Source: Pseudomonadota bacterium
GTDB taxonomy: Bacteria > Pseudomonadota > Alphaproteobacteria > Acetobacterales > Acetobacteraceae
Length of the DNA: 64,000 nucleotides
NCBI GenBank assembly: GCA_018240405.1
Contig: JAFEFW010000615.1
Location: 95,287 to 159,286, forward strand
Direction: 5' to 3'
The notes beneath the pieces were generated by a model. The model saw nothing but the letters and a program-made list of their open reading frames with translations, ran no database searches and was not told the origin of the DNA. Positions within the stretch are counted from its first letter, which is position 1; every line of letters begins with the position of its first letter. The position numbers and the translations under genes are program-made. Shown one piece after another: positions 1 through 64,000 of this stretch.

Positions 1-335
1 ATGCCGGTCAGCATGTACCGGTTCAGCGCCGGTGGCGGCCGTTCCACGGGCGGTGGCGGCGGTGGCGGCGGCGGTGGCTTCCAGCGCGCCCGGCCAGGAA
101 AGAAAAGCGGGTACTCCGAAATGGCCGGGTAGGAGCGAGCGGGCGCCGACACCGCCGTACCGTCCTTGCTGTCATCGGCGCCCGCGCGTGGTGCGACATG
201 CGGGCCCCGCGCAACGGGGCGCGACGCAATCGGCATCTCCCAGACCGTCAGGAACAGAATGGCGGCCACCAGCAGCGCCGCCAGCCGTAACCCCAGCGGC
301 ACCAGCAGATGCAGGAACTTGCGCTGCTCGACCAT
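1..335 (-). CDS. T2SS GspN/GspC-like inner-membrane protein, 3' end cut by window edge
   Basis: This is the first 111 codons of a gene that runs off the window. Its ATG overlaps the TGA of the upstream gspM (ATGA), so it belongs to the same operon. After a short basic N-terminus comes one hydrophobic segment (about residues 9-30), then a periplasmic linker with a YPLFFPGR motif followed by a run of ten prolines. That layout (one membrane anchor, then a Pro-rich linker) fits the GspC/GspN-type T2SS components, which link the inner-membrane platform to the secretin. The 3' part is missing, so GspC and GspN cannot be separated. The frame is open to base 1. Confidence 0.6.
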   Translation of the reverse strand, partial: MVEQRKFLHLLVPLGLRLAALLVAAILFLTVWEMPIASRPVARGPHVAPRAGADDSKDGTAVSAPARSYPAISEYPLFFPGRARWKPPPPPPPPPPVERPPPALNRYMLTG

Positions 336-901
336 CAGCGGGACGTCCGGATATAGCCGATCACTTCAAGATCGAAGTTCAGGCGGGGCGGTTTATCGCG
401 TGGTACCGTCGTCGGCGCAGTGATGCTCATGCTGTCCACAAACAGCGCCGGCTTGGAGATTTGGATGGCGCTTAGCATGCGCTCGATCGTCTCCAGCGTG
501 CCCTCGACGCTGAAGCGGACACGAACCGCGTGGAGACCACCTTCATCGGTCCCCTGCATGGTCGAGGCGGACCGTACGATACCACCATCGCGTCGGATCG
601 CCTGGCCAAGCTGGTCCTGCATCTGTGCGGCCACCGCCGCATCACTGATGTCCGTCCAGACGCCGCCCCCCTCATCAAGGCGCGTGTCCAGCGAGGCATC
701 CCGTTCCTCCAACAGCGGAATGCGGGAAATTGCCAGGCGCAGCGTCGCCAGTCGATCGGACAGCATGGCGATGTCCCGCTGCCGGTCAGTCACCATCGCC
801 ACCAGAGGCCGCACGACCAGCAGCCATGCCACCAACACCAGCAGCAGCAGGATCAGAACCGCCGCCGCTCGCCGTGCCAGCGCCGTCCACTGCGCATTCA
901 T
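335..901 (-). CDS. gspM: type II secretion system protein GspM
   Basis: 188 aa. A single membrane helix near the N-terminus (about residues 12-30, VLILLLLVLVAWLLVV) is followed by a coiled-coil-like stretch and a small alpha/beta periplasmic domain, the usual GspM layout. GspM binds GspL and forms part of the inner-membrane platform. Its ATG overlaps the stop of gspL by 4 bases and its stop overlaps the next gene, so it is translationally coupled on both sides. Sequence conservation in this family is weak. The call rests on topology, length and position between gspL and a GspN/C-like gene. Confidence 0.75.
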   Translation of the reverse strand: MNAQWTALARRAAAVLILLLLVLVAWLLVVRPLVAMVTDRQRDIAMLSDRLATLRLAISRIPLLEERDASLDTRLDEGGGVWTDISDAAVAAQMQDQLGQAIRRDGGIVRSASTMQGTDEGGLHAVRVRFSVEGTLETIERMLSAIQISKPALFVDSMSITAPTTVPRDKPPRLNFDLEVIGYIRTSR

Positions 902-1980
902 TTCGGATCCTCGATCGACATATCGAACGAAATGTCGAACCGTTCCGTCGTGCCGTCGGCAGACCGCGTAATCGGCGCGCGGAACCGGGGGTTGGTCGTT
1001 GTCGGGTTCTCTTCGAGTTTCGCCACCAGATCGGCGACACGGGGCGAAAAGCCAATGATTTCGACGTTCGAGCCGCGTACGCTCAACTGGCTGATCCAGG
1101 TGTTGCGCGGCACAAGATTGGTCAGTTCGTCAAGCAGCCGCAGGTAATCGGAACTGCGCTGCCGCCGCTGCAGCAGGGCAATGGCGCTCTCGCCGCTGTC
1201 GATCTGCTGCATCAAGTCACGCACGGTCGCAGCCGTTTTGCCGGCCCTGGCAACCTGCTGTTGCAATTCGGCGCGCGCACCATCGAGGCGGTAGACGTAG
1301 GTAGCGTATGCGCCGATCAGCAGCAGCACTGCCGTGGCCTCCAGCCCGTGCCGAACCCAGCGCTCCAGCTTCGTACGGTTGTGCGGATCGCGAGCCCGCC
1401 ACAGCGTCACCGGATCGCTGCCGCCGCGCGCTTGAGCCACAATCACCGTCGGGGTGAGGCCGATCGAGAGCGCCATATCGCGTGCACGTTCCATACTGGC
1501 GCTGGTTGCCACGATCAGGCGCACCGTAATGGTCTTGGCGCCGGCTTCGTAGGGATCGACGGTGTACTCGAATTCGACGTCGCTCGCGGGCAGAGGTACC
1601 AGGCGGTCCAACTGGTGTTGCAGGATCGGCCGCAGCGACGCTTCCGCCGCGACCGGCAGCGTCGTCGACGTTTCGAAAAGCAATGAGCGATCAAGCCGCA
1701 CGACAACGGCGTGGCTCAGCCAGCGCCGCATCACCGTCCGCACATGGCTGCGAATGGCCTCGAGGTCGCCCTGGACCGGCATACGTTCCGGCTCCGCCGC
1801 GCCCCTCGCCCGCAACAGCAGGGTGGCATCGTTGCGGCCAACTTCCAGCACCGCCGGGGCGGCATCGATCCGCCCGAGAAACCGGCGCGGGATCAACGCA
1901 GTCAGCTCATTCAACCACCAGGTGACGCCGCGGCGCACGAACTGCATTGCGTCGTTGCCGAACCAGTCCACACTCGCCAT
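898..1980 (-). CDS. gspL: type II secretion system protein GspL (PilN-like)
   Basis: About 360 aa. The N-terminal half is an actin-like/PilM-type cytoplasmic domain. A membrane helix (ATAVLLLIGAYATYVY) follows, then a coiled coil and a PilN-like periplasmic domain with the recognisable stretch LDELTNLVPRNTWISQL. GspL recruits the GspE ATPase to the membrane. The ATG at 1980 begins 2 bases after the gspJ stop and is preferred; a GTG at 2001 would add 7 residues and overlap gspJ. It overlaps gspM by 4 bases. Confidence 0.8.
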   Translation of the reverse strand: MASVDWFGNDAMQFVRRGVTWWLNELTALIPRRFLGRIDAAPAVLEVGRNDATLLLRARGAAEPERMPVQGDLEAIRSHVRTVMRRWLSHAVVVRLDRSLLFETSTTLPVAAEASLRPILQHQLDRLVPLPASDVEFEYTVDPYEAGAKTITVRLIVATSASMERARDMALSIGLTPTVIVAQARGGSDPVTLWRARDPHNRTKLERWVRHGLEATAVLLLIGAYATYVYRLDGARAELQQQVARAGKTAATVRDLMQQIDSGESAIALLQRRQRSSDYLRLLDELTNLVPRNTWISQLSVRGSNVEIIGFSPRVADLVAKLEENPTTTNPRFRAPITRSADGTTERFDISFDMSIEDPK

Positions 1981-1982
1981 CG

Positions 1983-2654
1983 TCAACGCACCCGCCGGCA
2001 CAAGCTGCTCGATGCATCATAGAGACAAGTTGCGTTTGTCGTCACCCGCGTTGCCAGAATGAGATCAGGCCAAACGCGCGAGCCCCGTCCTGACCGGACG
2101 ACGCTGACGCGGACAAGCTGCGGCAGGCGGTCGCGCTCGACCCAGCGCTCCTGCCAGGCGGGCGGCTGGCCATCCGCGGCGGGGCCGAAATAGGCGAACC
2201 GCACGGACGCCACGCTGTCCAACACAAGCGCCTGGCGAGGATCGCCAACAGGTCCGCCGGGGGCAAGGAGTTGCCAGCGCAGGAACAGGCCTTGCCCGTC
2301 GCCGGCACGGCCAAGACTGAATCGCTGCACGGCGGGCGGTCCATTGCCTTGTGTCGCCGGCTGCGGCGCAACCAGCGTCATGGCATTTGGCTCGCCGTTG
2401 AACAGGATCGTCAGGTTCTTCAGGTCGCTCGAAGCAAAGACTGGCTCAGCCCGGCTGATCGTACGACGCATCAGGCTGCGGACAGCTTCCAGGTCGTCCT
2501 GATCGGCCGTTACAGTCTCCGCCTTACTCCAGGCTCTGGTACCCAGGCGTACGCCATTCGCCACCAGGGTCATCAGCATACCCAGAAGGACGAGTCCGAC
2601 CAGCACCTCGACCAGGGTGAAGCCGCCTGATCGGGCGGCGGAGCGACGCCTCAT
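1983..2654 (-). CDS. gspJ: type II secretion minor pseudopilin GspJ
   Basis: 223 aa. It has a type IV prepilin-like N-terminus: a short basic leader ending in Gly, then FTLVEVLVGLVLLGML with Glu at +5, the substrate of the GspO/PilD peptidase. The C-terminal domain contains DSVASVRFAYFG, typical of GspJ. GspJ caps the pseudopilus together with GspI and GspK. It overlaps gspI by 4 bases. The next gene is gspL directly, so no gspK lies in its usual place after gspJ. Confidence 0.85.
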   Translation of the reverse strand: MRRRSAARSGGFTLVEVLVGLVLLGMLMTLVANGVRLGTRAWSKAETVTADQDDLEAVRSLMRRTISRAEPVFASSDLKNLTILFNGEPNAMTLVAPQPATQGNGPPAVQRFSLGRAGDGQGLFLRWQLLAPGGPVGDPRQALVLDSVASVRFAYFGPAADGQPPAWQERWVERDRLPQLVRVSVVRSGRGSRVWPDLILATRVTTNATCLYDASSSLCRRVR

Positions 2655-3058
2655 GACGCGCCGCGCATGGCGACCCGCACTGTACTAAGTTGCACCTGAC
2701 GGAGATTGCGGCGGTCCATCCAGGCAATCGTGACCCGCACGACATAGCCGGTCAGCAAGCCCGTCGTTGGCGCCGGGCCCTCATATGGCGCGGTCTGCAC
2801 CAGCCAGGTGAAGCCGTCTTCGGTCCGGCCACGTACTTCGTCATTGCCCAGCGGAATATCGGCGCCGACGCGGTTGAGCGTGGACTGCGCCAGGGCCAGT
2901 GCCTCGGCCTCGGTATGGCCGCGGCCAAGCCGGTCGAGCGCGCCGGACAAGGCCTGAAAGGCGGTCGCGGACAGTATCGCGACGATTGCCAGCGCAACCA
3001 TCAGCTCCAGGAGCGTAAAGCCACGCTGTGCCGCGGGCGTGCTGCCGTGGTCAGCCAC
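2651..3058 (-). CDS. gspI: type II secretion minor pseudopilin GspI
   Basis: 135 aa, the usual GspI size. The prepilin motif RGFTLLELMVALAIVAIL follows a 12-residue leader, with cleavage predicted after Gly13. The short C-terminal domain includes TIAWMDRRNLRQVQLSTV. GspI is the core minor pseudopilin that starts assembly of the pseudopilus tip with GspJ and GspK. Its start overlaps the end of gspH by 8 bases and its end overlaps gspJ by 4, so the pseudopilin genes form a tightly coupled block. Confidence 0.85.
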   Translation of the reverse strand: MADHGSTPAAQRGFTLLELMVALAIVAILSATAFQALSGALDRLGRGHTEAEALALAQSTLNRVGADIPLGNDEVRGRTEDGFTWLVQTAPYEGPAPTTGLLTGYVVRVTIAWMDRRNLRQVQLSTVRVAMRGAS

Positions 3059-3500
3059 TGATGTGGACCCGTCCGGTCAGCCAGTCGATCTCGATCACCG
3101 CGGCGCCTCCTCGGTGCCACAGTGCGATGCGCATCGGCTCGCTGCTGCCGTCAGGCTGGAAGCGGAAACGAACGATGCCGTTCGGATCAGCCAGATTACC
3201 GGGAGCAATTTCGACCCGGTCCACGACGCCCGGCAACTGTTGAACACCGGCGCGGGCCGTCGTGCCGTAGCGGCGCTGGCGGATGTCGAACACCACCTCG
3301 ACCGCAGCCTCACTCCTCAAGGCTTGTGTCCGAGCCTCACGCAGATGAGCAATGACGTCGTTGGCTGCGGCGCGCAGGCGGCTGCCATCAATGCCTGAGA
3401 CGATCGCCGGTACGGCCAGCATGGCGATGCCGAGAACCGCCATCACCACCATCATTTCGATAATGGTAAAGCCCGGACTGTGGCGATGCGGCCTTGGCAT
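3051..3500 (-). CDS. gspH: type II secretion pseudopilin GspH (GspH/FimT)
   Basis: 149 aa with the prepilin motif PGFTIIEMMVVMAVLGIAML and the following helix DVIAHLREARTQALRSE that is diagnostic of the GspH/FimT domain. It lacks the calcium-site and Trp-Gly-Pro-Tyr features of the major pseudopilin GspG, so it is a minor pseudopilin. It lies 6 bases downstream of gspF. In most T2SS operons gspG sits between gspF and gspH; here there is no room for it. Confidence 0.82.
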   Translation of the reverse strand: MPRPHRHSPGFTIIEMMVVMAVLGIAMLAVPAIVSGIDGSRLRAAANDVIAHLREARTQALRSEAAVEVVFDIRQRRYGTTARAGVQQLPGVVDRVEIAPGNLADPNGIVRFRFQPDGSSEPMRIALWHRGGAAVIEIDWLTGRVHISG

Positions 3501-3506
3501 GGAGCA

Positions 3507-4721
3507 CTACGAGGCGAGGTCGCTGATGCTGACCATCGCGGCCATCACCGCGGCCATGATGAGGGCGACGATACCACCCATCGCGACAGTGATTCCCGGC
3601 ACCAGCAACGCCATCGCACGTTCGACCGAACGCTCCACCTCATGGTCATAGATGTCGGCGATCTGCGCCAGCATCTCCTCGAGCTTGCCGGTTTCTTCGC
3701 CGATCTGGATCAGTTGCACGGCGAGGTTGGGGAAGCAGCCGGTGTCGGCCAGTGCCTGCGCCAGCGCCTCGCCTTCCTTGAAGCGGGCAGCAAGCTGTTC
3801 GATCGCCTCAACGAAGACACGATTACCGACAGTGGCGCCAGCCAGTGCGAGAGCGCGGGCTGCGGGCACGCCGTTTGACAGCAACACGGCCAGGCTGCGG
3901 CAGAGACGGCTGACCTCGAACCGCGTCATCAGGCTGCCGATCAGCGGCAGCCGCAGCAACACGCGGTCGCGCAGTTCCAGCACGCTGGACAGCTTGGTCA
4001 GCCGCTGGCCGCCCAGCACGCCGACGGCAATGGTCAGCAGCATGCCACGCCAATGCTCGCGCAGGCCCTGGCTGGCCCATAGCACCAGCTTGGTTGCGGT
4101 CGGCAGCTTGTCGCCAGCATCGGCAAACATCGATTCGAATTGCGGGATGACCAGGGTCAGGATCAGCGTGACCGATCCGACTGCGACGATGATCAGAATC
4201 ACCGGATAGATCAGCGACGAAACGACCTTCTGGCGGATCGCCTCCGATCGCACCAGGAAGTCGGCGACACGAGCCAGCACGGCTTTCAGCGCGCCGCCTT
4301 CCTCACCGGCACGCACCATGCTGATGCAAAGCGGCGGGAACACGTCGTCCTGCGCCTGCATCGACTCGGCCAGGCTGGCGCCGTCGCGCACCTTGTCCAG
4401 CAGGCGCTCAACAATCTTGCGGCTGCGCGCATCGTCGGTGAGGCCAGTGAGAATTTCCAGCGCGCGGTCCAGCGGCAGACTGGCGTTCAGCAGGCGGGTC
4501 AGTTGCTGGATGAACAGCGCCAAGCCGCCGGAGGGAAAGCCGGTGCGGCCGGTCAATGTGATGCGGAATCGGGAGCCCGCGACGCGCTTTTCGACCGCCT
4601 CGATCGGCAGCAACGCCTGTTCGTTCAGGCGGGCGATGGCCGCAGCGACATTGGGCGCGTCCAATTCGCCGGTGACGGTATCACCGGCGGGGGAGAGCGC
4701 TTCGTACTGGAACACTGGCAT
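3507..4721 (-). CDS. gspF: type II secretion inner-membrane platform protein GspF
   Basis: 404 aa, full length. The N-terminus MPVFQYEALSPAGDTVTGELDA is typical. There are two tandem GspF cytoplasmic domains, each with a conserved helix near a RAGEEGG / QIGEETGKLEEML motif, and three membrane helices (about 170-192, 220-240 and 375-395). GspF is the polytopic platform protein that works with the GspE ATPase to drive pseudopilus growth. The ATG at 4721 lies about 100 bases downstream of gspE. Confidence 0.93.
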   Translation of the reverse strand: MPVFQYEALSPAGDTVTGELDAPNVAAAIARLNEQALLPIEAVEKRVAGSRFRITLTGRTGFPSGGLALFIQQLTRLLNASLPLDRALEILTGLTDDARSRKIVERLLDKVRDGASLAESMQAQDDVFPPLCISMVRAGEEGGALKAVLARVADFLVRSEAIRQKVVSSLIYPVILIIVAVGSVTLILTLVIPQFESMFADAGDKLPTATKLVLWASQGLREHWRGMLLTIAVGVLGGQRLTKLSSVLELRDRVLLRLPLIGSLMTRFEVSRLCRSLAVLLSNGVPAARALALAGATVGNRVFVEAIEQLAARFKEGEALAQALADTGCFPNLAVQLIQIGEETGKLEEMLAQIADIYDHEVERSVERAMALLVPGITVAMGGIVALIMAAVMAAMVSISDLAS

Positions 4722-4824
4722 CGGCTAGAGCGCCATATCGGCTACGCTCCTGCCGATCTGGGCTGCTGGTGCCGGCCCTGACGAGGGAGCGACGGTGGGC
4801 ACATCCTTGGGTCGCCGCCCATCA

Positions 4825-6528
4825 TCAAACATCGCGCGTGACGCGCAAGATTTCCTCGAACGTCGTAATTCCGGCGAGGGCCTTGCGCATGCCATGGGCA
4901 TACATCGTCTGCATGCCGTTCTCGATGGCCGCTGCCTGAATTTCCCGCGCCTCGGCTCTGCGCAGCACCAGCGCCCGGATCGTATCGTCCGTGACCATCA
5001 GCTCCAGGATCATGGTCCGGCCGGCGTAGCCGCTGCCGTTGCAGGACGGACAGCCAGCCGGCCGGTAGAGCACGGGTTCCTTGTCGGTCAGCGCACGCAG
5101 TTCCAGCCGCTTCACCAGTTCCTCATCCGGCGCAAACGGCTCCCGGCATTCCGGACACAGTCGCCGCACCAGGCGCTGTGCCAAAACGGCGTTGATGGTA
5201 GAGGTCAGCAGATAGTGCTCGATCCCCATGTCCAGCAGGCGCGTCATTGCACTGGCTGCGTCATTGGTGTGCACCGTGGACAGCACCAGGTGGCCGGTCA
5301 GTGCCGCCTGTACGGCAATCTGCGCCGTTTCCAGATCACGGATCTCGCCGATCATCATGATGTCCGGGTCCTGACGCAGGAAGCTGCGCAGGGCAGAGGC
5401 GAAGGTCAGGCCGATATCCGACTTCATCTGCACCTGGTTGACGCCGTTCAGCACGTATTCAACCGGATCTTCGGCGGTCAGGATCTTGCTCTCCGGCTTG
5501 TTCAACCGGGTCAGCGCCGCATACAGCGTGGTGGTCTTGCCGCTGCCGGTCGGGCCGGTGACCAGGACGATGCCGTGCGGGCGGAACAGGCATTCCAGGA
5601 ATGTGGGCAGCTGCGAATCATCGAAGCCCAGCGCTTCAAAATCCAATGCCAGATTGCCGCGGTCGAGGATACGCAGCACCACGCTCTCGCCATGGATCGC
5701 CGGCGTGGTGGAGACCCGGAAGTCGATCTCCTTGCCGCGCACCGCCAGCCGGATGCGGCCGTCCTGCGCCAGGCGCCGTTCCGCGATGTTCAGCTTCGCC
5801 ATGATCTTGATGCGGGAGATGATGGCGCTGCGCAGGCGCGCCGGCGGGCTTTCCATCTCCTTCAACACGCCGTCGATGCGGTAGCGGACGCGCAGCCCGG
5901 CTTCCGTCGCCTCGATATGAATATCCGACGCCCGCATCTCCACCGCCCGGCTGATGAAGGTGTTCACCAGGCGGATGACCGGCGCCTCACTCGCCAGGTC
6001 CTTCAGCCGTTCCAGGTCGGATTCGCGGTCGGAATCGTCGCGTTCGCCCGCTGCATCGGAGATCTCATCGATCGTCGAACGGCCGCGGTTGTAGAGGCGT
6101 TCCTGCGCCGCATCGATATCGGACGGCACCGCAGCGCGTCGCAGCACCGTCTTACCCAGGGCAAATTCCAGCGCCTGAATGGCATTGTCGTCCAGGGGAT
6201 CGGCCATTGCGGCAGTGACGGTGGTGTCCGTCTCCGCCAGCGGCACGATGCGAACGCGCTTAAGATAGGCGAGTTGTAGCCGATCCGGGGCGACCGGTTC
6301 CGCGGGAAAGTCATCCGGCGCGATCAGTGGGGTGCCAAGGAACGCAGCGTAGGCGCCGGCGAGGTCGCGATCGGAGATCAAACCTAGCTTCGAGGCGATG
6401 AGGTCGAGGCGATCGCCGCTTTCGGCCTGCAGGCGGCGCACACGCTCCAGCGCGGCACCCGCCAGCAAGCCACGGCTGGTGAGCACCGACGCCAGATCGG
6501 GACGGTCAGTCAGGACATCATCGGCCAT
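4825..6528 (-). CDS. gspE: type II secretion ATPase GspE
   Basis: 567 aa. An N-terminal MshEN/GspE-N domain (about 1-150) precedes the secretion ATPase core. Visible motifs are Walker A GPTGSGKTTT (about 325-334), an Asp box around TAEDPVEY, Walker B DIMMIGEIRD (about 389-398), a His box (LSTVHTND), and a zinc site made of CPEC (about 458-461) and CPSC (about 493-496). It powers pseudopilus extension from the cytoplasmic face of the inner membrane. It is the first gsp gene of the operon and lies 91 bases downstream of the G8-domain gene on the same strand. Confidence 0.95.
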   Translation of the reverse strand: MADDVLTDRPDLASVLTSRGLLAGAALERVRRLQAESGDRLDLIASKLGLISDRDLAGAYAAFLGTPLIAPDDFPAEPVAPDRLQLAYLKRVRIVPLAETDTTVTAAMADPLDDNAIQALEFALGKTVLRRAAVPSDIDAAQERLYNRGRSTIDEISDAAGERDDSDRESDLERLKDLASEAPVIRLVNTFISRAVEMRASDIHIEATEAGLRVRYRIDGVLKEMESPPARLRSAIISRIKIMAKLNIAERRLAQDGRIRLAVRGKEIDFRVSTTPAIHGESVVLRILDRGNLALDFEALGFDDSQLPTFLECLFRPHGIVLVTGPTGSGKTTTLYAALTRLNKPESKILTAEDPVEYVLNGVNQVQMKSDIGLTFASALRSFLRQDPDIMMIGEIRDLETAQIAVQAALTGHLVLSTVHTNDAASAMTRLLDMGIEHYLLTSTINAVLAQRLVRRLCPECREPFAPDEELVKRLELRALTDKEPVLYRPAGCPSCNGSGYAGRTMILELMVTDDTIRALVLRRAEAREIQAAAIENGMQTMYAHGMRKALAGITTFEEILRVTRDV

Positions 6529-6550
6529 AACGCGATCATAGTAATGTCTT

Positions 6551-6574
6551 ATCCGGACTTATGCACGTCCGGAT
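6551..6574 (-). promoter_or_regulatory. 8-bp inverted repeat between the G8-domain gene and gspE
   Basis: ATCCGGAC (6551-6558) and GTCCGGAT (6567-6574) form a perfect 8-bp stem with an 8-base loop. It fills most of the 91-base gap between two genes read on the minus strand. No T-run follows on the minus strand, so it is a weak terminator at best. It may instead be an mRNA-processing or attenuation hairpin, or an operator for gspE. Confidence 0.35.
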
Positions 6575-6619
6575 GGTCCGGCGCGACATTGAGCGGGGTT
6601 GGGCTGCCACGCTCATGCA

Positions 6620-9600
6620 TCACTGGGGCAGACCATCCAGGTCTGCGATGTTCGGCACCGGACACCCGGGCAGGCCCGGCGTCTGCGCATCCGTATAGGT
6701 GCACACCCCAGCAGGCACCGTCGCCCCGGTGAACATCTTCAACCATGGGCTGCCCGCGGCACTTGGGAAGGCCGCCACCTTCGGCCGCTTGTTCTGACCG
6801 TCAGCCGCGAACGTACCCGGCAGCGTGAAGGAGAAGCCGAGGCAGCCCTCATCCGGACAATCTATCTGCCGCTGAGCCCAGTTCTTGCAGGTCTTCTCAC
6901 ATATGTCGGCGAGCTTGGGGTTCAACAGAAGCCGGGGATCGTCTTTCAAGCCACAGCCACAGGAACCCGTTGAGCTATCGGCCGAGCAGAAGGCCTTGGG
7001 GCGGCAGGTTTCAGTCCGACCAGGAAGTTTGGGATTAAAGCTGTACTTCTGGCCGTTGATCGTCGTCGAACCGTCATTGGCGATGCCGGTGAGATCGACT
7101 GCCACTTCCAGGATTTCCAGCGGCCCGTTGGTCGGGTTGGTGTCACCCGCGCGGTTGATCATTCGCGTCGTGAAGATCGTGCCGGGAAGGGAGAACACCG
7201 TCTTATCAAAGTTGATCGTGTCTGGGTGCATCAGCACTCCCTGCATGGAACTCGTCTGGAAGTCCTTGCCGACGTAGATCTGGTAGGTCTGCTTTACACG
7301 GTTAGTCGCGTACACGAAGAACACGTAGTAGGTCTGATTGGGAAGGAACACGTTGACGCTGCGCTGCTGACACGGCCCGGAGGTCCGGATGTTGCAGTCG
7401 ACATAGGACGCTGTCGAGTCGGCTGCACTCCCGAGATCAATAGTATCATTTTGCCCTTCAAAGGCGCCGATCTGGTCCTTCGGATGCGTTGTATCGATGT
7501 AGTATTTTCCATTGTTCGCCGTCAGCACACTTCTCTGCCAGGTAGCGGTGCCTGCCATACGGATGAATGGGAAGTTGCACTTCGGAGCGTCAGGACTTTT
7601 GTCACAGCCGAGCTGTGTCCACTTCTGCCATTCGCGGGTCGTGCTCGTCGCCGAACCATCGGTCAGATACTGGCGATAAATTGGTACGCCGAAGCAGTAA
7701 GGTCCGGTACAATCCTTCGACCACGCGCCGCCCCGGCCAACGTTCGCCGTGTATCGCTTGCTGTCTTTCGGTGACTCTACAGTATCCTTCTCCGACCCAC
7801 ATGCCGTATCCTTATCGTTACCGAGCGTCGCGCAGTCTGGGTAGATAACCGTTGTGAGATACTCGTAGGGACTTGTGCGCGCACTGGGTGGTGCCGGCGG
7901 AAGTGTCTCATTGGCGCCGCCACACGCGATCTTCGGCAGGACACCAACGTTCGCCAGGCACTCGGCTGCCTGTATCGGCCCTCCGAAATAGGGGTCGTCA
8001 TTGACGGATACAGTACCGGAAAATCCGGTCAGGCTGCCGTCATCATCAACCAGCACAGTCTGCCGGTCGATATCGGTGAACCCGTTGAATATCCCCGTGC
8101 TGTTCGGTGGCAGACGCGGGTCGTTCGGCGGCGTCGGCAAACTGGGGGTCGGATAGCCCGAAAACAGGGACGTAAACTTTGTCCCGTCCGTCATGTACGA
8201 TCCTCTCACGAACACGGGAGAGATCACGTAGTGTCTTATATCGACGTTGTTGAAGTATAAGTTCGACGAGTTGAAAGCCACCGGGTAGTAGAACCCGTTC
8301 GGCTGCTTCCAGCCGATCGCCGCATGCGGCAGGTACGGCGGCTTCCCTTTGTCCGGCGGTTGCGTGTAGTACCGCACGCCAGGAACACCAGTATAGATGC
8401 AGTCGGCGGGCGACTGACACAGTGTCGTCTTGATGTTCAGGAACGCGTTATAATCCTCGTATGCCGGCCCATCGTAAACATTAAACATGCGCTGGCCAGC
8501 GCCCCAGTTGGCACGGTGGAAGCCGATGCCCTGCGCAACGTTCATGCACGGACCGCTGAACAAGCAGTCAAGCGTACCCATCGGATTGAATGGCCCTCGC
8601 ACGTCGGCATAGGTGCTCCATGCCTCGCCACTCGGATCATTCTGTTGCGGCTGCGTAGCACCGACGAAAATCGAGTGACTTGCCAATTGCCACAATCCGG
8701 CCGGAGCGGAAGACCGCGTGTAGTCGCCGCCGGAAACGAAGGTCAGGCCCGCGCTCTGAACGTCGCTGAGAAAGCTGTGGTCGTACAGAAACCAGCCGGG
8801 CGTCCGCAACCACACCGCGGAGAAGTTCGTCTCGGCGAAATTGAATGAGGACGTATAGTGGTCGACGATCGTGATGGCACAATGATCCGGCGCGGAATTG
8901 TCGCACTTCGCAACGGTCTCTATGTTGCAGCCGGTATCGCCAGGCGCGCACACGGTCGGCGTCCGGTTGCCGCCAATGTTCGGATAATACATGTCATTGG
9001 GGACGTCCGCAGTTGCGGTTGTCGCCGGCGGCGCGTAGCTCGGCACCGGTGTCAATTGGGATGGTTTGCCCGCATTTGGGTCTGGGGGTTGAAAAGTCGC
9101 CTGCTCCAGACTGACCTGTCCGATCAAGGCACCGCACGGTGACGGATCGGTCACAGTATTCAGCGATGTCATCGCCGAGGAGCAGTAGTTGCGAAAGAAA
9201 GTCCGAACCGGGCTCTCGCCGCCCGGGCGGGCTGAATAGCCGAACCCGCTCCAGTTCTGCCGTGCCATGGCCATTGGCGGCCGATGCGCCGGATCATGGT
9301 ACGGCGCGTCCACCATGTCGCCGTTGGTGAACATGTTGTGCAGCCAAAAGCAGGCACCGCAGGCTCCGGTGCCAACGGCCATGTTCCCCACAAAGTCATT
9401 CCACCCGTTGGTGATCCAGAACACGGTGGGGTGCATCACGTCTGACCGCCCGCGTACTTGCGCCGTGTTGTCCACATTGTCGGCAAGGATGCCCGGAATA
9501 GTGCGATCGTTCAGCGGTCCGAGCACCGCCGCTCGGGCCAGAATGCCGATGTTCGAGTAGAATCTGTTGGTGGTTTCCGCCCCGCTCTCCAGGAAGAAGC

Positions 9601-11389
9601 CATGCCCGATAGACTTCCACCCGACATTCCGTTGCAACGTCACGTTCAGCGTGGAGTGCAGGACGACCCAGCGAGTCATCGATTCATTGATCGATGAGTC
9701 TTTGATCCAGGTGTTGGGTGGCACGTCCCGGGCCATGTGGAAGTGAACAGGATAGTGGGCAAGGCGGCCGCCAACGCCAAGCTGACGGAATTCGACGCCC
9801 TGGATCTGCAGGGTGTCGAAGCCCTGCCGGAAGATCACCTGCCCGCCAAACTGGTAGTCGGCCTTGGCAGGCACGCCTTTCGCCGCATTACCATAAGTTG
9901 CGTCGTCAAAGGTTTCTCCGGGTCCATCACCGCCCGACAAGATCCGGATACTGCGGGTCAGCAACGCAACGGAGGCGCGCGTTTCCGCAGACTGGGCGAC
10001 GCTGGGATTGACAGCAGACGCATCGTTCGGATCGGAATCCGTGTCCGTGATCCCATTCTTGAACGTGTCGCTGGCGTCGGTCAGCAAGGCTGCCACGTTG
10101 AAGCGTGTCCCATTGTGGGCGAACTGCAGTCCCTGACCATTACCTGACGGGAGATCGGCTCTCTCCACCTCGATCTCACTTGCGGAAACGACATTCGTTA
10201 TCCGCATGACCTCGGAGTGACCTGGCATATAATCGGTGCTAGTAACAATAACCTCGTCGCCAATCTGCCAATCGCTCAAACCCTGTTGGGACGACGGCGT
10301 CAGAAAGCTGGGATCGCCGGGCCTATTCGGGTTTTTCGGATCAAGCTTCAGGTTGCGGTCAGATGCCTTGACGTTGTTCGAAAGACGAACCCAGCTGCTG
10401 CCTGGGAAGTCCGGCTTCGTGTCGTCGGCCAGCGCGGTGCCCTTGAACCCAACCAGCCGCAGTTTTCCACCGTAGCTGAGGCCAATGGACTTATAGCTGA
10501 AATAGCCGACGGCATTGTTGTTGTTCGGATCCGGCGCGTCATCCAAATACGTTTGGGCATATTGATAAAACAGTCCGGTGCGCTGGCTGGGATCGCCGCT
10601 TGGCAGGATCGGCGGCAGGCTTACCTTGCCGCTGCCGTTGGAAGTCCAGGTATCGAGCGGTATACCGCACGGACCCAGTGACACCGGACTCTGGCCACCC
10701 GGCGGCTGAATGGTGGCCGGGGTCGTACACGGAACGGAAATGCCGGAATTCTGCGCTTGGGGGAATGTAGGCCCTGTTGGCGGATTGGCTTTCGGGTTAC
10801 CGGCGGAGAATGCGGAAATCACAGTCTGGTCCGCGCCGTACAGGACAATCTGCAAGGTGCCCCCGCTGCTGCCGAACGGCTTCAGCGTCACCGTAGCCCC
10901 GGTCGTCGGGTCGACGTAGCTGTCGGTACCCGCCAGCATCTCGCCTTTGTTTTCGACGATAATCGACCGCGCCCAAAAGATCGTCTGCTTTGCATCCCCT
11001 GTCGCGGAGCCATCTGCCTCAAGGAAGACAAGCCGTCCCGCCGTGGTCCCGTCGTCCGACTGGCGGATGTTGACGTGACGGAAATAGTAGGGCTTCCCGG
11101 CTGGCACGAGACACAGGCCGGTAACGCTGAGGTCAGGCTGACTATCGGGCGGCTGACGTGTCCCCGCGCCACTCAGGTCCGCACGCAGCCCAGCATCCGG
11201 CGCAACGCCACCACTGCAAGGAAGCACCTCAGCCGACGCGGGCATTGCTACCAGCAGTATCGCGAGGAGTCCTGTCAACGCAGGTAGCCACCGGCGGGAT
11301 TGTCGGGATAATGGCGCCCATGCAGCTACCAACGGCATACCGCCAGTTAGAAATCGGCTGGTTCCCCGGTCCTTACGGATCATTAGCAT
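6620..11389 (-). CDS. giant secreted G8-domain protein with CEMIP/TMEM2-like beta-helix core
   Basis: 1589 aa. A hydrophobic signal segment (about 36-53, ending PASA) predicts export. A G8-like domain follows at about 95-190 (GRLVFLEADGS, IIVENKGEMLAGT, GGTLQIVLYGAD). Residues about 300-620 resemble the core of CEMIP/TMEM2 hyaluronan-degrading proteins and G8 relatives: DWQIGDEVIVTSTDYMPGHS, YPVHFHMA (about 546-553), a TRWVVLHSTLNVTLQRNVG coil and GHGFFLESGAETTN, consistent with a right-handed beta-helix. The C-terminus is Cys-rich (a CGCG cluster and CEKTCKNW). It lies upstream of the gsp operon and divergent from a DsbA-like gene, so it is a candidate T2SS substrate acting on an extracellular polysaccharide; the substrate is unknown. 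A second possible ATG is at 11338. Confidence 0.72.
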   Translation of the reverse strand: MLMIRKDRGTSRFLTGGMPLVAAWAPLSRQSRRWLPALTGLLAILLVAMPASAEVLPCSGGVAPDAGLRADLSGAGTRQPPDSQPDLSVTGLCLVPAGKPYYFRHVNIRQSDDGTTAGRLVFLEADGSATGDAKQTIFWARSIIVENKGEMLAGTDSYVDPTTGATVTLKPFGSSGGTLQIVLYGADQTVISAFSAGNPKANPPTGPTFPQAQNSGISVPCTTPATIQPPGGQSPVSLGPCGIPLDTWTSNGSGKVSLPPILPSGDPSQRTGLFYQYAQTYLDDAPDPNNNNAVGYFSYKSIGLSYGGKLRLVGFKGTALADDTKPDFPGSSWVRLSNNVKASDRNLKLDPKNPNRPGDPSFLTPSSQQGLSDWQIGDEVIVTSTDYMPGHSEVMRITNVVSASEIEVERADLPSGNGQGLQFAHNGTRFNVAALLTDASDTFKNGITDTDSDPNDASAVNPSVAQSAETRASVALLTRSIRILSGGDGPGETFDDATYGNAAKGVPAKADYQFGGQVIFRQGFDTLQIQGVEFRQLGVGGRLAHYPVHFHMARDVPPNTWIKDSSINESMTRWVVLHSTLNVTLQRNVGWKSIGHGFFLESGAETTNRFYSNIGILARAAVLGPLNDRTIPGILADNVDNTAQVRGRSDVMHPTVFWITNGWNDFVGNMAVGTGACGACFWLHNMFTNGDMVDAPYHDPAHRPPMAMARQNWSGFGYSARPGGESPVRTFFRNYCSSAMTSLNTVTDPSPCGALIGQVSLEQATFQPPDPNAGKPSQLTPVPSYAPPATTATADVPNDMYYPNIGGNRTPTVCAPGDTGCNIETVAKCDNSAPDHCAITIVDHYTSSFNFAETNFSAVWLRTPGWFLYDHSFLSDVQSAGLTFVSGGDYTRSSAPAGLWQLASHSIFVGATQPQQNDPSGEAWSTYADVRGPFNPMGTLDCLFSGPCMNVAQGIGFHRANWGAGQRMFNVYDGPAYEDYNAFLNIKTTLCQSPADCIYTGVPGVRYYTQPPDKGKPPYLPHAAIGWKQPNGFYYPVAFNSSNLYFNNVDIRHYVISPVFVRGSYMTDGTKFTSLFSGYPTPSLPTPPNDPRLPPNSTGIFNGFTDIDRQTVLVDDDGSLTGFSGTVSVNDDPYFGGPIQAAECLANVGVLPKIACGGANETLPPAPPSARTSPYEYLTTVIYPDCATLGNDKDTACGSEKDTVESPKDSKRYTANVGRGGAWSKDCTGPYCFGVPIYRQYLTDGSATSTTREWQKWTQLGCDKSPDAPKCNFPFIRMAGTATWQRSVLTANNGKYYIDTTHPKDQIGAFEGQNDTIDLGSAADSTASYVDCNIRTSGPCQQRSVNVFLPNQTYYVFFVYATNRVKQTYQIYVGKDFQTSSMQGVLMHPDTINFDKTVFSLPGTIFTTRMINRAGDTNPTNGPLEILEVAVDLTGIANDGSTTINGQKYSFNPKLPGRTETCRPKAFCSADSSTGSCGCGLKDDPRLLLNPKLADICEKTCKNWAQRQIDCPDEGCLGFSFTLPGTFAADGQNKRPKVAAFPSAAGSPWLKMFTGATVPAGVCTYTDAQTPGLPGCPVPNIADLDGLPQ

Positions 11390-11498
11390 TCAGTCCGTTC
11401 GCAGGCTACTATCGCAACAAGTCTGCCGGACTTGGTGCATTCGCACCAGCACCAATCTCAGGATTGCATCGTTGTTGATCCAACGTCACCTTTCTGCC

Positions 11499-12350
11499 AT
11501 GACGTGTGGCTCGGCCGTAGGGGAGCCAAACGATCGCTGCCCTGACGCTCGTAATGACGGGGACGGCCACCTGACGGACGGCCCACGCCGGCGCCGCCTG
11601 TTGCTGGCTGTATTGTTTCCTGCCGTCACGCCTGCACTGTGTGCCGCCGGCCTATATGGTCTGACACCGGTGGTTGAGGCAAAGGCGGAGAGTTTCGATG
11701 CGGGCGAGCGTACCGAAATTGTTCGCATCCTGCGAGACGCGCTGAAGACTGACCCCACAATCCTGCAGGAGGCGTTGGAGACCTATGCCACCGATGCTCG
11801 GCAGCGGCGGGCGCAGGCCATGCGGCAGGCGATCGCGACGCGGCGAGACATGATTTTTAGCAAGAACGACCCGTCCGCCGGTCCGCCCGACGCACCTGTC
11901 ACAGTCGTGGAGTTCTTCGACACCAACTGCGGCTACTGCCGGCAGGTCGAGCCGATGCTTAGCAGTTGGCTGCGTAACGGGCCGGGTCTTCGTATCATCT
12001 ATAAGGACATGCCGATCCTCGGTCCCTCGAGTTCACTCGGCTCGCGCGCGCTGCTGGCGGCACAACGTCAGGGCGCTTACCAAAGGTTGCGTGACGCCAT
12101 GATGCACAGCCCGCCCAACCTGAATGAGGCATCGTTGCAGACGATCGTCAGCGATCTCGGCCTGGACTGGAACAGACTCCAGGCAGACATGGCAGATCCT
12201 ACGATCCAGCAGCGCCTCGACGACAATGTGCGTCTTGGCCAGGATCTCGGCATCAGCGGCACGCCAGCTTTCGTGGTCGGCGATCGCCTCGTGCTGGGAT
12301 CCGACATGGCGCAACTGCAGGCGGCCATCATGGAGTCACGCCGCCGGTAA
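11499..12350 (+). CDS. DsbA/ScsC-like periplasmic disulfide oxidoreductase
   Basis: About 283 aa from the ATG at 11499; an in-frame TTG at 11472 would add 9. An Arg-rich stretch and a hydrophobic segment (RRRRLLLAVLFPAVTPALCAAGLYGL) serve as signal or anchor. A charged helical region follows, as in trimeric ScsC-type proteins, and then a DsbA-like thioredoxin domain with the active site NCGYCRQV and the cis-Pro loop GISGTPAFVVGD. It probably forms or isomerises disulfides in exported proteins. It is transcribed divergently from the Cys-containing 1589-aa exoprotein, with only about 110 bases between the start codons. The N-terminus is long and has no clear ribosome binding site. Confidence 0.8.
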   Translation: MTCGSAVGEPNDRCPDARNDGDGHLTDGPRRRRLLLAVLFPAVTPALCAAGLYGLTPVVEAKAESFDAGERTEIVRILRDALKTDPTILQEALETYATDARQRRAQAMRQAIATRRDMIFSKNDPSAGPPDAPVTVVEFFDTNCGYCRQVEPMLSSWLRNGPGLRIIYKDMPILGPSSSLGSRALLAAQRQGAYQRLRDAMMHSPPNLNEASLQTIVSDLGLDWNRLQADMADPTIQQRLDDNVRLGQDLGISGTPAFVVGDRLVLGSDMAQLQAAIMESRRR

Positions 12351-12415
12351 CCCGCCTCTTGCGCATCCCGTCCGTTCTTTGCAACGTTCCGCCGTACATC
12401 GCCGGAACTTCGCGC

Positions 12416-12709
12416 ATGCGCCTTCCCTGCCTTCTCGCATCTGTCCTGTTGCTGGCCGGCTGCGCCCAGACCACCCCGACTTTCCTGGCCAATGGGCAGG
12501 AAGTGATCCGCGTCACCTGCAACAACACCATCCAAGGCGCCACCGCATGCTTCGCGGCAGCCGGCGAGATCTGCGGACCGCGTGGGTATGTCCTGTTCGA
12601 CTGGACCGGCAAGCCGTGGCCACTGCCGTACCCCGAACCGGACGTCGTGGACGGGGACCCCGCCTTCTCCAGCACCGGGCTGCTGGTGGCCTGTCGCCGG
12701 ACCGGCTGA
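12416..12709 (+). CDS. small lipoprotein, Cys-rich
   Basis: 97 aa. A lipoprotein signal (MRLPCLLASVLLLAGC) has a lipobox LAGC, giving a mature lipid-modified Cys at about residue 16. The mature part carries a C-N-N...C-F-A-A-A-G-E-I-C-G-P-R-G-Y pattern that resembles small YecR-like outer-membrane lipoproteins. The function is unknown. A TTG at 12359 could extend it by 19 residues, but the lipoprotein signal fits the ATG at 12416. It lies 65 bases downstream of the DsbA-like gene and may be co-transcribed; its three mature Cys could be substrates of that enzyme. Confidence 0.65.
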   Translation: MRLPCLLASVLLLAGCAQTTPTFLANGQEVIRVTCNNTIQGATACFAAAGEICGPRGYVLFDWTGKPWPLPYPEPDVVDGDPAFSSTGLLVACRRTG

Positions 12710-12808
12710 CGGTCGGTCTATGTCCCGAACCCAAGCGGTTTGGCGATAACGGGGCCAATGCCGCTCACCGGGCGCCGGTTTGGCAGGATTGGCGAAGCCT
12801 GACCGGTG

Positions 12809-12822
12809 CGGGGCGCGCCCCG
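12809..12822. terminator. GC palindrome between convergent genes
   Basis: CGGGGCGCGCCCCG is a perfect 14-bp palindrome in the 138-base gap between two convergent genes. It could be a bidirectional transcription terminator, but there is no T-run on either side and self-complementary GC runs are common at this base composition. Confidence 0.25.
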
Positions 12823-12847
12823 GACATCGGAGCGTGCCCGCGTATCG

Positions 12848-13912
12848 TCAGTTCAATCGCAGGTCGATGATGTGTTTCGGATCAGGCTGTAGGTCGCCCC
12901 GTTCGACCCGCTTGACGATATCGGTCAGCGCAGCATTTGCCGGCGTCGCCAGGCCGATCTCCTCACCCTTGCGGCAGACGAAGCCGTTCAGAAACTCGAT
13001 CTCGGTGCGGCGCCCTTTCACCATATCCTGACCCATGGAGGGCCGGTGTTCGCCGCCGCCGCCTTTGCTCACCTCGGCCAGACGATGCTCATCGTACTCG
13101 CGCGTGGCCGCCGCATCGCCTTCGCCAGCGCGCGCAATCACTTCCGGATCGATGTGGTGGATTTCCTCCAATTCATACCCCAGCGCCAGACCGACGCGGA
13201 TCGCCTCCGACCCGAGCCGCGAGCCGAAGCGGCGCAGCGTGTCGTTGCGTAGGATGTCCTTGCTGATCAGCCCGGTGCAGGCCGACAAGCCGTTGCCCAT
13301 CACGTTGGTCACCAGCTTCGACCAGCGCTCACCCCACAAATTGGTCGTCGCCAGCGCCGAGTCGGCATAGGCCACCAGGCGGCGGATCTCCTCCGCACGG
13401 TCGGTGATACGACCATGCACCTCACCGGTGCGAAATACTGTGTGCTTCTCCCCGCTCTTGCCGGCAGCACGGCGCACGTGACCGGGTTCGCACAGATCAA
13501 CGGTGATCGAACTGGCGATGCAGCCGACCACCTTGCCCCAGCCGACCACGCCGGCAATCGTCTCCTCATTCATACAATTCTGTAAGGAAACGACAAAGCC
13601 GTTCGGCGCGAGGTACTGGGCAATCATCGTCGTTGCCCATTCGGTATCGTATGACTTCATGCAGACAAAGGCGATATCGAACGGCTTTTCCTTCGAAATC
13701 TGCTGCAATTCCGTGAGGTGCAGGGCGCGGACCGGTGTCGACCAATCCGGGACGTCGCGGATGTGGGTCACCTTCAGGCCCTTGGCCTTCATGGTCTCAA
13801 CATTTTCCGGCCAGGGATCGATGAAGGTGACGTCTTCCCCGGCCTGAGCCATGTGGGCGCCGGCATAAGCGCCGACCGCGCCCGTGCCCATGATCGCGAT
13901 CTTGTAACCCAT
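12848..13912 (-). CDS. ketopantoate reductase-family (PanE/ApbA-like) dehydrogenase
   Basis: 354 aa. The N-terminal Rossmann fold has IAIMGTGAVGAYAGAHMAQAG (GxGxxG), followed by FVCMKSYDTEWA and LQNCMNEETI, both typical of the PanE/ApbA family. The C-terminal helical domain has the KLVTNVMGNGLSACTG stretch with the conserved Lys and Asn. The reaction is probably NADPH-dependent reduction of a 2-oxo acid. At 354 aa it is longer than biosynthetic PanE (about 300), so a ketopantoate role is not certain. The start at 13912 has a strong AAGGGG ribosome site; an upstream start at 13981 is less likely. Confidence 0.75.
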   Translation of the reverse strand: MGYKIAIMGTGAVGAYAGAHMAQAGEDVTFIDPWPENVETMKAKGLKVTHIRDVPDWSTPVRALHLTELQQISKEKPFDIAFVCMKSYDTEWATTMIAQYLAPNGFVVSLQNCMNEETIAGVVGWGKVVGCIASSITVDLCEPGHVRRAAGKSGEKHTVFRTGEVHGRITDRAEEIRRLVAYADSALATTNLWGERWSKLVTNVMGNGLSACTGLISKDILRNDTLRRFGSRLGSEAIRVGLALGYELEEIHHIDPEVIARAGEGDAAATREYDEHRLAEVSKGGGGEHRPSMGQDMVKGRRTEIEFLNGFVCRKGEEIGLATPANAALTDIVKRVERGDLQPDPKHIIDLRLN

Positions 13913-14131
13913 CGTTCCCGATCCCCTTGCTGCGATTGTTCGATCGCAGTCTGCCGCGTCGCGTAAGAAACGCAACCGCACGGCAGGAATACCGGCAAGC
14001 TACGTCATGTTGCGCCGCAATAAGTAATTACGATTCGTTACCTACCTCACTTTTTGGCTAGCGCGCAAACCAGTGGGTGAGAAGGCCATAGCGGCATGCC
14101 ATATGCGCCACGACGAGAGGGTGACGTGGCG

Positions 14132-15244
14132 ATGACGGGACGCGCTGAATGGCGACTGGCAGTGGCGGTGGGGATACTGCTGCTGGTTCGGTTCCCAGCA
14201 CTCGCTGCCGACATGTCTACGGTCCCGGTTCAAACGGCCGCAGCCCGGATCCAGGACGTGCCAGTACTGCTCGGTGGCCTCGGCACCGTGCAGCCACTGA
14301 ACGTGGTGCAGATCAAGGCGCAGGTGAACGGCAACCTGATCGCTCTGCCGGCGCCGGAAGGGTCGACGGTACGCGCCGGCGACGTCCTGGCCGAAATCGA
14401 TCCAAGACCCTACCAGGCGGCGCTGGACCAGGCCTTGGCACAGCGTGATGAGGATGCCGCCCTGCTGCACAGCGCGCAACTCGACCTGAAGCGTTTTCAG
14501 GACCTGGCAAAAAGCCAGTTCGCACCGGTACAGCAGGTCGACAACCAGCAGGCGACAGTGAACAAGCTGCTCGCGGCCATCGCGTTGGACAACGCCGTTG
14601 TCGAAACAGCTCGCATCAATCTCGGCTACTGTGTGATCAAGGCCCCGTTCGACGGGCAGGTGGGATTTTACCAGGTAACCGTCGGCAACCTTGTGCAGGT
14701 GGCCAACGCCACCGCGATTCTGACGCTGACCCAGACCAGCCCGATTTCGGTCGTATTCACATTGCCGGAGGCTGCCCTGTCCAAGGTAACGGCAGCCCGC
14801 GCGCAGGGAGCCGTGCCGGTGCAGGCGCTCGATAATGATGGCCGCATGCTGGCACAGGGAACATTGCTGACACCCAACAACATGATCGACGCGGCGACCG
14901 GCACCATAGCGCTGAAAGCGACGTTCCCGAACCAGGACAGCCATCTGGTGGCCGGCCAGTTCGTCGACGCGCGCATTGAGGTGGAGACGCTGCGCCGGGC
15001 GGTCACAGCGCCGGTCGCTGCCATCAATCGTGGACCCGACGGCGCTTTCACCTATGTCGTCGACGCCAGTGGCACCGCCCGCCAAGTCCCGGTCTCCGTT
15101 GGACTGCAGTGGAACGGCTGGCAGGTCATTACCCAAGGACTGGCTGGTGACGAGACACTCGTTGTCGGCGGCCAGTCGCGGCTCGGGCCCGGTATGACCG
15201 TCCGGGCCACTCCGGCCGCCGCCGATACCGCGGCACCGACATAG
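14132..15244 (+). CDS. RND efflux periplasmic adaptor (MdtA-like)
   Basis: About 370 aa. A signal sequence (AVAVGILLLVRFPALAA) precedes a membrane-fusion-protein body: a barrel-sandwich hybrid half (VQIKAQVNGNLIALPAPEGSTVRAGDVLAEIDPRPY), a helical hairpin of moderate length, the return half (LGYCVIKAPFDGQVG) and beta-barrel/MP domains ending in GLGPGMTVR-like sequence. This is the MdtA/AcrA family that bridges an inner-membrane RND pump to an outer-membrane channel. It is 13 bases upstream of the pump gene. A GTG at 14126 is an equally good start, with GAGAGG at 14115-14120. Confidence 0.88.
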   Translation: MTGRAEWRLAVAVGILLLVRFPALAADMSTVPVQTAAARIQDVPVLLGGLGTVQPLNVVQIKAQVNGNLIALPAPEGSTVRAGDVLAEIDPRPYQAALDQALAQRDEDAALLHSAQLDLKRFQDLAKSQFAPVQQVDNQQATVNKLLAAIALDNAVVETARINLGYCVIKAPFDGQVGFYQVTVGNLVQVANATAILTLTQTSPISVVFTLPEAALSKVTAARAQGAVPVQALDNDGRMLAQGTLLTPNNMIDAATGTIALKATFPNQDSHLVAGQFVDARIEVETLRRAVTAPVAAINRGPDGAFTYVVDASGTARQVPVSVGLQWNGWQVITQGLAGDETLVVGGQSRLGPGMTVRATPAAADTAAPT

Positions 15245-15257
15245 GATTTCATTTCGC

Positions 15258-18200
15258 ATGAGCGTATCAACGCCGTTCATCCGGCGGCCGATTGCCACGT
15301 CCCTGCTGATGGCCGCGCTGTTCCTGGCCGGCTTGGTTGCCTACCCGCTGCTTCCGGTGGCGCCGCTGCCCAACGTGCAGTTCCCGACACTGACCGTGAC
15401 CGCGCAATATCCGGGTGCCAGTCCGGAAACGATGGCGGCGACCGTGGCAACGCCGCTGGAGACGCAGTTCGGCCAGATGCTGCCCGGCCTGACCCAGATG
15501 ACCTCCGTCTCGGTCCTGGGTTCGACCCAGATCACACTGCAGTTTGGACTGGAAACCGACCTCGGCCAATCAGAGACCTTATTGCTGGAGGCGATCAACG
15601 CAGCGGAAGGTTCACTGCCGAAGGGCATGCCCTCGCCGCCGACGTTCAGGGCCATCAACCCGGCCGACGCCCCGATCATGATCCTGGCGATGCAGTCCGA
15701 CCAGGCGCCTATCACCGAGGTCGACAGTTACGCAGAGAACCTGGTCGAACAGCAGCTTTCCCAGTTGCCCGGTGTCGGCCAGGTTCTGGTCGGCGGCCAG
15801 CAGACACCGGCCATCCGGGTGCAGGTGGATCCGGCGCGACTGGCTACGATGGGGCTGACGCTGGAAGACGTACGCAGCGTCCTGAGCACCGTCACGGTCG
15901 ACGACCCCAAGGGCAGCATCGACGGACCGAACAGAGCATTTACCGTCTACGCCAATGACCAACTGACACAGGCGGAGCCCTATAACCGGATCATTATCGG
16001 TTACCGCAACGGTGCGCCAATCCGCATCGGCGACATCGGCCGGGCGGTCGCGGGTCCGCAGAACCGCGAGCTCGGCGCGTGGACCAACGGCAAGCGCTCC
16101 GTGCTGTTGCTGGTGTTCAAGCAGCCGAACGCCAATGTCATTGCGACTGCGGACGGCGTGAAGGCAAAGCTGGAGTCGTTGCGGGCCAATATCCCGCCCA
16201 ACATCCACCTGGACGTGGTCTCGGACCGCACGCTGACCATCCGGGCCTCGGTGTCGGACGTGGACTTCACGCTGATGCTGTCGATCGGCCTGGTCGTAAT
16301 GGTGATCTTCCTGTTCCTGCGGAACCTGTGGGCGACCATCATCCCCAGCATCACCATTCCCGTCGCGCTGGTGGCGACGCTGGGCGCGATGTATCTGTGC
16401 GGCTTCAGCCTGGACAATCTGTCGCTGATGGGACTGACGATTGCGGTCGGATTTGTTGTCGACGACGCGATCGTCATGCTGGAGAACATCTTCCGACATA
16501 TTGAAGACGGCATGAAACCGTTCGATGCTGCCCTGCAGGGGGCGGCAGAAATCGGCTTCACGATTGTCTCCATCAGCCTGTCGCTGATAGCGGTGTTCAT
16601 CCCGCTGCTGCTGATGGGTGGCATCGTTGGCCGCATCTTCCGGGAATTTGCCATCGTCGTATCGATCACCATCGTCCTGTCAGCTATTGTCTCGCTGACG
16701 CTGACCCCAATGTTGTGCTCGCGTTTCCTGGCATCGCCAACTCACCGGCACAGCAAAACCTATCAGTGGGTCGAGGCGTTTTTTGACAGCATGCTACGGT
16801 TCTACACGCGTACATTGGACATTGCGCTGCGCTTCCGGTTCCTGACGCTTCTTGTGTTCATTGCGACGGTTACGCTGACCGGCGTGCTGTACGTCGTCAT
16901 CCCGAAAGGATTCTTCCCCACACAGGACACCGGCATCGTGATCGGCATCACGGACGCGGCGCAGGACGTATCCTTTCAGCAGATGGCTACCTTGCAGCAG
17001 CGCGCCGCAGCCGTGGTGCTGGACAATCCGGACGTGGCCACAGTGGTATCGACTGTCGGCGCGGGCGTAGCCGGGCAGACCGCCAACAATGGCCGGATGT
17101 ACATCACGCTGAAGCCGTGGGACGAGCGGAAGGCCAGCGCGACCCAGGTGATTGGCCAATTGAGCGCGGCGATGCAGGCCGTGCCGGGTATCCGGTTGTT
17201 CCTGCAACCGGCGCAGGACGTCAGCGTCGGTGCCCGCCTCGGCCGGACGATGTATCAATACACGTTGCAGGACGCGAGCCAGGCGGAGCTAAACGTTTGG
17301 GCGCCTAAAATTCTGGCCCGGATGCAGCAAAGTCCGTTGCTGGCGGACGTAACCTCCGATCAGGAGAACGCGGGCGCCACCGAAACGCTGACCTATGATC
17401 GCGACCAGGCTGCTCGATTTGGTGTGCAACCGGCCGCAATCGATGCGATCCTGTATGATGCATTCGGGCAGCGGCAGGTGGCGCAGTATTTCACCGGCAA
17501 CAAGGCGTACTATGTGATCCTGGAGTCGCTGCCGAACCAGTACAGTGACCCGTCAACGCTGCAGAAGCTGTATGTGCACGCGACAAGCGGTGCGATGGTG
17601 CCGCTCTCGACGCTGCTGCATGAGACGACGCTGCCGGTGCAGCCGCTTGCGATCAACCACCAGAGTCAATTCCCCTCTGTCACCATCTCCTTCAACCTCA
17701 GGGGTGAGGCCTCGCTTGGCGATGCCGTCAGAAGCGTGCAGCAAATCCAGGCATCAATGGGGGTTCCGCCGACGGTACAGGGCAGCTTCCAGGGCACAGC
17801 GCAGGCGTTCCAGACATCGCTTCGTTCCGAACCGTACCTGATCGCGGCAGCTCTGGTGGCCGTCTACATCATTCTTGGCATTTTGTACGAGAGCTACATC
17901 CTGCCGCTGACCATCCTGTCGACGCTGCCTTCGGCCGGCGTAGGCGCGTTGTTGATGCTGCTGGCATTCCACTACCAGCTCACGGTGATCGCATTGATCG
18001 GCATCATCCTGTTGATCGGCATCGTGAAGAAGAACGGCATCATGATGGTCGATTTTGCCATCGCTGCCGAGCGGCGGGAGAGCCTGTCCCCACTGCAGGC
18101 GATCCGTCAGGCGTGCCTGCTGCGCTTCCGTCCTATCCTCATGACGACGATGGCGGCGCTGTTAAGCGGGCTGCCGCTGATGCTGGAAAGTGGCGCAGGT

Positions 18201-18386
18201 TCCGAATTGCGCAAGCCGTTGGGCATCGCCATGGTCGGCGGCCTGCTGCTGAGTCAGGTGCTGACGCTCTACACGACGCCGGTCATCTACCTGTATCTCG
18301 ATCGCCTGCAGCACTGGCTGGTCCCGGAACGGCGGCGCCACGCTCCCCGTCTGGCGGGCAAGATGGGGGCGATGGCCGCGGATTGA
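15258..18386 (+). CDS. RND multidrug efflux pump (MdtB/MdtC-like)
   Basis: 1042 aa, the standard length for an HAE1/MdtBC-type RND pump. It begins MSVSTPFIRRPIATSLLMAALFLAG and has twelve membrane segments with two large periplasmic loops. The TM4 proton-relay acidic pair is visible in VVDDAIVMLENI and the TM10 Lys in IGIVKKNGIMMVDFA. It pairs with the adaptor just upstream. No outer-membrane channel gene (OprM/TolC) and no regulator adjoin it, so it must use a channel encoded elsewhere. Substrates cannot be read from sequence; MdtBC relatives export bile salts, novobiocin and some metals. Confidence 0.9.
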   Translation: MSVSTPFIRRPIATSLLMAALFLAGLVAYPLLPVAPLPNVQFPTLTVTAQYPGASPETMAATVATPLETQFGQMLPGLTQMTSVSVLGSTQITLQFGLETDLGQSETLLLEAINAAEGSLPKGMPSPPTFRAINPADAPIMILAMQSDQAPITEVDSYAENLVEQQLSQLPGVGQVLVGGQQTPAIRVQVDPARLATMGLTLEDVRSVLSTVTVDDPKGSIDGPNRAFTVYANDQLTQAEPYNRIIIGYRNGAPIRIGDIGRAVAGPQNRELGAWTNGKRSVLLLVFKQPNANVIATADGVKAKLESLRANIPPNIHLDVVSDRTLTIRASVSDVDFTLMLSIGLVVMVIFLFLRNLWATIIPSITIPVALVATLGAMYLCGFSLDNLSLMGLTIAVGFVVDDAIVMLENIFRHIEDGMKPFDAALQGAAEIGFTIVSISLSLIAVFIPLLLMGGIVGRIFREFAIVVSITIVLSAIVSLTLTPMLCSRFLASPTHRHSKTYQWVEAFFDSMLRFYTRTLDIALRFRFLTLLVFIATVTLTGVLYVVIPKGFFPTQDTGIVIGITDAAQDVSFQQMATLQQRAAAVVLDNPDVATVVSTVGAGVAGQTANNGRMYITLKPWDERKASATQVIGQLSAAMQAVPGIRLFLQPAQDVSVGARLGRTMYQYTLQDASQAELNVWAPKILARMQQSPLLADVTSDQENAGATETLTYDRDQAARFGVQPAAIDAILYDAFGQRQVAQYFTGNKAYYVILESLPNQYSDPSTLQKLYVHATSGAMVPLSTLLHETTLPVQPLAINHQSQFPSVTISFNLRGEASLGDAVRSVQQIQASMGVPPTVQGSFQGTAQAFQTSLRSEPYLIAAALVAVYIILGILYESYILPLTILSTLPSAGVGALLMLLAFHYQLTVIALIGIILLIGIVKKNGIMMVDFAIAAERRESLSPLQAIRQACLLRFRPILMTTMAALLSGLPLMLESGAGSELRKPLGIAMVGGLLLSQVLTLYTTPVIYLYLDRLQHWLVPERRRHAPRLAGKMGAMAAD

Positions 18387-18992
18387 CAGGCAGGCCGTTC
18401 GCCCCGCGCGTCGTCCGGGGATGGTGCCGGGTCTACCAGCGCACCCGTGCACCGACCGCGAGTTCGCCTTGTCATAGTGTGCGGATGCGGACAATCGGGG
18501 GCGGCGTGTCACTGCAGGTAGGCCACGCCATATTATAATTATTCCGTAACGGACGGCGGGCAACGTCAACAGCTCCGGGCATGGCACGTTGGTTACACTT
18601 GCATCCTTCCTGGCACCCAATACGAAAAATCTATCACATATCGTTTCGGTAAGACTCTTATTTCGATTTTGTCCATGTCTTTGGCGGAACTTTCCTGCCA
18701 CATGCCGCACTTTCTGCACGTGTACTTCACAGGAAATTGTTGACCCGGCAATCACGGAACCGTTATCGGATGCGCACGCCCTGAATGCCGGAGGTGCCGA
18801 ATGACGAAACGGAATGCATCCGTCGCATGCAACGATTACGCAACATTGCCGCTCGTTGCGCAAACATCAGCCCGCATCTGCACTGGCCAGGCAATCCGGC
18901 GGTAGCAGCCTCGCTCGACGACTGACGCCTTGATAGGCCGAGCCTGAACGGCTCGACGATTCTGCCAATTCCAATATGATAGGACCGACGCG
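18387..18992. other. 606-base intergenic stretch, partly AT-rich
   Basis: The stretch lies between the RND pump and the MFS gene. The middle part (about 18530-18760) is clearly lower in GC than both flanks. No protein with recognisable features was found in any frame. The long minus-strand frame that covers it runs antisense through the pump gene and is rejected. The only coding-like signal is the short ORF at 18801. Confidence 0.5.
18801..18905 (+). CDS. possible 34-residue small ORF with strong ribosome site
   Basis: A GGAGG at 18790-18794 lies 6 bases before an ATG; the reading frame is 34 codons plus TAG. The peptide (starting MTKRNASVACNDYA) has two or three Cys and a basic end but no recognisable domain. 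It precedes the MFS gene by 87 bases and could be a leader peptide or chance. The evidence is the ribosome site alone. Confidence 0.2.
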   Translation: MTKRNASVACNDYATLPLVAQTSARICTGQAIRR

Positions 18993-20174
18993 ATGATCCT
19001 GGATCGCGCGGAGCAGCAATTTCGCCTGCTCACCATCCATAACATGATCTGGGCGCTCGCCATGTCGCTCGTCGGCGGCTTCGTTGGTGCCCACCTGCTG
19101 CAGATGGGTTTCAGCGTCGCCCAGACGCTATGTATCTACGCCCTGCTGTTGGCGGCCCGATGCGGGGTACGGCTAGCGGTTCTCCCGATTGTCCGGCGCA
19201 TCGGCGTACAAAGCGCCCTGCTGCTGGGCGCCATCGTCACGTCGCTCCAGTTCCTGCCGCTGATTTACGTCAACCACCCGGTTGGATTGACGATATGGGT
19301 GGCGCTGATTTCGTTAGGGGAATGCATCTACTGGCCGATCTACCACGCCGCAAACGCGACCTGTGGCGGTAACGGACGCCGGGGCAGGCAGATCGCACTA
19401 CGTCAGATCGGCAACACGGCCATTTCGCTTTTCGGTCCCGTTGGCGGCGGCTTGCTGTTGACGCATTGCGGGCCGTCGCCGGCGTTCAGTCTGGCAACAG
19501 CCCTTTGCCTCGTCTCTATTGTTCCGCTGCGCCGGCTGCGCCGTATCGACCTCGGCCCCGTCCCCACGGTGCGCCAGTCCGTGTATGGAATTGACCATAG
19601 CGCCCTGGCCGCCTTTGCCGCAGACGGCTGGATCAGCGCGGGCTGCGGTATTGCCTGGCCACTCATCCTGTTCACTGCTGTCGGCGCTTCGTACGAGGCA
19701 ATGGGTTCCGCCAGCAGCGCCGCATCCCTTGCTGGTAGCCTCGCCGGGTTTGGCTGCGGTGTGGCTATCGACCGCGGCCACCGCGGTGCGCTCACGCGTT
19801 GGGTCACCGCCGGTCTGCTGCTCGGCATCGCACTCCGCGCCACCGCCTCATGGGCGCCGTGGGCAGCAATTGGGGCAAACATTCTGGGCGCTGTCGTTGG
19901 CGGTCTGTATTGCCCGATGCTGATGAGCACGATCTACGATAAAGCGAAACAATCCGGCTCTGCGTATCGCTTCCACCTCGCGATCGAAGCCGGGTGGGAT
20001 ATGGGCGCTCTGCTTGGATGTTTCGCCGCCGCGCTGGTGGTCTGGAGCGGCGCACCGGTCACCTTGGCGGTATTGCCATCGGCTCTTGGGCTGGCAGTCA
20101 TTAACCGCTGCCTGCGTCCACGGGGCCAAGGGATAACCACGACAGCCGGCATGGCTCTTGCGGGGGCAGGCTGA
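18993..20174 (+). CDS. major facilitator superfamily transporter
   Basis: 393 aa with about 11-12 hydrophobic segments spread along the whole length and a central charged loop (LRRLRRIDLGPVPTVRQS) splitting it into two six-helix halves, as in MFS permeases. The first cytoplasmic loop has RCGVRLAVLPIVRRIG in place of the classic MFS signature. The substrate is not identifiable. The ATG is preceded by TAGGA at suitable spacing. It stands alone on the plus strand and converges on the liv operon. Confidence 0.7.
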   Translation: MILDRAEQQFRLLTIHNMIWALAMSLVGGFVGAHLLQMGFSVAQTLCIYALLLAARCGVRLAVLPIVRRIGVQSALLLGAIVTSLQFLPLIYVNHPVGLTIWVALISLGECIYWPIYHAANATCGGNGRRGRQIALRQIGNTAISLFGPVGGGLLLTHCGPSPAFSLATALCLVSIVPLRRLRRIDLGPVPTVRQSVYGIDHSALAAFAADGWISAGCGIAWPLILFTAVGASYEAMGSASSAASLAGSLAGFGCGVAIDRGHRGALTRWVTAGLLLGIALRATASWAPWAAIGANILGAVVGGLYCPMLMSTIYDKAKQSGSAYRFHLAIEAGWDMGALLGCFAAALVVWSGAPVTLAVLPSALGLAVINRCLRPRGQGITTTAGMALAGAG

Positions 20175-20184
20175 CGATAGCCCG

Positions 20185-20907
20185 TTACGCGTGTCCGCCT
20201 TCCAGATATGCGGCGCGGATCTCCGGCCGAGCCAGAAGATCCGCGCCGGTGCCAGCCATGGTGATGGCACCGTTCACCAGGACGTAGCCGCGGTGCGCCA
20301 GGCGCAGTGCCTGGAAGGCGTTCTGTTCCACCAGCAGCACCGTTAATCCGGCGCTGCGGTTCAGGTCGCGAATCGCACCAAAGATCTGCCGCACCACCAG
20401 GGGGGCAAGACCGAGGGACGGCTCATCCAGCAGCAGCAGACGCGGCCGGGACATCAACGCGCGGGCGATCGCCAGCATCTGCTGCTCTCCCCCGGACAAT
20501 GTGCCGCCACGTTGCGTCATACGCTCCTTCAGGCGCGGAAACAGCGTGAATACTTGCTCCAGCAGGTCCGGGACGTTGCCCTGCCCGGAAACCTCTGCAC
20601 CCATCAGCAGGTTTTCGTAGACCGTCATCCGCGCGAAGATGCGCCGCCCTTCCGGCGCCTGCGCGATGCCGCGCCGCATGATCAGGTGTGTCGGCATGCC
20701 AGTGATGTCTTCGCCCTCATGCACGATCTTGCCCGACCGGGCACGCGGGTTGCCGCAGATTGTCATCATCAACGTGGACTTACCGGCACCGTTGGCCCCG
20801 ATCAGCGTGACGATCTCGCCTTCCTCAACGGTCAGGTTGATGCCGCGCAGGGCCTGGATCGCGCCGTAGAATGCGGTGACGCCGGACAGGGACAGAACGG
20901 TGCTCAT
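20185..20907 (-). CDS. livF: branched-chain amino-acid-type ABC transporter ATPase LivF
   Basis: 240 aa. Walker A is GANGAGKST, the signature is LSGGEQQMLAIARAL, and Walker B is LLLLDEPSLGLAP, followed by the His switch region (VLLVEQNAFQALRLAHRGYVL) typical of LivF. It hydrolyses ATP to drive uptake through LivHM. It overlaps livG by 4 bases and is the last gene of a livH-livM-livG-livF operon. No binding-protein gene is attached. Confidence 0.9.
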   Translation of the reverse strand: MSTVLSLSGVTAFYGAIQALRGINLTVEEGEIVTLIGANGAGKSTLMMTICGNPRARSGKIVHEGEDITGMPTHLIMRRGIAQAPEGRRIFARMTVYENLLMGAEVSGQGNVPDLLEQVFTLFPRLKERMTQRGGTLSGGEQQMLAIARALMSRPRLLLLDEPSLGLAPLVVRQIFGAIRDLNRSAGLTVLLVEQNAFQALRLAHRGYVLVNGAITMAGTGADLLARPEIRAAYLEGGHA

Positions 20908-21704
20908 GCAGGCACCTCATCGTCCTCGCCCTCACCCAGGTAGGCAGCGATCACGGCCGGGTCGGCGCGTACCTCGGCCGGTGTTCCGTCGCTGATCTTC
21001 TTGCCATGGTCCAGCACGACGATGTGGTCGGAGATGCGCATGACCACGCCCATGTCGTGCTCGATCAACAGTAAGGAACAGCCCTCGCCGCGGATGCGCA
21101 GCAACAGCTGGTTGAGTTCCTCCGATTCGCGTGGGTTCAGTCCGGCCGCGGGCTCGTCCAGGCACAGCATGACCGGGTCCGTGCACATCGCACGTGCGAT
21201 CTCCAGGCGGCGTTGCGCGCCATAGGGCAGCGCGCCGGCCGGGTCGTCGCCCCGCGAGGTGAGGCCGGTCGCATCCAGCCAGTGCTTCGCCTTCTCGATC
21301 GCCTTCGCTTCGGCCGCGCGATAGCGGCCCAACCCGACGACTGCCAATACGCCGAAGCCGGTCGCGGCCATCAGCGTGTTATGCTGCGCCACCAGCAGAT
21401 TTTCCAGGACAGTCATGCCGGCGAACAGGCGGATGTTCTGGAAGGTGCGCGCCACCTTGGCCGTGGCGCCAATGCGGTGGCCTGGCATCGCATGCAGTGA
21501 GAACCTCCGTCCGTCTGCATGCTGCAGTGTGATCGAGCCGCCGGTGGGCCGGTAGAAGCCTGTGATGCAATTGAAGACGGTCGTTTTTCCAGCGCCGTTG
21601 GGGCCGATGACGGCCGTGATGTCGCCGGGCTTCGCCTCGAACGACAGGCCGTCGACCGCCATCAGGCCGCCGAAGCGCATGGACAGGTCAGAGACGGACA
21701 GCAT
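20904..21704 (-). CDS. livG: branched-chain amino-acid-type ABC transporter ATPase LivG
   Basis: 266 aa. Walker A is GPNGAGKTT; the signature is the degenerate LPYGAQRRLEIARAM characteristic of LivG; Walker B is VMLCLDEPAAGLNP with the following ESEELNQLL; the switch His is in LLLIEHDMGVVM. It pairs with LivF as the second ATPase. It starts 3 bases after livM and overlaps livF by 4. Confidence 0.92.
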   Translation of the reverse strand: MLSVSDLSMRFGGLMAVDGLSFEAKPGDITAVIGPNGAGKTTVFNCITGFYRPTGGSITLQHADGRRFSLHAMPGHRIGATAKVARTFQNIRLFAGMTVLENLLVAQHNTLMAATGFGVLAVVGLGRYRAAEAKAIEKAKHWLDATGLTSRGDDPAGALPYGAQRRLEIARAMCTDPVMLCLDEPAAGLNPRESEELNQLLLRIRGEGCSLLLIEHDMGVVMRISDHIVVLDHGKKISDGTPAEVRADPAVIAAYLGEGEDDEVPA

Positions 21705-21707
21705 GGC

Positions 21708-23036
21708 TCAGCCCCGCCCCTGCGCGACAAGCTCTGCCGCGATCTCCCGCCGCTCGCCCAGCGCCACACTCGGCGTGCGGCCGGAGACGAGTCCGCGCGG
21801 CCGCAACACCATCATCACCACCAGCGCAAGGCCGAAGATCAGCATGCGGTACAGTGGCAGTTCACCGGCCAGGTCAGCGAATAGCGGGCTGTGCATCTGG
21901 TCCGCCAGGTAGCTCAGGAAGCCGCGCAGCAGCTCCAGGCCGCCGATCATGACCAGTGCCGCCAGCGCCACGCCCAGTTGGCTGCCCAGGCCGCCCAGCA
22001 CCACGATTGCCAGCACCGTAGCGGATTCGATGAAGGTAAAGCTTTCCGGGCTGATGAAGGCCTGGCGCGTGGCGAAGAAGGCGCCGGCGAAGCCGCCGAA
22101 CAGCGCGCCGATCGCGAAGGCCGTCAGCTTGGTGCTGGTGACGTTGATGCCCAGGGAGCGGCACGCAACCTCATCCTCACGCAACGCCTCCCACGCCCTG
22201 CCAAGCGGCAGACGGCGCAGGCGCAGAGTCACCCAGTTGGTCAGCAGAGCCAGTCCCAGGATCACGTAGTAAAGAAAGATGACGCGCTGGATCGTCGCCG
22301 GCTCAATGTTGAAGAAGTGGGCGACCGTTCCCTCGCCACCGTCCATGCTGAACTGCAGCCCGAACAGTGTCGGGCGCGGAATGCCGGAAATACCGTTCGG
22401 ACCGTTGGTCAACGACGTCCAATTGATCAGCACGACGCGGATGATTTCACCGAACGCCAGCGTGACGATCGCCAGGTAGTCGCCACGCAAGCGCAGCACC
22501 GGAAAGCCCAGCATGATGCCCCACAGCGCCGCAAGTATTCCGGCGAGCGGCAGGCAGGTCCAGAAGCCCAGCCCGAAATGCTGCGCAAACAACGCGTAGG
22601 AGTAGGCGCCGACGGCGTAGAAGGCGACGTAGCCCAGGTCCAGCAGGCCGGCTAGGCCGACGACAATATTCAGCCCCCAGCCCAACATCACGTAGGTCAG
22701 CACCAGGATGCCGAGATCGACGTAATAGCGCGACCCGAAGAAAGGCATCGCGATCGCAAAGAGGAGTAGCACGGGCGCAACAAACCGGCCGGCGCGGGAC
22801 AGGGCTTCGGCGAAGGCGCGATTCGACTGGACGATCTCTCGACCGGTGTGCCGCCGCCGCCAGGTCAGGAAGGCCAGGCGCCCGAAGAACACCAGGCCGA
22901 CCAGCACGGCCGTGGCGATCGGCCGGACGGTCAGCGTCAGGCCACGGTCCGTTGTCGTGGTGATAAGACCGACCAGGGGAACGAACAGGCCAAGGGCGAT
23001 CAGGGCCGAGAGGAAGGCGTCACGCAGCGCGCTCAT
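21708..23036 (-). CDS. livM: branched-chain amino-acid-type ABC permease LivM
   Basis: 442 aa. It contains the LivM motif GLAGLLDLGYVAFYAVGAYSYAL and the EAA-like loop WEALREDEVACRSLGINVTSTKLTAFAIG, with about 10 membrane helices. An N-terminal extension of roughly 90 residues with extra helices is common in proteobacterial LivM. It forms the permease with LivH. It is 10 bases downstream of livH. Confidence 0.9.
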   Translation of the reverse strand: MSALRDAFLSALIALGLFVPLVGLITTTTDRGLTLTVRPIATAVLVGLVFFGRLAFLTWRRRHTGREIVQSNRAFAEALSRAGRFVAPVLLLFAIAMPFFGSRYYVDLGILVLTYVMLGWGLNIVVGLAGLLDLGYVAFYAVGAYSYALFAQHFGLGFWTCLPLAGILAALWGIMLGFPVLRLRGDYLAIVTLAFGEIIRVVLINWTSLTNGPNGISGIPRPTLFGLQFSMDGGEGTVAHFFNIEPATIQRVIFLYYVILGLALLTNWVTLRLRRLPLGRAWEALREDEVACRSLGINVTSTKLTAFAIGALFGGFAGAFFATRQAFISPESFTFIESATVLAIVVLGGLGSQLGVALAALVMIGGLELLRGFLSYLADQMHSPLFADLAGELPLYRMLIFGLALVVMMVLRPRGLVSGRTPSVALGERREIAAELVAQGRG

Positions 23037-23046
23037 GCCCGGTGCC

Positions 23047-24000
<954 letters not shown>

Positions 24001-24161
24001 GCATTCAGCGTATAGCGCAAGGGCGGCTGGGGTGGCCTCGCCATGGTCCCGTTACGTTCGCATGCGGCCGCCGCCGGCTCAGCGGAACGGCCTTAATCAT
24101 TTCTTAAATCTGCTGTGCGAACCCGAGGGCACAACACCAGGCGGCGCGCAGCCTACATGCA

Positions 24162-25379
24162 ATGGCCGCCCACTCTCGCACGGGGCTCGGCGTGACACAG
24201 TCTCTGCTGGTGATCGACGATCAAAGGCTTGACCGGGCGATCGTCACGCATGCGGGCATGCGAGCCGGGTTGCAGGCGCAGGGCGTTGGAACGATCGAAG
24301 AGGCACGTGGCCTCCTCGAACAAGGCGCGCGCTTCGACTTCATCGTGCTTGACCTCGCGCTGGGCGAAGAAGACGGGTTGGAGGCCCTGCCACTGATCGC
24401 CGCACACAATGCTGGGGCTGTGGTCATCTTCGCTTCAGGGTTCGATATCCGCGTGCTGGCAGCCAGCCAGAGGCTGGCATCGGCCCTGGGGTTGCAGGTT
24501 GGCAGTGTGCTGCGCAAGCCGATCATGCCGGCGGTGCTGATCGAACTGCTGCGTCCCCATGTCACCGTAATACAGCAGGAAACCGCGACCGGCCCTACGC
24601 AGGTGCACGCTGATCAGATACGGCGCGCGCTCGCATCAGGCGGTATTCGCCCCTGGTTCCAGCCGAAGACGTCGTTGCGCACGGGCGCCATTGTCGGCAC
24701 CGAGGCGCTGGCGCGCTGGGTGCGCGCAGATGGCATCCTGATCCCGCCAAGTCGGTTCATTCCGGTGGCCGAAGCCACAGGTCTGGCACAGGAGCTGACC
24801 TTTGCCGTGCTGGACCAGTCGTTGCGTGCCTGCGCTCATTGGCGCCAGACGCGGCCCGCGTGCTGGGTGGCCGTCAACCTGACGCCTGTGCTGCTGACCG
24901 ACCCCGCGCTGCCAGACCGTATCGACGACTTCCTGAAGGCGCATCAGGTGCCGCCCTCGGCGCTGGTGCTGGAGATCACCGAAAGCAGCGCCATTCCGGA
25001 CACGCCGCAAGCGATGGAGATTCTGACACGGTTGCGCATTCGCGGCATCAGTCTCTCGATTGACGATTTCGGCACCGGCCATTCCAGCCTGCTGTCGCTT
25101 GTCCGGATGCCGTTCAACGAAATGAAGATTGACCAGACCTTCGTCCGCGAGGCGATCAGCAACAACGACTCCCGTAACGTGGTGCGCGCCAGCGCTTCGC
25201 TCGGGCGGGAACTCGGCTTGAACGTTGTCGCAGAGGGTGTGGAGACCGAACCGATGGCGCGCCTGGTACAGGACGCCGGCTGCGATGTCGGTCAAGGCTG
25301 GCTGTATGGCAAGGCGATGCCACAGGACGCGTTTGAGCGTCTGTTGCATGAGAGCAGACCGGAGGAAGCCGCTGTTTAG
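24162..25379 (+). CDS. response regulator with EAL cyclic-di-GMP phosphodiesterase domain
   Basis: 405 aa. The N-terminal receiver domain (about 14-130) has the acidic pair DD, the phospho-acceptor Asp in FIVLDLALG and the conserved Lys in LRKPI. The EAL domain (about 148-395) has the motifs TEALARW, NLTP, LEITES, DDFGTGHSS, KIDQTFV and EGVETE, so the metal- and base-providing residues appear intact and hydrolysis of c-di-GMP is expected. Its end overlaps the start of a hybrid histidine kinase, the probable partner. A GTG at 24192 is an alternative start. Confidence 0.88.
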   Translation: MAAHSRTGLGVTQSLLVIDDQRLDRAIVTHAGMRAGLQAQGVGTIEEARGLLEQGARFDFIVLDLALGEEDGLEALPLIAAHNAGAVVIFASGFDIRVLAASQRLASALGLQVGSVLRKPIMPAVLIELLRPHVTVIQQETATGPTQVHADQIRRALASGGIRPWFQPKTSLRTGAIVGTEALARWVRADGILIPPSRFIPVAEATGLAQELTFAVLDQSLRACAHWRQTRPACWVAVNLTPVLLTDPALPDRIDDFLKAHQVPPSALVLEITESSAIPDTPQAMEILTRLRIRGISLSIDDFGTGHSSLLSLVRMPFNEMKIDQTFVREAISNNDSRNVVRASASLGRELGLNVVAEGVETEPMARLVQDAGCDVGQGWLYGKAMPQDAFERLLHESRPEEAAV

Positions 25380-28191
25380 AGGCTACTCACTGCGGTCGCT
25401 CAGGTCGCGCACGGGGCTCATGAGCGCTGCGCTGATCATCGCGCTTTGGGGCGCGATTGCCGGCTATTTGAACGAAAAGCACGCGGCCGAGATAGATGCG
25501 ATGAGGCGGGATACCCGCAACCTGAGCCACGCCTTCGAGGAGAACATCCGCCGCACCATTGATGCCATCGACGCGACTATTCGTGCTGTACGGGTCGCCA
25601 AAGCCGCAGACGCACAAAACTTCGACATTGTGGCATGGGACCGCGACAGCGGCCTGGCGCGCGAGCTGACACTGCAGCTTGCCTTTGCCGACCGCAATGG
25701 GATCCTCACCGACAGCAACCTTGGCAAGCCGAAGGCAACGGTGGACCTGGCGGACCGACCGCATTTCAAGGCTGCACGCGCCATGAAGGAGGATAGGCTG
25801 TTCGTCAGCCAACCCGTGCTGGGTCGGGTCTCCAATCGATGGTCCATACAGTTCGTGCGCAGGCTTTACGACAGTGCTGGCGGTTTTGACGGCATGGTCG
25901 TGGCCTCGCTGGATCCCGCATTTCTGTCCCGATTTTCCAAATCACTGGATATCGGCAATGGGACCTTGCTGCTGTTAGGCACGGACGGCATCGTTCGCGC
26001 AGCGGCACCAGAGACGTTCGTGCCGCTGCGGGAAGATCTGTCATCCACGGAGCTGATGCAGGCGGTCAGCCGGACCGCGCAAGGAACCCTGGAGACGGCA
26101 GAGATCGGTGACCATGTCCGGCGTATCTACAGCTGGCGGCATGTGGATCCGTTTGACCTGACTGTTGTGGTCGGGCTGTCCACAGCCGATGCGCTGGAGG
26201 AGTTTCGCCGGGACTTGACGCTATTTTGCGCTCTCGGCGTCGTACTGACCATCGGCGTGATCGGCGCAGGCGCAATGCTGGCGCGCCGGCAGCGGCAGCT
26301 TGTCGGCTCCTGGCGCATCCTGCACGCCGCGGTCGAAAACATCAGCCAGGGTCTGATGGTCATCGACCCGCAGCGGCGCGTACCGGTGCTCAACCGCCGC
26401 GCCGTGGAGTTGCTGAGTCTACCGCCACATCTGGCCCAACCAGGAGTGCGGTTCGACGACATACTTGCCTGGCAACTCGCCGCTGGCGAATTCGACGGTC
26501 CAGCCCACGCGCATGTGCGAGACCTGGTGCGTTCAGGCGGCATTGCGCAAGGCAACACAGCGTACCAGCGCCGGTGCGTGAGCGGCGCTACTTTGGACGT
26601 GCGGACGCAAGTCCTGTCGAACGGCCTTGCGGTCCGCACGCTCACGGATATCACCGAGTCCCAGAGGACGGCGGACGTTCTGGCCGAGGCTCGCGATCGC
26701 GCTGAAGCCGCAGTACGAGCCAAGTCGGAGTTTCTGGCCATCATGAGCCACGAAATCCGTACACCCTTGAACGGCGTGATTGGCGTAACCGAACTGCTGC
26801 AGGGTATGGAACTGGGGCCGACTCAACGCGACTACGTGCAAACCATCCGTGAGTCCGGTGACCACCTGCTGCAACTGATTAACGACATACTGGATTTCTC
26901 GCGCCTCGAAGCATCGCGGGTTGAGCTGGAAGAGGTCGCATTTGATCCGTCCGCAACGGTGCGCAGCATGGCGGATCTTTTCCGTACGCAGGCGAGCCAG
27001 AAGGGTCTCGAACTGACGGCGACGTTCACGCGCGTTCCAGCGGCGGTCATCGGTGATCCAGGGCGGCTGCGGCAGGTGTTGTTTAACCTGGTCGGCAACG
27101 CGATCAAATTCACCGAGCGGGGTTGGGTCGATATTACGCTGGCAGCCGAGGAATTATCGGACGACCGCGTGCGCATGCTCATTCGCGTCACCGACACGGG
27201 CATCGGCATCGAACCCGAATCCATTCAGTTCATGTTTGAGAAGTTTACCCAGGCTGACGGCTCGATCTCACGTCGCTTCGGCGGCAGCGGCCTCGGCCTG
27301 GCCATCTGCCAGCGATTGGTTACGCTGATGGGCGGAACGATCCGGGTTGAAAGCCAGCTGGGCAAGGGCAGCGCATTTCATTTTGAATTAACACTCAGGA
27401 CGGCCCCCGTCCCTTCAGAGGAAAGCCCGATGGAGACAGGCGAACACATCGCCGTCCCGGCTCACCCGATGAACGTGCTTGTCGCCGAGGACAACAGAAC
27501 CAACCAAATGGTCGCCTTACGGTTGCTCAACCGCCTTGGCCACACGGGGGTTGCGGTGGAAAATGGCGTCCAGGCGGTCGCCGCGGCCGCCGATAACCAT
27601 TTCGACCTGATCCTGATGGATGTGATGATGCCGCAGATGGATGGGCTGTCTGCCACACGCCTGATCCGTGCGTCAGAGCCGCCCGGCATTCATGTTCCGA
27701 TCATTGGGCTGACCGCCGACTCACAGACGGAGCATCTGGATAGGTGCCTTGCCAGCGGCATGGATAACGTTACGACGAAGCCGATCACCCTCGCCCGCCT
27801 TAAGGAGGTCATTGCAAGCGCGCTGGACCGGTCGCAGCCGTTACGCGAGGCGATCCCGTCGAGCCGGATGCAGGAACTGCGCGACGAACTGGGCGACGAC
27901 GTCGTTGCCGAGATTCTTGCCACCTTCGTTGAGGAGACCGCCGCCAACCTGCTGTCGCTGTGGGAAGCCGGTTCGAGCGGCGATGCCCAAAGCGTACAGC
28001 GAGTGGCCCACAGCATCACAGGCGCCGCGCGCAATGTCGGCCTGACAGCCTTAGCGAACCACTCAAGAAGCCTGGAAGAAGGCGCCGGCCGCCTGAGCGT
28101 GGCGCAGATCATGGCCGTGGTTGCCGCGATGCAACAGGACTTCGATGACGCAGTGCCGCGACTCGCGGACGCTGTACCGGCCGTAGCCTGA
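25348..28191 (+). CDS. membrane hybrid histidine kinase with PAS, receiver and HPt domains
   Basis: About 947 aa. The order is a membrane helix (about 24-43), a periplasmic PDC/Cache-like sensor of about 250 residues, a second helix (LFCALGVVLTIGVIGAGAMLA), a PAS-like domain, HisKA with H-box [11 protein letters not shown] (His about 468), HATPase with N box LVGNAIKF, DTGIGI and GGSGLGLAI, a receiver with LILMDVMMPQMDG (Asp about 758), and a C-terminal HPt with AHSITGAARNVG (His about 888). It can run a full intramolecular phosphorelay. The ATG at 25348 overlaps the REC-EAL gene by 32 bases. A GGAGG at 25361-25365 might instead serve a CTG at 25372, or the ATG at 25420 may be used. Confidence 0.88.
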   Translation: MRADRRKPLFRGYSLRSLRSRTGLMSAALIIALWGAIAGYLNEKHAAEIDAMRRDTRNLSHAFEENIRRTIDAIDATIRAVRVAKAADAQNFDIVAWDRDSGLARELTLQLAFADRNGILTDSNLGKPKATVDLADRPHFKAARAMKEDRLFVSQPVLGRVSNRWSIQFVRRLYDSAGGFDGMVVASLDPAFLSRFSKSLDIGNGTLLLLGTDGIVRAAAPETFVPLREDLSSTELMQAVSRTAQGTLETAEIGDHVRRIYSWRHVDPFDLTVVVGLSTADALEEFRRDLTLFCALGVVLTIGVIGAGAMLARRQRQLVGSWRILHAAVENISQGLMVIDPQRRVPVLNRRAVELLSLPPHLAQPGVRFDDILAWQLAAGEFDGPAHAHVRDLVRSGGIAQGNTAYQRRCVSGATLDVRTQVLSNGLAVRTLTDITESQRTADVLAEARDRAEAAVRAKSEFLAIMSHEIRTPLNGVIGVTELLQGMELGPTQRDYVQTIRESGDHLLQLINDILDFSRLEASRVELEEVAFDPSATVRSMADLFRTQASQKGLELTATFTRVPAAVIGDPGRLRQVLFNLVGNAIKFTERGWVDITLAAEELSDDRVRMLIRVTDTGIGIEPESIQFMFEKFTQADGSISRRFGGSGLGLAICQRLVTLMGGTIRVESQLGKGSAFHFELTLRTAPVPSEESPMETGEHIAVPAHPMNVLVAEDNRTNQMVALRLLNRLGHTGVAVENGVQAVAAAADNHFDLILMDVMMPQMDGLSATRLIRASEPPGIHVPIIGLTADSQTEHLDRCLASGMDNVTTKPITLARLKEVIASALDRSQPLREAIPSSRMQELRDELGDDVVAEILATFVEETAANLLSLWEAGSSGDAQSVQRVAHSITGAARNVGLTALANHSRSLEEGAGRLSVAQIMAVVAAMQQDFDDAVPRLADAVPAVA

Positions 28192-28192
28192 G

Positions 28193-29038
28193 CTAACCTC
28201 GCCGCATACTGCCAGGTGGAACCAGCACATCGACCACCGAGTCCGGCACCTCCACCCAGGACCGAGGCGGACGATCAACCAGACCGGCGTGCTCCTGCTG
28301 CGCAATCACCATACCGCCGCTGGCTCGCGCAGCCTCGATCGCCAGCAATCCGTCGCGCGACACGGCCAGCGATGCGGACGGCGCGACCATAGCGACAGCA
28401 ACGGCTGCCACATCGACCGGGAATGTGCGGTACAGCAGGGCTTCGTTACCGGCAACCCGAGCCGTCAGAACGAGGTCCGATGCCAGGGGACCAATGCGCC
28501 AATGGGTGGATTGGCGCGGGTCGGCACCGGTGCCAATGCCACTTCGGCTGAGAAGGCCAGGACTGCCCGCGGCGATGTCACGAAACAGCCGGCGTATGAC
28601 TCCCGCAGGCAGGCTGCAAGCTTCGATCTGGGCTGAGTCTGCCAGTGCCCGGAAACCGAAGACGGGGAACCACTGACCGGAAATGACGCGCCGAATCAGC
28701 CCAGCCACGGCAAGGCGATCCAGCCCCCCTCCGCGCATCTTTCCACGCGCTGCTGCATAAACGACGGTCAAATCCCGCGGGTGGGACTGTTGCCGATAGG
28801 CGGCCGTCAGCGCGGCGGCGAGATTCTCGCTGAGCCACTCAACCGCCATCACGGCGCCGTCGGGAACAAGCTGTGCAGCTTCCTGTGCGTCGATTGTCCG
28901 CCAACCCCGCGGCGGCGGTAGCGGTCGCCGGTGCCCGGCCGACAAATGCAGCATCCTGGTACGCTCCGCGGGCCGATCAGACAACGACCGGACCTGTTGT
29001 GGCACAGTAATGCCTGAAGCGCCGAGGAGTAGTGACAA
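28193..29038 (-). CDS. half-length propionate/acetate CoA-transferase-like protein
   Basis: 281 aa. It matches the N-terminal (alpha) half of family I CoA transferases of the YdiF/Pct type: SHPRDLTVVYAAARGKMRGGGLDRLA, GLIRRVISGQWF, IEACSLPAGVIRRLFRDIAAGSPG and SGIGTGADPRQ. Pct-type enzymes are about 520 aa with the catalytic Glu in the second half. Here the stop codon comes right after the end of the first half (VVDVLVPPGSM) and no beta half is found nearby. It is either a subunit waiting for a partner elsewhere, a truncated gene, or a repurposed domain. It converges on the kinase gene with 1 base between them. Confidence 0.65.
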   Translation of the reverse strand: MSLLLGASGITVPQQVRSLSDRPAERTRMLHLSAGHRRPLPPPRGWRTIDAQEAAQLVPDGAVMAVEWLSENLAAALTAAYRQQSHPRDLTVVYAAARGKMRGGGLDRLAVAGLIRRVISGQWFPVFGFRALADSAQIEACSLPAGVIRRLFRDIAAGSPGLLSRSGIGTGADPRQSTHWRIGPLASDLVLTARVAGNEALLYRTFPVDVAAVAVAMVAPSASLAVSRDGLLAIEAARASGGMVIAQQEHAGLVDRPPRSWVEVPDSVVDVLVPPGSMRRG

Positions 29039-29123
29039 GATCGATATCAGCCTTTGATGCGGCGTTGCCGGCTTCGCCGCTTGAAACAGACTACGGCGTC
29101 GAAATCAGGACAATCCAGTGCCG

Positions 29124-30176
29124 TCACGGACGAAAGTGCGGCATCACTTCAGTGCACAGCAGTCGCAGGGAATTGACCACACGATCGGCGGGAATTTGCA
29201 TTCCGCAATTCAATTCGGCAAGAATCCCGGATAGGCCAAGCGTCTCCCGCAACGCCGCAAGCCGGTCGACGACCATGGCAGGCGTGCCAACCACGATCTT
29301 GCTGCGCAGGGCCTCATCGTAGTCGATGCTCATGAGCCGAGCGCCCCGCTCCGCCCGGTTTTCAATGGCGCGCGCGCCCTCCTGCGAGGCTGAGGCTTCG
29401 ATCCGCTGGCCCAGATAGCGGTAGAAATACATGATGGATTCACGTGGCTCCTCGCGCGCCTGCTGTTCGGTCGCCGCAAGGTAGACCGGAACGCGCAGGT
29501 AGACTTTCCCTTCGCCGGCGTGGCCAGCAGCCTTCCAGGCCTCCCGGTATACCTTCAGGTTCGGCACAAGTTCATTCAGGTCCCCCAGACGAGTGGCAAC
29601 GAAGATCGGCATCCCCTGCTCGCCACTTTGCTGGAACGTGTCCGGGCTGTTCACGGCCAGACGAAGTTCGGGATATGGGGCCTGATACGGCTTTGGCACG
29701 AGGCAGACATTATCGAAGTTGTAGAACTGGCCATGGAATGAAAACGTCTCCTGCGTCCAGGCGCGCTTCACGATCTCCAGCACCTCGGCCATGCGCTCGC
29801 GGCTTTCCGCGTATGAGATGCCGTACGCCTGGTAGGTGCGCGGAAATCCGCTCCGGCCGACTCCAAAAATCAGGCGACCGTTGGAGATGTGGTCAACGGT
29901 GGCAGCCTCCTCGGCGATACGTAACGGATGGCACAGCGGCAGCACCTGCACGGCGATGCCGATCTTCATCCGTTTCGTGCGCGTCGCGATGGCGCTGGCG
30001 ATCGCCAGCGGAGCGGCCAGAACGGAGCGCTCCGGCGCATTGTGCAATTCGGCCAGCCACATGACGTCGAGGCCGGACTCCTCGGCGGCGTCCACCAGCG
30101 CAAAGGATTCGGCAAAGGCCTCGGCTTCGGTTTGACCCTGCCGGCGTTGAAATTCGTGGAACATGCCGAATTCCAT
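29124..30176 (-). CDS. luciferase-like (LLM) flavin-dependent monooxygenase
   Basis: 350 aa. It has the bacterial-luciferase-like TIM-barrel pattern: MEFGMFHEFQ at the start, DAAEESGLDVMWLAELHN, RTKRMKIGIAVQVLPLCHPLRIAEEAATVDHISNGRLIFGVGRSG, and the C-terminal VGTPAMVVDRL. Such enzymes use FMNH2 or F420 supplied by a separate reductase to oxidise organic substrates. No reductase gene is adjacent and the substrate is unknown. It lies 85 bases upstream of the CoA-transferase-like gene on the same strand. Confidence 0.85.
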   Translation of the reverse strand: MEFGMFHEFQRRQGQTEAEAFAESFALVDAAEESGLDVMWLAELHNAPERSVLAAPLAIASAIATRTKRMKIGIAVQVLPLCHPLRIAEEAATVDHISNGRLIFGVGRSGFPRTYQAYGISYAESRERMAEVLEIVKRAWTQETFSFHGQFYNFDNVCLVPKPYQAPYPELRLAVNSPDTFQQSGEQGMPIFVATRLGDLNELVPNLKVYREAWKAAGHAGEGKVYLRVPVYLAATEQQAREEPRESIMYFYRYLGQRIEASASQEGARAIENRAERGARLMSIDYDEALRSKIVVGTPAMVVDRLAALRETLGLSGILAELNCGMQIPADRVVNSLRLLCTEVMPHFRP

Positions 30177-30774
30177 GGTTCCTCTCCCTGGCTTTCCGGC
30201 AAGGTCGGCCGGTTTGTTGGGAAGCGCAAGTGTGGAGACCGGCTACGGCCACGGCCGTTCAAAGGGTCATCAAATGGCGCGGTGGCGAATGAATGCTGAC
30301 GTGGTGACAAAGAGTGTGCCGCGATGCGCATACATTTCGCGGCATCGAATGGTCAGGCGGACTTTGGCACCCGGTGCGAGGCCGCCGGGCCCACGACTGC
30401 GACAGCTTCGTGGATACGACACAGCCAGCGCGAGCCTGTGCGCCATGCAACACGGACGTGATGGAGCGCCAGGACGGTTCGACCAGCAGCAAGAATGTAT
30501 GCAGGCGGCTGCCTTATTTTGACGAATCAACGTGCCGCCATCAGCGGCTCCATTGTCGCGTGCGGGAGGCACCGGTGGCCCCCACTGAGGCTAATGCCAT
30601 CGTGCGCGACCTGGGCGCGTACGGCTGGATCATCGTGACGCCGCCCTCGGCCGGCGCTGCACCACAGCCACTGGTCAACAGACCCAAACACATTGTTCAA
30701 GCAGCCGGATCACCCAGGGCCGCGGACACAGCCTGCGGTCACGGCTGTCGCCAGGACCGGTCAATGCGGATTCT
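30177..30774. other. 598-base stretch without a convincing gene
   Basis: The stretch lies between the luciferase-like gene, which starts here, and the end of the methyltransferase gene. Several open frames exist on both strands but none has a recognisable domain, clear ribosome site or signal sequence. No tRNA-like or strong terminator structure was seen. It may hold the promoter of the luciferase-like gene and decayed coding sequence. Confidence 0.5.
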
Positions 30775-31503
30775 TCAGTTGCCGCTATCCTGTACGGAGC
30801 GGATCACGACCGCAGCCTGCTGGTAGGTTGGAACGTAGCCGATATAGTCGTAGCGCATCGCGCGCTGTGCAACCAGTTCCTGAAAAGCCAGCCATTCATC
30901 GGTACGCCATGTCGGATGGTTGAAATATTCGTCGAACACAATGACCGTTCCATGTACGATCCTATCTCCAAGACCATCGAAGATGATTTTGGTCGAGGAA
31001 TACAGATCACAGTCAACGTGCAGAAAGGCCACCTGCTCTGCATTGCCTTGTAGGAAACCCGGTAAGGTTTCATGAAACAGGCCAACATGGAGCGCAACGT
31101 TGTCTTTAACCTTGGGAATGCGCGCCTGAGAGAAGGCGCCCTTGCCATAACCAGATCGCCACTCTTCCGGCAGTCCGGCAAAGCTGTCGAAGCCATGAAC
31201 GGTTTCTCGAACCTGCTGCGCGATATGATTAATTGTACGCCCGGACGCAACGCCGAACTCAAGATAGAGTCCGGGCACAGCGACCTGGGTCAGCGCATGT
31301 GACAGCAGGTCCAGTGGCGTGTAGAAGGTTCGCGCACGCGGCAGACGCTGAATACAATACTCGGCCGTATCCATTGCGGCCTTGATTTTCATGAATTCTG
31401 TAACGTTGTACCCATCGGCTCCGACAGGCGGTAGCCCCCGATAGACGGCATCAATGATCCGCTTCGCCTGTCCAAGTAAGAACGACTTCATCAACGGTTT
31501 CAT
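30775..31503 (-). CDS. TylF/MycF-like SAM-dependent methyltransferase
   Basis: About 242 aa. It contains LYLEFGVASGRTINHIA (SAM-binding loop), VHGFDSFAGLPEEWRSG, and FLHVDCDLYSSTKIIFDGL followed by IVFDEYFNHPTWRTDEWLAF; the Asp pair is the metal/catalytic region of the TylF macrocin O-methyltransferase family. In bacteria such proteins often act on sugars of polysaccharides or glycolipids. The ATG at 31503 is used; an ATG at 31491 has better ribosome-site spacing. It appears isolated. Confidence 0.8.
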   Translation of the reverse strand: MKPLMKSFLLGQAKRIIDAVYRGLPPVGADGYNVTEFMKIKAAMDTAEYCIQRLPRARTFYTPLDLLSHALTQVAVPGLYLEFGVASGRTINHIAQQVRETVHGFDSFAGLPEEWRSGYGKGAFSQARIPKVKDNVALHVGLFHETLPGFLQGNAEQVAFLHVDCDLYSSTKIIFDGLGDRIVHGTVIVFDEYFNHPTWRTDEWLAFQELVAQRAMRYDYIGYVPTYQQAAVVIRSVQDSGN

Positions 31504-31778
31504 CCTGCAATGGTATGTATTGCCGCTCCAAATGTGAGTCCGCGTCGGTGTCGGACGGCGACATGGACAGGTTTTTAATGATATGGGTACGGCTCCACAA
31601 GCGATACGATCAGCCGGCCTGAGACTCACCCTCGCCTGCACAAGGCGCCGAAGCCAGGGCAATCCTCTATGCGCCTGTCAGTCCGAAGCTGGGGCTGTGT
31701 GGGGAAAGCACCTATATCGCTGGCCATGGTCCATCTGATGCCAGTGCACCCTTGCCACCGCTTCCTGGAGACATCTGC

Positions 31779-32543
31779 ATGATCGGCGCTGACCGCGCCC
31801 TGCTTGCCGCCTATGTGGCCTCGTTCAAGCCGCTTGGACTTGTTCCGATCCTGACTCCAGCGGATCTGAAGGCGGGCGACGCGATAACCGGATTGGGCGC
31901 CGCCATCCTGTGCCGTCGCGCCGACGCCTTTACCGAATTGGTAGCCTGGGAGGCGACAGCAACGTTGCCCACCCTTGAAGTTTCCCTACGTGCTGGGCTG
32001 CGGTTTGCGCTTTGCGTGGATGAGACCCTGCCGGATGCGCTGGGAGATCGAGCCGCGGTACTGCGCTTTGACGAGGTCACCGTCGAGTGCGTGTCGCGCA
32101 CTGCCCTGCGGCAAAGCCTCCGGCCCGATGCGCCGGACTCGATCGTCCGCTTCTTCGCCAACTATCCGGTAAAGCTGGACGACGACGTCATGCTGCTGGG
32201 CCACGTGTTCCGCGCCCGCTGCACGCTGCGGTTCGACCGTCGCGGTGGTAGCAATCCATTGCCCGGCCTGCAGGCTTTGGCGGCGCGAGGCGGCCTGCGG
32301 CTGCGGCCGGCCACCGGCGGCGCACTTCGGCACGCCGAGGTCCTGGATCTGATCGCGCCCGTGTTACGTCCGGTCGTTTTCCGGCCTGCGTTTATCGAGG
32401 CGGATCCGCTGACGCCCGACACGTTCCGGACCATGAACCAGATGCGGCCGCGAACAGCTGCGCGCAACTTTGATCCTGACCGGGAGGCTGACCTGCTGAC
32501 CTTGGCCGCGTGGATGGAGCGCCAGGTGCAACGCTTCGCGTAA
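31779..32543 (+). CDS. hypothetical protein
   Basis: About 254 aa, soluble, no signal peptide or membrane helix. The ATG at 31779 is preceded by GGAG (31767-31770) at good spacing and begins MIGADRALLAAYVASFKPLGLVP. The N-terminal part has alternating hydrophobic strands and helices (ILTPADL, GAAILCRRADAF) like a receiver- or Rossmann-type fold, but no family motif was recognised. It is followed by the hppA terminator region on the other strand. Confidence 0.55.
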   Translation: MIGADRALLAAYVASFKPLGLVPILTPADLKAGDAITGLGAAILCRRADAFTELVAWEATATLPTLEVSLRAGLRFALCVDETLPDALGDRAAVLRFDEVTVECVSRTALRQSLRPDAPDSIVRFFANYPVKLDDDVMLLGHVFRARCTLRFDRRGGSNPLPGLQALAARGGLRLRPATGGALRHAEVLDLIAPVLRPVVFRPAFIEADPLTPDTFRTMNQMRPRTAARNFDPDREADLLTLAAWMERQVQRFA

Positions 32544-32645
32544 CCGGATGCCCCGCGGGCAATCCGTTGGCCCGGGCGATAAACCTGGGCCGCTCGGCGC
32601 CACCGGCCTTACAGCCCGGCTGCGGACATGCCAGTTAGACGCATC

Positions 32646-32678
32646 AAAAAAACGGCCCCGGGATCACTCCCGGGGCCG
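32646..32678 (-). terminator. rho-independent terminator of hppA
   Basis: An 11-bp perfect GC-rich stem (CGGCCCCGGGA at 32653-32663 with its complement at 32668-32678) has a 4-base loop. The seven A at 32646-32652 read as U7 on the minus strand, directly after the stem. It lies 30 bases beyond the hppA stop codon. Confidence 0.93.
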
Positions 32679-32707
32679 CTTGCGTGAGGACCCGATGGTG
32701 CCGGGTC

Positions 32708-34801
32708 TTAGTGTGCGCCACCTGCCAGCACGGCCAGCAGCAGCAGGGCCACGATGTTGGTGATCTTGATCATCGGGTTCACCGCGGGGCCGGCGGTGTC
32801 CTTGTAGGGGTCGCCGACGGTGTCGCCGGTCACCGCGGCCTTGTGTGCCTCGGAGCCTTTGCCGCCGTGGTTGCCCTCTTCGATGTACTTCTTCGCGTTA
32901 TCCCATGCGCCGCCACCCGATGTCATCGAGATCGCGACGAACAGGCCGGTCACGATGGTGCCCAAAAGCATCGCGCCCAGGGCCGCAAAGGCTGCCGCCT
33001 TGCCGGCAACGACCGCGATGATCGCCCACAGCACGATCGGGGCGAGGACTGGAAGCAACGATGGCAGGATCATCTCCTTGATCGCAGCTTTGGTCAGCAG
33101 GTCAACCGCCGTGCCGTATTCCGGCTTGGCGGTGCCTTCCATGATGCCCTTGATCTCGCGGAACTGACGGCGGACTTCCACCACCACCGCACCGGCGGCG
33201 CGGCCCACGGCGGTCATACCCATCGCCCCGAACAGGTACGGCAGCAGGCCGCCGATGAACAGGCCAACCACGACGTACGGGTTCTGCAGGGCGAAATCGA
33301 CCTTCAGATTCGGGAAGTAGTAGGTCAGGTCCTGCGTGTAGGCGGCAAACAGCACCAGCGAAGCGAGGCCCGCGGAACCGATCGCATAGCCCTTGGTCAC
33401 CGCCTTGGTGGTGTTGCCAACCGCGTCCAGAGCGTCGGTGGTCACGCGCACCTCTTTCGGCAGGTCCGCCATCTCGGCGATACCGCCGGCGTTGTCGGTG
33501 ACCGGACCATAGGCGTCCAGTGCGACGATCATACCGGCCAGCGACAGCATCGTGGTCGCCGCAACGGCAATGCCGAACAGACCGGCAACCATATAGGTGA
33601 CGATGATACCGACCGAGATGACGATCACCGGCAGCGCGGTGGCTTCCATCGACACCGCCAGACCCTGGATCACGTTGGTGCCGTGGCCGGTGGTCGAGCT
33701 TTGCGCGATCGAGCGTACCGGGCGGTATTCGGTCGCGGTGTAGTACTCGGTGATCACGACGATCAGCCCGGTCACCACCAGGCCGGCCAGCGCGCAGACG
33801 AACAACTGGATGCCGTTCACCGTGCCGCCGCCAATCATCGGCAACGAGCCGAAGCCGGTGCACAGGAAGATCACGATCAGGACGCCGACGATCGACGCAA
33901 GGCCGGTGACGATCAGGCCCCGGTACAGCGCCTTCATGATGCCGTTGTCCGGTCCCAGCTTGACGAAATACGTGCCGCCGATCGAGGTGAGGATGCAGAC
34001 CGCGCAGATACCCAGCGGCAGGATCAGCATCGCGTCACGGGCGGCGCCGGTGAAGAAGATGCCGGCCAGCAGCATGGTGGCGACAATGGTCACCGCATAG
34101 GTCTCGAACAGGTCGGCCGCCATACCGGCGCAGTCGCCGACATTGTCGCCAACGTTGTCGGCGATCACGGCCGGATTGCGGGGGTCATCCTCGGGAATGC
34201 CAGCTTCGACCTTGCCCACCAGGTCCGCGCCGACATCGGCGCCCTTGGTGAAGATGCCGCCGCCAAGACGGGCGAAGATGGAGATCAGCGAACCGCCAAA
34301 GCCGAGTGCGACCATTGCCTCCAGCACCGGGCGGAGATCGTCGGACGGCAGCGCGGAGCGCAGAAAGGCGTAGTAGCCGGCGACACCCAGCAGGCCGAGG
34401 CCGACGACGAGCAGACCAGTGATGGCGCCCGCCTTGAAGGCCACATCCAGGCCGGCCGCCAGACCTTCACGCGAAGCCTGCGCCGTACGCACGTTGGCGC
34501 GCACCGAGACGTTCATGCCGACATAGCCGGCCGCGGCGGACAGCACGGCGCCAATGGCGAAGCCAATGGCCGTGTACTTGCCCAGCGTGAACCACAGCAG
34601 GGCGAAGATCACGATCCCGACGATCGCGATCGTCAGGTACTGGCGGTTAAGATAGGCGCGCGCGCCCTCCTGCACCGCCGCGGCAATCTCCTGCATACGG
34701 GCCGTTCCGGCATCCGCGGCAAGAACTTGCCTGGTTGTTATGACACCATAGGCGAGGGCAGTTAGCCCGCAGACTATGATCAGGATTACGGCTACGCTCA
34801 T
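32708..34801 (-). CDS. hppA: K+-independent H+-translocating pyrophosphatase
   Basis: 697 aa, typical length, with about 16 membrane helices. Pyrophosphate/Mg-binding motifs are visible: [39 protein letters not shown] and near the C-terminus [10 protein letters not shown] with [15 protein letters not shown]. The segment [14 protein letters not shown] carries Lys where K+-dependent enzymes have Ala (GNTTAA), so this is the K+-independent proton-pumping class. It couples pyrophosphate hydrolysis to proton export across the inner membrane. It is followed by a strong terminator. The selenoprotein gene lies 188 bases upstream on the same strand. Confidence 0.96.
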
Positions 34802-34989
34802 CCCGATTCGTTCCCTTCGTTTCGATTGATCGCGGCGGTGCCGAAGATTACCGCGCGAAGCGAGGGGCGTATGCCAGACGCGTGAGCATCAGGCAAATAC
34901 CGGAATTGGGCTTCAGCAAGGCTTTGACACGATTGCCGTCGACACGCGACAGGCGCCGCCGCTGCCCTGGCACAGGATTTGTCCGAAGA

Positions 34990-35214
34990 TCAGGCGCCGC
35001 TGACGGCGCCGGCAATCTCCGTCTCGGTGGGGAAACGCCCGACTGACTTTTTCGAGAAGGTCAGTTTGCCGTCCACCGTGATCTCAAAGACACCACCGCC
35101 GGTCTTGTGCAGGCTGACCTTGGCCGACGGATGCTGCTTCAGGATCAGATCCCGTGCCACACGGGCACGCGGCTCGTAGCCTCACATGCCGCAGTATTCG
35201 ATCTCAATTTGCAT
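34990..35214 (-). CDS. SelW/Rdx-family selenoprotein with in-frame UGA (selenocysteine 11)
   Basis: This gene is split by an in-frame TGA (35182-35184) and is invisible to standard ORF calling. Reading the TGA as selenocysteine (U) gives 74 aa starting MQIEIEYCGMUGYEPRARVA and ending with a normal TGA at 34990-34992. It matches the thioredoxin-like SelW/SelT/SelH (Rdx) family: beta strand, redox motif C8-G-M-U11 then GYEPRA, central GGGVFEITVDGK, and FSKKSVGRFPTETEI near the end. The UGA sits exactly where the second redox Cys or Sec is expected, the frame after it is intact, and a SECIS-like hairpin follows. The role is probably thiol-based redox; partners are unknown. Insertion requires SelA/B/C/D, none of which is in this window. 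The alternative is a Cys-to-stop mutation. Confidence 0.85.
35151..35172 (-). promoter_or_regulatory. bacterial SECIS-like hairpin after the selenocysteine codon
   Basis: Twelve bases after the UGA, CGUGCC (35169-35164) pairs perfectly with GGCACG (35158-35153) around the 5-base loop CGUGU. Two more C-G pairs extend it past a single bulged G (35170). The apical loop contains GU about 20 bases from the UGA, within the range known for bacterial SECIS elements read by SelB. Confidence 0.65.
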
Positions 35215-35307
35215 TCTTCACACGCCTTTTGATCAGGAAATCAGGGCGGAAAAGCTTGGCACCAGGGCAAACGATTTGCAACAACGGCGCATCATCTGGA
35301 ATCTCGA

Positions 35308-36732
35308 ATGCCCACGCCCCTGATCGTTCCCGTCATCCTCTCCGGCGGTTCCGGCACACGCCTGTGGCCGGTCTCACGCGAGAGCTTCCCCAAGCAGCTC
35401 TGGCCCCTCATCTCCGAACGCACCATGCTGCAGGAGACCGCGCTGCGGGGCGCCGGCGCCCGCTTTGCCGCACCCATTGTCGTCTGCAACCAGGAGCACC
35501 GGTTCCTGATCGCCGAACAGCTGCGCGCCGCAGGCATCGAGGGCGCGCGCATTGTGCTGGAGCCGGTCGGCCGCAACAGCGCCCCCGCCATCGCCGCTGC
35601 TGCGGTGGTGGTGGCTGAAACCGACCCGGATGCCGTACTATGGATGATGGCCGCCGACGCTGCCATTGCCGACGTCCCTGCCCTGCACACCGCGCTCGAC
35701 GCTGCCGCCCGGGCTGCCCAGGCCGGCTATGTCGTTACCTTCGGCATGAAGCCAACCTCGCCGGAAACCGGCTACGGCTACATTGAACCTGGCGCGTCAC
35801 TGCCAAATGCCGAAGGTGTCTTTGCGGTGGCCCGCTTTGTCGAGAAGCCGGACGCCGCCACGGCCGAACGCCTGGTGAGTGGCGGGCGTCACTTCTGGAA
35901 CTCCGGCATGTTCGTCTTCACCGCTCGGACCCTGCTGCAGGAGTTGGAGACGCACGCGCCCGACGTGCTGCCGCCCGTGCGCCAGGCCGTGGCGGAGCAG
36001 ACGACGGACCTCGACTTCATCCGCCTCGGCGTCGCCGCGTTCAGCGCCTGTCCGTCGATCAGCATCGACTACGCGGTCGCGGAACGGACCAGCAAGGCCG
36101 CGGTGGTGCCGGCTGACCTCGGCTGGTCCGACGTCGGCAGCTGGAGCGCGTTGTGGGAGCTCGGCGGCAAAGACACGGCCGGCAATGTGTCGCAGGGCGA
36201 TGTGGTGCTGGAGGGTGCGGAGAATTGCTACGTCCGCAGCGATGGCGTGCTGACCGCGGTCGTGGGGCTGAAGGACGCTGTCGTGGTGGTGACCAAGGAC
36301 GCCGTGCTGGCGATGGACCGCGCGCAGGCGCAGGACGTGAAGAAGGTGGTGGAGCACCTGAAGGCGCACGGGCGGTCCGAGGCCGTGGCGCACAACCGCA
36401 TGTACCGGCCCTGGGGGTTCTATGAGAGCCTGACACAAGGTGACCGGTTCCAGGTCAAGCGGATCGTGGTGACGCCCGGTCGGCAATTGTCATTGCAGAG
36501 CCATTTTCACCGCGCCGAGCACTGGGTCGTGGTGAATGGCACCGCGCGGGTCACGCGCGACCAGGAGACGTTGATCCTGCGCGAGAACGAGAGCGTCTAT
36601 CTGCCATTGGGCTGCGTGCACCGGCTGGAGAACCCCGGCCGCATCCCATTGACCCTGATTGAGGTGCAGGTTGGTGCGTATCTGGGCGAAGACGACATCG
36701 TCCGGATCGAAGATACGTACGGACGCATTTAG
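35308..36732 (+). CDS. manC: mannose-1-phosphate guanylyltransferase / mannose-6-phosphate isomerase
   Basis: 474 aa, the usual length of bifunctional type II enzymes (ManC/AlgA/XanB). The nucleotidyltransferase half starts VPVILSGGSGTRLWPVSRESFPKQLWPL, with GRNSAPAIAAAA, PETGYGYIEPG, VEKPDAATAERLV and WNSGMFVF. The C-terminal cupin domain (about 365-474) has RPWGFYESL, GRQLSLQSHFHRAEHWVVVNG and a metal-binding His pattern. It makes GDP-mannose from mannose-1-phosphate, and probably mannose-6-phosphate from fructose-6-phosphate, for surface polysaccharides. It is divergent from the selenoprotein gene. Confidence 0.93.
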   Translation: MPTPLIVPVILSGGSGTRLWPVSRESFPKQLWPLISERTMLQETALRGAGARFAAPIVVCNQEHRFLIAEQLRAAGIEGARIVLEPVGRNSAPAIAAAAVVVAETDPDAVLWMMAADAAIADVPALHTALDAAARAAQAGYVVTFGMKPTSPETGYGYIEPGASLPNAEGVFAVARFVEKPDAATAERLVSGGRHFWNSGMFVFTARTLLQELETHAPDVLPPVRQAVAEQTTDLDFIRLGVAAFSACPSISIDYAVAERTSKAAVVPADLGWSDVGSWSALWELGGKDTAGNVSQGDVVLEGAENCYVRSDGVLTAVVGLKDAVVVVTKDAVLAMDRAQAQDVKKVVEHLKAHGRSEAVAHNRMYRPWGFYESLTQGDRFQVKRIVVTPGRQLSLQSHFHRAEHWVVVNGTARVTRDQETLILRENESVYLPLGCVHRLENPGRIPLTLIEVQVGAYLGEDDIVRIEDTYGRI

Positions 36733-36748
36733 GCGCCGCCCGCGCCAG

Positions 36749-37231
36749 TCAGCGTGACCCGCGCCGTGCCAGCGGTTCGATAAACTGCGGTTCAGTGTCC
36801 CAGGGGAACAGGATCCAGGTATCCTGGGACACCTCGGTCACGTAGCTGTCCACCATCTCCCGCCCGGCTGGCTTGGCGTAGATGCACGCGAAGTGCGCCT
36901 TCGGCAGCAGCGCACGCACGACCCGCGCGGTGGTGCCAGAATCAACGAGGTCGTCGACGATAAGGAACCCTGTGCCATCCCCGGCCGCGGGAGCGGGCTT
37001 GGTAATCTGTGGCTCGCCGCGCTGCTCATCCTGATAGGTCACGATACAGACGCTCTCGACCAGTCTGAGATCGAGCTCCCGAGCAATAATGGCCGCCGGA
37101 ATCAGGCCGCCGCGGGTGACGGCGACGATCCCGCTGAACGGTCCGTTCGCCATCAGCCGCCAGGCCAGGGCACGAGCGTCGCGATGCAACTGATCCCAGG
37201 TGACCGTATAGTAATGCGCTGCCATGCGCAT
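36749..37231 (-). CDS. gpt: xanthine-guanine phosphoribosyltransferase-like
   Basis: About 160 aa. The PRPP-binding motif FLIVDDLVDSGTTARVVRALLP is complete, with the N-terminal TWDQLHRDARALAWRL and AVTRGGLIPAAIIARELDLR typical of Gpt. The C-terminal WILFPWD is the Gpt purine-binding end. It salvages guanine and xanthine to GMP and XMP. The first ATG is 37231, with another at 37225; an upstream TTG at 37243 is less likely. Confidence 0.9.
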   Translation of the reverse strand: MRMAAHYYTVTWDQLHRDARALAWRLMANGPFSGIVAVTRGGLIPAAIIARELDLRLVESVCIVTYQDEQRGEPQITKPAPAAGDGTGFLIVDDLVDSGTTARVVRALLPKAHFACIYAKPAGREMVDSYVTEVSQDTWILFPWDTEPQFIEPLARRGSR

Positions 37232-37359
37232 TTTTCGGCGCAAACGGCGCGCGTGCGCAAGTGGGTTCCGCTCGGTGCCTGCATCGAGGTCATGACGCCG
37301 GACGCTTCGTCCAACGCCTCCGGATCAGGTTCGGCATCCGTCGCCATACTTATATAGAT

Positions 37360-37379
37360 GTGCGCCGCTAGCGGCGCAC
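37360..37379. promoter_or_regulatory. perfect 20-bp palindrome in a divergent promoter region
   Basis: The half site GTGCGCCGCT (37360-37369) is followed immediately by its reverse complement. It lies between the divergent gpt and crotonase genes, 62 bases before the crotonase ribosome-site region, next to the AT-rich ACTTATATAGAT. The length and symmetry suggest an operator for a dimeric repressor or a cruciform/hairpin. No second copy was noticed. Confidence 0.45.
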
Positions 37380-37440
37380 GGCCGACCCTGTCGGTGCCCC
37401 GCGATCGCGGCTAAGGTCGTCGGAACTGGAGGAGCGAACA

Positions 37441-38205
37441 ATGTCCGAGGTACTCGTCGAGCAGGCAGGGCCGGTGCTGGAAATCAGCTTCAACCGTCCG
37501 GAGAAAAAGAACGCACTCACACGGGCGATGTACCAGGCGGTGGTGGATGCGCTGCATCGTACGGATGCTGACCCTTCGATCCGCGTGGCGCTGCTGACCG
37601 GCGTCGGCGACATCTTCACCGCCGGCAACGACATCAAGGACTTTCAGTCGCGCGCGACCACGAACGAGTCGGTGCACGCTTCGCCGTTCCTTGATGCGCT
37701 GTCGACACTGAAGAAGCCTCTGGTCGGCGCGGTCAATGGTGCCGCGATCGGCGTCGGCACCACGATGCTGGCGCACTGCGACCTGGTCATCGCGGCACGA
37801 TCCGCGCGCTTCGTCATGCCATTTACCAGCCTCGGCCTTGTGCCCGAGGCGGGCAGTTCGCTGCTGTTTCCCCGTCTCGTCGGCCACCAGCGGGCCAGCG
37901 CGCTGCTACTATTGGGTGAACCGATGGACGCGGAAACGGCGCATGATTGGGGCTTCGTGAATCAGGTTGTCGAGAATGCCGAGCTGATGCCGGCAGCACG
38001 TCGGATCGCTGCGCGCCTGGCGGCGCTGCCGCCCGAAGCCGTCCGCCAGACCAAGGCGCTGATCCGCGACGGCAAGCCAGACCTTGCCGGTCGTATCGCC
38101 GAGGAACTGCACCTGTTCCGCCAGCGCCTGCGCTCGCCCGAAGCGGCCGAGGCGTTTCAGGCTTTTGTTGAAAAGCGTAAGCCCGACTTTTCGCGCTTTG
38201 CATGA
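37441..38205 (+). CDS. enoyl-CoA hydratase/isomerase family protein
   Basis: 254 aa crotonase. It has LLTGVGDIFTAGNDIKDF (first oxyanion-hole segment) and KPLVGAVNGAAIGVGTTMLAHCDLVIAA (second). The segment FVMPFTSLGLVPEAGSSLLFPRLVG lacks the first catalytic Glu of hydratases (Met/Phe here) but keeps the Glu in VPEAGSS, a pattern more like delta3-delta2-enoyl-CoA isomerases. It probably works in fatty-acid or aromatic-acid beta-oxidation. A clear GGAGGAG ribosome site precedes the ATG. Its 3' end overlaps the end of the convergent YjbR-like gene by 49 bases. Confidence 0.88.
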   Translation: MSEVLVEQAGPVLEISFNRPEKKNALTRAMYQAVVDALHRTDADPSIRVALLTGVGDIFTAGNDIKDFQSRATTNESVHASPFLDALSTLKKPLVGAVNGAAIGVGTTMLAHCDLVIAARSARFVMPFTSLGLVPEAGSSLLFPRLVGHQRASALLLLGEPMDAETAHDWGFVNQVVENAELMPAARRIAARLAALPPEAVRQTKALIRDGKPDLAGRIAEELHLFRQRLRSPEAAEAFQAFVEKRKPDFSRFA

Positions 38206-38588
38206 ACTAAGCGCCTTAAGCTTTTGTTTCTTGGAGACACCGACGTGTCAGCTCCGGCGCGTCGCTTCTTTGGCGCAATCAACTGATAGCTGCGCCCGAT
38301 CAGGTCATCCATCTCGGCCCAGTCCAGCTCGACATCCAGCCAGATACCGATCCAGCCCTTATGGCCGAGATAGGGCGGACGAAAGAAGCGCTCCGGGGCA
38401 GCCTCGACAAGGATGACCTGCGCGCCGGGCGGCGCCTTGCACCATACCGCCGGGCGACGGCCGACCGGGGATGCCAGGGCGAACATCTTGCCGTTGATGC
38501 GGAAGGTCGGAACGTCCCAGGTCGTCCGCTCCTCGGCATCAGGCAGCGCCAAACACACCGCTCGTAGTCGATCGAGTGTGCTGCTCAC
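38157..38588 (-). CDS. MmcQ/YjbR-family protein, GTG start, coupled to kdsA
   Basis: 143 aa. The MmcQ/YjbR fold is shown by [53 protein letters not shown] and [14 protein letters not shown]. Members are annotated as DNA-binding-like, but the biochemical role is unclear. The GTG start overlaps the kdsA stop (GTGA), which decides the start even though the open frame continues far upstream inside kdsA. The last 30 or so residues beyond APKKR are a basic tail read antisense through the crotonase 3' end. Confidence 0.8.
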
Positions 38589-39421
38589 GCCGCCTTGCTG
38601 AGCCGGTCGAACGCCGCCAGGCGAGCCACCAGCGCCTCCATCTGCCGCAACGGGATCATGTTCGGACCATCGCTCGGCGCCCGGTCGGGGTCCGGATGCG
38701 TCTCGATGAACACCGCCGCGCACCCCACGGCCAGGGCGGCACGCGCCAGTACCGGAGCGAATTCGCGCTGCCCTCCGGATGACGTGCCCTGCCCGCCCGG
38801 TTGCTGCACCGAGTGCGTCGCATCGAACACCACGGGGTAGCCGGTTTGCGCCATGATCGGCAGGCTGCGCATGTCGCTGACCAGCGTGTTGTAGCCGAAA
38901 CTGACCCCGCGCTCGCACAGCAGGATATTCCGGTTGCCGGTGCCGGCGATCTTTGCGGCAACGTTCTGCATGTCCCACGGCGCCAGGAACTGTCCCTTCT
39001 TGACGTTGATCGCCCGCCCGGTCTCGCCCGCCGCGAGCAGCAGGTCGGTCTGCCGGCACAGGAAGGCGGGGATCTGCAGCACGTCGACCGCCTCGGCCGC
39101 GGGCCCACATTGGTCGGGCGCATGCACGTCGGTCAGGACGGGCATCCCGGTGGCGTCCCGAACGTCGGCCAGGATCGCCAGGCCTGCCGCCATGCCGATG
39201 CCCCGGGCGGCGGTTGCACTCGTGCGGTTGGCCTTGTCGTAGCTGGATTTGTAAATCATCGGCACGCCGGTGCGCTGGCTGATGGCGCGCAGTTCGGTTG
39301 CCACCTCCAGCGCATGGGAGCGGGATTCGATCTGGCACGGCCCCGCGATCAGCACGAACGGCAGATGGTTGCCGATTTCAAGGTTGCCGACGCGGACAGT
39401 CTGGGGGGCGGTGATGTGCAT
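38585..39421 (-). CDS. kdsA: 3-deoxy-8-phosphooctulonate (KDO-8-P) synthase, metal-dependent class
   Basis: About 278 aa. It condenses phosphoenolpyruvate with arabinose-5-phosphate to make KDO-8-phosphate for lipopolysaccharide. Motifs are [73 protein letters not shown] and [16 protein letters not shown]. The Cys in AGPCQIES is the metal ligand of class II enzymes (E. coli has Asn there), so metal dependence is expected. The ATG at 39421 matches the family N-terminus; a longer frame to 39517 has no support. Confidence 0.95.
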
Positions 39422-39723
39422 GCCGATATCCGTGGGTGGACCAGTGGAACTGTAGCGACCCCCGCTATCCCCTGCCATGGGTCGGCGCGTCAGCCTCAGG
39501 ATGCGCCCTCGCAACAATCAGTGGTTGCAACGCTCAGCGGCTAATCGCTCATTCTGATGCATACCGTGTCAAAATAAGACAGAAAGCCTAATTTGCTAGC
39601 TTGTCCACAGGGCAAATTCGGCGAATTCGATCACCGCGGATGAAAAGCGAGCCTCAATGGATTGTGCCAGCCGCAACCCTGCTCTACCGCCAGATGGACG
39701 GTGAAACTGCGCGGAGCGAGTCG
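39422..39723. other. 302-base divergent intergenic region between kdsA and CHAP gene
   Basis: This is the promoter region for both divergent genes. It is AT-richer around 39541-39600 and contains TGTC-AAAATAA-GACA (39567-39581), a small interrupted palindrome that could be an operator. No gene was recognised here. Confidence 0.4.
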
Positions 39724-40581
39724 ATGCGAGGATGGCGATCAGAAACCAAGGCTTGTCTTATCGGATCGGCCCTTCTGCTCTCCATGTTTTCTTTGCAGAA
39801 TGACGCATATGCTAAGTCAAATCCACGTCAGAGTGGTATTTCCGCAACACATGGTGGTGCGCAAGCGCCACATAAAGTTGCCATAACGCAGAAATATGGC
39901 GTCCAGTACGGCCGGGCCTACTACGCCTACAATGCGGGCCGCCACGTGAGCTTTGCCAACGCCCGCGGCCGCTATGGCTACAGCAACGTCAATTACCGCT
40001 CCTGGGGCGGGATTTCGTGTGTGCCGTACGCCCGGAATGTCTCCGGCATCCAGATCCCCGGCAACGCCTGGGAGTGGTGGTATAACGCAGCCGGTCAGTA
40101 TGCCCGGGGCCATCAGCCAGAACCCGGTAGCGTTCTGGCGTTTCGGGCTAACGGGCGGATGCGGATGGGACACGTCGCCGTCGTATCCGAGGTGATCAAT
40201 GCCCGCGAAGTCCTGATCGACCACGCCAATTGGGCTGGTACGCGCGGCGGCGTGGCACGCGGGGTTTCCGTCGTCGACGTGTCGGAAGCAAACGACTGGT
40301 CGGCGGTGCGCGTTCAAGTCGGCAGCCGCACCGATTTCGGCTCCGTCTATCCGACCTACGGCTTCATCTACAATCGCCCGGATCGTGGTGGCCCGGTCGT
40401 GACCGCTGCCGTCGCGCCCGCCCCTATCCCGGTACTGAACCCGGCACCGAACGACCTTCGCCCTGTCGCGGAACGGAGCGGCTGGCGGACCTATGAGGAA
40501 GTGGCGCAAGCACCGGCTTCGCGGAGCAGACAGCGCCAGCACCTGGATTTGCGGGTGAATCCAAACCATCGGGTGCGCTGA
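39724..40581 (+). CDS. secreted CHAP-domain cysteine amidase/peptidase
   Basis: About 285 aa. The N-terminal signal (CLIGSALLLSMFSLQNDAYA) predicts export. The CHAP domain (about 80-200) has the nucleophile Cys in WGGISCVPYAR, a following NAWEWWYNAAG helix, PEPGSVLAFRANGRMRMGHVAVVSEV with the catalytic His, and IDHANW with a further conserved Asn. Such enzymes cut peptidoglycan peptides or amide bonds. The C-terminus is Pro/Ala-rich and ends in a basic tail. The start at 39724 has GGAG upstream. A strong terminator follows, so the gene is a single transcription unit. Confidence 0.83.
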   Translation: MRGWRSETKACLIGSALLLSMFSLQNDAYAKSNPRQSGISATHGGAQAPHKVAITQKYGVQYGRAYYAYNAGRHVSFANARGRYGYSNVNYRSWGGISCVPYARNVSGIQIPGNAWEWWYNAAGQYARGHQPEPGSVLAFRANGRMRMGHVAVVSEVINAREVLIDHANWAGTRGGVARGVSVVDVSEANDWSAVRVQVGSRTDFGSVYPTYGFIYNRPDRGGPVVTAAVAPAPIPVLNPAPNDLRPVAERSGWRTYEEVAQAPASRSRQRQHLDLRVNPNHRVR

Positions 40582-40639
40582 ACCGGGCGCCCGCCAGGCC
40601 AACGCTCCGCGGCTTGGCCGTTATGATCACGACCGAGAC

Positions 40640-40669
40640 GACCGGAACCCTTCGTTCCGGTCTTTTTTT
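40640..40669 (+). terminator. rho-independent terminator after the CHAP gene
   Basis: A 9-bp stem (GACCGGAAC at 40640-40648 with GTTCCGGTC at 40654-40662) has a 5-base loop and is followed immediately by seven T (40663-40669). It lies 58 bases beyond the CHAP stop codon and upstream of otsA. Confidence 0.92.
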
Positions 40670-40775
40670 GCGCGGCACGGTGCTGCGCGCGTGCATGGCG
40701 TCCTGACATGATGGCGTTATAACAACAGGCCGCGCGACGACGCTGCTTGTGTGACCGCGCCCGGAGCCTACCGCC

Positions 40776-42140
40776 ATGTCGCGTCTTGTCGTTGTCTCCA
40801 ACCGCGTCGCCCCGATCCAGGAGGGTGAAGCGACCGCCGGTGGCCTTGCCGCCGGCGTGCTGGATGCGCTGCGGCAGAAGGGTGGACTGTGGTTCGGCTG
40901 GAGCGGCGACGTCACCGAGGCCAGCGCGCCGAAACCGCACCGCACCGTTGGGCCGATCACGCTGTTCACCATCGATCTGTCGCGGCGCGACTACGATGAT
41001 TTCTATCGCGGCTTCGCCAATGGCACGCTGTGGCCGGCCCTCCACTATCAAATTGGCCTCGGCCGCTTCGAGTGGAGCGAGTTCGAGGGTTATCGCCGCG
41101 TCAACGACCTGTTTGCCCAGGCGCTGGCCCCGATGGTGCAGCCGGATGATCTGATTTGGGCGCACGACTATCACCTGCTGTGCTTCGCCGACTCCCTGCG
41201 CGCCCTGGGCCTGACCAACCGCATCGGCATCTTTCTGCACACACCTTGGCCGGCGCCAGGCGTGTTCATGACGGTACCGTCCCACGCCGACTTGGTCCGA
41301 TCGATGTGCGGCTACGACCTGATCGGCTTCCAGACCGAAATCGACCGAACGGGTTTCGTCGACTATCTCGTCCGGTATGCCAACGGTGAGCGGTTGGGCA
41401 GCGGCGCTGTGCGCGTCTACGACCGGGTCGTGAAGACCGGCGTTTACCCGATCGGCGTCCATGTCGATGAGGTGCGTGCCCAGGCGGAGACGCCCATCAA
41501 CCGCCGCCAGGCAACGCGCATGCGCGCGTTCCTGATGGAGCGGCTGATCCTGTCCGTCGACCGGCTGGACTATTCGAAGGGACTGCGCCAGCGCTTCGCG
41601 GCGTTTGAACGGTTTCTGGCCGACTTCCCGGCGCAGCACGGGCTGGTGACGTTCATGCAGATCGCGCCGCCCTCCCGGTCAGATATCGAGACCTACCAGC
41701 GGATCCGGCGCGAGCTGGAGGGCGAGGCCGGCCGGATCAATGGCCGCTTTGCCGAGGTTGACTGGGTGCCACTGCGCTACCTGAACCGCAGCTTTCCCCG
41801 CAACGTGCTGATGCCGCTATACGCCGAGGCGCAGGCCTGCCTGGTGACGCCGCTGCGCGACGGCATGAACCTGGTGGCAAAGGAATACGTTGCCGCGCAG
41901 GACCCCGAGGACCCTGGTGTGCTGATCCTGTCCGAGTTCGCCGGCGCCGCCCGCGAACTGGATACCGCGCTCCTGGTCAATCCCTATGACGAATCCGGAA
42001 TGGCCAAGGCGATGGACCGGGCGCTGTCGATGCCGGCCGAAGAACGGCGAGAGCGCCACCAGGCCATGCTGCAGGTCATGCGGGAAAACAGCCTGGAGCG
42101 GTGGCGTGACCGTTTCGAAAGAGACTTGCGGGGCGGGTGA
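40776..42140 (+). CDS. otsA: trehalose-6-phosphate synthase
   Basis: 454 aa GT20 glycosyltransferase. It starts [32 protein letters not shown] and has [31 protein letters not shown] (donor binding), SRSDIETYQ-like region and the acidic [14 protein letters not shown] motif. It joins UDP-glucose (or a related donor) and glucose-6-phosphate to trehalose-6-phosphate for osmotic and stress protection. No otsB phosphatase is adjacent. The gene starts about 107 bases after a terminator, so it has its own promoter. Confidence 0.95.
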
Positions 42141-42160
42141 CGGCGGCTTGTCGCCGCCGT
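42140..42160. terminator. hairpin between convergent otsA and binding-protein genes
   Basis: An 8-bp stem (ACGGCGGC at 42140-42147 with GCCGCCGT at 42153-42160) has a 5-base loop in the 32-base gap between two convergent genes. There is no T-run, so a bidirectional terminator is only possible. Confidence 0.4.
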
Positions 42161-42172
42161 AACGAATCGCGC

Positions 42173-43162
42173 CTAGTCCCCGTCCCGATCATGTAATTCC
42201 GACCAGAACAGATCCTTCCACGAGGCCGGCGCGACCTTGATCCTGCCGACCTTGGCCATGAAGCTCGCCCATTTCATGGTGCCATGCGGCGTCACGATAT
42301 ACTTGAACGCCGGATCAGACAGCAGCTGTTCCATCAGCGCCTGGTCCACCCGTCCCTTGGAGTCTTCCACGAAATACGCTGCCGTCTCCTTTGGATTGGC
42401 CGCAATGAAATCCGACGCCTCCTGCATCGCATCCAGGATCGCGCGATAGACCATCGGGTTCCCATCGTGGAACCGTTTCGAGGTCCAGGCCATGCCGCCG
42501 GACGACGGTCCGACCACCTCGGTCGAGGTCAGGACGGTGTGCACCGCCGGGTCGCGCATCTGGATGTTCTGGTAGGGCGGCACGGTAAACGCAGCGTTGA
42601 AATCGCCTGAGCCGGCAAGCAACCCGCTCGTTGCATCCGGCGGCGACAGCGAGAAGGTCAGGTGATCCAGCCGGTCATACGCTGCGTCGCCCCATTCCTT
42701 CGCGGCTGCCATCTGCAGCAGCACCGCCTGCGCCGAGACCTTCACCGCAGGCAAGGCGATGCGGTCCTTCTCGGTGAGGTCCTTGATCGAACGCACGTTC
42801 GGATTGCGCGAATTCAGCCAAAGCGGCTGCTGTGACATCGCCGCGACGCCGCGTACCTCCTGCGGCGAACCCTTGGTCTTTGCCCAGATCGTCAGCAGAC
42901 CCGGCATGCCGCCCGAAGCAATGTCGATCGAGCCGGAAAGCAGCGCATCATTCATCATGTCCGGGCCGTTGAAGGTGACGAACACGGTCTTCAGTTCCGG
43001 CAGGCCAAGACGCCTGGCGTGCTTCTCCAGCAGGTTCTGGTGCTTCATGACGTTGAACTGCAGGTAGCCCATGCTGAATTGCTGGGCGAAGCGCACCTCG
43101 TTCACTTCAGCACGCGCCGAGGCGCAGAACATACTCAGGGCAAGCAACGCAAGCCAACGCAT
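42173..43162 (-). CDS. NitT/TauT-type ABC substrate-binding protein
   Basis: About 329 aa. The signal peptide is MRWLALLALSMFCASARA. The body resembles the SsuA/TauA/NMT1 fold: NEVRFAQQFSMGYLQFNVMKHQNLLEKHARRLG, NDALLSGSIDIASGGMPGLLTIWAKTKG, NPNVRSIKDLTEKDRIALPAVKVSAQAVLLQMAA. Such proteins bring sulfonates, nitrate, pyrimidine precursors or similar anions to an ABC permease, which is not encoded here. The start at 43162 has GGGGAAA upstream. It is divergent from two TauD-like dioxygenase genes, which suggests sulfonate or a related organic substrate. Confidence 0.82.
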   Translation of the reverse strand: MRWLALLALSMFCASARAEVNEVRFAQQFSMGYLQFNVMKHQNLLEKHARRLGLPELKTVFVTFNGPDMMNDALLSGSIDIASGGMPGLLTIWAKTKGSPQEVRGVAAMSQQPLWLNSRNPNVRSIKDLTEKDRIALPAVKVSAQAVLLQMAAAKEWGDAAYDRLDHLTFSLSPPDATSGLLAGSGDFNAAFTVPPYQNIQMRDPAVHTVLTSTEVVGPSSGGMAWTSKRFHDGNPMVYRAILDAMQEASDFIAANPKETAAYFVEDSKGRVDQALMEQLLSDPAFKYIVTPHGTMKWASFMAKVGRIKVAPASWKDLFWSELHDRDGD

Positions 43163-43433
43163 GACGATTTCCCCAGCAGTCATTTTGGGCGGATCATCCT
43201 GGGCAGGCGGTCATTGCGCAAGAGCGGCGTAGCGCGCTCAGTGTCGCGCGGTGGCATCCTTGATGCGCTCCGTGTCGCCTTGATTTACCGGAACCAGCAA
43301 GGCGTACGGAAATCGAGCCGACACCAAGCACTCAACGTATGCCACGAAGATCACCAAAGCCTGCGCGCCCAGGATTGGCAATCCGCATCCCAGATGGCCT
43401 ATGATCAGCGCCAATCCGCAGAGGCAGGCGTCC

Positions 43434-44336
43434 ATGAACATCACTCCATTGACCCAGAATGTCAGCGGCGACTTCGTCGGCGAGGTCAGCGGCATTGACC
43501 TGACGGCACCGCTGTCGGAAGCCGCGGTTGCCGCCATCGAAGCCGGCATGGACCATTACGCCGTGCTCGTCTTCCACGACCAGCAGTTCGACGACGACAG
43601 CCAACTCGCCTTCACCCGATGTTTCGGCGAGCTTGAAGTGTCCTCCGGCGGCGAGATGAGCAAGCCGGAAGAGCGACGGCTGAAGCTGGAAATGGCCGAC
43701 ATCTCGAACCTGGATCGAAATAACCAGCTGCGCGCCGCGAATGACCGCGTGCGCCTGATCGCCCTCGGCAACCGGCTGTGGCACTCCGATGCATCATTCC
43801 GAGCCATTCCGGCGAAGTATTCGCTGCTATCGGCCCGCATCGTGCCAGGCAAGGGCGGCAATACGGAATTTGCCGACATGCGTGCGGCATACGACGCGCT
43901 CGACGGTGCAACGAAAGCGCAGATCGAGGACCTGGTCACAGAGCACTCGAACGCCTTCTCACGCGAAATGATTGGCTTTCCGGCCGAAGCCTATGGCGCC
44001 GACAACCAGGACAAGTTGCGCCCAGTGCGCCACCGGCTGGTGCGCACGCACCCGGTCACCGGCCGCAAGTCGCTCTACCTGTCGGCCCATATCGGCAGCA
44101 TCGTCGGCTGGCCGGTGCCGGAGGCGCGCGCCTTCATCCGCGACCTGATGGAGCATGCGACGCAGCCGGAGTTCACGTATGCTCACGCCTGGCGCCCTTG
44201 GGACCTGGTGATCTGGGACAACCGCACGACGATGCACCGTGCCCGCCGCTACGACGATCTGCATGACATCCGCGACATGCGCCGTTCCACGGTCCGGGGC
44301 GACGCAATGACGGCGCCACAGGCGCAAGCGGCATAG
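43434..44336 (+). CDS. TauD/TfdA-family Fe(II)/2-oxoglutarate dioxygenase (copy 1)
   Basis: 300 aa. The iron triad is visible as LWHSDASF (His-x-Asp) and, 130 or so residues later, NRTTMHRARRYD (His); the 2-oxoglutarate-binding Arg is in the following DMRRSTVRGD. It starts with the family N-terminal pattern NITPLTQNVSGDFVGEVSGIDL. TauD/TfdA enzymes hydroxylate organic sulfonates or aryloxyacids, releasing sulfite or the phenol. The substrate is unknown. The next gene is a close paralogue 9 bases downstream. An ATG at 43401 would add 11 residues. Confidence 0.87.
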   Translation: MNITPLTQNVSGDFVGEVSGIDLTAPLSEAAVAAIEAGMDHYAVLVFHDQQFDDDSQLAFTRCFGELEVSSGGEMSKPEERRLKLEMADISNLDRNNQLRAANDRVRLIALGNRLWHSDASFRAIPAKYSLLSARIVPGKGGNTEFADMRAAYDALDGATKAQIEDLVTEHSNAFSREMIGFPAEAYGADNQDKLRPVRHRLVRTHPVTGRKSLYLSAHIGSIVGWPVPEARAFIRDLMEHATQPEFTYAHAWRPWDLVIWDNRTTMHRARRYDDLHDIRDMRRSTVRGDAMTAPQAQAA

Positions 44337-44345
44337 GAACGACAA

Positions 44346-45233
44346 ATGACCGTAACAATCACCCCCCTTACCCCTGGCTTCGTCGGCGAGGTCACCGGCG
44401 TCGACATCACACAGCCGCTGACGCAGCCCCAGGTCGCTGCCCTGGAAGCCGGCATGGACCGCTACGCAGTGCTGGTCTACCACGGCCAGCGCTTTGCCGA
44501 TGACGACCAGCAAAAGCGCTTCAGCCGCTATTTCGGTGCACTTGAAACCACAGCCGGCGGCAACGTCACACGGCCTGAGCAGCGCCGGCTCGATGCCGAC
44601 ATGGCGGACGTATCGAACCTGGGTGCCGACCACCAGCCGCTGGCGCGCGACGACCGGCGACGTCTGTTCAACCTCGGCAACCAGCTTTGGCATTCCGATA
44701 GTTCGTTCCGGGCGGTGCCTGCGAAGTATTCGCTGCTGTCGGGGCGGATCGTGGTGGACAAAGGCGGCAACACGGAATTTGCCGATATGCGCGCGGCCTA
44801 TGATGCGCTCGACGACGAAACGAAAGCGCAGATCGAGCACCTGGTCTGCGAACACTCCCTCCTTTACTCCCGCGGCACGCTCGGCTTTACCGAACTGTCC
44901 GAGGATGAAAAGAAAGCGTTTACCCCGGTCCGGCAGCGCCTGGTGCGTACGCACCCGGTCACGGGGCGTAAGTCGCTGTACCTATCCTCGCATATCGGCA
45001 CCATTATCGGCTGGCCGATGCCCGAGGCGCGCGCTTTCATCCGTGACCTGACGGAGCACGCGACACAGCCGCGCTTCTGCTACAGCCACAAATGGCGGCC
45101 TTACGACCTGGTAATGTGGGACAACCGCACCACGATGCACCGCGTGCGCCGCTTCGATGAGACGCAGGTGCGCGACATGCGCCGCACCACCATCGCCGGC
45201 GATAGCGTCACGGTCGAGCAACTGGCTGCCTGA
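44346..45233 (+). CDS. TauD/TfdA-family Fe(II)/2-oxoglutarate dioxygenase (copy 2)
   Basis: 295 aa. It is a clear tandem duplicate of the gene just upstream, roughly two-thirds identical by eye, with long shared stretches such as KYSLLS, GGNTEFADMRAAYDALD and LVRTHPVTGRKSLYLS. The iron ligands LWHSDSSF and NRTTMHRVRRFD and the Arg in MRRTTIAGD are all kept, so both copies should be active. Differences cluster in the segment after the GGNTEFAD block, which may give different substrates. Confidence 0.87.
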   Translation: MTVTITPLTPGFVGEVTGVDITQPLTQPQVAALEAGMDRYAVLVYHGQRFADDDQQKRFSRYFGALETTAGGNVTRPEQRRLDADMADVSNLGADHQPLARDDRRRLFNLGNQLWHSDSSFRAVPAKYSLLSGRIVVDKGGNTEFADMRAAYDALDDETKAQIEHLVCEHSLLYSRGTLGFTELSEDEKKAFTPVRQRLVRTHPVTGRKSLYLSSHIGTIIGWPMPEARAFIRDLTEHATQPRFCYSHKWRPYDLVMWDNRTTMHRVRRFDETQVRDMRRTTIAGDSVTVEQLAA

Positions 45234-45297
45234 TCCTTCGGCCGGCGCCGAGGCGTCCACACGTGCATCGCGCGCCGGCCGCGCTAACATCCGGCGC

Positions 45298-45969
45298 ATG
45301 AGCGACGTAAGCCGTATTGCTGCCCTGCTGGGCGATCCCGCCAGAGCCAACATTCTGACCGCGCTGATGGACGGGCGGGCACTGACGGCGAAGGAGCTCG
45401 CCTTCGCCGCGCATGTCTCGCCGCAGACCACCAGCGGGCACCTCGCCAAGCTGACCGACGCGCAACTCCTCTCGGTGGAGCGCCAGGGGCGACACCGCTA
45501 CTACCGTCTGTTCAGCCCTCTCGTTGGGCAGATGCTGGAGAGCGTGATGGCGCTGGCTGCTTCGGCCAGCCCCGCCCCCCGAACATGGCGCGGGCCCGAA
45601 GGGCTGCGCACCGCCCGCACGTGCTACGACCACCTCGCCGGCCGGCTGGGCGTGGCGCTGGCAGACTCACTAACCGAGGCCGGACATATTGTGCTGTCGC
45701 CGGACGGCGGGGAGACCACGGCATCGGGCGACGCGTTCCTGGCTGAGTTCGGCGCGCACCCGGCGGACGGCAGGCGCGTGCTGTGCCGCCCCTGCCTGGA
45801 CTGGAGCGAGCGGCGTCCGCACCTCGCCGGGCGTGTCGGCGCCGCGTTGTGCCACCGCTGCCTGGACCTCGGCTGGCTGCAGCGCCAGCGCGACACGCGC
45901 GCCGTTGCCATTACGCCGGCCGGCAAGCGCGGCTTCGCCGAAGTCTTCGGGATCAGCTGCAACTGGTGA
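45298..45969 (+). CDS. ArsR-family winged-helix regulator
   Basis: 223 aa. The N-terminal ArsR/HTH_20 domain is ISRIAALLGDPARANILTALMDG, ALTAKELAFAAHVSPQTTSGHLAKLTDAQLLSVERQGRHRYYRL. A C-terminal half of about 110 residues holds RTCYDHLAGRLGVALADSL and a CRPC ... CHRC pair of CxxC motifs, which could bind a metal or a thiol. The ATG at 45298 is chosen as the family N-terminus; the open frame begins at 45157. It lies 64 bases after the dioxygenase pair, so it may regulate those genes. Confidence 0.82.
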   Translation: MSDVSRIAALLGDPARANILTALMDGRALTAKELAFAAHVSPQTTSGHLAKLTDAQLLSVERQGRHRYYRLFSPLVGQMLESVMALAASASPAPRTWRGPEGLRTARTCYDHLAGRLGVALADSLTEAGHIVLSPDGGETTASGDAFLAEFGAHPADGRRVLCRPCLDWSERRPHLAGRVGAALCHRCLDLGWLQRQRDTRAVAITPAGKRGFAEVFGISCNW

Positions 45970-45970
45970 A

Positions 45971-46243
45971 GTGGGGGGCTTCTGTTGCCCGGTGCCCCCC
46001 GAACCGCGCCTATCGCTTATGCAGCGACGGCGAGCGCCTCATTGTCATTGGCACTTGTAGATTGACCCGATAACGGCGGTATCATGCCGGGCAAAAGGTG
46101 GGTCTTTACCACGCGTGTCGAGCCTGTTTCGCCCCCGTTGGCCCAGCCGACAAGCCGGGAAAACTGGTGGAGGCGCCGGGCACTGCCCCCGGGTCCACAA
46201 CGCTTATTCCACGCACCGTTTATCACCATAGTCCGCAAGCGGA
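45971..46243 (-). ncRNA. ssrA: circularly permuted two-piece tmRNA
   Basis: This gene is not visible as an ORF. On the minus strand the acceptor piece comes first (about 46243-46165, ending in encoded CCA), then a 28-base spacer that is removed, then the coding piece beginning GGGGGCGAAACAGG at 46136. The 5' GGGGGCG pairs with CGCCTCC (46175-46169) to make a 7-bp acceptor stem with the G3-U70 pair that defines tmRNA charging by AlaRS. The tag frame is at 46052-46017: ANDNEALAVAA then TAA. tmRNA frees stalled ribosomes and tags their products for proteolysis. The gene order is typical of alphaproteobacteria. The outer ends (acceptor 5' end, coding 3' end) are approximate. Confidence 0.92.
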
Positions 46244-46250
46244 CGCGGCA

Positions 46251-46279
46251 GATGTAGGCGTTGCGCCGGGCACAATCAA
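46251..46279 (-). promoter_or_regulatory. predicted sigma-70-type promoter for ssrA
   Basis: TTGATT (46279-46274), a 17-base spacer and TACATC (46256-46251) put transcription start near 46244, just before the acceptor piece. The -35 box sits in the loop of a 9-bp inverted repeat (GCGCCGGGC at 46263-46271 and its complement at 46280-46288). Confidence 0.45.
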
Positions 46280-46513
46280 GCCCGGCGCGTCGTGCGGCGA
46301 AAATGCTGCTGGAAACACGCTGCGACGCCGCCGGCCTGGTCAGCTGCCAGCCAGAAGGTGCCGCTCCAGGAATGGACATACAGATGCAGTATCGAGGGCG
46401 CCGTCGTACGAGTAGGCGCAAGCCAACACGCAGAACGTGTCCTGGAAATATTTTGATACAACTTCATTACGGCACAGCAGGTGGAACGTTGCCGCAGCGT
46501 TTAACTCACGCTA

Positions 46514-48472
46514 ATGTTTACACCAATGGCCGATGCCCTCACTCCATCAGCCCGCGAGGAAGTGGCCAACCCACCCTCGCCCGCTGAGACCTCGCCAACG
46601 CTGCCTCTCCAGCCGACGGTCATCGATGACGTCGTCGCGCGCCTCCTTGCGGGAACCGGCTTCCTGGCAGTTATCGGGACGGATCGCAGCGCCTGTGGAG
46701 CGGCGGCGAATGCGCTGCTGGCCGCGCTGGCCGCGCATTCCGTGCGTGTTCTGATCGTCAGAGGACCGGACGAAGGCGGCCTCAGGCTGACAACGCTGGC
46801 GGCACAGCTGCTCGGTAGGCCGGAGGCGGCCTTCGACCCCGACGACATCGAGAAGCTGTTTGATGTGCTGACCGATCAGGCCGGCAGCGGCCGCCCGGTC
46901 ATCCTGATCGTGGATGGGGCGGAAGCGCTGCGGCAGGATGCGGTGAACTATCTGCGGCTGCTGTCGACGCTGGCCAGCGAGGTTGCACCGCAGATCGTGT
47001 TCTGCGCGCAGCCAGCCTTCTGGCAAGTGGCAGATGATCTGAGGACCCTGATCGCGGCGCAGTGGGTTCTGACGGACGATGACATCGGCGCTTTGCGGCC
47101 ACGTATCGCCGAGGCGGAGTCCGCCGGCGCTGCAATTCAGACGGTCACGCCCAGGATCGCGGCATCGGGCACGTCCGTGGACGGAGTTGGCAGAACCGCG
47201 AAGACGGACCCGACGAAGCCCGCCGGGACCTACCCGATCCCGCTGTTCGACAATTTCCCAGGCCGTTCCGTCCTCCGGGTGCCGGCCGCGCCAGCACCGG
47301 TATCTGTCATTGATGCCGAGCGGGCCGATCTCGTGCCTGGGCTGGAGACGATCCGCCTCGCCGAAGCGACGCCAAACACACCATTATCGGACCAACCCAC
47401 GCGACGCCCGCGCCGTTGGGTGCGCAATGTTGGCATCCTTGCTGGCATCGCCATCGTGGTTATCGCCGGAGCCGAGGCAAACCGCCGCCTCGACCCGTCC
47501 GGACCGGTCGCCGGACTGGTTGATCGACACCTCGCCCCGGCCATCGCACCCTTGTTGGACGTCCTGCGCGCGCAAATCCAGTCCGTCCTGCCAGGCGGCT
47601 CCAGCAGGGGAACAGACGCTTCCGCCACCTCAGCGGCAAGCGCCGAAGCCGGAGTCGCGAAGCTGGCTGCCGGCGACGCTAGACCCGCTTACAGCAGTAC
47701 TGCCTCATCCGGCCCCCCAGTGGCTGACGCGCCGCACACTGGCGCCGCAGCGCCCACGCCCGCGCCAGTCGGGCCAGCGAACGGCGGCTCCGGTGCCCGG
47801 GGTCAGGGGACGGCTGCCACGGCGCCCGTTGCGCCGGCCGGCACAGGAACCGCCGCAAAGGAAATGGCCCCGCCAGGCCCGACCGGCGCAAGCGGTCATG
47901 CGACCGGACCCGTTGAGCCATCGCCGCCAGTGCCGACTGCGACGACCGCTGCGGCGAAACTGAAGGCAGACCGAGCCGGCGCACCGGATCCGATCGCGAA
48001 ACCCGAAGGTGCGGCTCGGCCGGGGGTTGCACCGAAGGGCGACGCCGTGAGCCGACCCGATATCGCTCCCAAGCCGGATGCCACCGCCCGAACCGACGCG
48101 CCAGCCCGGGCCGAGACAACCGCCAAGGCCGATGCCACGGCCAAACCGGATGCCAGCGCGGCCGACCAGGCGGCCAGGGGCGAGCCGGCCGATGTAAAGG
48201 CGCTGCTGGCGCGTGGCGACAAGCTGCTGGCCATGGGTGATATTGCCGCCGCTCGCCTGCTGTATGAGCGGGCCGCCAGCCTGGGCAGCGGCCGTGCCGC
48301 GACGTCCGTGGGCAAGACCTATGACCCCGCGTTCCTGGCGACCCTGAAGGTAACCGGACCACGGCCGGATGCCGGATTTGCCGCCTCCTGGTATCGCAGC
48401 GGCTTGACCCTGGGCGATCCTGAGGCGCCGGCGCTGCTGGATCGACTTGCGGGCGGCGGATCGGGCCGCTGA
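46514..48472 (+). CDS. ExeA/GspA-like membrane protein lacking a Walker A motif
   Basis: 652 aa. The N-terminal region (about 30-230) looks like an AAA/ExeA-type ATPase domain with Walker B-like VILIVDGAEAL and a following NYLRLLSTLAS segment, but at the Walker A position the sequence is VIGTDRSACGAAANALL with no GKS/T. A membrane helix (VGILAGIAIVVIAGAEA, about 310-326) leads to a long Ala/Pro/Thr-rich periplasmic linker with KPD/ART repeats and a C-terminal Sel1/TPR-like segment (GDKLLAMGDIAAARLLYERAASLGSG). It may be a non-catalytic scaffold. Confidence 0.6.
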   Translation: MFTPMADALTPSAREEVANPPSPAETSPTLPLQPTVIDDVVARLLAGTGFLAVIGTDRSACGAAANALLAALAAHSVRVLIVRGPDEGGLRLTTLAAQLLGRPEAAFDPDDIEKLFDVLTDQAGSGRPVILIVDGAEALRQDAVNYLRLLSTLASEVAPQIVFCAQPAFWQVADDLRTLIAAQWVLTDDDIGALRPRIAEAESAGAAIQTVTPRIAASGTSVDGVGRTAKTDPTKPAGTYPIPLFDNFPGRSVLRVPAAPAPVSVIDAERADLVPGLETIRLAEATPNTPLSDQPTRRPRRWVRNVGILAGIAIVVIAGAEANRRLDPSGPVAGLVDRHLAPAIAPLLDVLRAQIQSVLPGGSSRGTDASATSAASAEAGVAKLAAGDARPAYSSTASSGPPVADAPHTGAAAPTPAPVGPANGGSGARGQGTAATAPVAPAGTGTAAKEMAPPGPTGASGHATGPVEPSPPVPTATTAAAKLKADRAGAPDPIAKPEGAARPGVAPKGDAVSRPDIAPKPDATARTDAPARAETTAKADATAKPDASAADQAARGEPADVKALLARGDKLLAMGDIAAARLLYERAASLGSGRAATSVGKTYDPAFLATLKVTGPRPDAGFAASWYRSGLTLGDPEAPALLDRLAGGGSGR

Positions 48473-48539
48473 TGAGGTTGCCCTCCCGCCACATCGTGGC
48501 AGTGAACACGGCCGCCTTCTGCCGTACAGAACTGCCGGC

Positions 48540-49832
48540 ATGAGGCTTCGCCTCCCACTGCTGACGCTGTGCGTCGGGGCGGCAGCGTGCATCGTCATCA
48601 CGGCACAGGCCATCGGCCAGACAGCGGCGGTGCCATCGCCCTCGGCAGAGGAAGCGCCACAACAGAAGAGCCGGAAGTCCCGGCCGGCTTCTGTGCCAGG
48701 GGCTCAAGCATCTTCGGGTGACGAAGCGCCCCCGGCTAGTGCCAGGAAACCGCCCTCCGCGCGACCCAACGCGGACGCTCAGCCGGCCTCCCCGACCCTG
48801 TCCCCGGCCGCCGAGGCGGCAATGCGGGACCGGTTGAACGCCTGGACGGTCGGGCTCGCCGGTGGTCCGCTGGAAGGCGAGCCTATCCGCCATGCGGCCG
48901 AAATTGCGCGCGTGGTCGATGACGGCGACAAGCTCTACGTCCTGCCGATCGTTACCCGTGGCGCGGCCGACAACGTCGAGGCGATCCTGTTCCTGCGCGG
49001 CGTTGATGCGGCCATCATCAATACCGACGCACTGGAAGCCTTCAAGGCGCAGGTGCCGGACATCCAGCAGCGCATCACCTACATCCTTAATCTGTTCCCG
49101 TCCGAACTGCATGTCTTCGCCCGGCCTGACATCACCTCCCTCGCCGACCTGCAGGGGAAGAAGGTCAACTTCAACACGCCTGGAACCGGCGCGGCCCATT
49201 CCGGACCCTTGATGTTCGAGCGGCTGAAGCTGGACGTGCAGAAGTCGTTCGTGCCCAACGCGGTGGCGCTGGAGCAGATGCGCAACGGGCGGAACGACAT
49301 GGCAGCCGTGGTGTTCGTAACCGCCAAGCCCGCCGAAACGTTCGTTCAGGGTACGTGGCCGCCCGGTTTCCGGTTCCTGCCGGTCGAGACGAGCGACTAT
49401 GGCCTCTATCTGCCGTCAACGCTGACGGCGGCCGACTATCCCAACCTGATCCAGCCGGGACAGGACGTGGCGACGATCGCGGTGCCGACCGTGCTCGCGT
49501 CCTACAATTGGCCGCTCAATTCGGAACGGTACAGCCGCGTCGCCCGGTTGACCACCTATCTGTTCGACCGGCTGCCGCGGCTCCAGGAGCCCGGGTTCCA
49601 CCCGAAATGGCGGGATGTCAACGTCAACGCCCAGGTGCCGGGCATGATCCGCTTTCCCGCGGCGCAGGAGTGGATGCTGCGTCAGCAGGTGAAGGCGCTG
49701 ACGGAGGCAGCAAAGGCCGCCGAACCCGGCGCCATGACGCCTCGCAACGCGCCGCAGCCGACAGGCGGCGCACCGACCCAGGACCGCCAGTTCCAGGAAT
49801 CGATGGAGCGGAAGAAGCGCCAGGAGCCATAG
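48540..49832 (+). CDS. TAXI-family TRAP solute-binding protein
   Basis: 430 aa. A signal segment ([22 protein letters not shown]) precedes a Pro/Ser-rich linker of about 75 residues and then a TAXI/NMT1-like solute-binding fold: [90 protein letters not shown]. The body is a periplasmic binding protein, but the long linker is unusual and no TRAP permease is adjacent. The ATG at 48540 is used; a start at 48447 would lack the signal peptide at its N-terminus. Confidence 0.75.
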
Positions 49833-50229
49833 CCGCTTCGATCGCCTGGCGTCCGGCTCCGATGCCACAGGGCGCCAGCGGCCACCGGTCAGGACTGTTT
49901 CGCTCTCCTGGCATTCGTTTTCGGGCCGGCGTTGCCGCTTTGCACAGCGGACCGATGCCGTCTCCGCTGGCAGGCGCAGAACGCGCCAGTATCATCGGCG
50001 GCGTCGAACACCACGCGTGTCCGCAGCCCGCCGGATAGCGACGCGTCACCGGTCCGGTCGCAGCGCCGACAGCCTGGCGCCCCATGTCAGTCCGAGAGAG
50101 AGACCGTCTAAGACCCACTCATGGCCCGAACGACCACGGTGCGTTCGTGGACACATGACAATCCCATTGCTAGAAGACCGGCGATCCCGGCGGTGTGAGC
50201 AGCCGGCCCCATTACGACGCGGCGAGCCC
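49833..50229. other. 397-base stretch upstream of prs
   Basis: No gene was recognised. The long open frame that continues upstream of prs has no family match before the prs Met. The stretch probably holds the prs promoter. No tRNA, terminator or repeat was seen. Confidence 0.5.
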
Positions 50230-51162
50230 ATGAAAATCGTTGCCTGCAACAGCAACCGCCCCCTGGCCGAGTCGGTCGCGCATATCCTGGAACTGCCTCT
50301 CACCAAGGCCTCTATCCGGCGCTTCGCCGACATGGAGGTGTTTGTCGAAATCCAGGAGAACGTGCGCGGCGAGGATGTGTTTGTCATCCAGTCAACCTCG
50401 TTCCCGGCCAACGACAACCTGATGGAGCTGTTGATCACGTTGGACGCGCTGCGCCGTTCCTCGGCGCGCCGCATTACGGCGGTGATCCCCTATTTCGGGT
50501 ACGCGCGGCAGGATCGGAAGACGGCCTCGCGCTCACCGATCAGTGCCAAGCTGGTCGCCAATCTGATCACTGAGGCCGGCGCCCATCGCGTGCTGACGAT
50601 GGACCTGCACGCCGGGCAGATCCAGGGCTTCTTCGACATCCCTGTCGACAATCTCTACGCGGCGCCGCTGTTCACGCGGGATATCCAGGAACGTTTCGGC
50701 GGCCGCGACGTGATGATCGTCTCCCCCGATGTCGGTGGCGTGGTGCGCGCCCGCACCATCGCCACGCGGCTGAACTGCGACCTTGCCATTATCGACAAGC
50801 GTCGCGAGCGCGCCGGCGTGTCGGAGGTCATGAACGTCATCGGCGACGTCGTCGATCGCGACTGCATCCTGATCGACGACCTCGTGGACTCCGGCGGCAC
50901 CCACTGCAATGCCGCGGGCGCGTTGATGAAGCGCGGCGCCCGCTCCGCCAGCGCCTATGTCACGCACGGCGTGCTATCCGGGGGCGCGGTGGCGCGGATC
51001 GCGGCCTCCCCCATCCAGGCAATGACCATCACCGATTCGATCCTGGCAACCGACGATGTGAACCGCTGCGCCAATATTCGCCAGATCACGATTGCGCCGC
51101 TGCTGGCCGAAGCCATGCGCCGGATCAGCGATGAGAGTTCTGTCAGCTCTTTGTTTGACTGA
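50230..51162 (+). CDS. prs: ribose-phosphate pyrophosphokinase
   Basis: 310 aa, the usual Prs length, starting [20 protein letters not shown]. It makes PRPP from ribose-5-phosphate and ATP for nucleotide, His and Trp synthesis. Motifs include [11 protein letters not shown] (ATP loop), [44 protein letters not shown] and the PRPP-binding [17 protein letters not shown]. The start is set by the family N-terminus; the open frame reaches back to 50017 without support. Confidence 0.97.
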
Positions 51163-51382
51163 CCGTTCTGTTCGACGCGCGGCTGCGTGACGGCCTGCGT
51201 TCCGGCTGGCCAGCGTTCAACATCAGCGCCGGGCCACCCCTGGACGGATGATCGGTTCGGCGTCATTTTCGGAAAACATATGCGCGGCCGGGACGCCGCG
51301 CTTGTCTGATCGCCAGAAGCCTACATCTAGACGACCAACACAACGGTCGTCGTTCGCTGAGGACGACAAGGAATACGACGCA

Positions 51383-52315
51383 ATGGATACCATCATCGGC
51401 CAGTCACAAGACGCGACCGGCGCTGCTGACATGATCGTCGACGGCGACCAGAAGACCTTCATGCAGGATGTCGTCGAGACGTCGCGCACCATGCCCGTCC
51501 TGGTGGACTTCTGGGCAACCTGGTGCGGCCCGTGCAAGACACTGACACCGACGCTGGAGAAGGTGACGCGCGCCGCCGGCGGGCGCGTGAAGCTGGTGAA
51601 AATCGACATCGACAAGAACCAGGGCCTGGTCCGGCAACTGGCTCAGTTGGGCGTTCCGTTGCAATCCGTACCCACCGTGGTGGCATTCTGGCAAGGCCAG
51701 ATCGCGGATCTGTTCCAGGGCGCCCTGCCGGAATCCGAGGTGAAGCGCTTCGTCGAGAGCCTGCTGAAGGTTGCCGGCGGTACTATGCCGGGCGCTGATC
51801 TGCTGGCCGAGGCCAAGGCCGCGCTGGAGGCCGGCGACGCGCAGCAGGCGGGCGAATTGTTCAGCGCTCTGCTGCACGATGAGCCGGAGAATGGCGATGC
51901 GTGGGGTGGCCTGATCCGGGCGTTGATCGCCCTCGGGCAGGAGGATCAGGCGGAGCAGGCACTTAGCCAGGTGCCCGAAAAGCTAACCGAACACGCCGAG
52001 ATTGCCGGCGCCCGCAGCGCCCTGGCGCTGACGAAGGAGGGCAGAGCCGCCAAATCGCAACTTGCCTCGTTGCAGGCGCGACTGGAGGCCGACCCGGGCG
52101 ATCTGGAGGCGCGCTACGATCTGGCAACGGCGCTGAACGCATCCGGCGAACGCGAAGCGGCTGCCGATGCGCTGCTGGAGATCGTACGCCGCAAGCGGGA
52201 CTGGAACGACGGCGCCGCGCGGCAACAATTGCTGAAATTCTTTGAGGCCTGGGGAGCAGACGAGCCTGTCGTCGGCACCGCACGTCGCCGCCTGTCCTCG
52301 ATCCTGTTCAGTTGA
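51383..52315 (+). CDS. cnoX: thioredoxin-TPR chaperone-like protein (CnoX/YbbN)
   Basis: 310 aa. An N-terminal thioredoxin domain with active site WATWCGPCK (about 52-60) and SVPTVVAFWQG is followed by a C-terminal TPR-like helical half (AKAALEAGDAQQAGELFSALLHDEPENGDAWGGLIRALIALGQ...). E. coli CnoX has lost one active-site Cys; here both are present (CGPC), so it may reduce disulfides as well as chaperone client proteins. AAGGAA precedes the ATG at 51383. Its TGA overlaps the ATG of the next gene. Confidence 0.9.
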   Translation: MDTIIGQSQDATGAADMIVDGDQKTFMQDVVETSRTMPVLVDFWATWCGPCKTLTPTLEKVTRAAGGRVKLVKIDIDKNQGLVRQLAQLGVPLQSVPTVVAFWQGQIADLFQGALPESEVKRFVESLLKVAGGTMPGADLLAEAKAALEAGDAQQAGELFSALLHDEPENGDAWGGLIRALIALGQEDQAEQALSQVPEKLTEHAEIAGARSALALTKEGRAAKSQLASLQARLEADPGDLEARYDLATALNASGEREAAADALLEIVRRKRDWNDGAARQQLLKFFEAWGADEPVVGTARRRLSSILFS

Positions 52316-52983
52316 TGGCGGCGTTCCACCCCCGGCCCCAGGATCTACCCTCGGAGTTTGCGGTCTTTCCGTTGCCTGGGGCACTGCTGCTGCCGGGGGG
52401 CAAGCTCCCGCTGAACATCTTTGAGCCGCGTTACCTGGCGATGACGCTGGACTCGCTGGCCGCCGGCCGCATGTTCGCGATGATCCAGCCTGATCCGACG
52501 CAGCCTGAGGGTCCGAACGGCCCGGCGCTGTACAGGATCGGTTGCCTGGGGCGACTGTCGTCGTTCAGCGAAACCGATGACGGCCGGCTGTTGATCACCC
52601 TGACCGGGTTGGTGCGCTTCGCCGTGGACAGCGAACTCGACATGGTACGCGGCTATCGGCGGGTGCGCGGCGACTATGCACGTTTCCTTGCCGACCTCGA
52701 TGAAGAGCAGCATCCCGCTTCCTGCGATCGGGAAAAGTTGCTGGCGGCCTTGCGGGGCTACTTCCAACGCCGCCAGGTGGACGCTAACTGGGACGCCATC
52801 CGCCGTATGCCGGACGAGGCACTGGTGGTAACCCTGGCGATGGCTTGTCCGTTCGAGCCGGTGGAGAAGCAGGCGCTGCTGGAGGCACCGACGCCGGCCG
52901 AACGCGCGGCGACACTGCTGGCGCTGCTGCAAATGGGTGCCGCCGGACCGCCCGACTCGCCGTCTGGTCATACCGTGAGTTGA
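52315..52983 (+). CDS. LON N-terminal (substrate-binding) domain protein
   Basis: 222 aa, start overlapping the previous stop (TGATG). It matches the stand-alone LON N-terminal domain: [71 protein letters not shown]. It has no ATPase or protease domain. Its role is unknown, but the position next to cnoX is common in alphaproteobacteria. Confidence 0.88.
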
Positions 52984-52987
52984 GACA

Positions 52988-53203
52988 ATGCCTGCCGAAA
53001 CCGACGTAGCAGAGGCTCCCGCACCGCATCCTGGCGTTGATCCCCGCCTATTGGAGATTCTGGTGTGCCCCCTGACGAAGGGGCCACTGGAGTATGATCG
53101 TGCGGCCAATGAACTGATCAGCCGGAAGGCCGGCCTGGCTTATCCTGTGCGTGACGGCATTCCGATCATGCTGCCGGACGAAGCCCGCCAACTGGACGGC
53201 TGA
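52988..53203 (+). CDS. Trm112-family protein
   Basis: 71 aa. The motif [49 protein letters not shown] is typical of bacterial Trm112/YcaR proteins. It has the family Cys in VCPLTKG but few of the eukaryotic zinc ligands. It lies between a LON-domain gene and a DUF971 gene, overlapping the latter by 1 base. Confidence 0.9.
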
Positions 53204-53556
53204 TGCCCACGGCGACTGAGATCCGCCTCGACCGAGCGGCAAAGCTGCTGCGCGTGTCGTTTGATGACGGCAGTGCCTATGCCCTGCCGGCCGAACTGCT
53301 GCGGGTGGAAAGTCCGAGTGCCGAGGTTCAGGGACACAATCCGGGACAGAAACAGGTTGTCGCGGGGCGGCGGCATGTGGGCATCATCGGCATAGAACCG
53401 GTGGGTCATTACGCGGTGCGATTGCTGTTCGACGACAAGCATGACTCGGGTATCTACTCGTGGGAGTACCTGGCGGACCTCGGCCGGAACCAGGAGCGCA
53501 TCTGGGCGAACTACCTGGACGCGCTGCAATCACGCGGACTGTCGCGTGATCCCTGA
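53203..53556 (+). CDS. DUF971 / gamma-butyrobetaine-hydroxylase N-terminal-like domain protein
   Basis: 117 aa. The pattern TEIRLDRAAKLLRVSFDDGSAYALPAELLRVESPSAEVQGH, VGIIGIEPVGHYAVRLLFDDKHDSGIYSWEYLADLG fits DUF971, a small Fe-S-cluster-related domain fold also seen at the N-terminus of butyrobetaine hydroxylases. It is the last gene of a four-gene coupled cluster with cnoX. Confidence 0.88.
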   Translation: MPTATEIRLDRAAKLLRVSFDDGSAYALPAELLRVESPSAEVQGHNPGQKQVVAGRRHVGIIGIEPVGHYAVRLLFDDKHDSGIYSWEYLADLGRNQERIWANYLDALQSRGLSRDP

Positions 53557-53709
53557 TCGTTTGTCACCCGCGGCGAGGCCTGGCGGCCCGTGCCATACTT
53601 ACCGTCACGGCGCGATGCTTTCGAGGTTGAGGCACGGTCGTGGATGGTCCGCCTCCGCCAACCATGACGAAAACGCTCGGCTCAGCCGCCTGCCTTCCAG
53701 TACTCTCCA

Positions 53710-54258
53710 ATGCCGCCACGCACGCGCGGCCTGAACGAGGCTGACCGCACGGCCTGGGCAGCATTTGCACGGATGATCGTGCCGCTGTCCGGACGCCATT
53801 CCGTGCAGGATGCGGCACCACTTCTGGCCGAGCTGGCGGCGGAACCGCCAAAGCGTACAGCCGTCACCGGTGCAGCCGCATCACCCCCGCCGCGACTGCC
53901 GCGGCAAATGGCCGCGCCGCTCGAGGTTGGCGGAACCCCCGGCGGCCTGGATAAGGCAACCTGGCAGCGCCTGCGCACCGGTCGTCTTGCGACGGAGCGA
54001 ACGCTCGACCTGCATGGCATGACCGTGCAGCACGCGTATCACGCGCTGGTCAGCTTCCTGCGCGGTGCGCATGCGCAGCGCCTGCGCTGCGTCGAAATCA
54101 TCACCGGCCGCGGATCGGGCGAAAACAGCGGCGCCATCCGTCGCGAATTCCCACACTGGTTGAACCGTCCTGACATCCGCCCGCTGGTACTGGGCGCGGC
54201 GCATCCGCACGCGCAGAATCCCGGCTCCGTCCGGCTGTTATTGCGCCGGGTGCGATGA
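53710..54258 (+). CDS. Smr-domain protein
   Basis: 182 aa. The C-terminal Smr domain (about 97-180) has TERTLDLHGMTVQHAYHALVSFLRGA, RCVEIITGRGSGENSGAIRREFPHWL. The N-terminal half is Pro/Ala-rich and low in structure. Smr domains bind or nick nucleic acids, and some act on stalled ribosomes. It overlaps the next gene by 4 bases, so it is coupled to an XRE-type regulator. Confidence 0.9.
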   Translation: MPPRTRGLNEADRTAWAAFARMIVPLSGRHSVQDAAPLLAELAAEPPKRTAVTGAAASPPPRLPRQMAAPLEVGGTPGGLDKATWQRLRTGRLATERTLDLHGMTVQHAYHALVSFLRGAHAQRLRCVEIITGRGSGENSGAIRREFPHWLNRPDIRPLVLGAAHPHAQNPGSVRLLLRRVR

Positions 54259-54677
54259 CGCCGTTTGGTGCCCGGCTGCGCACCCTGCGCGCCGATCGTG
54301 GCATCACGCTGAAGCAATTGGCCGAGGCGCTGCAGGTCTCGGCCGCTTATCTATCGGCACTGGAACATGGCAAGCGCGGTGCGCCCAGCGCGGGGCTGGT
54401 GCACCAGGTGAATGAATTCTTTGGCCTGATCTGGGATGAAGCCGACGACCTTACCCGCCTCGCCCGACTGTCCAATCCCCGCATCACCGTCAATACGGCT
54501 GGACTGACGCCAGAGCAGACGGCGCTGGCTAATCGTCTTGCCCAAATGATCCGGCGCCTCTCGCCGGAGACCGTGGCGGCGCTGCATGCGGTGCTGGACA
54601 CCGCACCTGACCAGCCGAAACCACGCCTCCGGCGTCTCGCGCACACGCAAACCGGCCGCGACCGGCCGGCGCGGTAA
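54255..54677 (+). CDS. XRE-family helix-turn-helix regulator
   Basis: 140 aa. The HTH_3 domain is MTPFGARLRTLRADRGITLKQLAEALQVSAAYLSALEHGKRGAPS. A C-terminal helical part follows (LTPEQTALANRLAQMIRRLSPETVAALHAVL). Its target is unknown. It is coupled to the upstream Smr gene, a pairing seen in other alphaproteobacteria. Confidence 0.88.
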   Translation: MTPFGARLRTLRADRGITLKQLAEALQVSAAYLSALEHGKRGAPSAGLVHQVNEFFGLIWDEADDLTRLARLSNPRITVNTAGLTPEQTALANRLAQMIRRLSPETVAALHAVLDTAPDQPKPRLRRLAHTQTGRDRPAR

Positions 54678-54689
54678 TTGCGACGGACG

Positions 54690-55910
54690 CTACGCCTTCA
54701 CCAGCGGGCAGGCGTTGTCGGACAGCGGCCGGAACGCCTGATCCGCCGCCGTGGTGCCGATCAGCTTGTATAGATCCCAGTCGTGCTTGCTCTCGGACGG
54801 CTTCTTCACCTCGAACAGGTAGGCCGGGTGAATCTTCCGTCCGTCGTCCCGGATCTTGCCCGGGCCGAAGCAATCGTCGTCCGTCGGCATCGCCTTCATG
54901 CGCGCCACCGTCGCCGCACCGTCCGCCTTCGCCGCGGCGGCACCCATATCGTTGACCGTCTTCAGGTAGTGCAGCGTGCAGGAGTAGTCGCCAGCCTGGG
55001 CCATGTTCGGATACTGCGTCACCTTCGGCTGGATACGCTTCTGGAAGCTGCGCGTCCGCTCATTCAGGTCCCAGTAGTAGGTCTCCGACAGGCGCGTGCC
55101 CTGCGCCTGCTCGATGCCGATCGAGCGCATGTCGGTCGTATAGGCGACCATGGCCGCCAGGTTCATGGTCTTGGTCACGCCGAATTCGTGCGCCTGCTTG
55201 ACGATGTTGATCAGGTCGGCACCAGCGCCGCAGATACCCAGGATTTTTGCCCCGGACGCCTGCGCTTTCAGCACAAATGAGGAGAAATCGGTAGTCTCGG
55301 GGAATGGGTAGAGTTGCGACCCGACGACCTTGCCGCCGGCGGCCTGCACGAACTTCGTTGTGTCGCGCTGCGTCGCCTCGCCAAAAGCGTAGTTTGGCGT
55401 GATGAAGAACCACGTATCCCCGCCCGCCTGCACCATCGCGCCACCGGTGGACTTGGCCTCCATGTAGGTGTCGAACACCCAGTGCATCGAGTTTGGCGTG
55501 CACGCCTTGCCGGTCACATCGGACGAGGCTGTGCTCGTCGCGATCATGATCTTGTTCTTTTCTTTGACGATCGAGGCCAGTGCCAGGGCGCACGAGGTGG
55601 CGGCAACGTCGATGATGATGTCGACCCCGCGGTTGTCGAACCATTCGCGCGCCAGGGACACGGCCACGTCCGGCTTGTTCTGATGGTCGGCCGAGAGCAC
55701 TTCCACATCGAAGCTGCCGGCCTGGAATTCCTGCACCGCCTGCTTGGCGCAGGCGACGCCCGTTGGACCGTTCACGTCCCGGTACGGGCCGGACATATCG
55801 TTCATCACCCCGACGCGGATGATCGGCTTTGCCTGCGCGCCCGCGCAGAATGGCCGGATGAGAGGCGCGGCAGCGGCGCCTGCAACAATAGTGCGACGGG
55901 TTACTGACAT
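54690..55910 (-). CDS. LivK-like ABC substrate-binding protein
   Basis: 406 aa. The N-terminus MSVTRRTIVAGAAAAPLIRPFCAGAQA is a Tat-like twin-Arg signal. The body has IIRVGVMNDMSGPYRDVNGPTGVACAKQAVQEF, DIIIDVAATSCALALASIVKEKNKIMIATSTASSDVTGKACTPNSMHW, typical of branched-chain amino-acid and amide/urea-type binding proteins. No permease or ATPase lies nearby; the liv operon at 20185-24000 lacks a binding protein and is one possible partner. The start at 55910 is chosen for the signal peptide. Confidence 0.88.
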   Translation of the reverse strand: MSVTRRTIVAGAAAAPLIRPFCAGAQAKPIIRVGVMNDMSGPYRDVNGPTGVACAKQAVQEFQAGSFDVEVLSADHQNKPDVAVSLAREWFDNRGVDIIIDVAATSCALALASIVKEKNKIMIATSTASSDVTGKACTPNSMHWVFDTYMEAKSTGGAMVQAGGDTWFFITPNYAFGEATQRDTTKFVQAAGGKVVGSQLYPFPETTDFSSFVLKAQASGAKILGICGAGADLINIVKQAHEFGVTKTMNLAAMVAYTTDMRSIGIEQAQGTRLSETYYWDLNERTRSFQKRIQPKVTQYPNMAQAGDYSCTLHYLKTVNDMGAAAAKADGAATVARMKAMPTDDDCFGPGKIRDDGRKIHPAYLFEVKKPSESKHDWDLYKLIGTTAADQAFRPLSDNACPLVKA

Positions 55911-56115
55911 TTTGGACGCTCCCGGATACGCCGGGAGAACAACCGAACTTCGAGCGGTACGCAAGAGGAATGTGTAGACACCTGTTATATCAGCGCGTCA
56001 CGGCCCCCGTATGATCCAGCGCTTCCGATCGTCATGGACACGCCGGGCGAAAACACTGACGGCGCTGGTGGCGCCTGACCAATCGCTGACGTTGCAGGCG
56101 AAAGCGAGGCCGGTG

Positions 56116-58599
56116 CTACGGCCCAGGTATCACATCCGCCATGATCGGCGTCATGGCACGATTGATCGCCCGCTCCAGGATATCCGGCGTAACCGGCTTG
56201 GTCATAAATGCATTCATGCCAGCGCGATTGCAGTCGGCCTCGGCGGTGCCCGCTGCATTGGCGGTCAGGCCAATGATCGGCACGCGCCCGCGCCGCCCGG
56301 TCAGGTCGCGGATCGCCTCGGCCGCCATCAGGCCGTCCATCTCCGGCATGGCGATGTCCATGACAATAAGGTCGTAGGGCCGGGTCCGCACGGCCTCCAC
56401 CGCCTCCAGCCCGTTGCCGACTGTGTCGACGCGATGGCCCTGCCGCTCCAGCATCCGGGCAATAACCGCCTGATTGGACGCATTGTCGTCTGCCAGCAGG
56501 ATACGCAGGCTTACGCCGGCGGGATGCGTCGCCGTAACGTCCTCGGCCGGACGCAGCGGCAGATCGAAGTAGAACGTGCTGCCCCGCCCCGGTTCGCTCT
56601 CCACGCCGATGCTGCCACCCATCTGCTCGACGAGACGTTTCGAGATGGCCAGTCCAAGGCCTGTGCCACCGTAGTGCCGCGACTGGCTGTCGTTGACCTG
56701 CGAGAAGTGATGAAACAGCAGGCAGACCTTCTCCCGCGGAATGCCAATACCAGTATCGACAACCTTGAACGATAGCCGGTTCATGTCGGTGTCGTCCTTA
56801 AACAGGTCGACGTATACGGTGACACCGCCGACCGACGAGAACTTCAGGCCATTGCCGATCAGGTTGATGAGGATTTGCCGTAACCGCCCAGAGTCACCAC
56901 GGATTCGCTGCGGCACGTGCGGTGAGAGGATAGCCTTCAGCGTAAGCTGCTTTTCCTGCGCCTGGCCCGTCAGCAGTTCCACCGTCTGTGCGATTTCCTC
57001 ACGCAGGTCGAATGCCTCATCCTCAAGCTGCAGTTTACCGGCATCCAGCTTCGACAGATCGAGGATGTCATTAATGAGTTGCAACAGATGGTTGCCCGAC
57101 TGGCGGATGGTCCGGACATATTGCTGTACCGTCACGCTCAACGGCATGTCCATCAAGAGGCTGGCGAAGCCAATGATACTGTTCATCGGCGTGCGGATTT
57201 CATGGCTCATCATCGCCAGGAATTCCATGCGCGCCCGGCCGCTGACCTCAGCGGCATCACGCGCGGCGGCCAGCGCCGCCTCGGTCTGTTTCCGTTCGGT
57301 AATGTCGGTATAGGTGCGCACGGCGCCGCCGCCAGGCATCGGCTTGGTGGTGATCTCCAGCACCGTACCGTTGGCTCTCGTACGCTCGTATGTATCCACG
57401 CTGGCGACAATGCCGCCGGCATCCAGCGTCTTGCGCAGCCCCTCGGGATAGCTTCGAGGATCGCCGAACTCCCCCGTATCGATCTGCCACTTCACCAATT
57501 GTGGAAAAGTCGGCTTGCGGTCCAGCAGCGACTGCGGGATGCCCAGAAGCTCGATCGCCCGGCTGTTGATAACGCCGATCCGTCCGCCAGGCTCTACCAT
57601 CTGGATGCCCTGGGTCATGTTCTCCAGGGTGATGCCAAGGATCCTGTTGCTCCGGACCAATCCCTGACGCTGGCGGAACAGGATGATGCTGGCACTGACT
57701 ATGCCGATGGATACCAGCACCGCGGCGCCGACGCTCACGTTCCGGTTGAAATGGTACGCAGCAAATACGTCTTCCTTCGAGAGTCCGACGGTCAGTAGCA
57801 AACCTGGATTGGTAAACCGGCGGTAGCTGTAAATGCGATGCTGCCCATCAAGGCCGCTTATCGCGCTGTGGCGACCTTGCGGCGGGCCGTCGCGCATCTG
57901 CCGGTAGAAATCGGTGTCGACCCGACGCCCGACCATCTGCTCGCCACCGGGCGCGCGCGTCAGAACGATGCCCTGCAGGTTCAGCAGGGTAATCGAGCCC
58001 CTGTCGATGGCAATGGTCTCGTAAAAGCGAGACAGTTCGGCGGGATTGAGCAGCGCCGATATTGCGCCGGCCATCGTGCCGTCAGGCGCAATCAACTTGC
58101 GTGAGAAGACGATTGCCGGCGCTCCGGTGATGCGCGAGAAGACCGGATCGCCAAGGAGCAGCACGTCGGCCGGTTCATTGTTCCCAGGACGGAAAGGCGC
58201 CGTCTCCGCCGCCGTAAGGTCGCCCGGCGCCGGTCCCGCTGTGGTCTCGGTCACCTGCCCCGAGGCGTTCGTCAGGACCAAAGCAAGATGTGGTACCGTC
58301 GACAGACGGTGGCCTTGCAGCCATTCCTGCAGAGTGAAGCCGGCACGATCATGCTGGTAATGATCGCGGACGTTGATCAGCGTCTGATCCACGCCATCAA
58401 CGATGCGGGCAATGTTTTCACCAAAGGCGCGCGTCAGATTGTCGGCGTCCCGCCACGCGTCCAACATTGTCGCTTTGTACTGGCTATGCAGGCTGACGGC
58501 GATGCTGCCCCAGACGATGGCCAGCGCCACCAACGTCAGGGTCACATGGCCGACCGCCCATTGGACCGGTCGACGAATCGCGTCGGACAAGCGGGTCAT
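56116..58599 (-). CDS. membrane hybrid histidine kinase with PAS and receiver domains
   Basis: 827 aa. Two N-terminal and mid membrane helices flank a periplasmic Cache/PDC-like sensor; a PAS-like domain follows, then HisKA with [11 protein letters not shown] (His about 466), HATPase with N box [15 protein letters not shown] and GGTGLGLAI, and a receiver with [13 protein letters not shown] (Asp about 748). It ends after the receiver, without an HPt. It resembles the kinase at 25348 in both sensor and kinase parts, so the two are paralogues. Its ATG overlaps the end of the esterase gene by 4 bases, so it is translated with it. Confidence 0.88.
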
Positions 58600-59678
58600 G
58601 CCGGCGCCGAGTGTGCTGATTGCACGCCCAACCAGTCCAGAATCGCTTCCTGCTCATCCACGGGGTAGGTGTGCGAGAGATCAGCGACCTCCCGATAGAC
58701 GACAGCCGCCCCTGCGGCCGCCAGCGATCGCGCGGCTGTCCGGCCCACACTGACCGGGAACATCCAGTCCAGCGCGCCATGCACAAGGTAGACCGGCAGG
58801 CCGTTCAGGCGCCGTGGCTCCGCCATAGCCAGGATCAGCGGATGAAACGAGGCGGCAACCGGGGCCAGATGTGTAAATGGTGCCTCCTCATCGAGGCCGC
58901 TGAGCAGCGTGAATGTCCCGCCGTCACTCATTCCGGTCAATAACATGCGGCTGCGGTCGATCTGCCAGCGATCCGCAACCTGGGCCAGAATCTCGATGAT
59001 GTTGCCGGCGTCGACCTCCGGCTGCATCAGCGACCACGTCGATCCGACCGCTGTGGGCGCCACCACCACGACACCAAGCGCCCGGGCTAACGGAACCCAG
59101 TTGGACAGGAACAGCCGACCGTGGCCAGAGCCGCCATGCAACGCGACCACTAACGGCCATACGCGCTGCGCGTCATAGTGTGGCGGAATGTAGACTGAAA
59201 ATCCGCCCCGCTCGGTCAGATCGTTTTTTGTATGAAATACTCCGCCTGAGGTGCCGTCGCCCGCAGCGAGATGTGCCGCCAGTCTTGCATCGTCGCGGAA
59301 GGCCGGCGGCAGCAGAAACCGGCTGATTGCCGGGTCCCGTTCATGCGCAATGAGGCCGGAAATGGCGCGCTGGTACAGGCGCATCGCCCTGTAGGCATCA
59401 GCAATCGGGTTATCGGCTTCCGGCGCAGCCTGCAGGGCATCGCACGCACGCAATGTCAGCGTGGCGGCTTCCTGAAGTGCCGGATCAACCAGAAATGAGG
59501 CGCGTTGCCGCAAGGCATCGGCCGCCGGCCGAAGCGCGGACGCCAGTGTGTCGATCCGCGGCGGATGCATATGGCGGCTGACCGCTGCAAGGGCGTCAAG
59601 CAAGATGAACAGAGCCGCCGGCGCCTCCGCTGCTGTGCCTGTGGCCTGTCCCTCGTCCTGCCGTTGCTCTTCCGCCAT
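58596..59678 (-). CDS. alpha/beta-hydrolase, PHB-depolymerase/esterase-like
   Basis: 360 aa. The catalytic core has VVALHGGSGHGR, nucleophile GMSDGG (GxSxG), VHGALDWMFPVSVGRTAA with the likely Asp, and DLSHTYPVDEQE with the His. The N-terminal 180 residues are helical and do not look like a signal peptide, so it is probably cytoplasmic. The pattern resembles polyhydroxybutyrate depolymerases and carboxylesterases. AGGA precedes the ATG at 59678; its end overlaps the kinase gene, so the esterase product may be linked to the signal sensed. Confidence 0.78.
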   Translation of the reverse strand: MAEEQRQDEGQATGTAAEAPAALFILLDALAAVSRHMHPPRIDTLASALRPAADALRQRASFLVDPALQEAATLTLRACDALQAAPEADNPIADAYRAMRLYQRAISGLIAHERDPAISRFLLPPAFRDDARLAAHLAAGDGTSGGVFHTKNDLTERGGFSVYIPPHYDAQRVWPLVVALHGGSGHGRLFLSNWVPLARALGVVVVAPTAVGSTWSLMQPEVDAGNIIEILAQVADRWQIDRSRMLLTGMSDGGTFTLLSGLDEEAPFTHLAPVAASFHPLILAMAEPRRLNGLPVYLVHGALDWMFPVSVGRTAARSLAAAGAAVVYREVADLSHTYPVDEQEAILDWLGVQSAHSAPA

Positions 59679-59753
59679 GCGGCGTATCCTGCGATTGATG
59701 GCAACTGAAATTCCAAACCGGAACAGTCTACACGGAAAAATGGGAGGATGCAC

Positions 59754-61052
59754 GTGTCCGAGTGCGACAGCCGCCTGCTGGCGTTGTGGGATCACCTCGG
59801 GCTGACCACAGCCCATATTGCCACCCAGATGGCCGGTGACGTGGTGGCGCTGGCACAGGCCGCGCCGGAGCGTATCGGCAGCCTCGTGCTGTGCGTCCCG
59901 TCACGGCTGGACCCGATGCCGTTCGCGCCGCTGGCCGACCGCATCGTCATGATCTCCGGCATCTCTGGCCTCACCGCCCAGGTCACCACGCTCGGCCTGC
60001 AACGACTGCCGGGATCGGTCCGCGTCGTTCTGGAGGGCTATGCCGCGCCAGGCTGGGCGGACGTGGTGGCCGAACGCACGGCGGACATCCTGCACGTGTT
60101 CGACAGCCTGCCTGGCTTGCCGGCGGTCAATCTGCCCGCACAAACCGGCATGCATGCCGGGATCAGCTATCGGATCGAAGGTGCCGGGCCGCCGCTGGTC
60201 CTGCTGCCATTCTTTCTGGCGCCGTCGCAGTGGGAACCCGCGATTGCCGCCCTGGCACAGCGCTGGACGGTCATCACCCTGGGCGGACGCCACCTCGGCG
60301 GCGTTGCGGCGCTGGAGGATCGCGCCACCGCTGTCAGCTACCAGGGCATGGTGCGCACGTTGTGGGACGTGATGGGCGCTACCGCAGGCGATACGGTGCT
60401 TGATGTCGGCTGCGGATCGGGTGCGCTGGATCGCCTGCTGGCAACCCGTCTTGGCCCCGCTGGCCGCATCACCGCCACGGACGTCAACCAGTTCCTGCTG
60501 CGCGAAGCCGAGACACTGGCGGCGGAAGAGGGTGTCGGCGACCGCATCGCCTTCCGGTTTGCCAACGCCGAATCGCTGCCCTTCGACGACAACAGCTTCG
60601 ACCGCGCCTTTACGGTTACGGTCCTGGAAGAATGCGATGCCGACCGGGCGATGCGCGAATTATTGCGTGTGATACGACCTGGCGGCACGGCGGGTGTGAT
60701 CGTGCGCTCGATTGACCTGCCACAGTGGTGGAATCTGCCGCTGCCGGCAGACATTGCCGCCAAAGTCAACGTGCCGCCACAGTCTGTCGGCGCTACGGGG
60801 GTCGCGGATGCCAGTCTCTATCCGCGAATGCAGCGCGCCGGATTTGCTGACGTACGTTGCTTCCCAAGCCTGGTGACGTTGGACAACCCGTCGGGGCCGA
60901 TCTGGCGTTATCGCGAAGATCACGCGGTGTCGCTCCTGTCGGATACCGAACTGCCAGTCTGGCGGGCGCTGGCTGCCGAGGCACGCACCAACGGCATGCT
61001 GTTCATGGCGCATCCAATGCACTGTGCCGTTGGGACGAAGCCCATGGGTTGA
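59754..61052 (+). CDS. degenerate alpha/beta-hydrolase fused to SAM methyltransferase
   Basis: About 432 aa. The first third resembles an alpha/beta-hydrolase (LWDHLGLTTAHIATQMAGDVVALAQAAPERIGSLVLCVPSRL), but the nucleophile elbow reads ATQMAG with no Ser, so hydrolase activity is unlikely. The C-terminal part is a class I methyltransferase with VLDVGCGSGALDRLLA (motif I), ITATDVNQFLLREA, and FDDNSFDRAFTVTVLEECDADRAMRELLRVIRPGG. The ribosome site GGGAGG (59742-59747) is adjacent to the ATG at 59748 but has ideal spacing to the GTG at 59754, which is preferred. Confidence 0.7.
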   Translation: MSECDSRLLALWDHLGLTTAHIATQMAGDVVALAQAAPERIGSLVLCVPSRLDPMPFAPLADRIVMISGISGLTAQVTTLGLQRLPGSVRVVLEGYAAPGWADVVAERTADILHVFDSLPGLPAVNLPAQTGMHAGISYRIEGAGPPLVLLPFFLAPSQWEPAIAALAQRWTVITLGGRHLGGVAALEDRATAVSYQGMVRTLWDVMGATAGDTVLDVGCGSGALDRLLATRLGPAGRITATDVNQFLLREAETLAAEEGVGDRIAFRFANAESLPFDDNSFDRAFTVTVLEECDADRAMRELLRVIRPGGTAGVIVRSIDLPQWWNLPLPADIAAKVNVPPQSVGATGVADASLYPRMQRAGFADVRCFPSLVTLDNPSGPIWRYREDHAVSLLSDTELPVWRALAAEARTNGMLFMAHPMHCAVGTKPMG

Positions 61053-61075
61053 TCGCCGGCGCCGGTCGCAGGCCC

Positions 61076-61921
61076 CTAAGGCGGCGTCGGTGGGACGGCT
61101 TCGAGAAACAAATCGAAGGTGATGCACACAGGATTCTCGCCGCGCCGTAGCCACCCTTCGTGCACCCGCCCCTGCATATCGACGGACAACAGATCGAGCG
61201 CGGCCTGCCCATTGCGGATGAGGCCTTCGCGCACCAGCACCTCGGTTGCGTGATCCACCACCGTTGCGCCACTCACGAATGCTGTGCCGATCAGGCTGCC
61301 GAGGCTGCCGCACACCACCGCATCACGAATGCCGTGCGCCTGCGCGGCCATTTCCACGGCGGTCAGGATGTCCTCATTCGGTTTCACCCGCAGCACCAGG
61401 CCGGCGGCGCCGGGAACTGGTTCACCGGCAGGCTGGAACAGGGTAAAATTGGTTTCCGGATCCGGTTTCGTTTCGATACGAACCGTTTTGAACCCGCAGG
61501 CGACGGCCTCGGCCGGCCCTGCCAGAATCGTCTCCGCAGGCAGGATGTGGCCGCCACGACGCTGTCCGTCGGGCTCACGCCACACGGCATGGCAGTGGAT
61601 CGACGGCGTCCCATCGGTCCAGCCAAAGGTGACGTTGGCCTGTTCGACGACGCTGGTCCCAACCGGAGCCTGGGTTGCGGAGAACCAGGCCACATGCGTG
61701 CCGTCCGTTGCGGGGTTGGGCATGACGTAGCGGAACGGGTTCAATGCCGCCTCGCGGAATGTCACCGTGGCACACTGGAACCCGGCGGCCACGAGCGGCG
61801 CCGTGACGGCATCGGTCAGCGTCGCGCCCGCTGCCAGGGTGAAGGACAGTCGGTGCGGCTGTGCCGCGATGGCCTCGACACGCACCGGGTGCGGCGGGCC
61901 GGGCTGGCGCAACGAGCGCAT
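61076..61921 (-). CDS. tandem PPC/DUF296-domain protein
   Basis: 281 aa. Two PPC (DUF296)-like domains are seen: the first (about 15-140) contains FRYVMPNPATDGTHVAWF and HCHAVWREPDGQRRGGHIL, with the His/GGH ligand pattern; the second (about 160-270) contains LRVKPNEDILTAVEMAAQAHGIRDAVVCGSLGSLIGTA. PPC domains trimerise and often bind a metal or a small ligand. The ATG overlaps the stop of the upstream gene (ATGA), so both are coupled. The longer frame to 62434 runs antisense-like through the next gene and is not the start. Confidence 0.72.
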   Translation of the reverse strand: MRSLRQPGPPHPVRVEAIAAQPHRLSFTLAAGATLTDAVTAPLVAAGFQCATVTFREAALNPFRYVMPNPATDGTHVAWFSATQAPVGTSVVEQANVTFGWTDGTPSIHCHAVWREPDGQRRGGHILPAETILAGPAEAVACGFKTVRIETKPDPETNFTLFQPAGEPVPGAAGLVLRVKPNEDILTAVEMAAQAHGIRDAVVCGSLGSLIGTAFVSGATVVDHATEVLVREGLIRNGQAALDLLSVDMQGRVHEGWLRRGENPVCITFDLFLEAVPPTPP

Positions 61922-63702
61922 CAGCGCCCCACCGCATAACCTTGCATGCCGCGCGGATTGGCGCCCGCGTGCATCTGCCCGTCCGGCTCGATCCGAGCAC
62001 CGGAGAGGCGGCCTTCGCTCCAGTCCTCGCCTTTGCTGGCATCGTGGCCGCGGGCCAGCAGGTCCTCGAGCACGGTGTCGGCATAGCGGCCTTCCAGCAC
62101 CAGCTTGCCGGGGCGGGCGACACGTGGCCAGAAGCTGGACGGCCAGTGCTCCGAGTGGAAGGACGGCAGGTCGATCGCCTGCTGGATGCCCAGCCCATGG
62201 TGCACCATGCGCAGGAACATGATGACGGACCATTGGTCCTGCTGTTCGCCGCCCGGCGTGCCGAACGCCAGCCATGGCTCGCCGTCGCGCAGGGCGAAGC
62301 TGGGCGAGAGGGTGGTGCGCGGGCGTTTTGATGGCTCCAGACTGTTGGGCAGGCCCGGCTGCAGCCAGAACATCTGCCCTCGCGAGCCCATCGGAAAGCC
62401 AAGCTCCGGGATAACCGGCGAGGACTGCAGCCACCCGGCCGATGGCGTGGCGCTGACCATGTTGCCCCAGCGGTCGATGACGTCGATGTGGCAGGTATCG
62501 CCGCCGCTGGCGCCAAGTCGCGCCACGGTCGGCTCACCGGTGCCGGCGACATCGTCCTCCAGCAGCGCAAGGCGCGCCTCGGCCTTGTGGTCCACCACCG
62601 GCGTATAGCCGGGGACCGTGCCGGGACGCAGGTCACGGGAAGCGGTGTCGGCCATCAGCCGGCGGCGCTGCGCGTTATAGTCATCGGACAGCAGCGTCTG
62701 CATCGGGACCGAGACGAAATTGGGATCCCCGTAGTAGGCTTCGCGGTCCGCATAGGCCAGTTTGGCGGCCTCGGTCACCACATGCACGAACTCGGCGCCG
62801 GTTGGATCAAGCCCGCCCAGGTCGCTGCCATTGAGCAGCGCAAGCTGCTGCAGGAACACCGGCCCCTGGCTCCATGGACCGCACTTCAGCACCGTGTAGT
62901 CCTGGTAGTCATAGGCCAGCGGTTCCTCGACGGTCGCCGACCATTGCGCGAAATCATCAGCGGTCAGCAGCCCGCGGTGACGGCGCCCCGATGTATCCAG
63001 GACTTCGTTGTTGCGGAAGAACCGGTCGACCGCCTCGGCGACGAAGCCCTTGTACCAGGCGGCCCGAACGGCATCGATGCGCGCTTCACGGCTGCTGCCG
63101 GCGGCGGCGGATAATAGCCGCTCATAGGTATCCGCCAGGGCGGGGCGGCGGAACAGGCTGCCCGGCGCCGGCACGTCGCCGTTGACCAGGAATACCTCGG
63201 CCGAACTGGGCCAGGCTTCTTCAAACAGCGGCTTCACGCGGGAGATCGTGGCGCTGATGCGCGGGACGATATGCACGCCGTTACGCGCATAGCCGATGGC
63301 ATAGGCCATCACGTCGGCCAGTTCCCAGGTGCCCCAGTCACGCAGCATGACGCACCAGGCATCGAATGCACCAGGGACGACAGCGCAAAGCAGGCCGGTG
63401 CCGGGCACGAGGTCGAGGCCAAGTTTCTCAAAGGCTTCGATGGAGGCGGCCGCGGGCGACGGCCCCTGGCCGCAGATCACGTGCTGCCGGCCGCTGGACG
63501 CACTATGCAGGATGATTGGCGCATCGCCACCCGGCCCGTTCAGGTGCGGCTCCGCCACATGCAGCGTAAAGGCAGCCGCGGCGGCCGCGTCGAAGGCGTT
63601 GCCGCCTCGCTCCAGCACGGCCATGCCGACCTGGCTGGCGAGCCAGTGGGTGCTGGCGACAACGCCGAACGTGCCGGCAATCTCGGGCCGGGTGGTGAAC
63701 AT
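61921..63702 (-). CDS. gamma-glutamyltransferase-family protein
   Basis: 593 aa. It matches the Ntn-hydrolase GGT fold: VVASTHWLASQVGMAVLERGGNAFDAAAAAAFTLHVAEPHLNGPGGD, with GGDTCHIDVIDRWGNMVSATPSAGW carrying the likely nucleophile Thr after autocleavage, and FGTPGGEQQDQWSVIMFLRM. No signal peptide is seen, unlike periplasmic GGTs that act on glutathione, so a cytoplasmic role on another gamma-glutamyl or acyl substrate is likely. The ATG at 63702 matches the family start; the frame runs on to 63864 without support. It is coupled to a PPC-domain gene. Confidence 0.83.
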   Translation of the reverse strand: MFTTRPEIAGTFGVVASTHWLASQVGMAVLERGGNAFDAAAAAAFTLHVAEPHLNGPGGDAPIILHSASSGRQHVICGQGPSPAAASIEAFEKLGLDLVPGTGLLCAVVPGAFDAWCVMLRDWGTWELADVMAYAIGYARNGVHIVPRISATISRVKPLFEEAWPSSAEVFLVNGDVPAPGSLFRRPALADTYERLLSAAAGSSREARIDAVRAAWYKGFVAEAVDRFFRNNEVLDTSGRRHRGLLTADDFAQWSATVEEPLAYDYQDYTVLKCGPWSQGPVFLQQLALLNGSDLGGLDPTGAEFVHVVTEAAKLAYADREAYYGDPNFVSVPMQTLLSDDYNAQRRRLMADTASRDLRPGTVPGYTPVVDHKAEARLALLEDDVAGTGEPTVARLGASGGDTCHIDVIDRWGNMVSATPSAGWLQSSPVIPELGFPMGSRGQMFWLQPGLPNSLEPSKRPRTTLSPSFALRDGEPWLAFGTPGGEQQDQWSVIMFLRMVHHGLGIQQAIDLPSFHSEHWPSSFWPRVARPGKLVLEGRYADTVLEDLLARGHDASKGEDWSEGRLSGARIEPDGQMHAGANPRGMQGYAVGR

Positions 63703-64000
63703 GCGGCTGCGTCCTTCGGATGCCGTGGCGGAGCGTGTGTCCCTGTTTGGTAGTCGGAGCGGCCGCCGCGGGCAAGGATACGGTGCCGGGGGTGGGCCTG
63801 GCGGTCCGTGGCTGGGGTGTTCTGGGCGCCGCTGACGCGGCAACGACCGCGGCCGGACGCCCAACCGTGAGACCGGGTAGAACCGCCGATCGTCCCAGCT
63901 TCACGACGATGCCGCACGAGGCCCGCTGCCACCGGCGCGCCAGCGGCATCGGGCTATGCTGCGGCAGTCAGCGGACCATTTCGAGACTGCGCATGGAAGG
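63703..64000. other. 298 bases upstream of the GGT-like gene to the window end
   Basis: No gene was recognised. It probably contains the GGT-like gene promoter on the minus strand. A start-like ATG occurs a few bases from the window end on the plus strand but nothing can be said about it. Confidence 0.4.

Follow-up and report, generated by a model that had tools for sequence, protein, structure and literature searches.

On the minus strand of the window, which is the whole 64,000-nucleotide stretch of DNA analysed here, lies a small gene of the SelW-like/Rdx type (selW) that is broken by standard ORF calling. Its frame of 74 codons contains a UGA at codon 11 and closes with a TGA stop at codon 75, and the encoded protein reads MQIEIEYCGMU GYEPRARVARDLILKQHPSAKVSLHKTGGGVFEITVDGKLTFSKKSVGRFPTETEIAGAVSGA up to that stop. 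This frame, with its C8-G-M-U11 motif and normal terminus, had been described in the first-pass annotation, and translation confirms it. The gene and the features around it are collected in Table 1.

Table 1. Features of the selW locus, in positions of the window
Feature	Position	Strand	Basis or remark
Predicted SelW-like/Rdx selenoprotein gene	34990..35214	-	74 codons and TGA stop; Pfam Rdx, TIGR02174, open frame
In-frame TGA, codon 11, most likely read as selenocysteine (C8-G-M-U11)	35182..35184	-	TGA/Cys alignment of homologues
Candidate ribosome-binding site AAGG, 10 nt upstream of ATG	35225..35228	-	direct sequence reading
Bacterial SECIS-like hairpin, 6-bp stem CGUGCC/GGCACG, 12-nt spacer from UGA	35153..35169	-	
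Apical loop CGUGU, +19 to +23 after UGA	35159..35163	-	GU at +20/+21
manC-like divergent neighbour (mannose-1-phosphate guanylyltransferase-like)	35308..36732	+	name by sequence reading
hppA-like downstream neighbour (proton pyrophosphatase-like)	32708..34801	-	name by sequence reading

When the UGA is treated as a residue, the protein matches Pfam Rdx at 67.4 bits (cut-off 22.6) and passes TIGR02174 CXXU_selWTH at 61 bits (cut-off 34.2), in agreement with the SelW/Rdx membership proposed earlier. It scores narrowly below the cut-off of NF041051 SelTWH_Campy, an equivalog model named (seleno)protein (84.3 bits against 88). Among proteins of known structure, the Rdx entries 2ljk, 2fa8, 2obk, 2npb and three others are distant sequence relatives (E-values from 8.8e-10 to 3.5e-4), the best match extending over residues 2-72 and thus over most of the query. 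The similarity at the protein level together with the open frame is far beyond chance, and the gene is the sole Rdx match in its genome (7.37 Mb, 681 contigs). A 117-bit six-frame match of the window was set aside as circular because the profile used includes the window protein itself.

SelW-like proteins are a bacterial selenoprotein family known since at least 2005, of which the window gene is a new example. The Sargasso Sea survey found SelW-like CxxU selenoproteins to be its most abundant family (PMC1088965). They were also among the most abundant in the GOS data, with 427 sequences (PMC2398784), and are included in a 2006 survey of bacterial genomes, in which few Cys homologues occur in Sec-using organisms (PMC1794560). 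The window gene shares with these described members the CxxU motif and a hairpin directly 3' of the UGA whose small apical loop contains a G (PMC1088965, PMC2398784, PMC1794560), as well as Cys homologues at the same site that are few in Sec users, a pattern also seen in the window's genus (PMC1794560). It differs from them in its motif, C-G-M-U-G-Y-E, and part of its lineage has lost the loop G. A literature search whose coverage excluded most subscription journals returned no selenoprotein report for the Acetobacteraceae/Rhodopila lineage.

Relatives were collected by a Pfam Rdx search of 60 genomes, the window's own included, which gave 25 matches (22 with one TGA, three without a stop), and by a one-genome-per-species scan, which gave 83 confirmed relatives, 80 of them kept as loci. 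The nearest named loci belong to Acetobacteraceae, Rhodopila and Acidisphaera, and the SelW of one congener (G030) is identical to that of Rhodopila globiformis (L017) over residues 1-67. The source of the window is thus probably related to Rhodopila. The codon-11 site is TGA in 89 and TGC or TGT in 14 of 103 readable sites, which come from two partly overlapping sources and include 77 distinct TGA sequences. In a 29-row alignment, column 11 is always Cys or Sec. This upholds the earlier placement of the UGA at the second redox position of the family.

The sequence beyond the UGA is under constraint. The 77 distinct TGA sequences were divided by the two bases 3' of the UGA into class I (GG, 40 rows), to which the window belongs, and class II (37 rows, L050 assigned by hand), whose members come from other Alphaproteobacteria, Desulfobulbaceae, SAR324 and others. 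Throughout class I the frame 3' of the UGA is open, with stops in none of the 40 distinct sequences, whereas the other two frames carry stops in 37/40 and 34/40. For this part, the 753 of 780 pairs that gave a usable value have a median dN/dS of 0.26, and 90% of them lie below 0.5. An in-frame GTG at codon 19 offers another start, at which an automatic gene caller could begin, and translation from it would yield a truncated protein of 56 residues without the redox motif. This reading is very improbable: the N-terminal part is conserved, with I5, Y7 and C8 invariant across the 29 rows, and among the 40 distinct class I relatives, the window included, just six have GTG as codon 19.

The first-pass annotation had left the selenocysteine machinery to be sought in the rest of the genome, and it is present there. 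Profile searches located selA at C583:51355-52683 (552 bits), selB on C521 (407.8 bits) and selD on C189 (287 bits, inside a 709-residue frame). A tRNA-Sec of 73.1 bits lies at C583:51242-51333, only 21 nt from the selA match, and ARAGORN, run on the stretch around selA, independently predicts a tRNA-SeC with the anticodon tca (UCA). A second RF01852 match in this genome (47.4 bits, barely above the cut-off) was rejected, as ARAGORN identifies it as tRNA-Ser. The selD product of this genome (G000; locus L132) has an extra N-terminal part, and frames of about 700-780 residues are found in many congeners too. A single in-frame TGA also interrupts the formate dehydrogenase alpha gene of this genome (motif ARIUHSSS), so that at least two selenoprotein genes are predicted in it, selW and formate dehydrogenase.

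A hairpin with a GU-bearing loop, said earlier to start 12 bases after the UGA, is indeed present, and the small apical loop directly 3' of the UGA contains the G that is a SECIS feature. Taken alone, however, this hairpin is weak evidence. When the region was recoded synonymously 5000 times with local codon usage, 30-36% of the recodings were equally good by three stability measures, and the exact anatomy (6 pairs, 5-nt loop, GU) recurred in 3%. Since the hairpin is not significant against synonymous recoding, it was rejected as stand-alone proof. The upper hairpin of the E. coli SECIS begins 11-12 nt after the UGA, and its apical loop includes G23 and U24 (PMC8659212). The window hairpin resembles it in its 12-nt spacer and in its loop GU, which occupies positions 23/24 when the U of UGA is counted as 1. 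Unlike in E. coli, U17 is absent, the position being G in 40/40 class I relatives, and no Rfam family matches positions 34900-35300. The formate dehydrogenase hairpin of the same genome has the loop AGUCU, with the GU in the same register as in selW.

Comparison among relatives adds evidence that the single hairpin does not give. In class I, 27 of 31 relatives encode the loop arginine (R18) by CGT, a codon used at 16 of 100 other Arg positions nearby (Fisher 6e-13, an optimistic value because the rows are related and not independent), and the +19 register pairs best of 18 tried, with 5.2 of 6 pairs. The pairs of the class I stem do not covary more than column make-up predicts (z 1.0, a value equalled or bettered by 70 of 300 permutations), and for the contiguous stem z is -1.6. 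GU at +20/+21 is missing from 13 of the 40 UGA-keeping class I relatives and the G at +20 from nine. The class II hairpin mostly lies one codon later, with GU at +23/+24 in 31/37, and loops of the CGUGC/CGUGU type stand in this later register in, for example, L042, L044-L049, L051, L054 and L055. Its loop Arg is CGT in 21/25 against 10/70 (Fisher 5e-10, likewise optimistic for related rows), and it covaries strongly (z 9.3, 0/300 permutations as good); the next-best of 18 registers, +15, reaches z 4.6, also with 0/300.

These data bear on the alternative that suppression or decoding as tryptophan accounts for the UGA, with no dedicated RNA element involved. The unexceptional stability of the window hairpin and the nine class I relatives lacking the loop G are what this alternative would expect, but it is hardly credible in a genome with the full Sec set and a tRNA-Sec with the UCA anticodon. 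It is further opposed by the alignment of Sec with Cys at codon 11 across the family and by the strong covariation of the class II hairpin, and it does not explain why CGT is the favoured codon for the loop Arg.

Within the genus, selW is present in 20 of 34 genomes, and every copy has one in-frame TGA. The earlier question of what close relatives carry is answered in two parts: no congeneric copy with Cys at this site was found, the Cys-bearing Rdx genes observed all lying outside the genus, whereas disrupted frames do occur, in congeners without the gene. All 20 holders have selA or selB above the cut-off, and the four genomes with neither (G006, G008, G024 and G025, G024 being 68% complete) are without selW (0/4; Fisher p 0.022 for co-occurrence, with relatedness ignored). 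Ten Sec-competent congeners lack selW. In four of them, G005, G013, G018 and G020 (L137, L146, L150, L152), selA and SelB are present, yet selW is absent and no formate dehydrogenase exceeds the TIGR01553 cut-off; a search for UGA genes in ten selA/selB stretches gave nothing convincing.

The match between gene and machinery has a few gaps. selA was not found in two of the 20 holders, G004 and G027, both of which have selB; the completeness of G027, an assembly of 920 contigs, is rated at 100%. A tRNA-Sec of at least 68 bits was detected in 19 of the 22 genus genomes searched, and no strong one in G004, G006 and G008, where the best score (47-48 bits) is at the level of the tRNA-Ser match. In G004, which is 89% complete, an assembly gap is likely, because the missing selA and tRNA-Sec adjoin in relatives and because selB and a UGA-containing formate dehydrogenase are kept. 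Outside the family, G046 (77% complete) has a UGA-bearing selW without convincing selA, selB or tRNA-Sec.

The neighbourhood of selW provides a record of its absence as well as of its presence. A manC-like gene is adjacent and divergent in 37 of the 89 TGA-bearing loci and hppA lies downstream in five; in the genus, manC stands beside selW in 16 of the 20 holders, joined by hppA in the window's genome (G000), G002 and G026. manC is also present in 13 of the 14 congeners without selW. In six of the 14 loci examined next (G005, G006, G008, G013, G021, G025), manC and hppA are neighbours that diverge from a spacer of 253-401 nt. These six spacers were searched with a DNA profile built from 17 genus-level copies of selW, and 100 dinucleotide shuffles of each served as the control. 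Eroded selW copies were recovered from G005 (18.7 bits, E 3.5e-5) and G008 (9.8 bits, E 0.017), and weaker remnants from G006 (6.0 bits, E 0.26) and G025 (3.1 bits, E 2); in each of these four spacers (L179, L182, L184, L185) none of the 100 shuffles scored as well. The G013 spacer has no match to the profile, and that of G021 is not significant (-2.8 bits, 4/100 shuffles as good). The remnants of G006, G008 and G025 align with one another and have a missing part in common.

The disrupted frames raised for close relatives do exist and, for the most part, coincide with absence of the machinery. Three of the four genomes whose relics outscore all shuffles (G006, G008, G025) are without selA or selB above the cut-off, and G006 and G008 are also without a strong tRNA-Sec. 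G005, by contrast, keeps selA, selB and tRNA-Sec, so that selW can also disappear from a genome that retains the Sec trait. These patterns suggest that selW, which in the genus lies beside manC in most holders and between manC and hppA in a few, the window included, has been lost repeatedly, in one lineage along with the Sec machinery, with eroded copies left in place. Such eroded copies in the corresponding position might suggest that the window gene, too, is a pseudogene, formerly an Rdx gene of the Cys type in which a nonsense mutation hit codon 11, or that its TGA is a sequencing error. Either reading is refuted by the conserved TGA (89/103 homologous sites, 77 distinct, and all 20 congeneric holders) and the conserved frame behind it, where purifying selection continues, and by the failure to find any congeneric copy with Cys at codon 11.

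The analysis shows directly the protein similarity, the UGA at the second redox position of the family, the constraint on the sequence beyond it and the full set of Sec genes. Judged from these sequence data, the locus is with a probability of about 96% a functional gene for a small SelW-like selenoprotein of the Rdx family, and its in-frame stop codon is most likely read as selenocysteine, as the first-pass annotation had proposed; the machinery in the same genome and the uniform TGA of the congeneric copies support that proposal. During translation, SelB with Sec-tRNA-Sec would bind the hairpin 3' of the UGA at its GU-bearing loop. Selenocysteine would then be inserted at the UGA in place of termination, and the resulting C8-x-x-U11 motif would form a thiol/selenol redox centre.

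The genus also varies in SelB. A tree of 33 SelB rows, from which five short rows were omitted (G019, G021, G031, G035 and the second copy of G027), contains three main groups in the genus, A, B and C. Copies of groups B and C occur together in G007 (L138/L139), G009 (L140/L141), G011 (L143/L144), G016 (L148/L149) and G033 (L164/L165), and G022 combines groups A and C (L153/L154). G004 has a C-group SelB running off its contig and a B-like SelB that joins G049. Among the genomes with two divergent SelB paralogues, a single strong tRNA-Sec was detected in each of G007, G009, G011 and G016, and none in G004. No report on two SelBs in one genome was found in a search that left most subscription journals outside its coverage, and a term search of a paper on alphaproteobacterial SelB (PMC8124441) gave no match.

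Among genus genomes whose SelB is known, loops lacking GU are confined to group A (G010, G012, G023, G026, G030). The window's genome has a group-A SelB and a GU loop, and the group-C genomes that hold selW have a GU loop. Where the UGA is kept with a non-GU loop, as in G010, G012, G023 and G026, positions +19 to +23 read AUCGC or AUUGC. In the selW copies of L100, L102, L103, L105 and L106 the UGA is kept and G23/U24 are gone, and the RNA can instead fold into a hairpin around GCGA. It is conceivable, although unlikely, that one half of the genus, including G010, G012, G023 and G026, has switched its SelB-RNA recognition code, with the window's genome representing the older state. A ManC tree (29 of 34 loci usable), in which the deepest split is weakly supported, divides these genomes in roughly the same way; the association between SelB group and loop type is therefore a lead only and does not establish co-evolution.

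A single genus thus contains working selW genes, eroded copies at the same site, divergent SelB paralogues and, in part of the lineage, loss of the loop bases. This mixture of selW states and SelB paralogues makes loss of the Sec trait and change in SelB/RNA recognition testable among close relatives.
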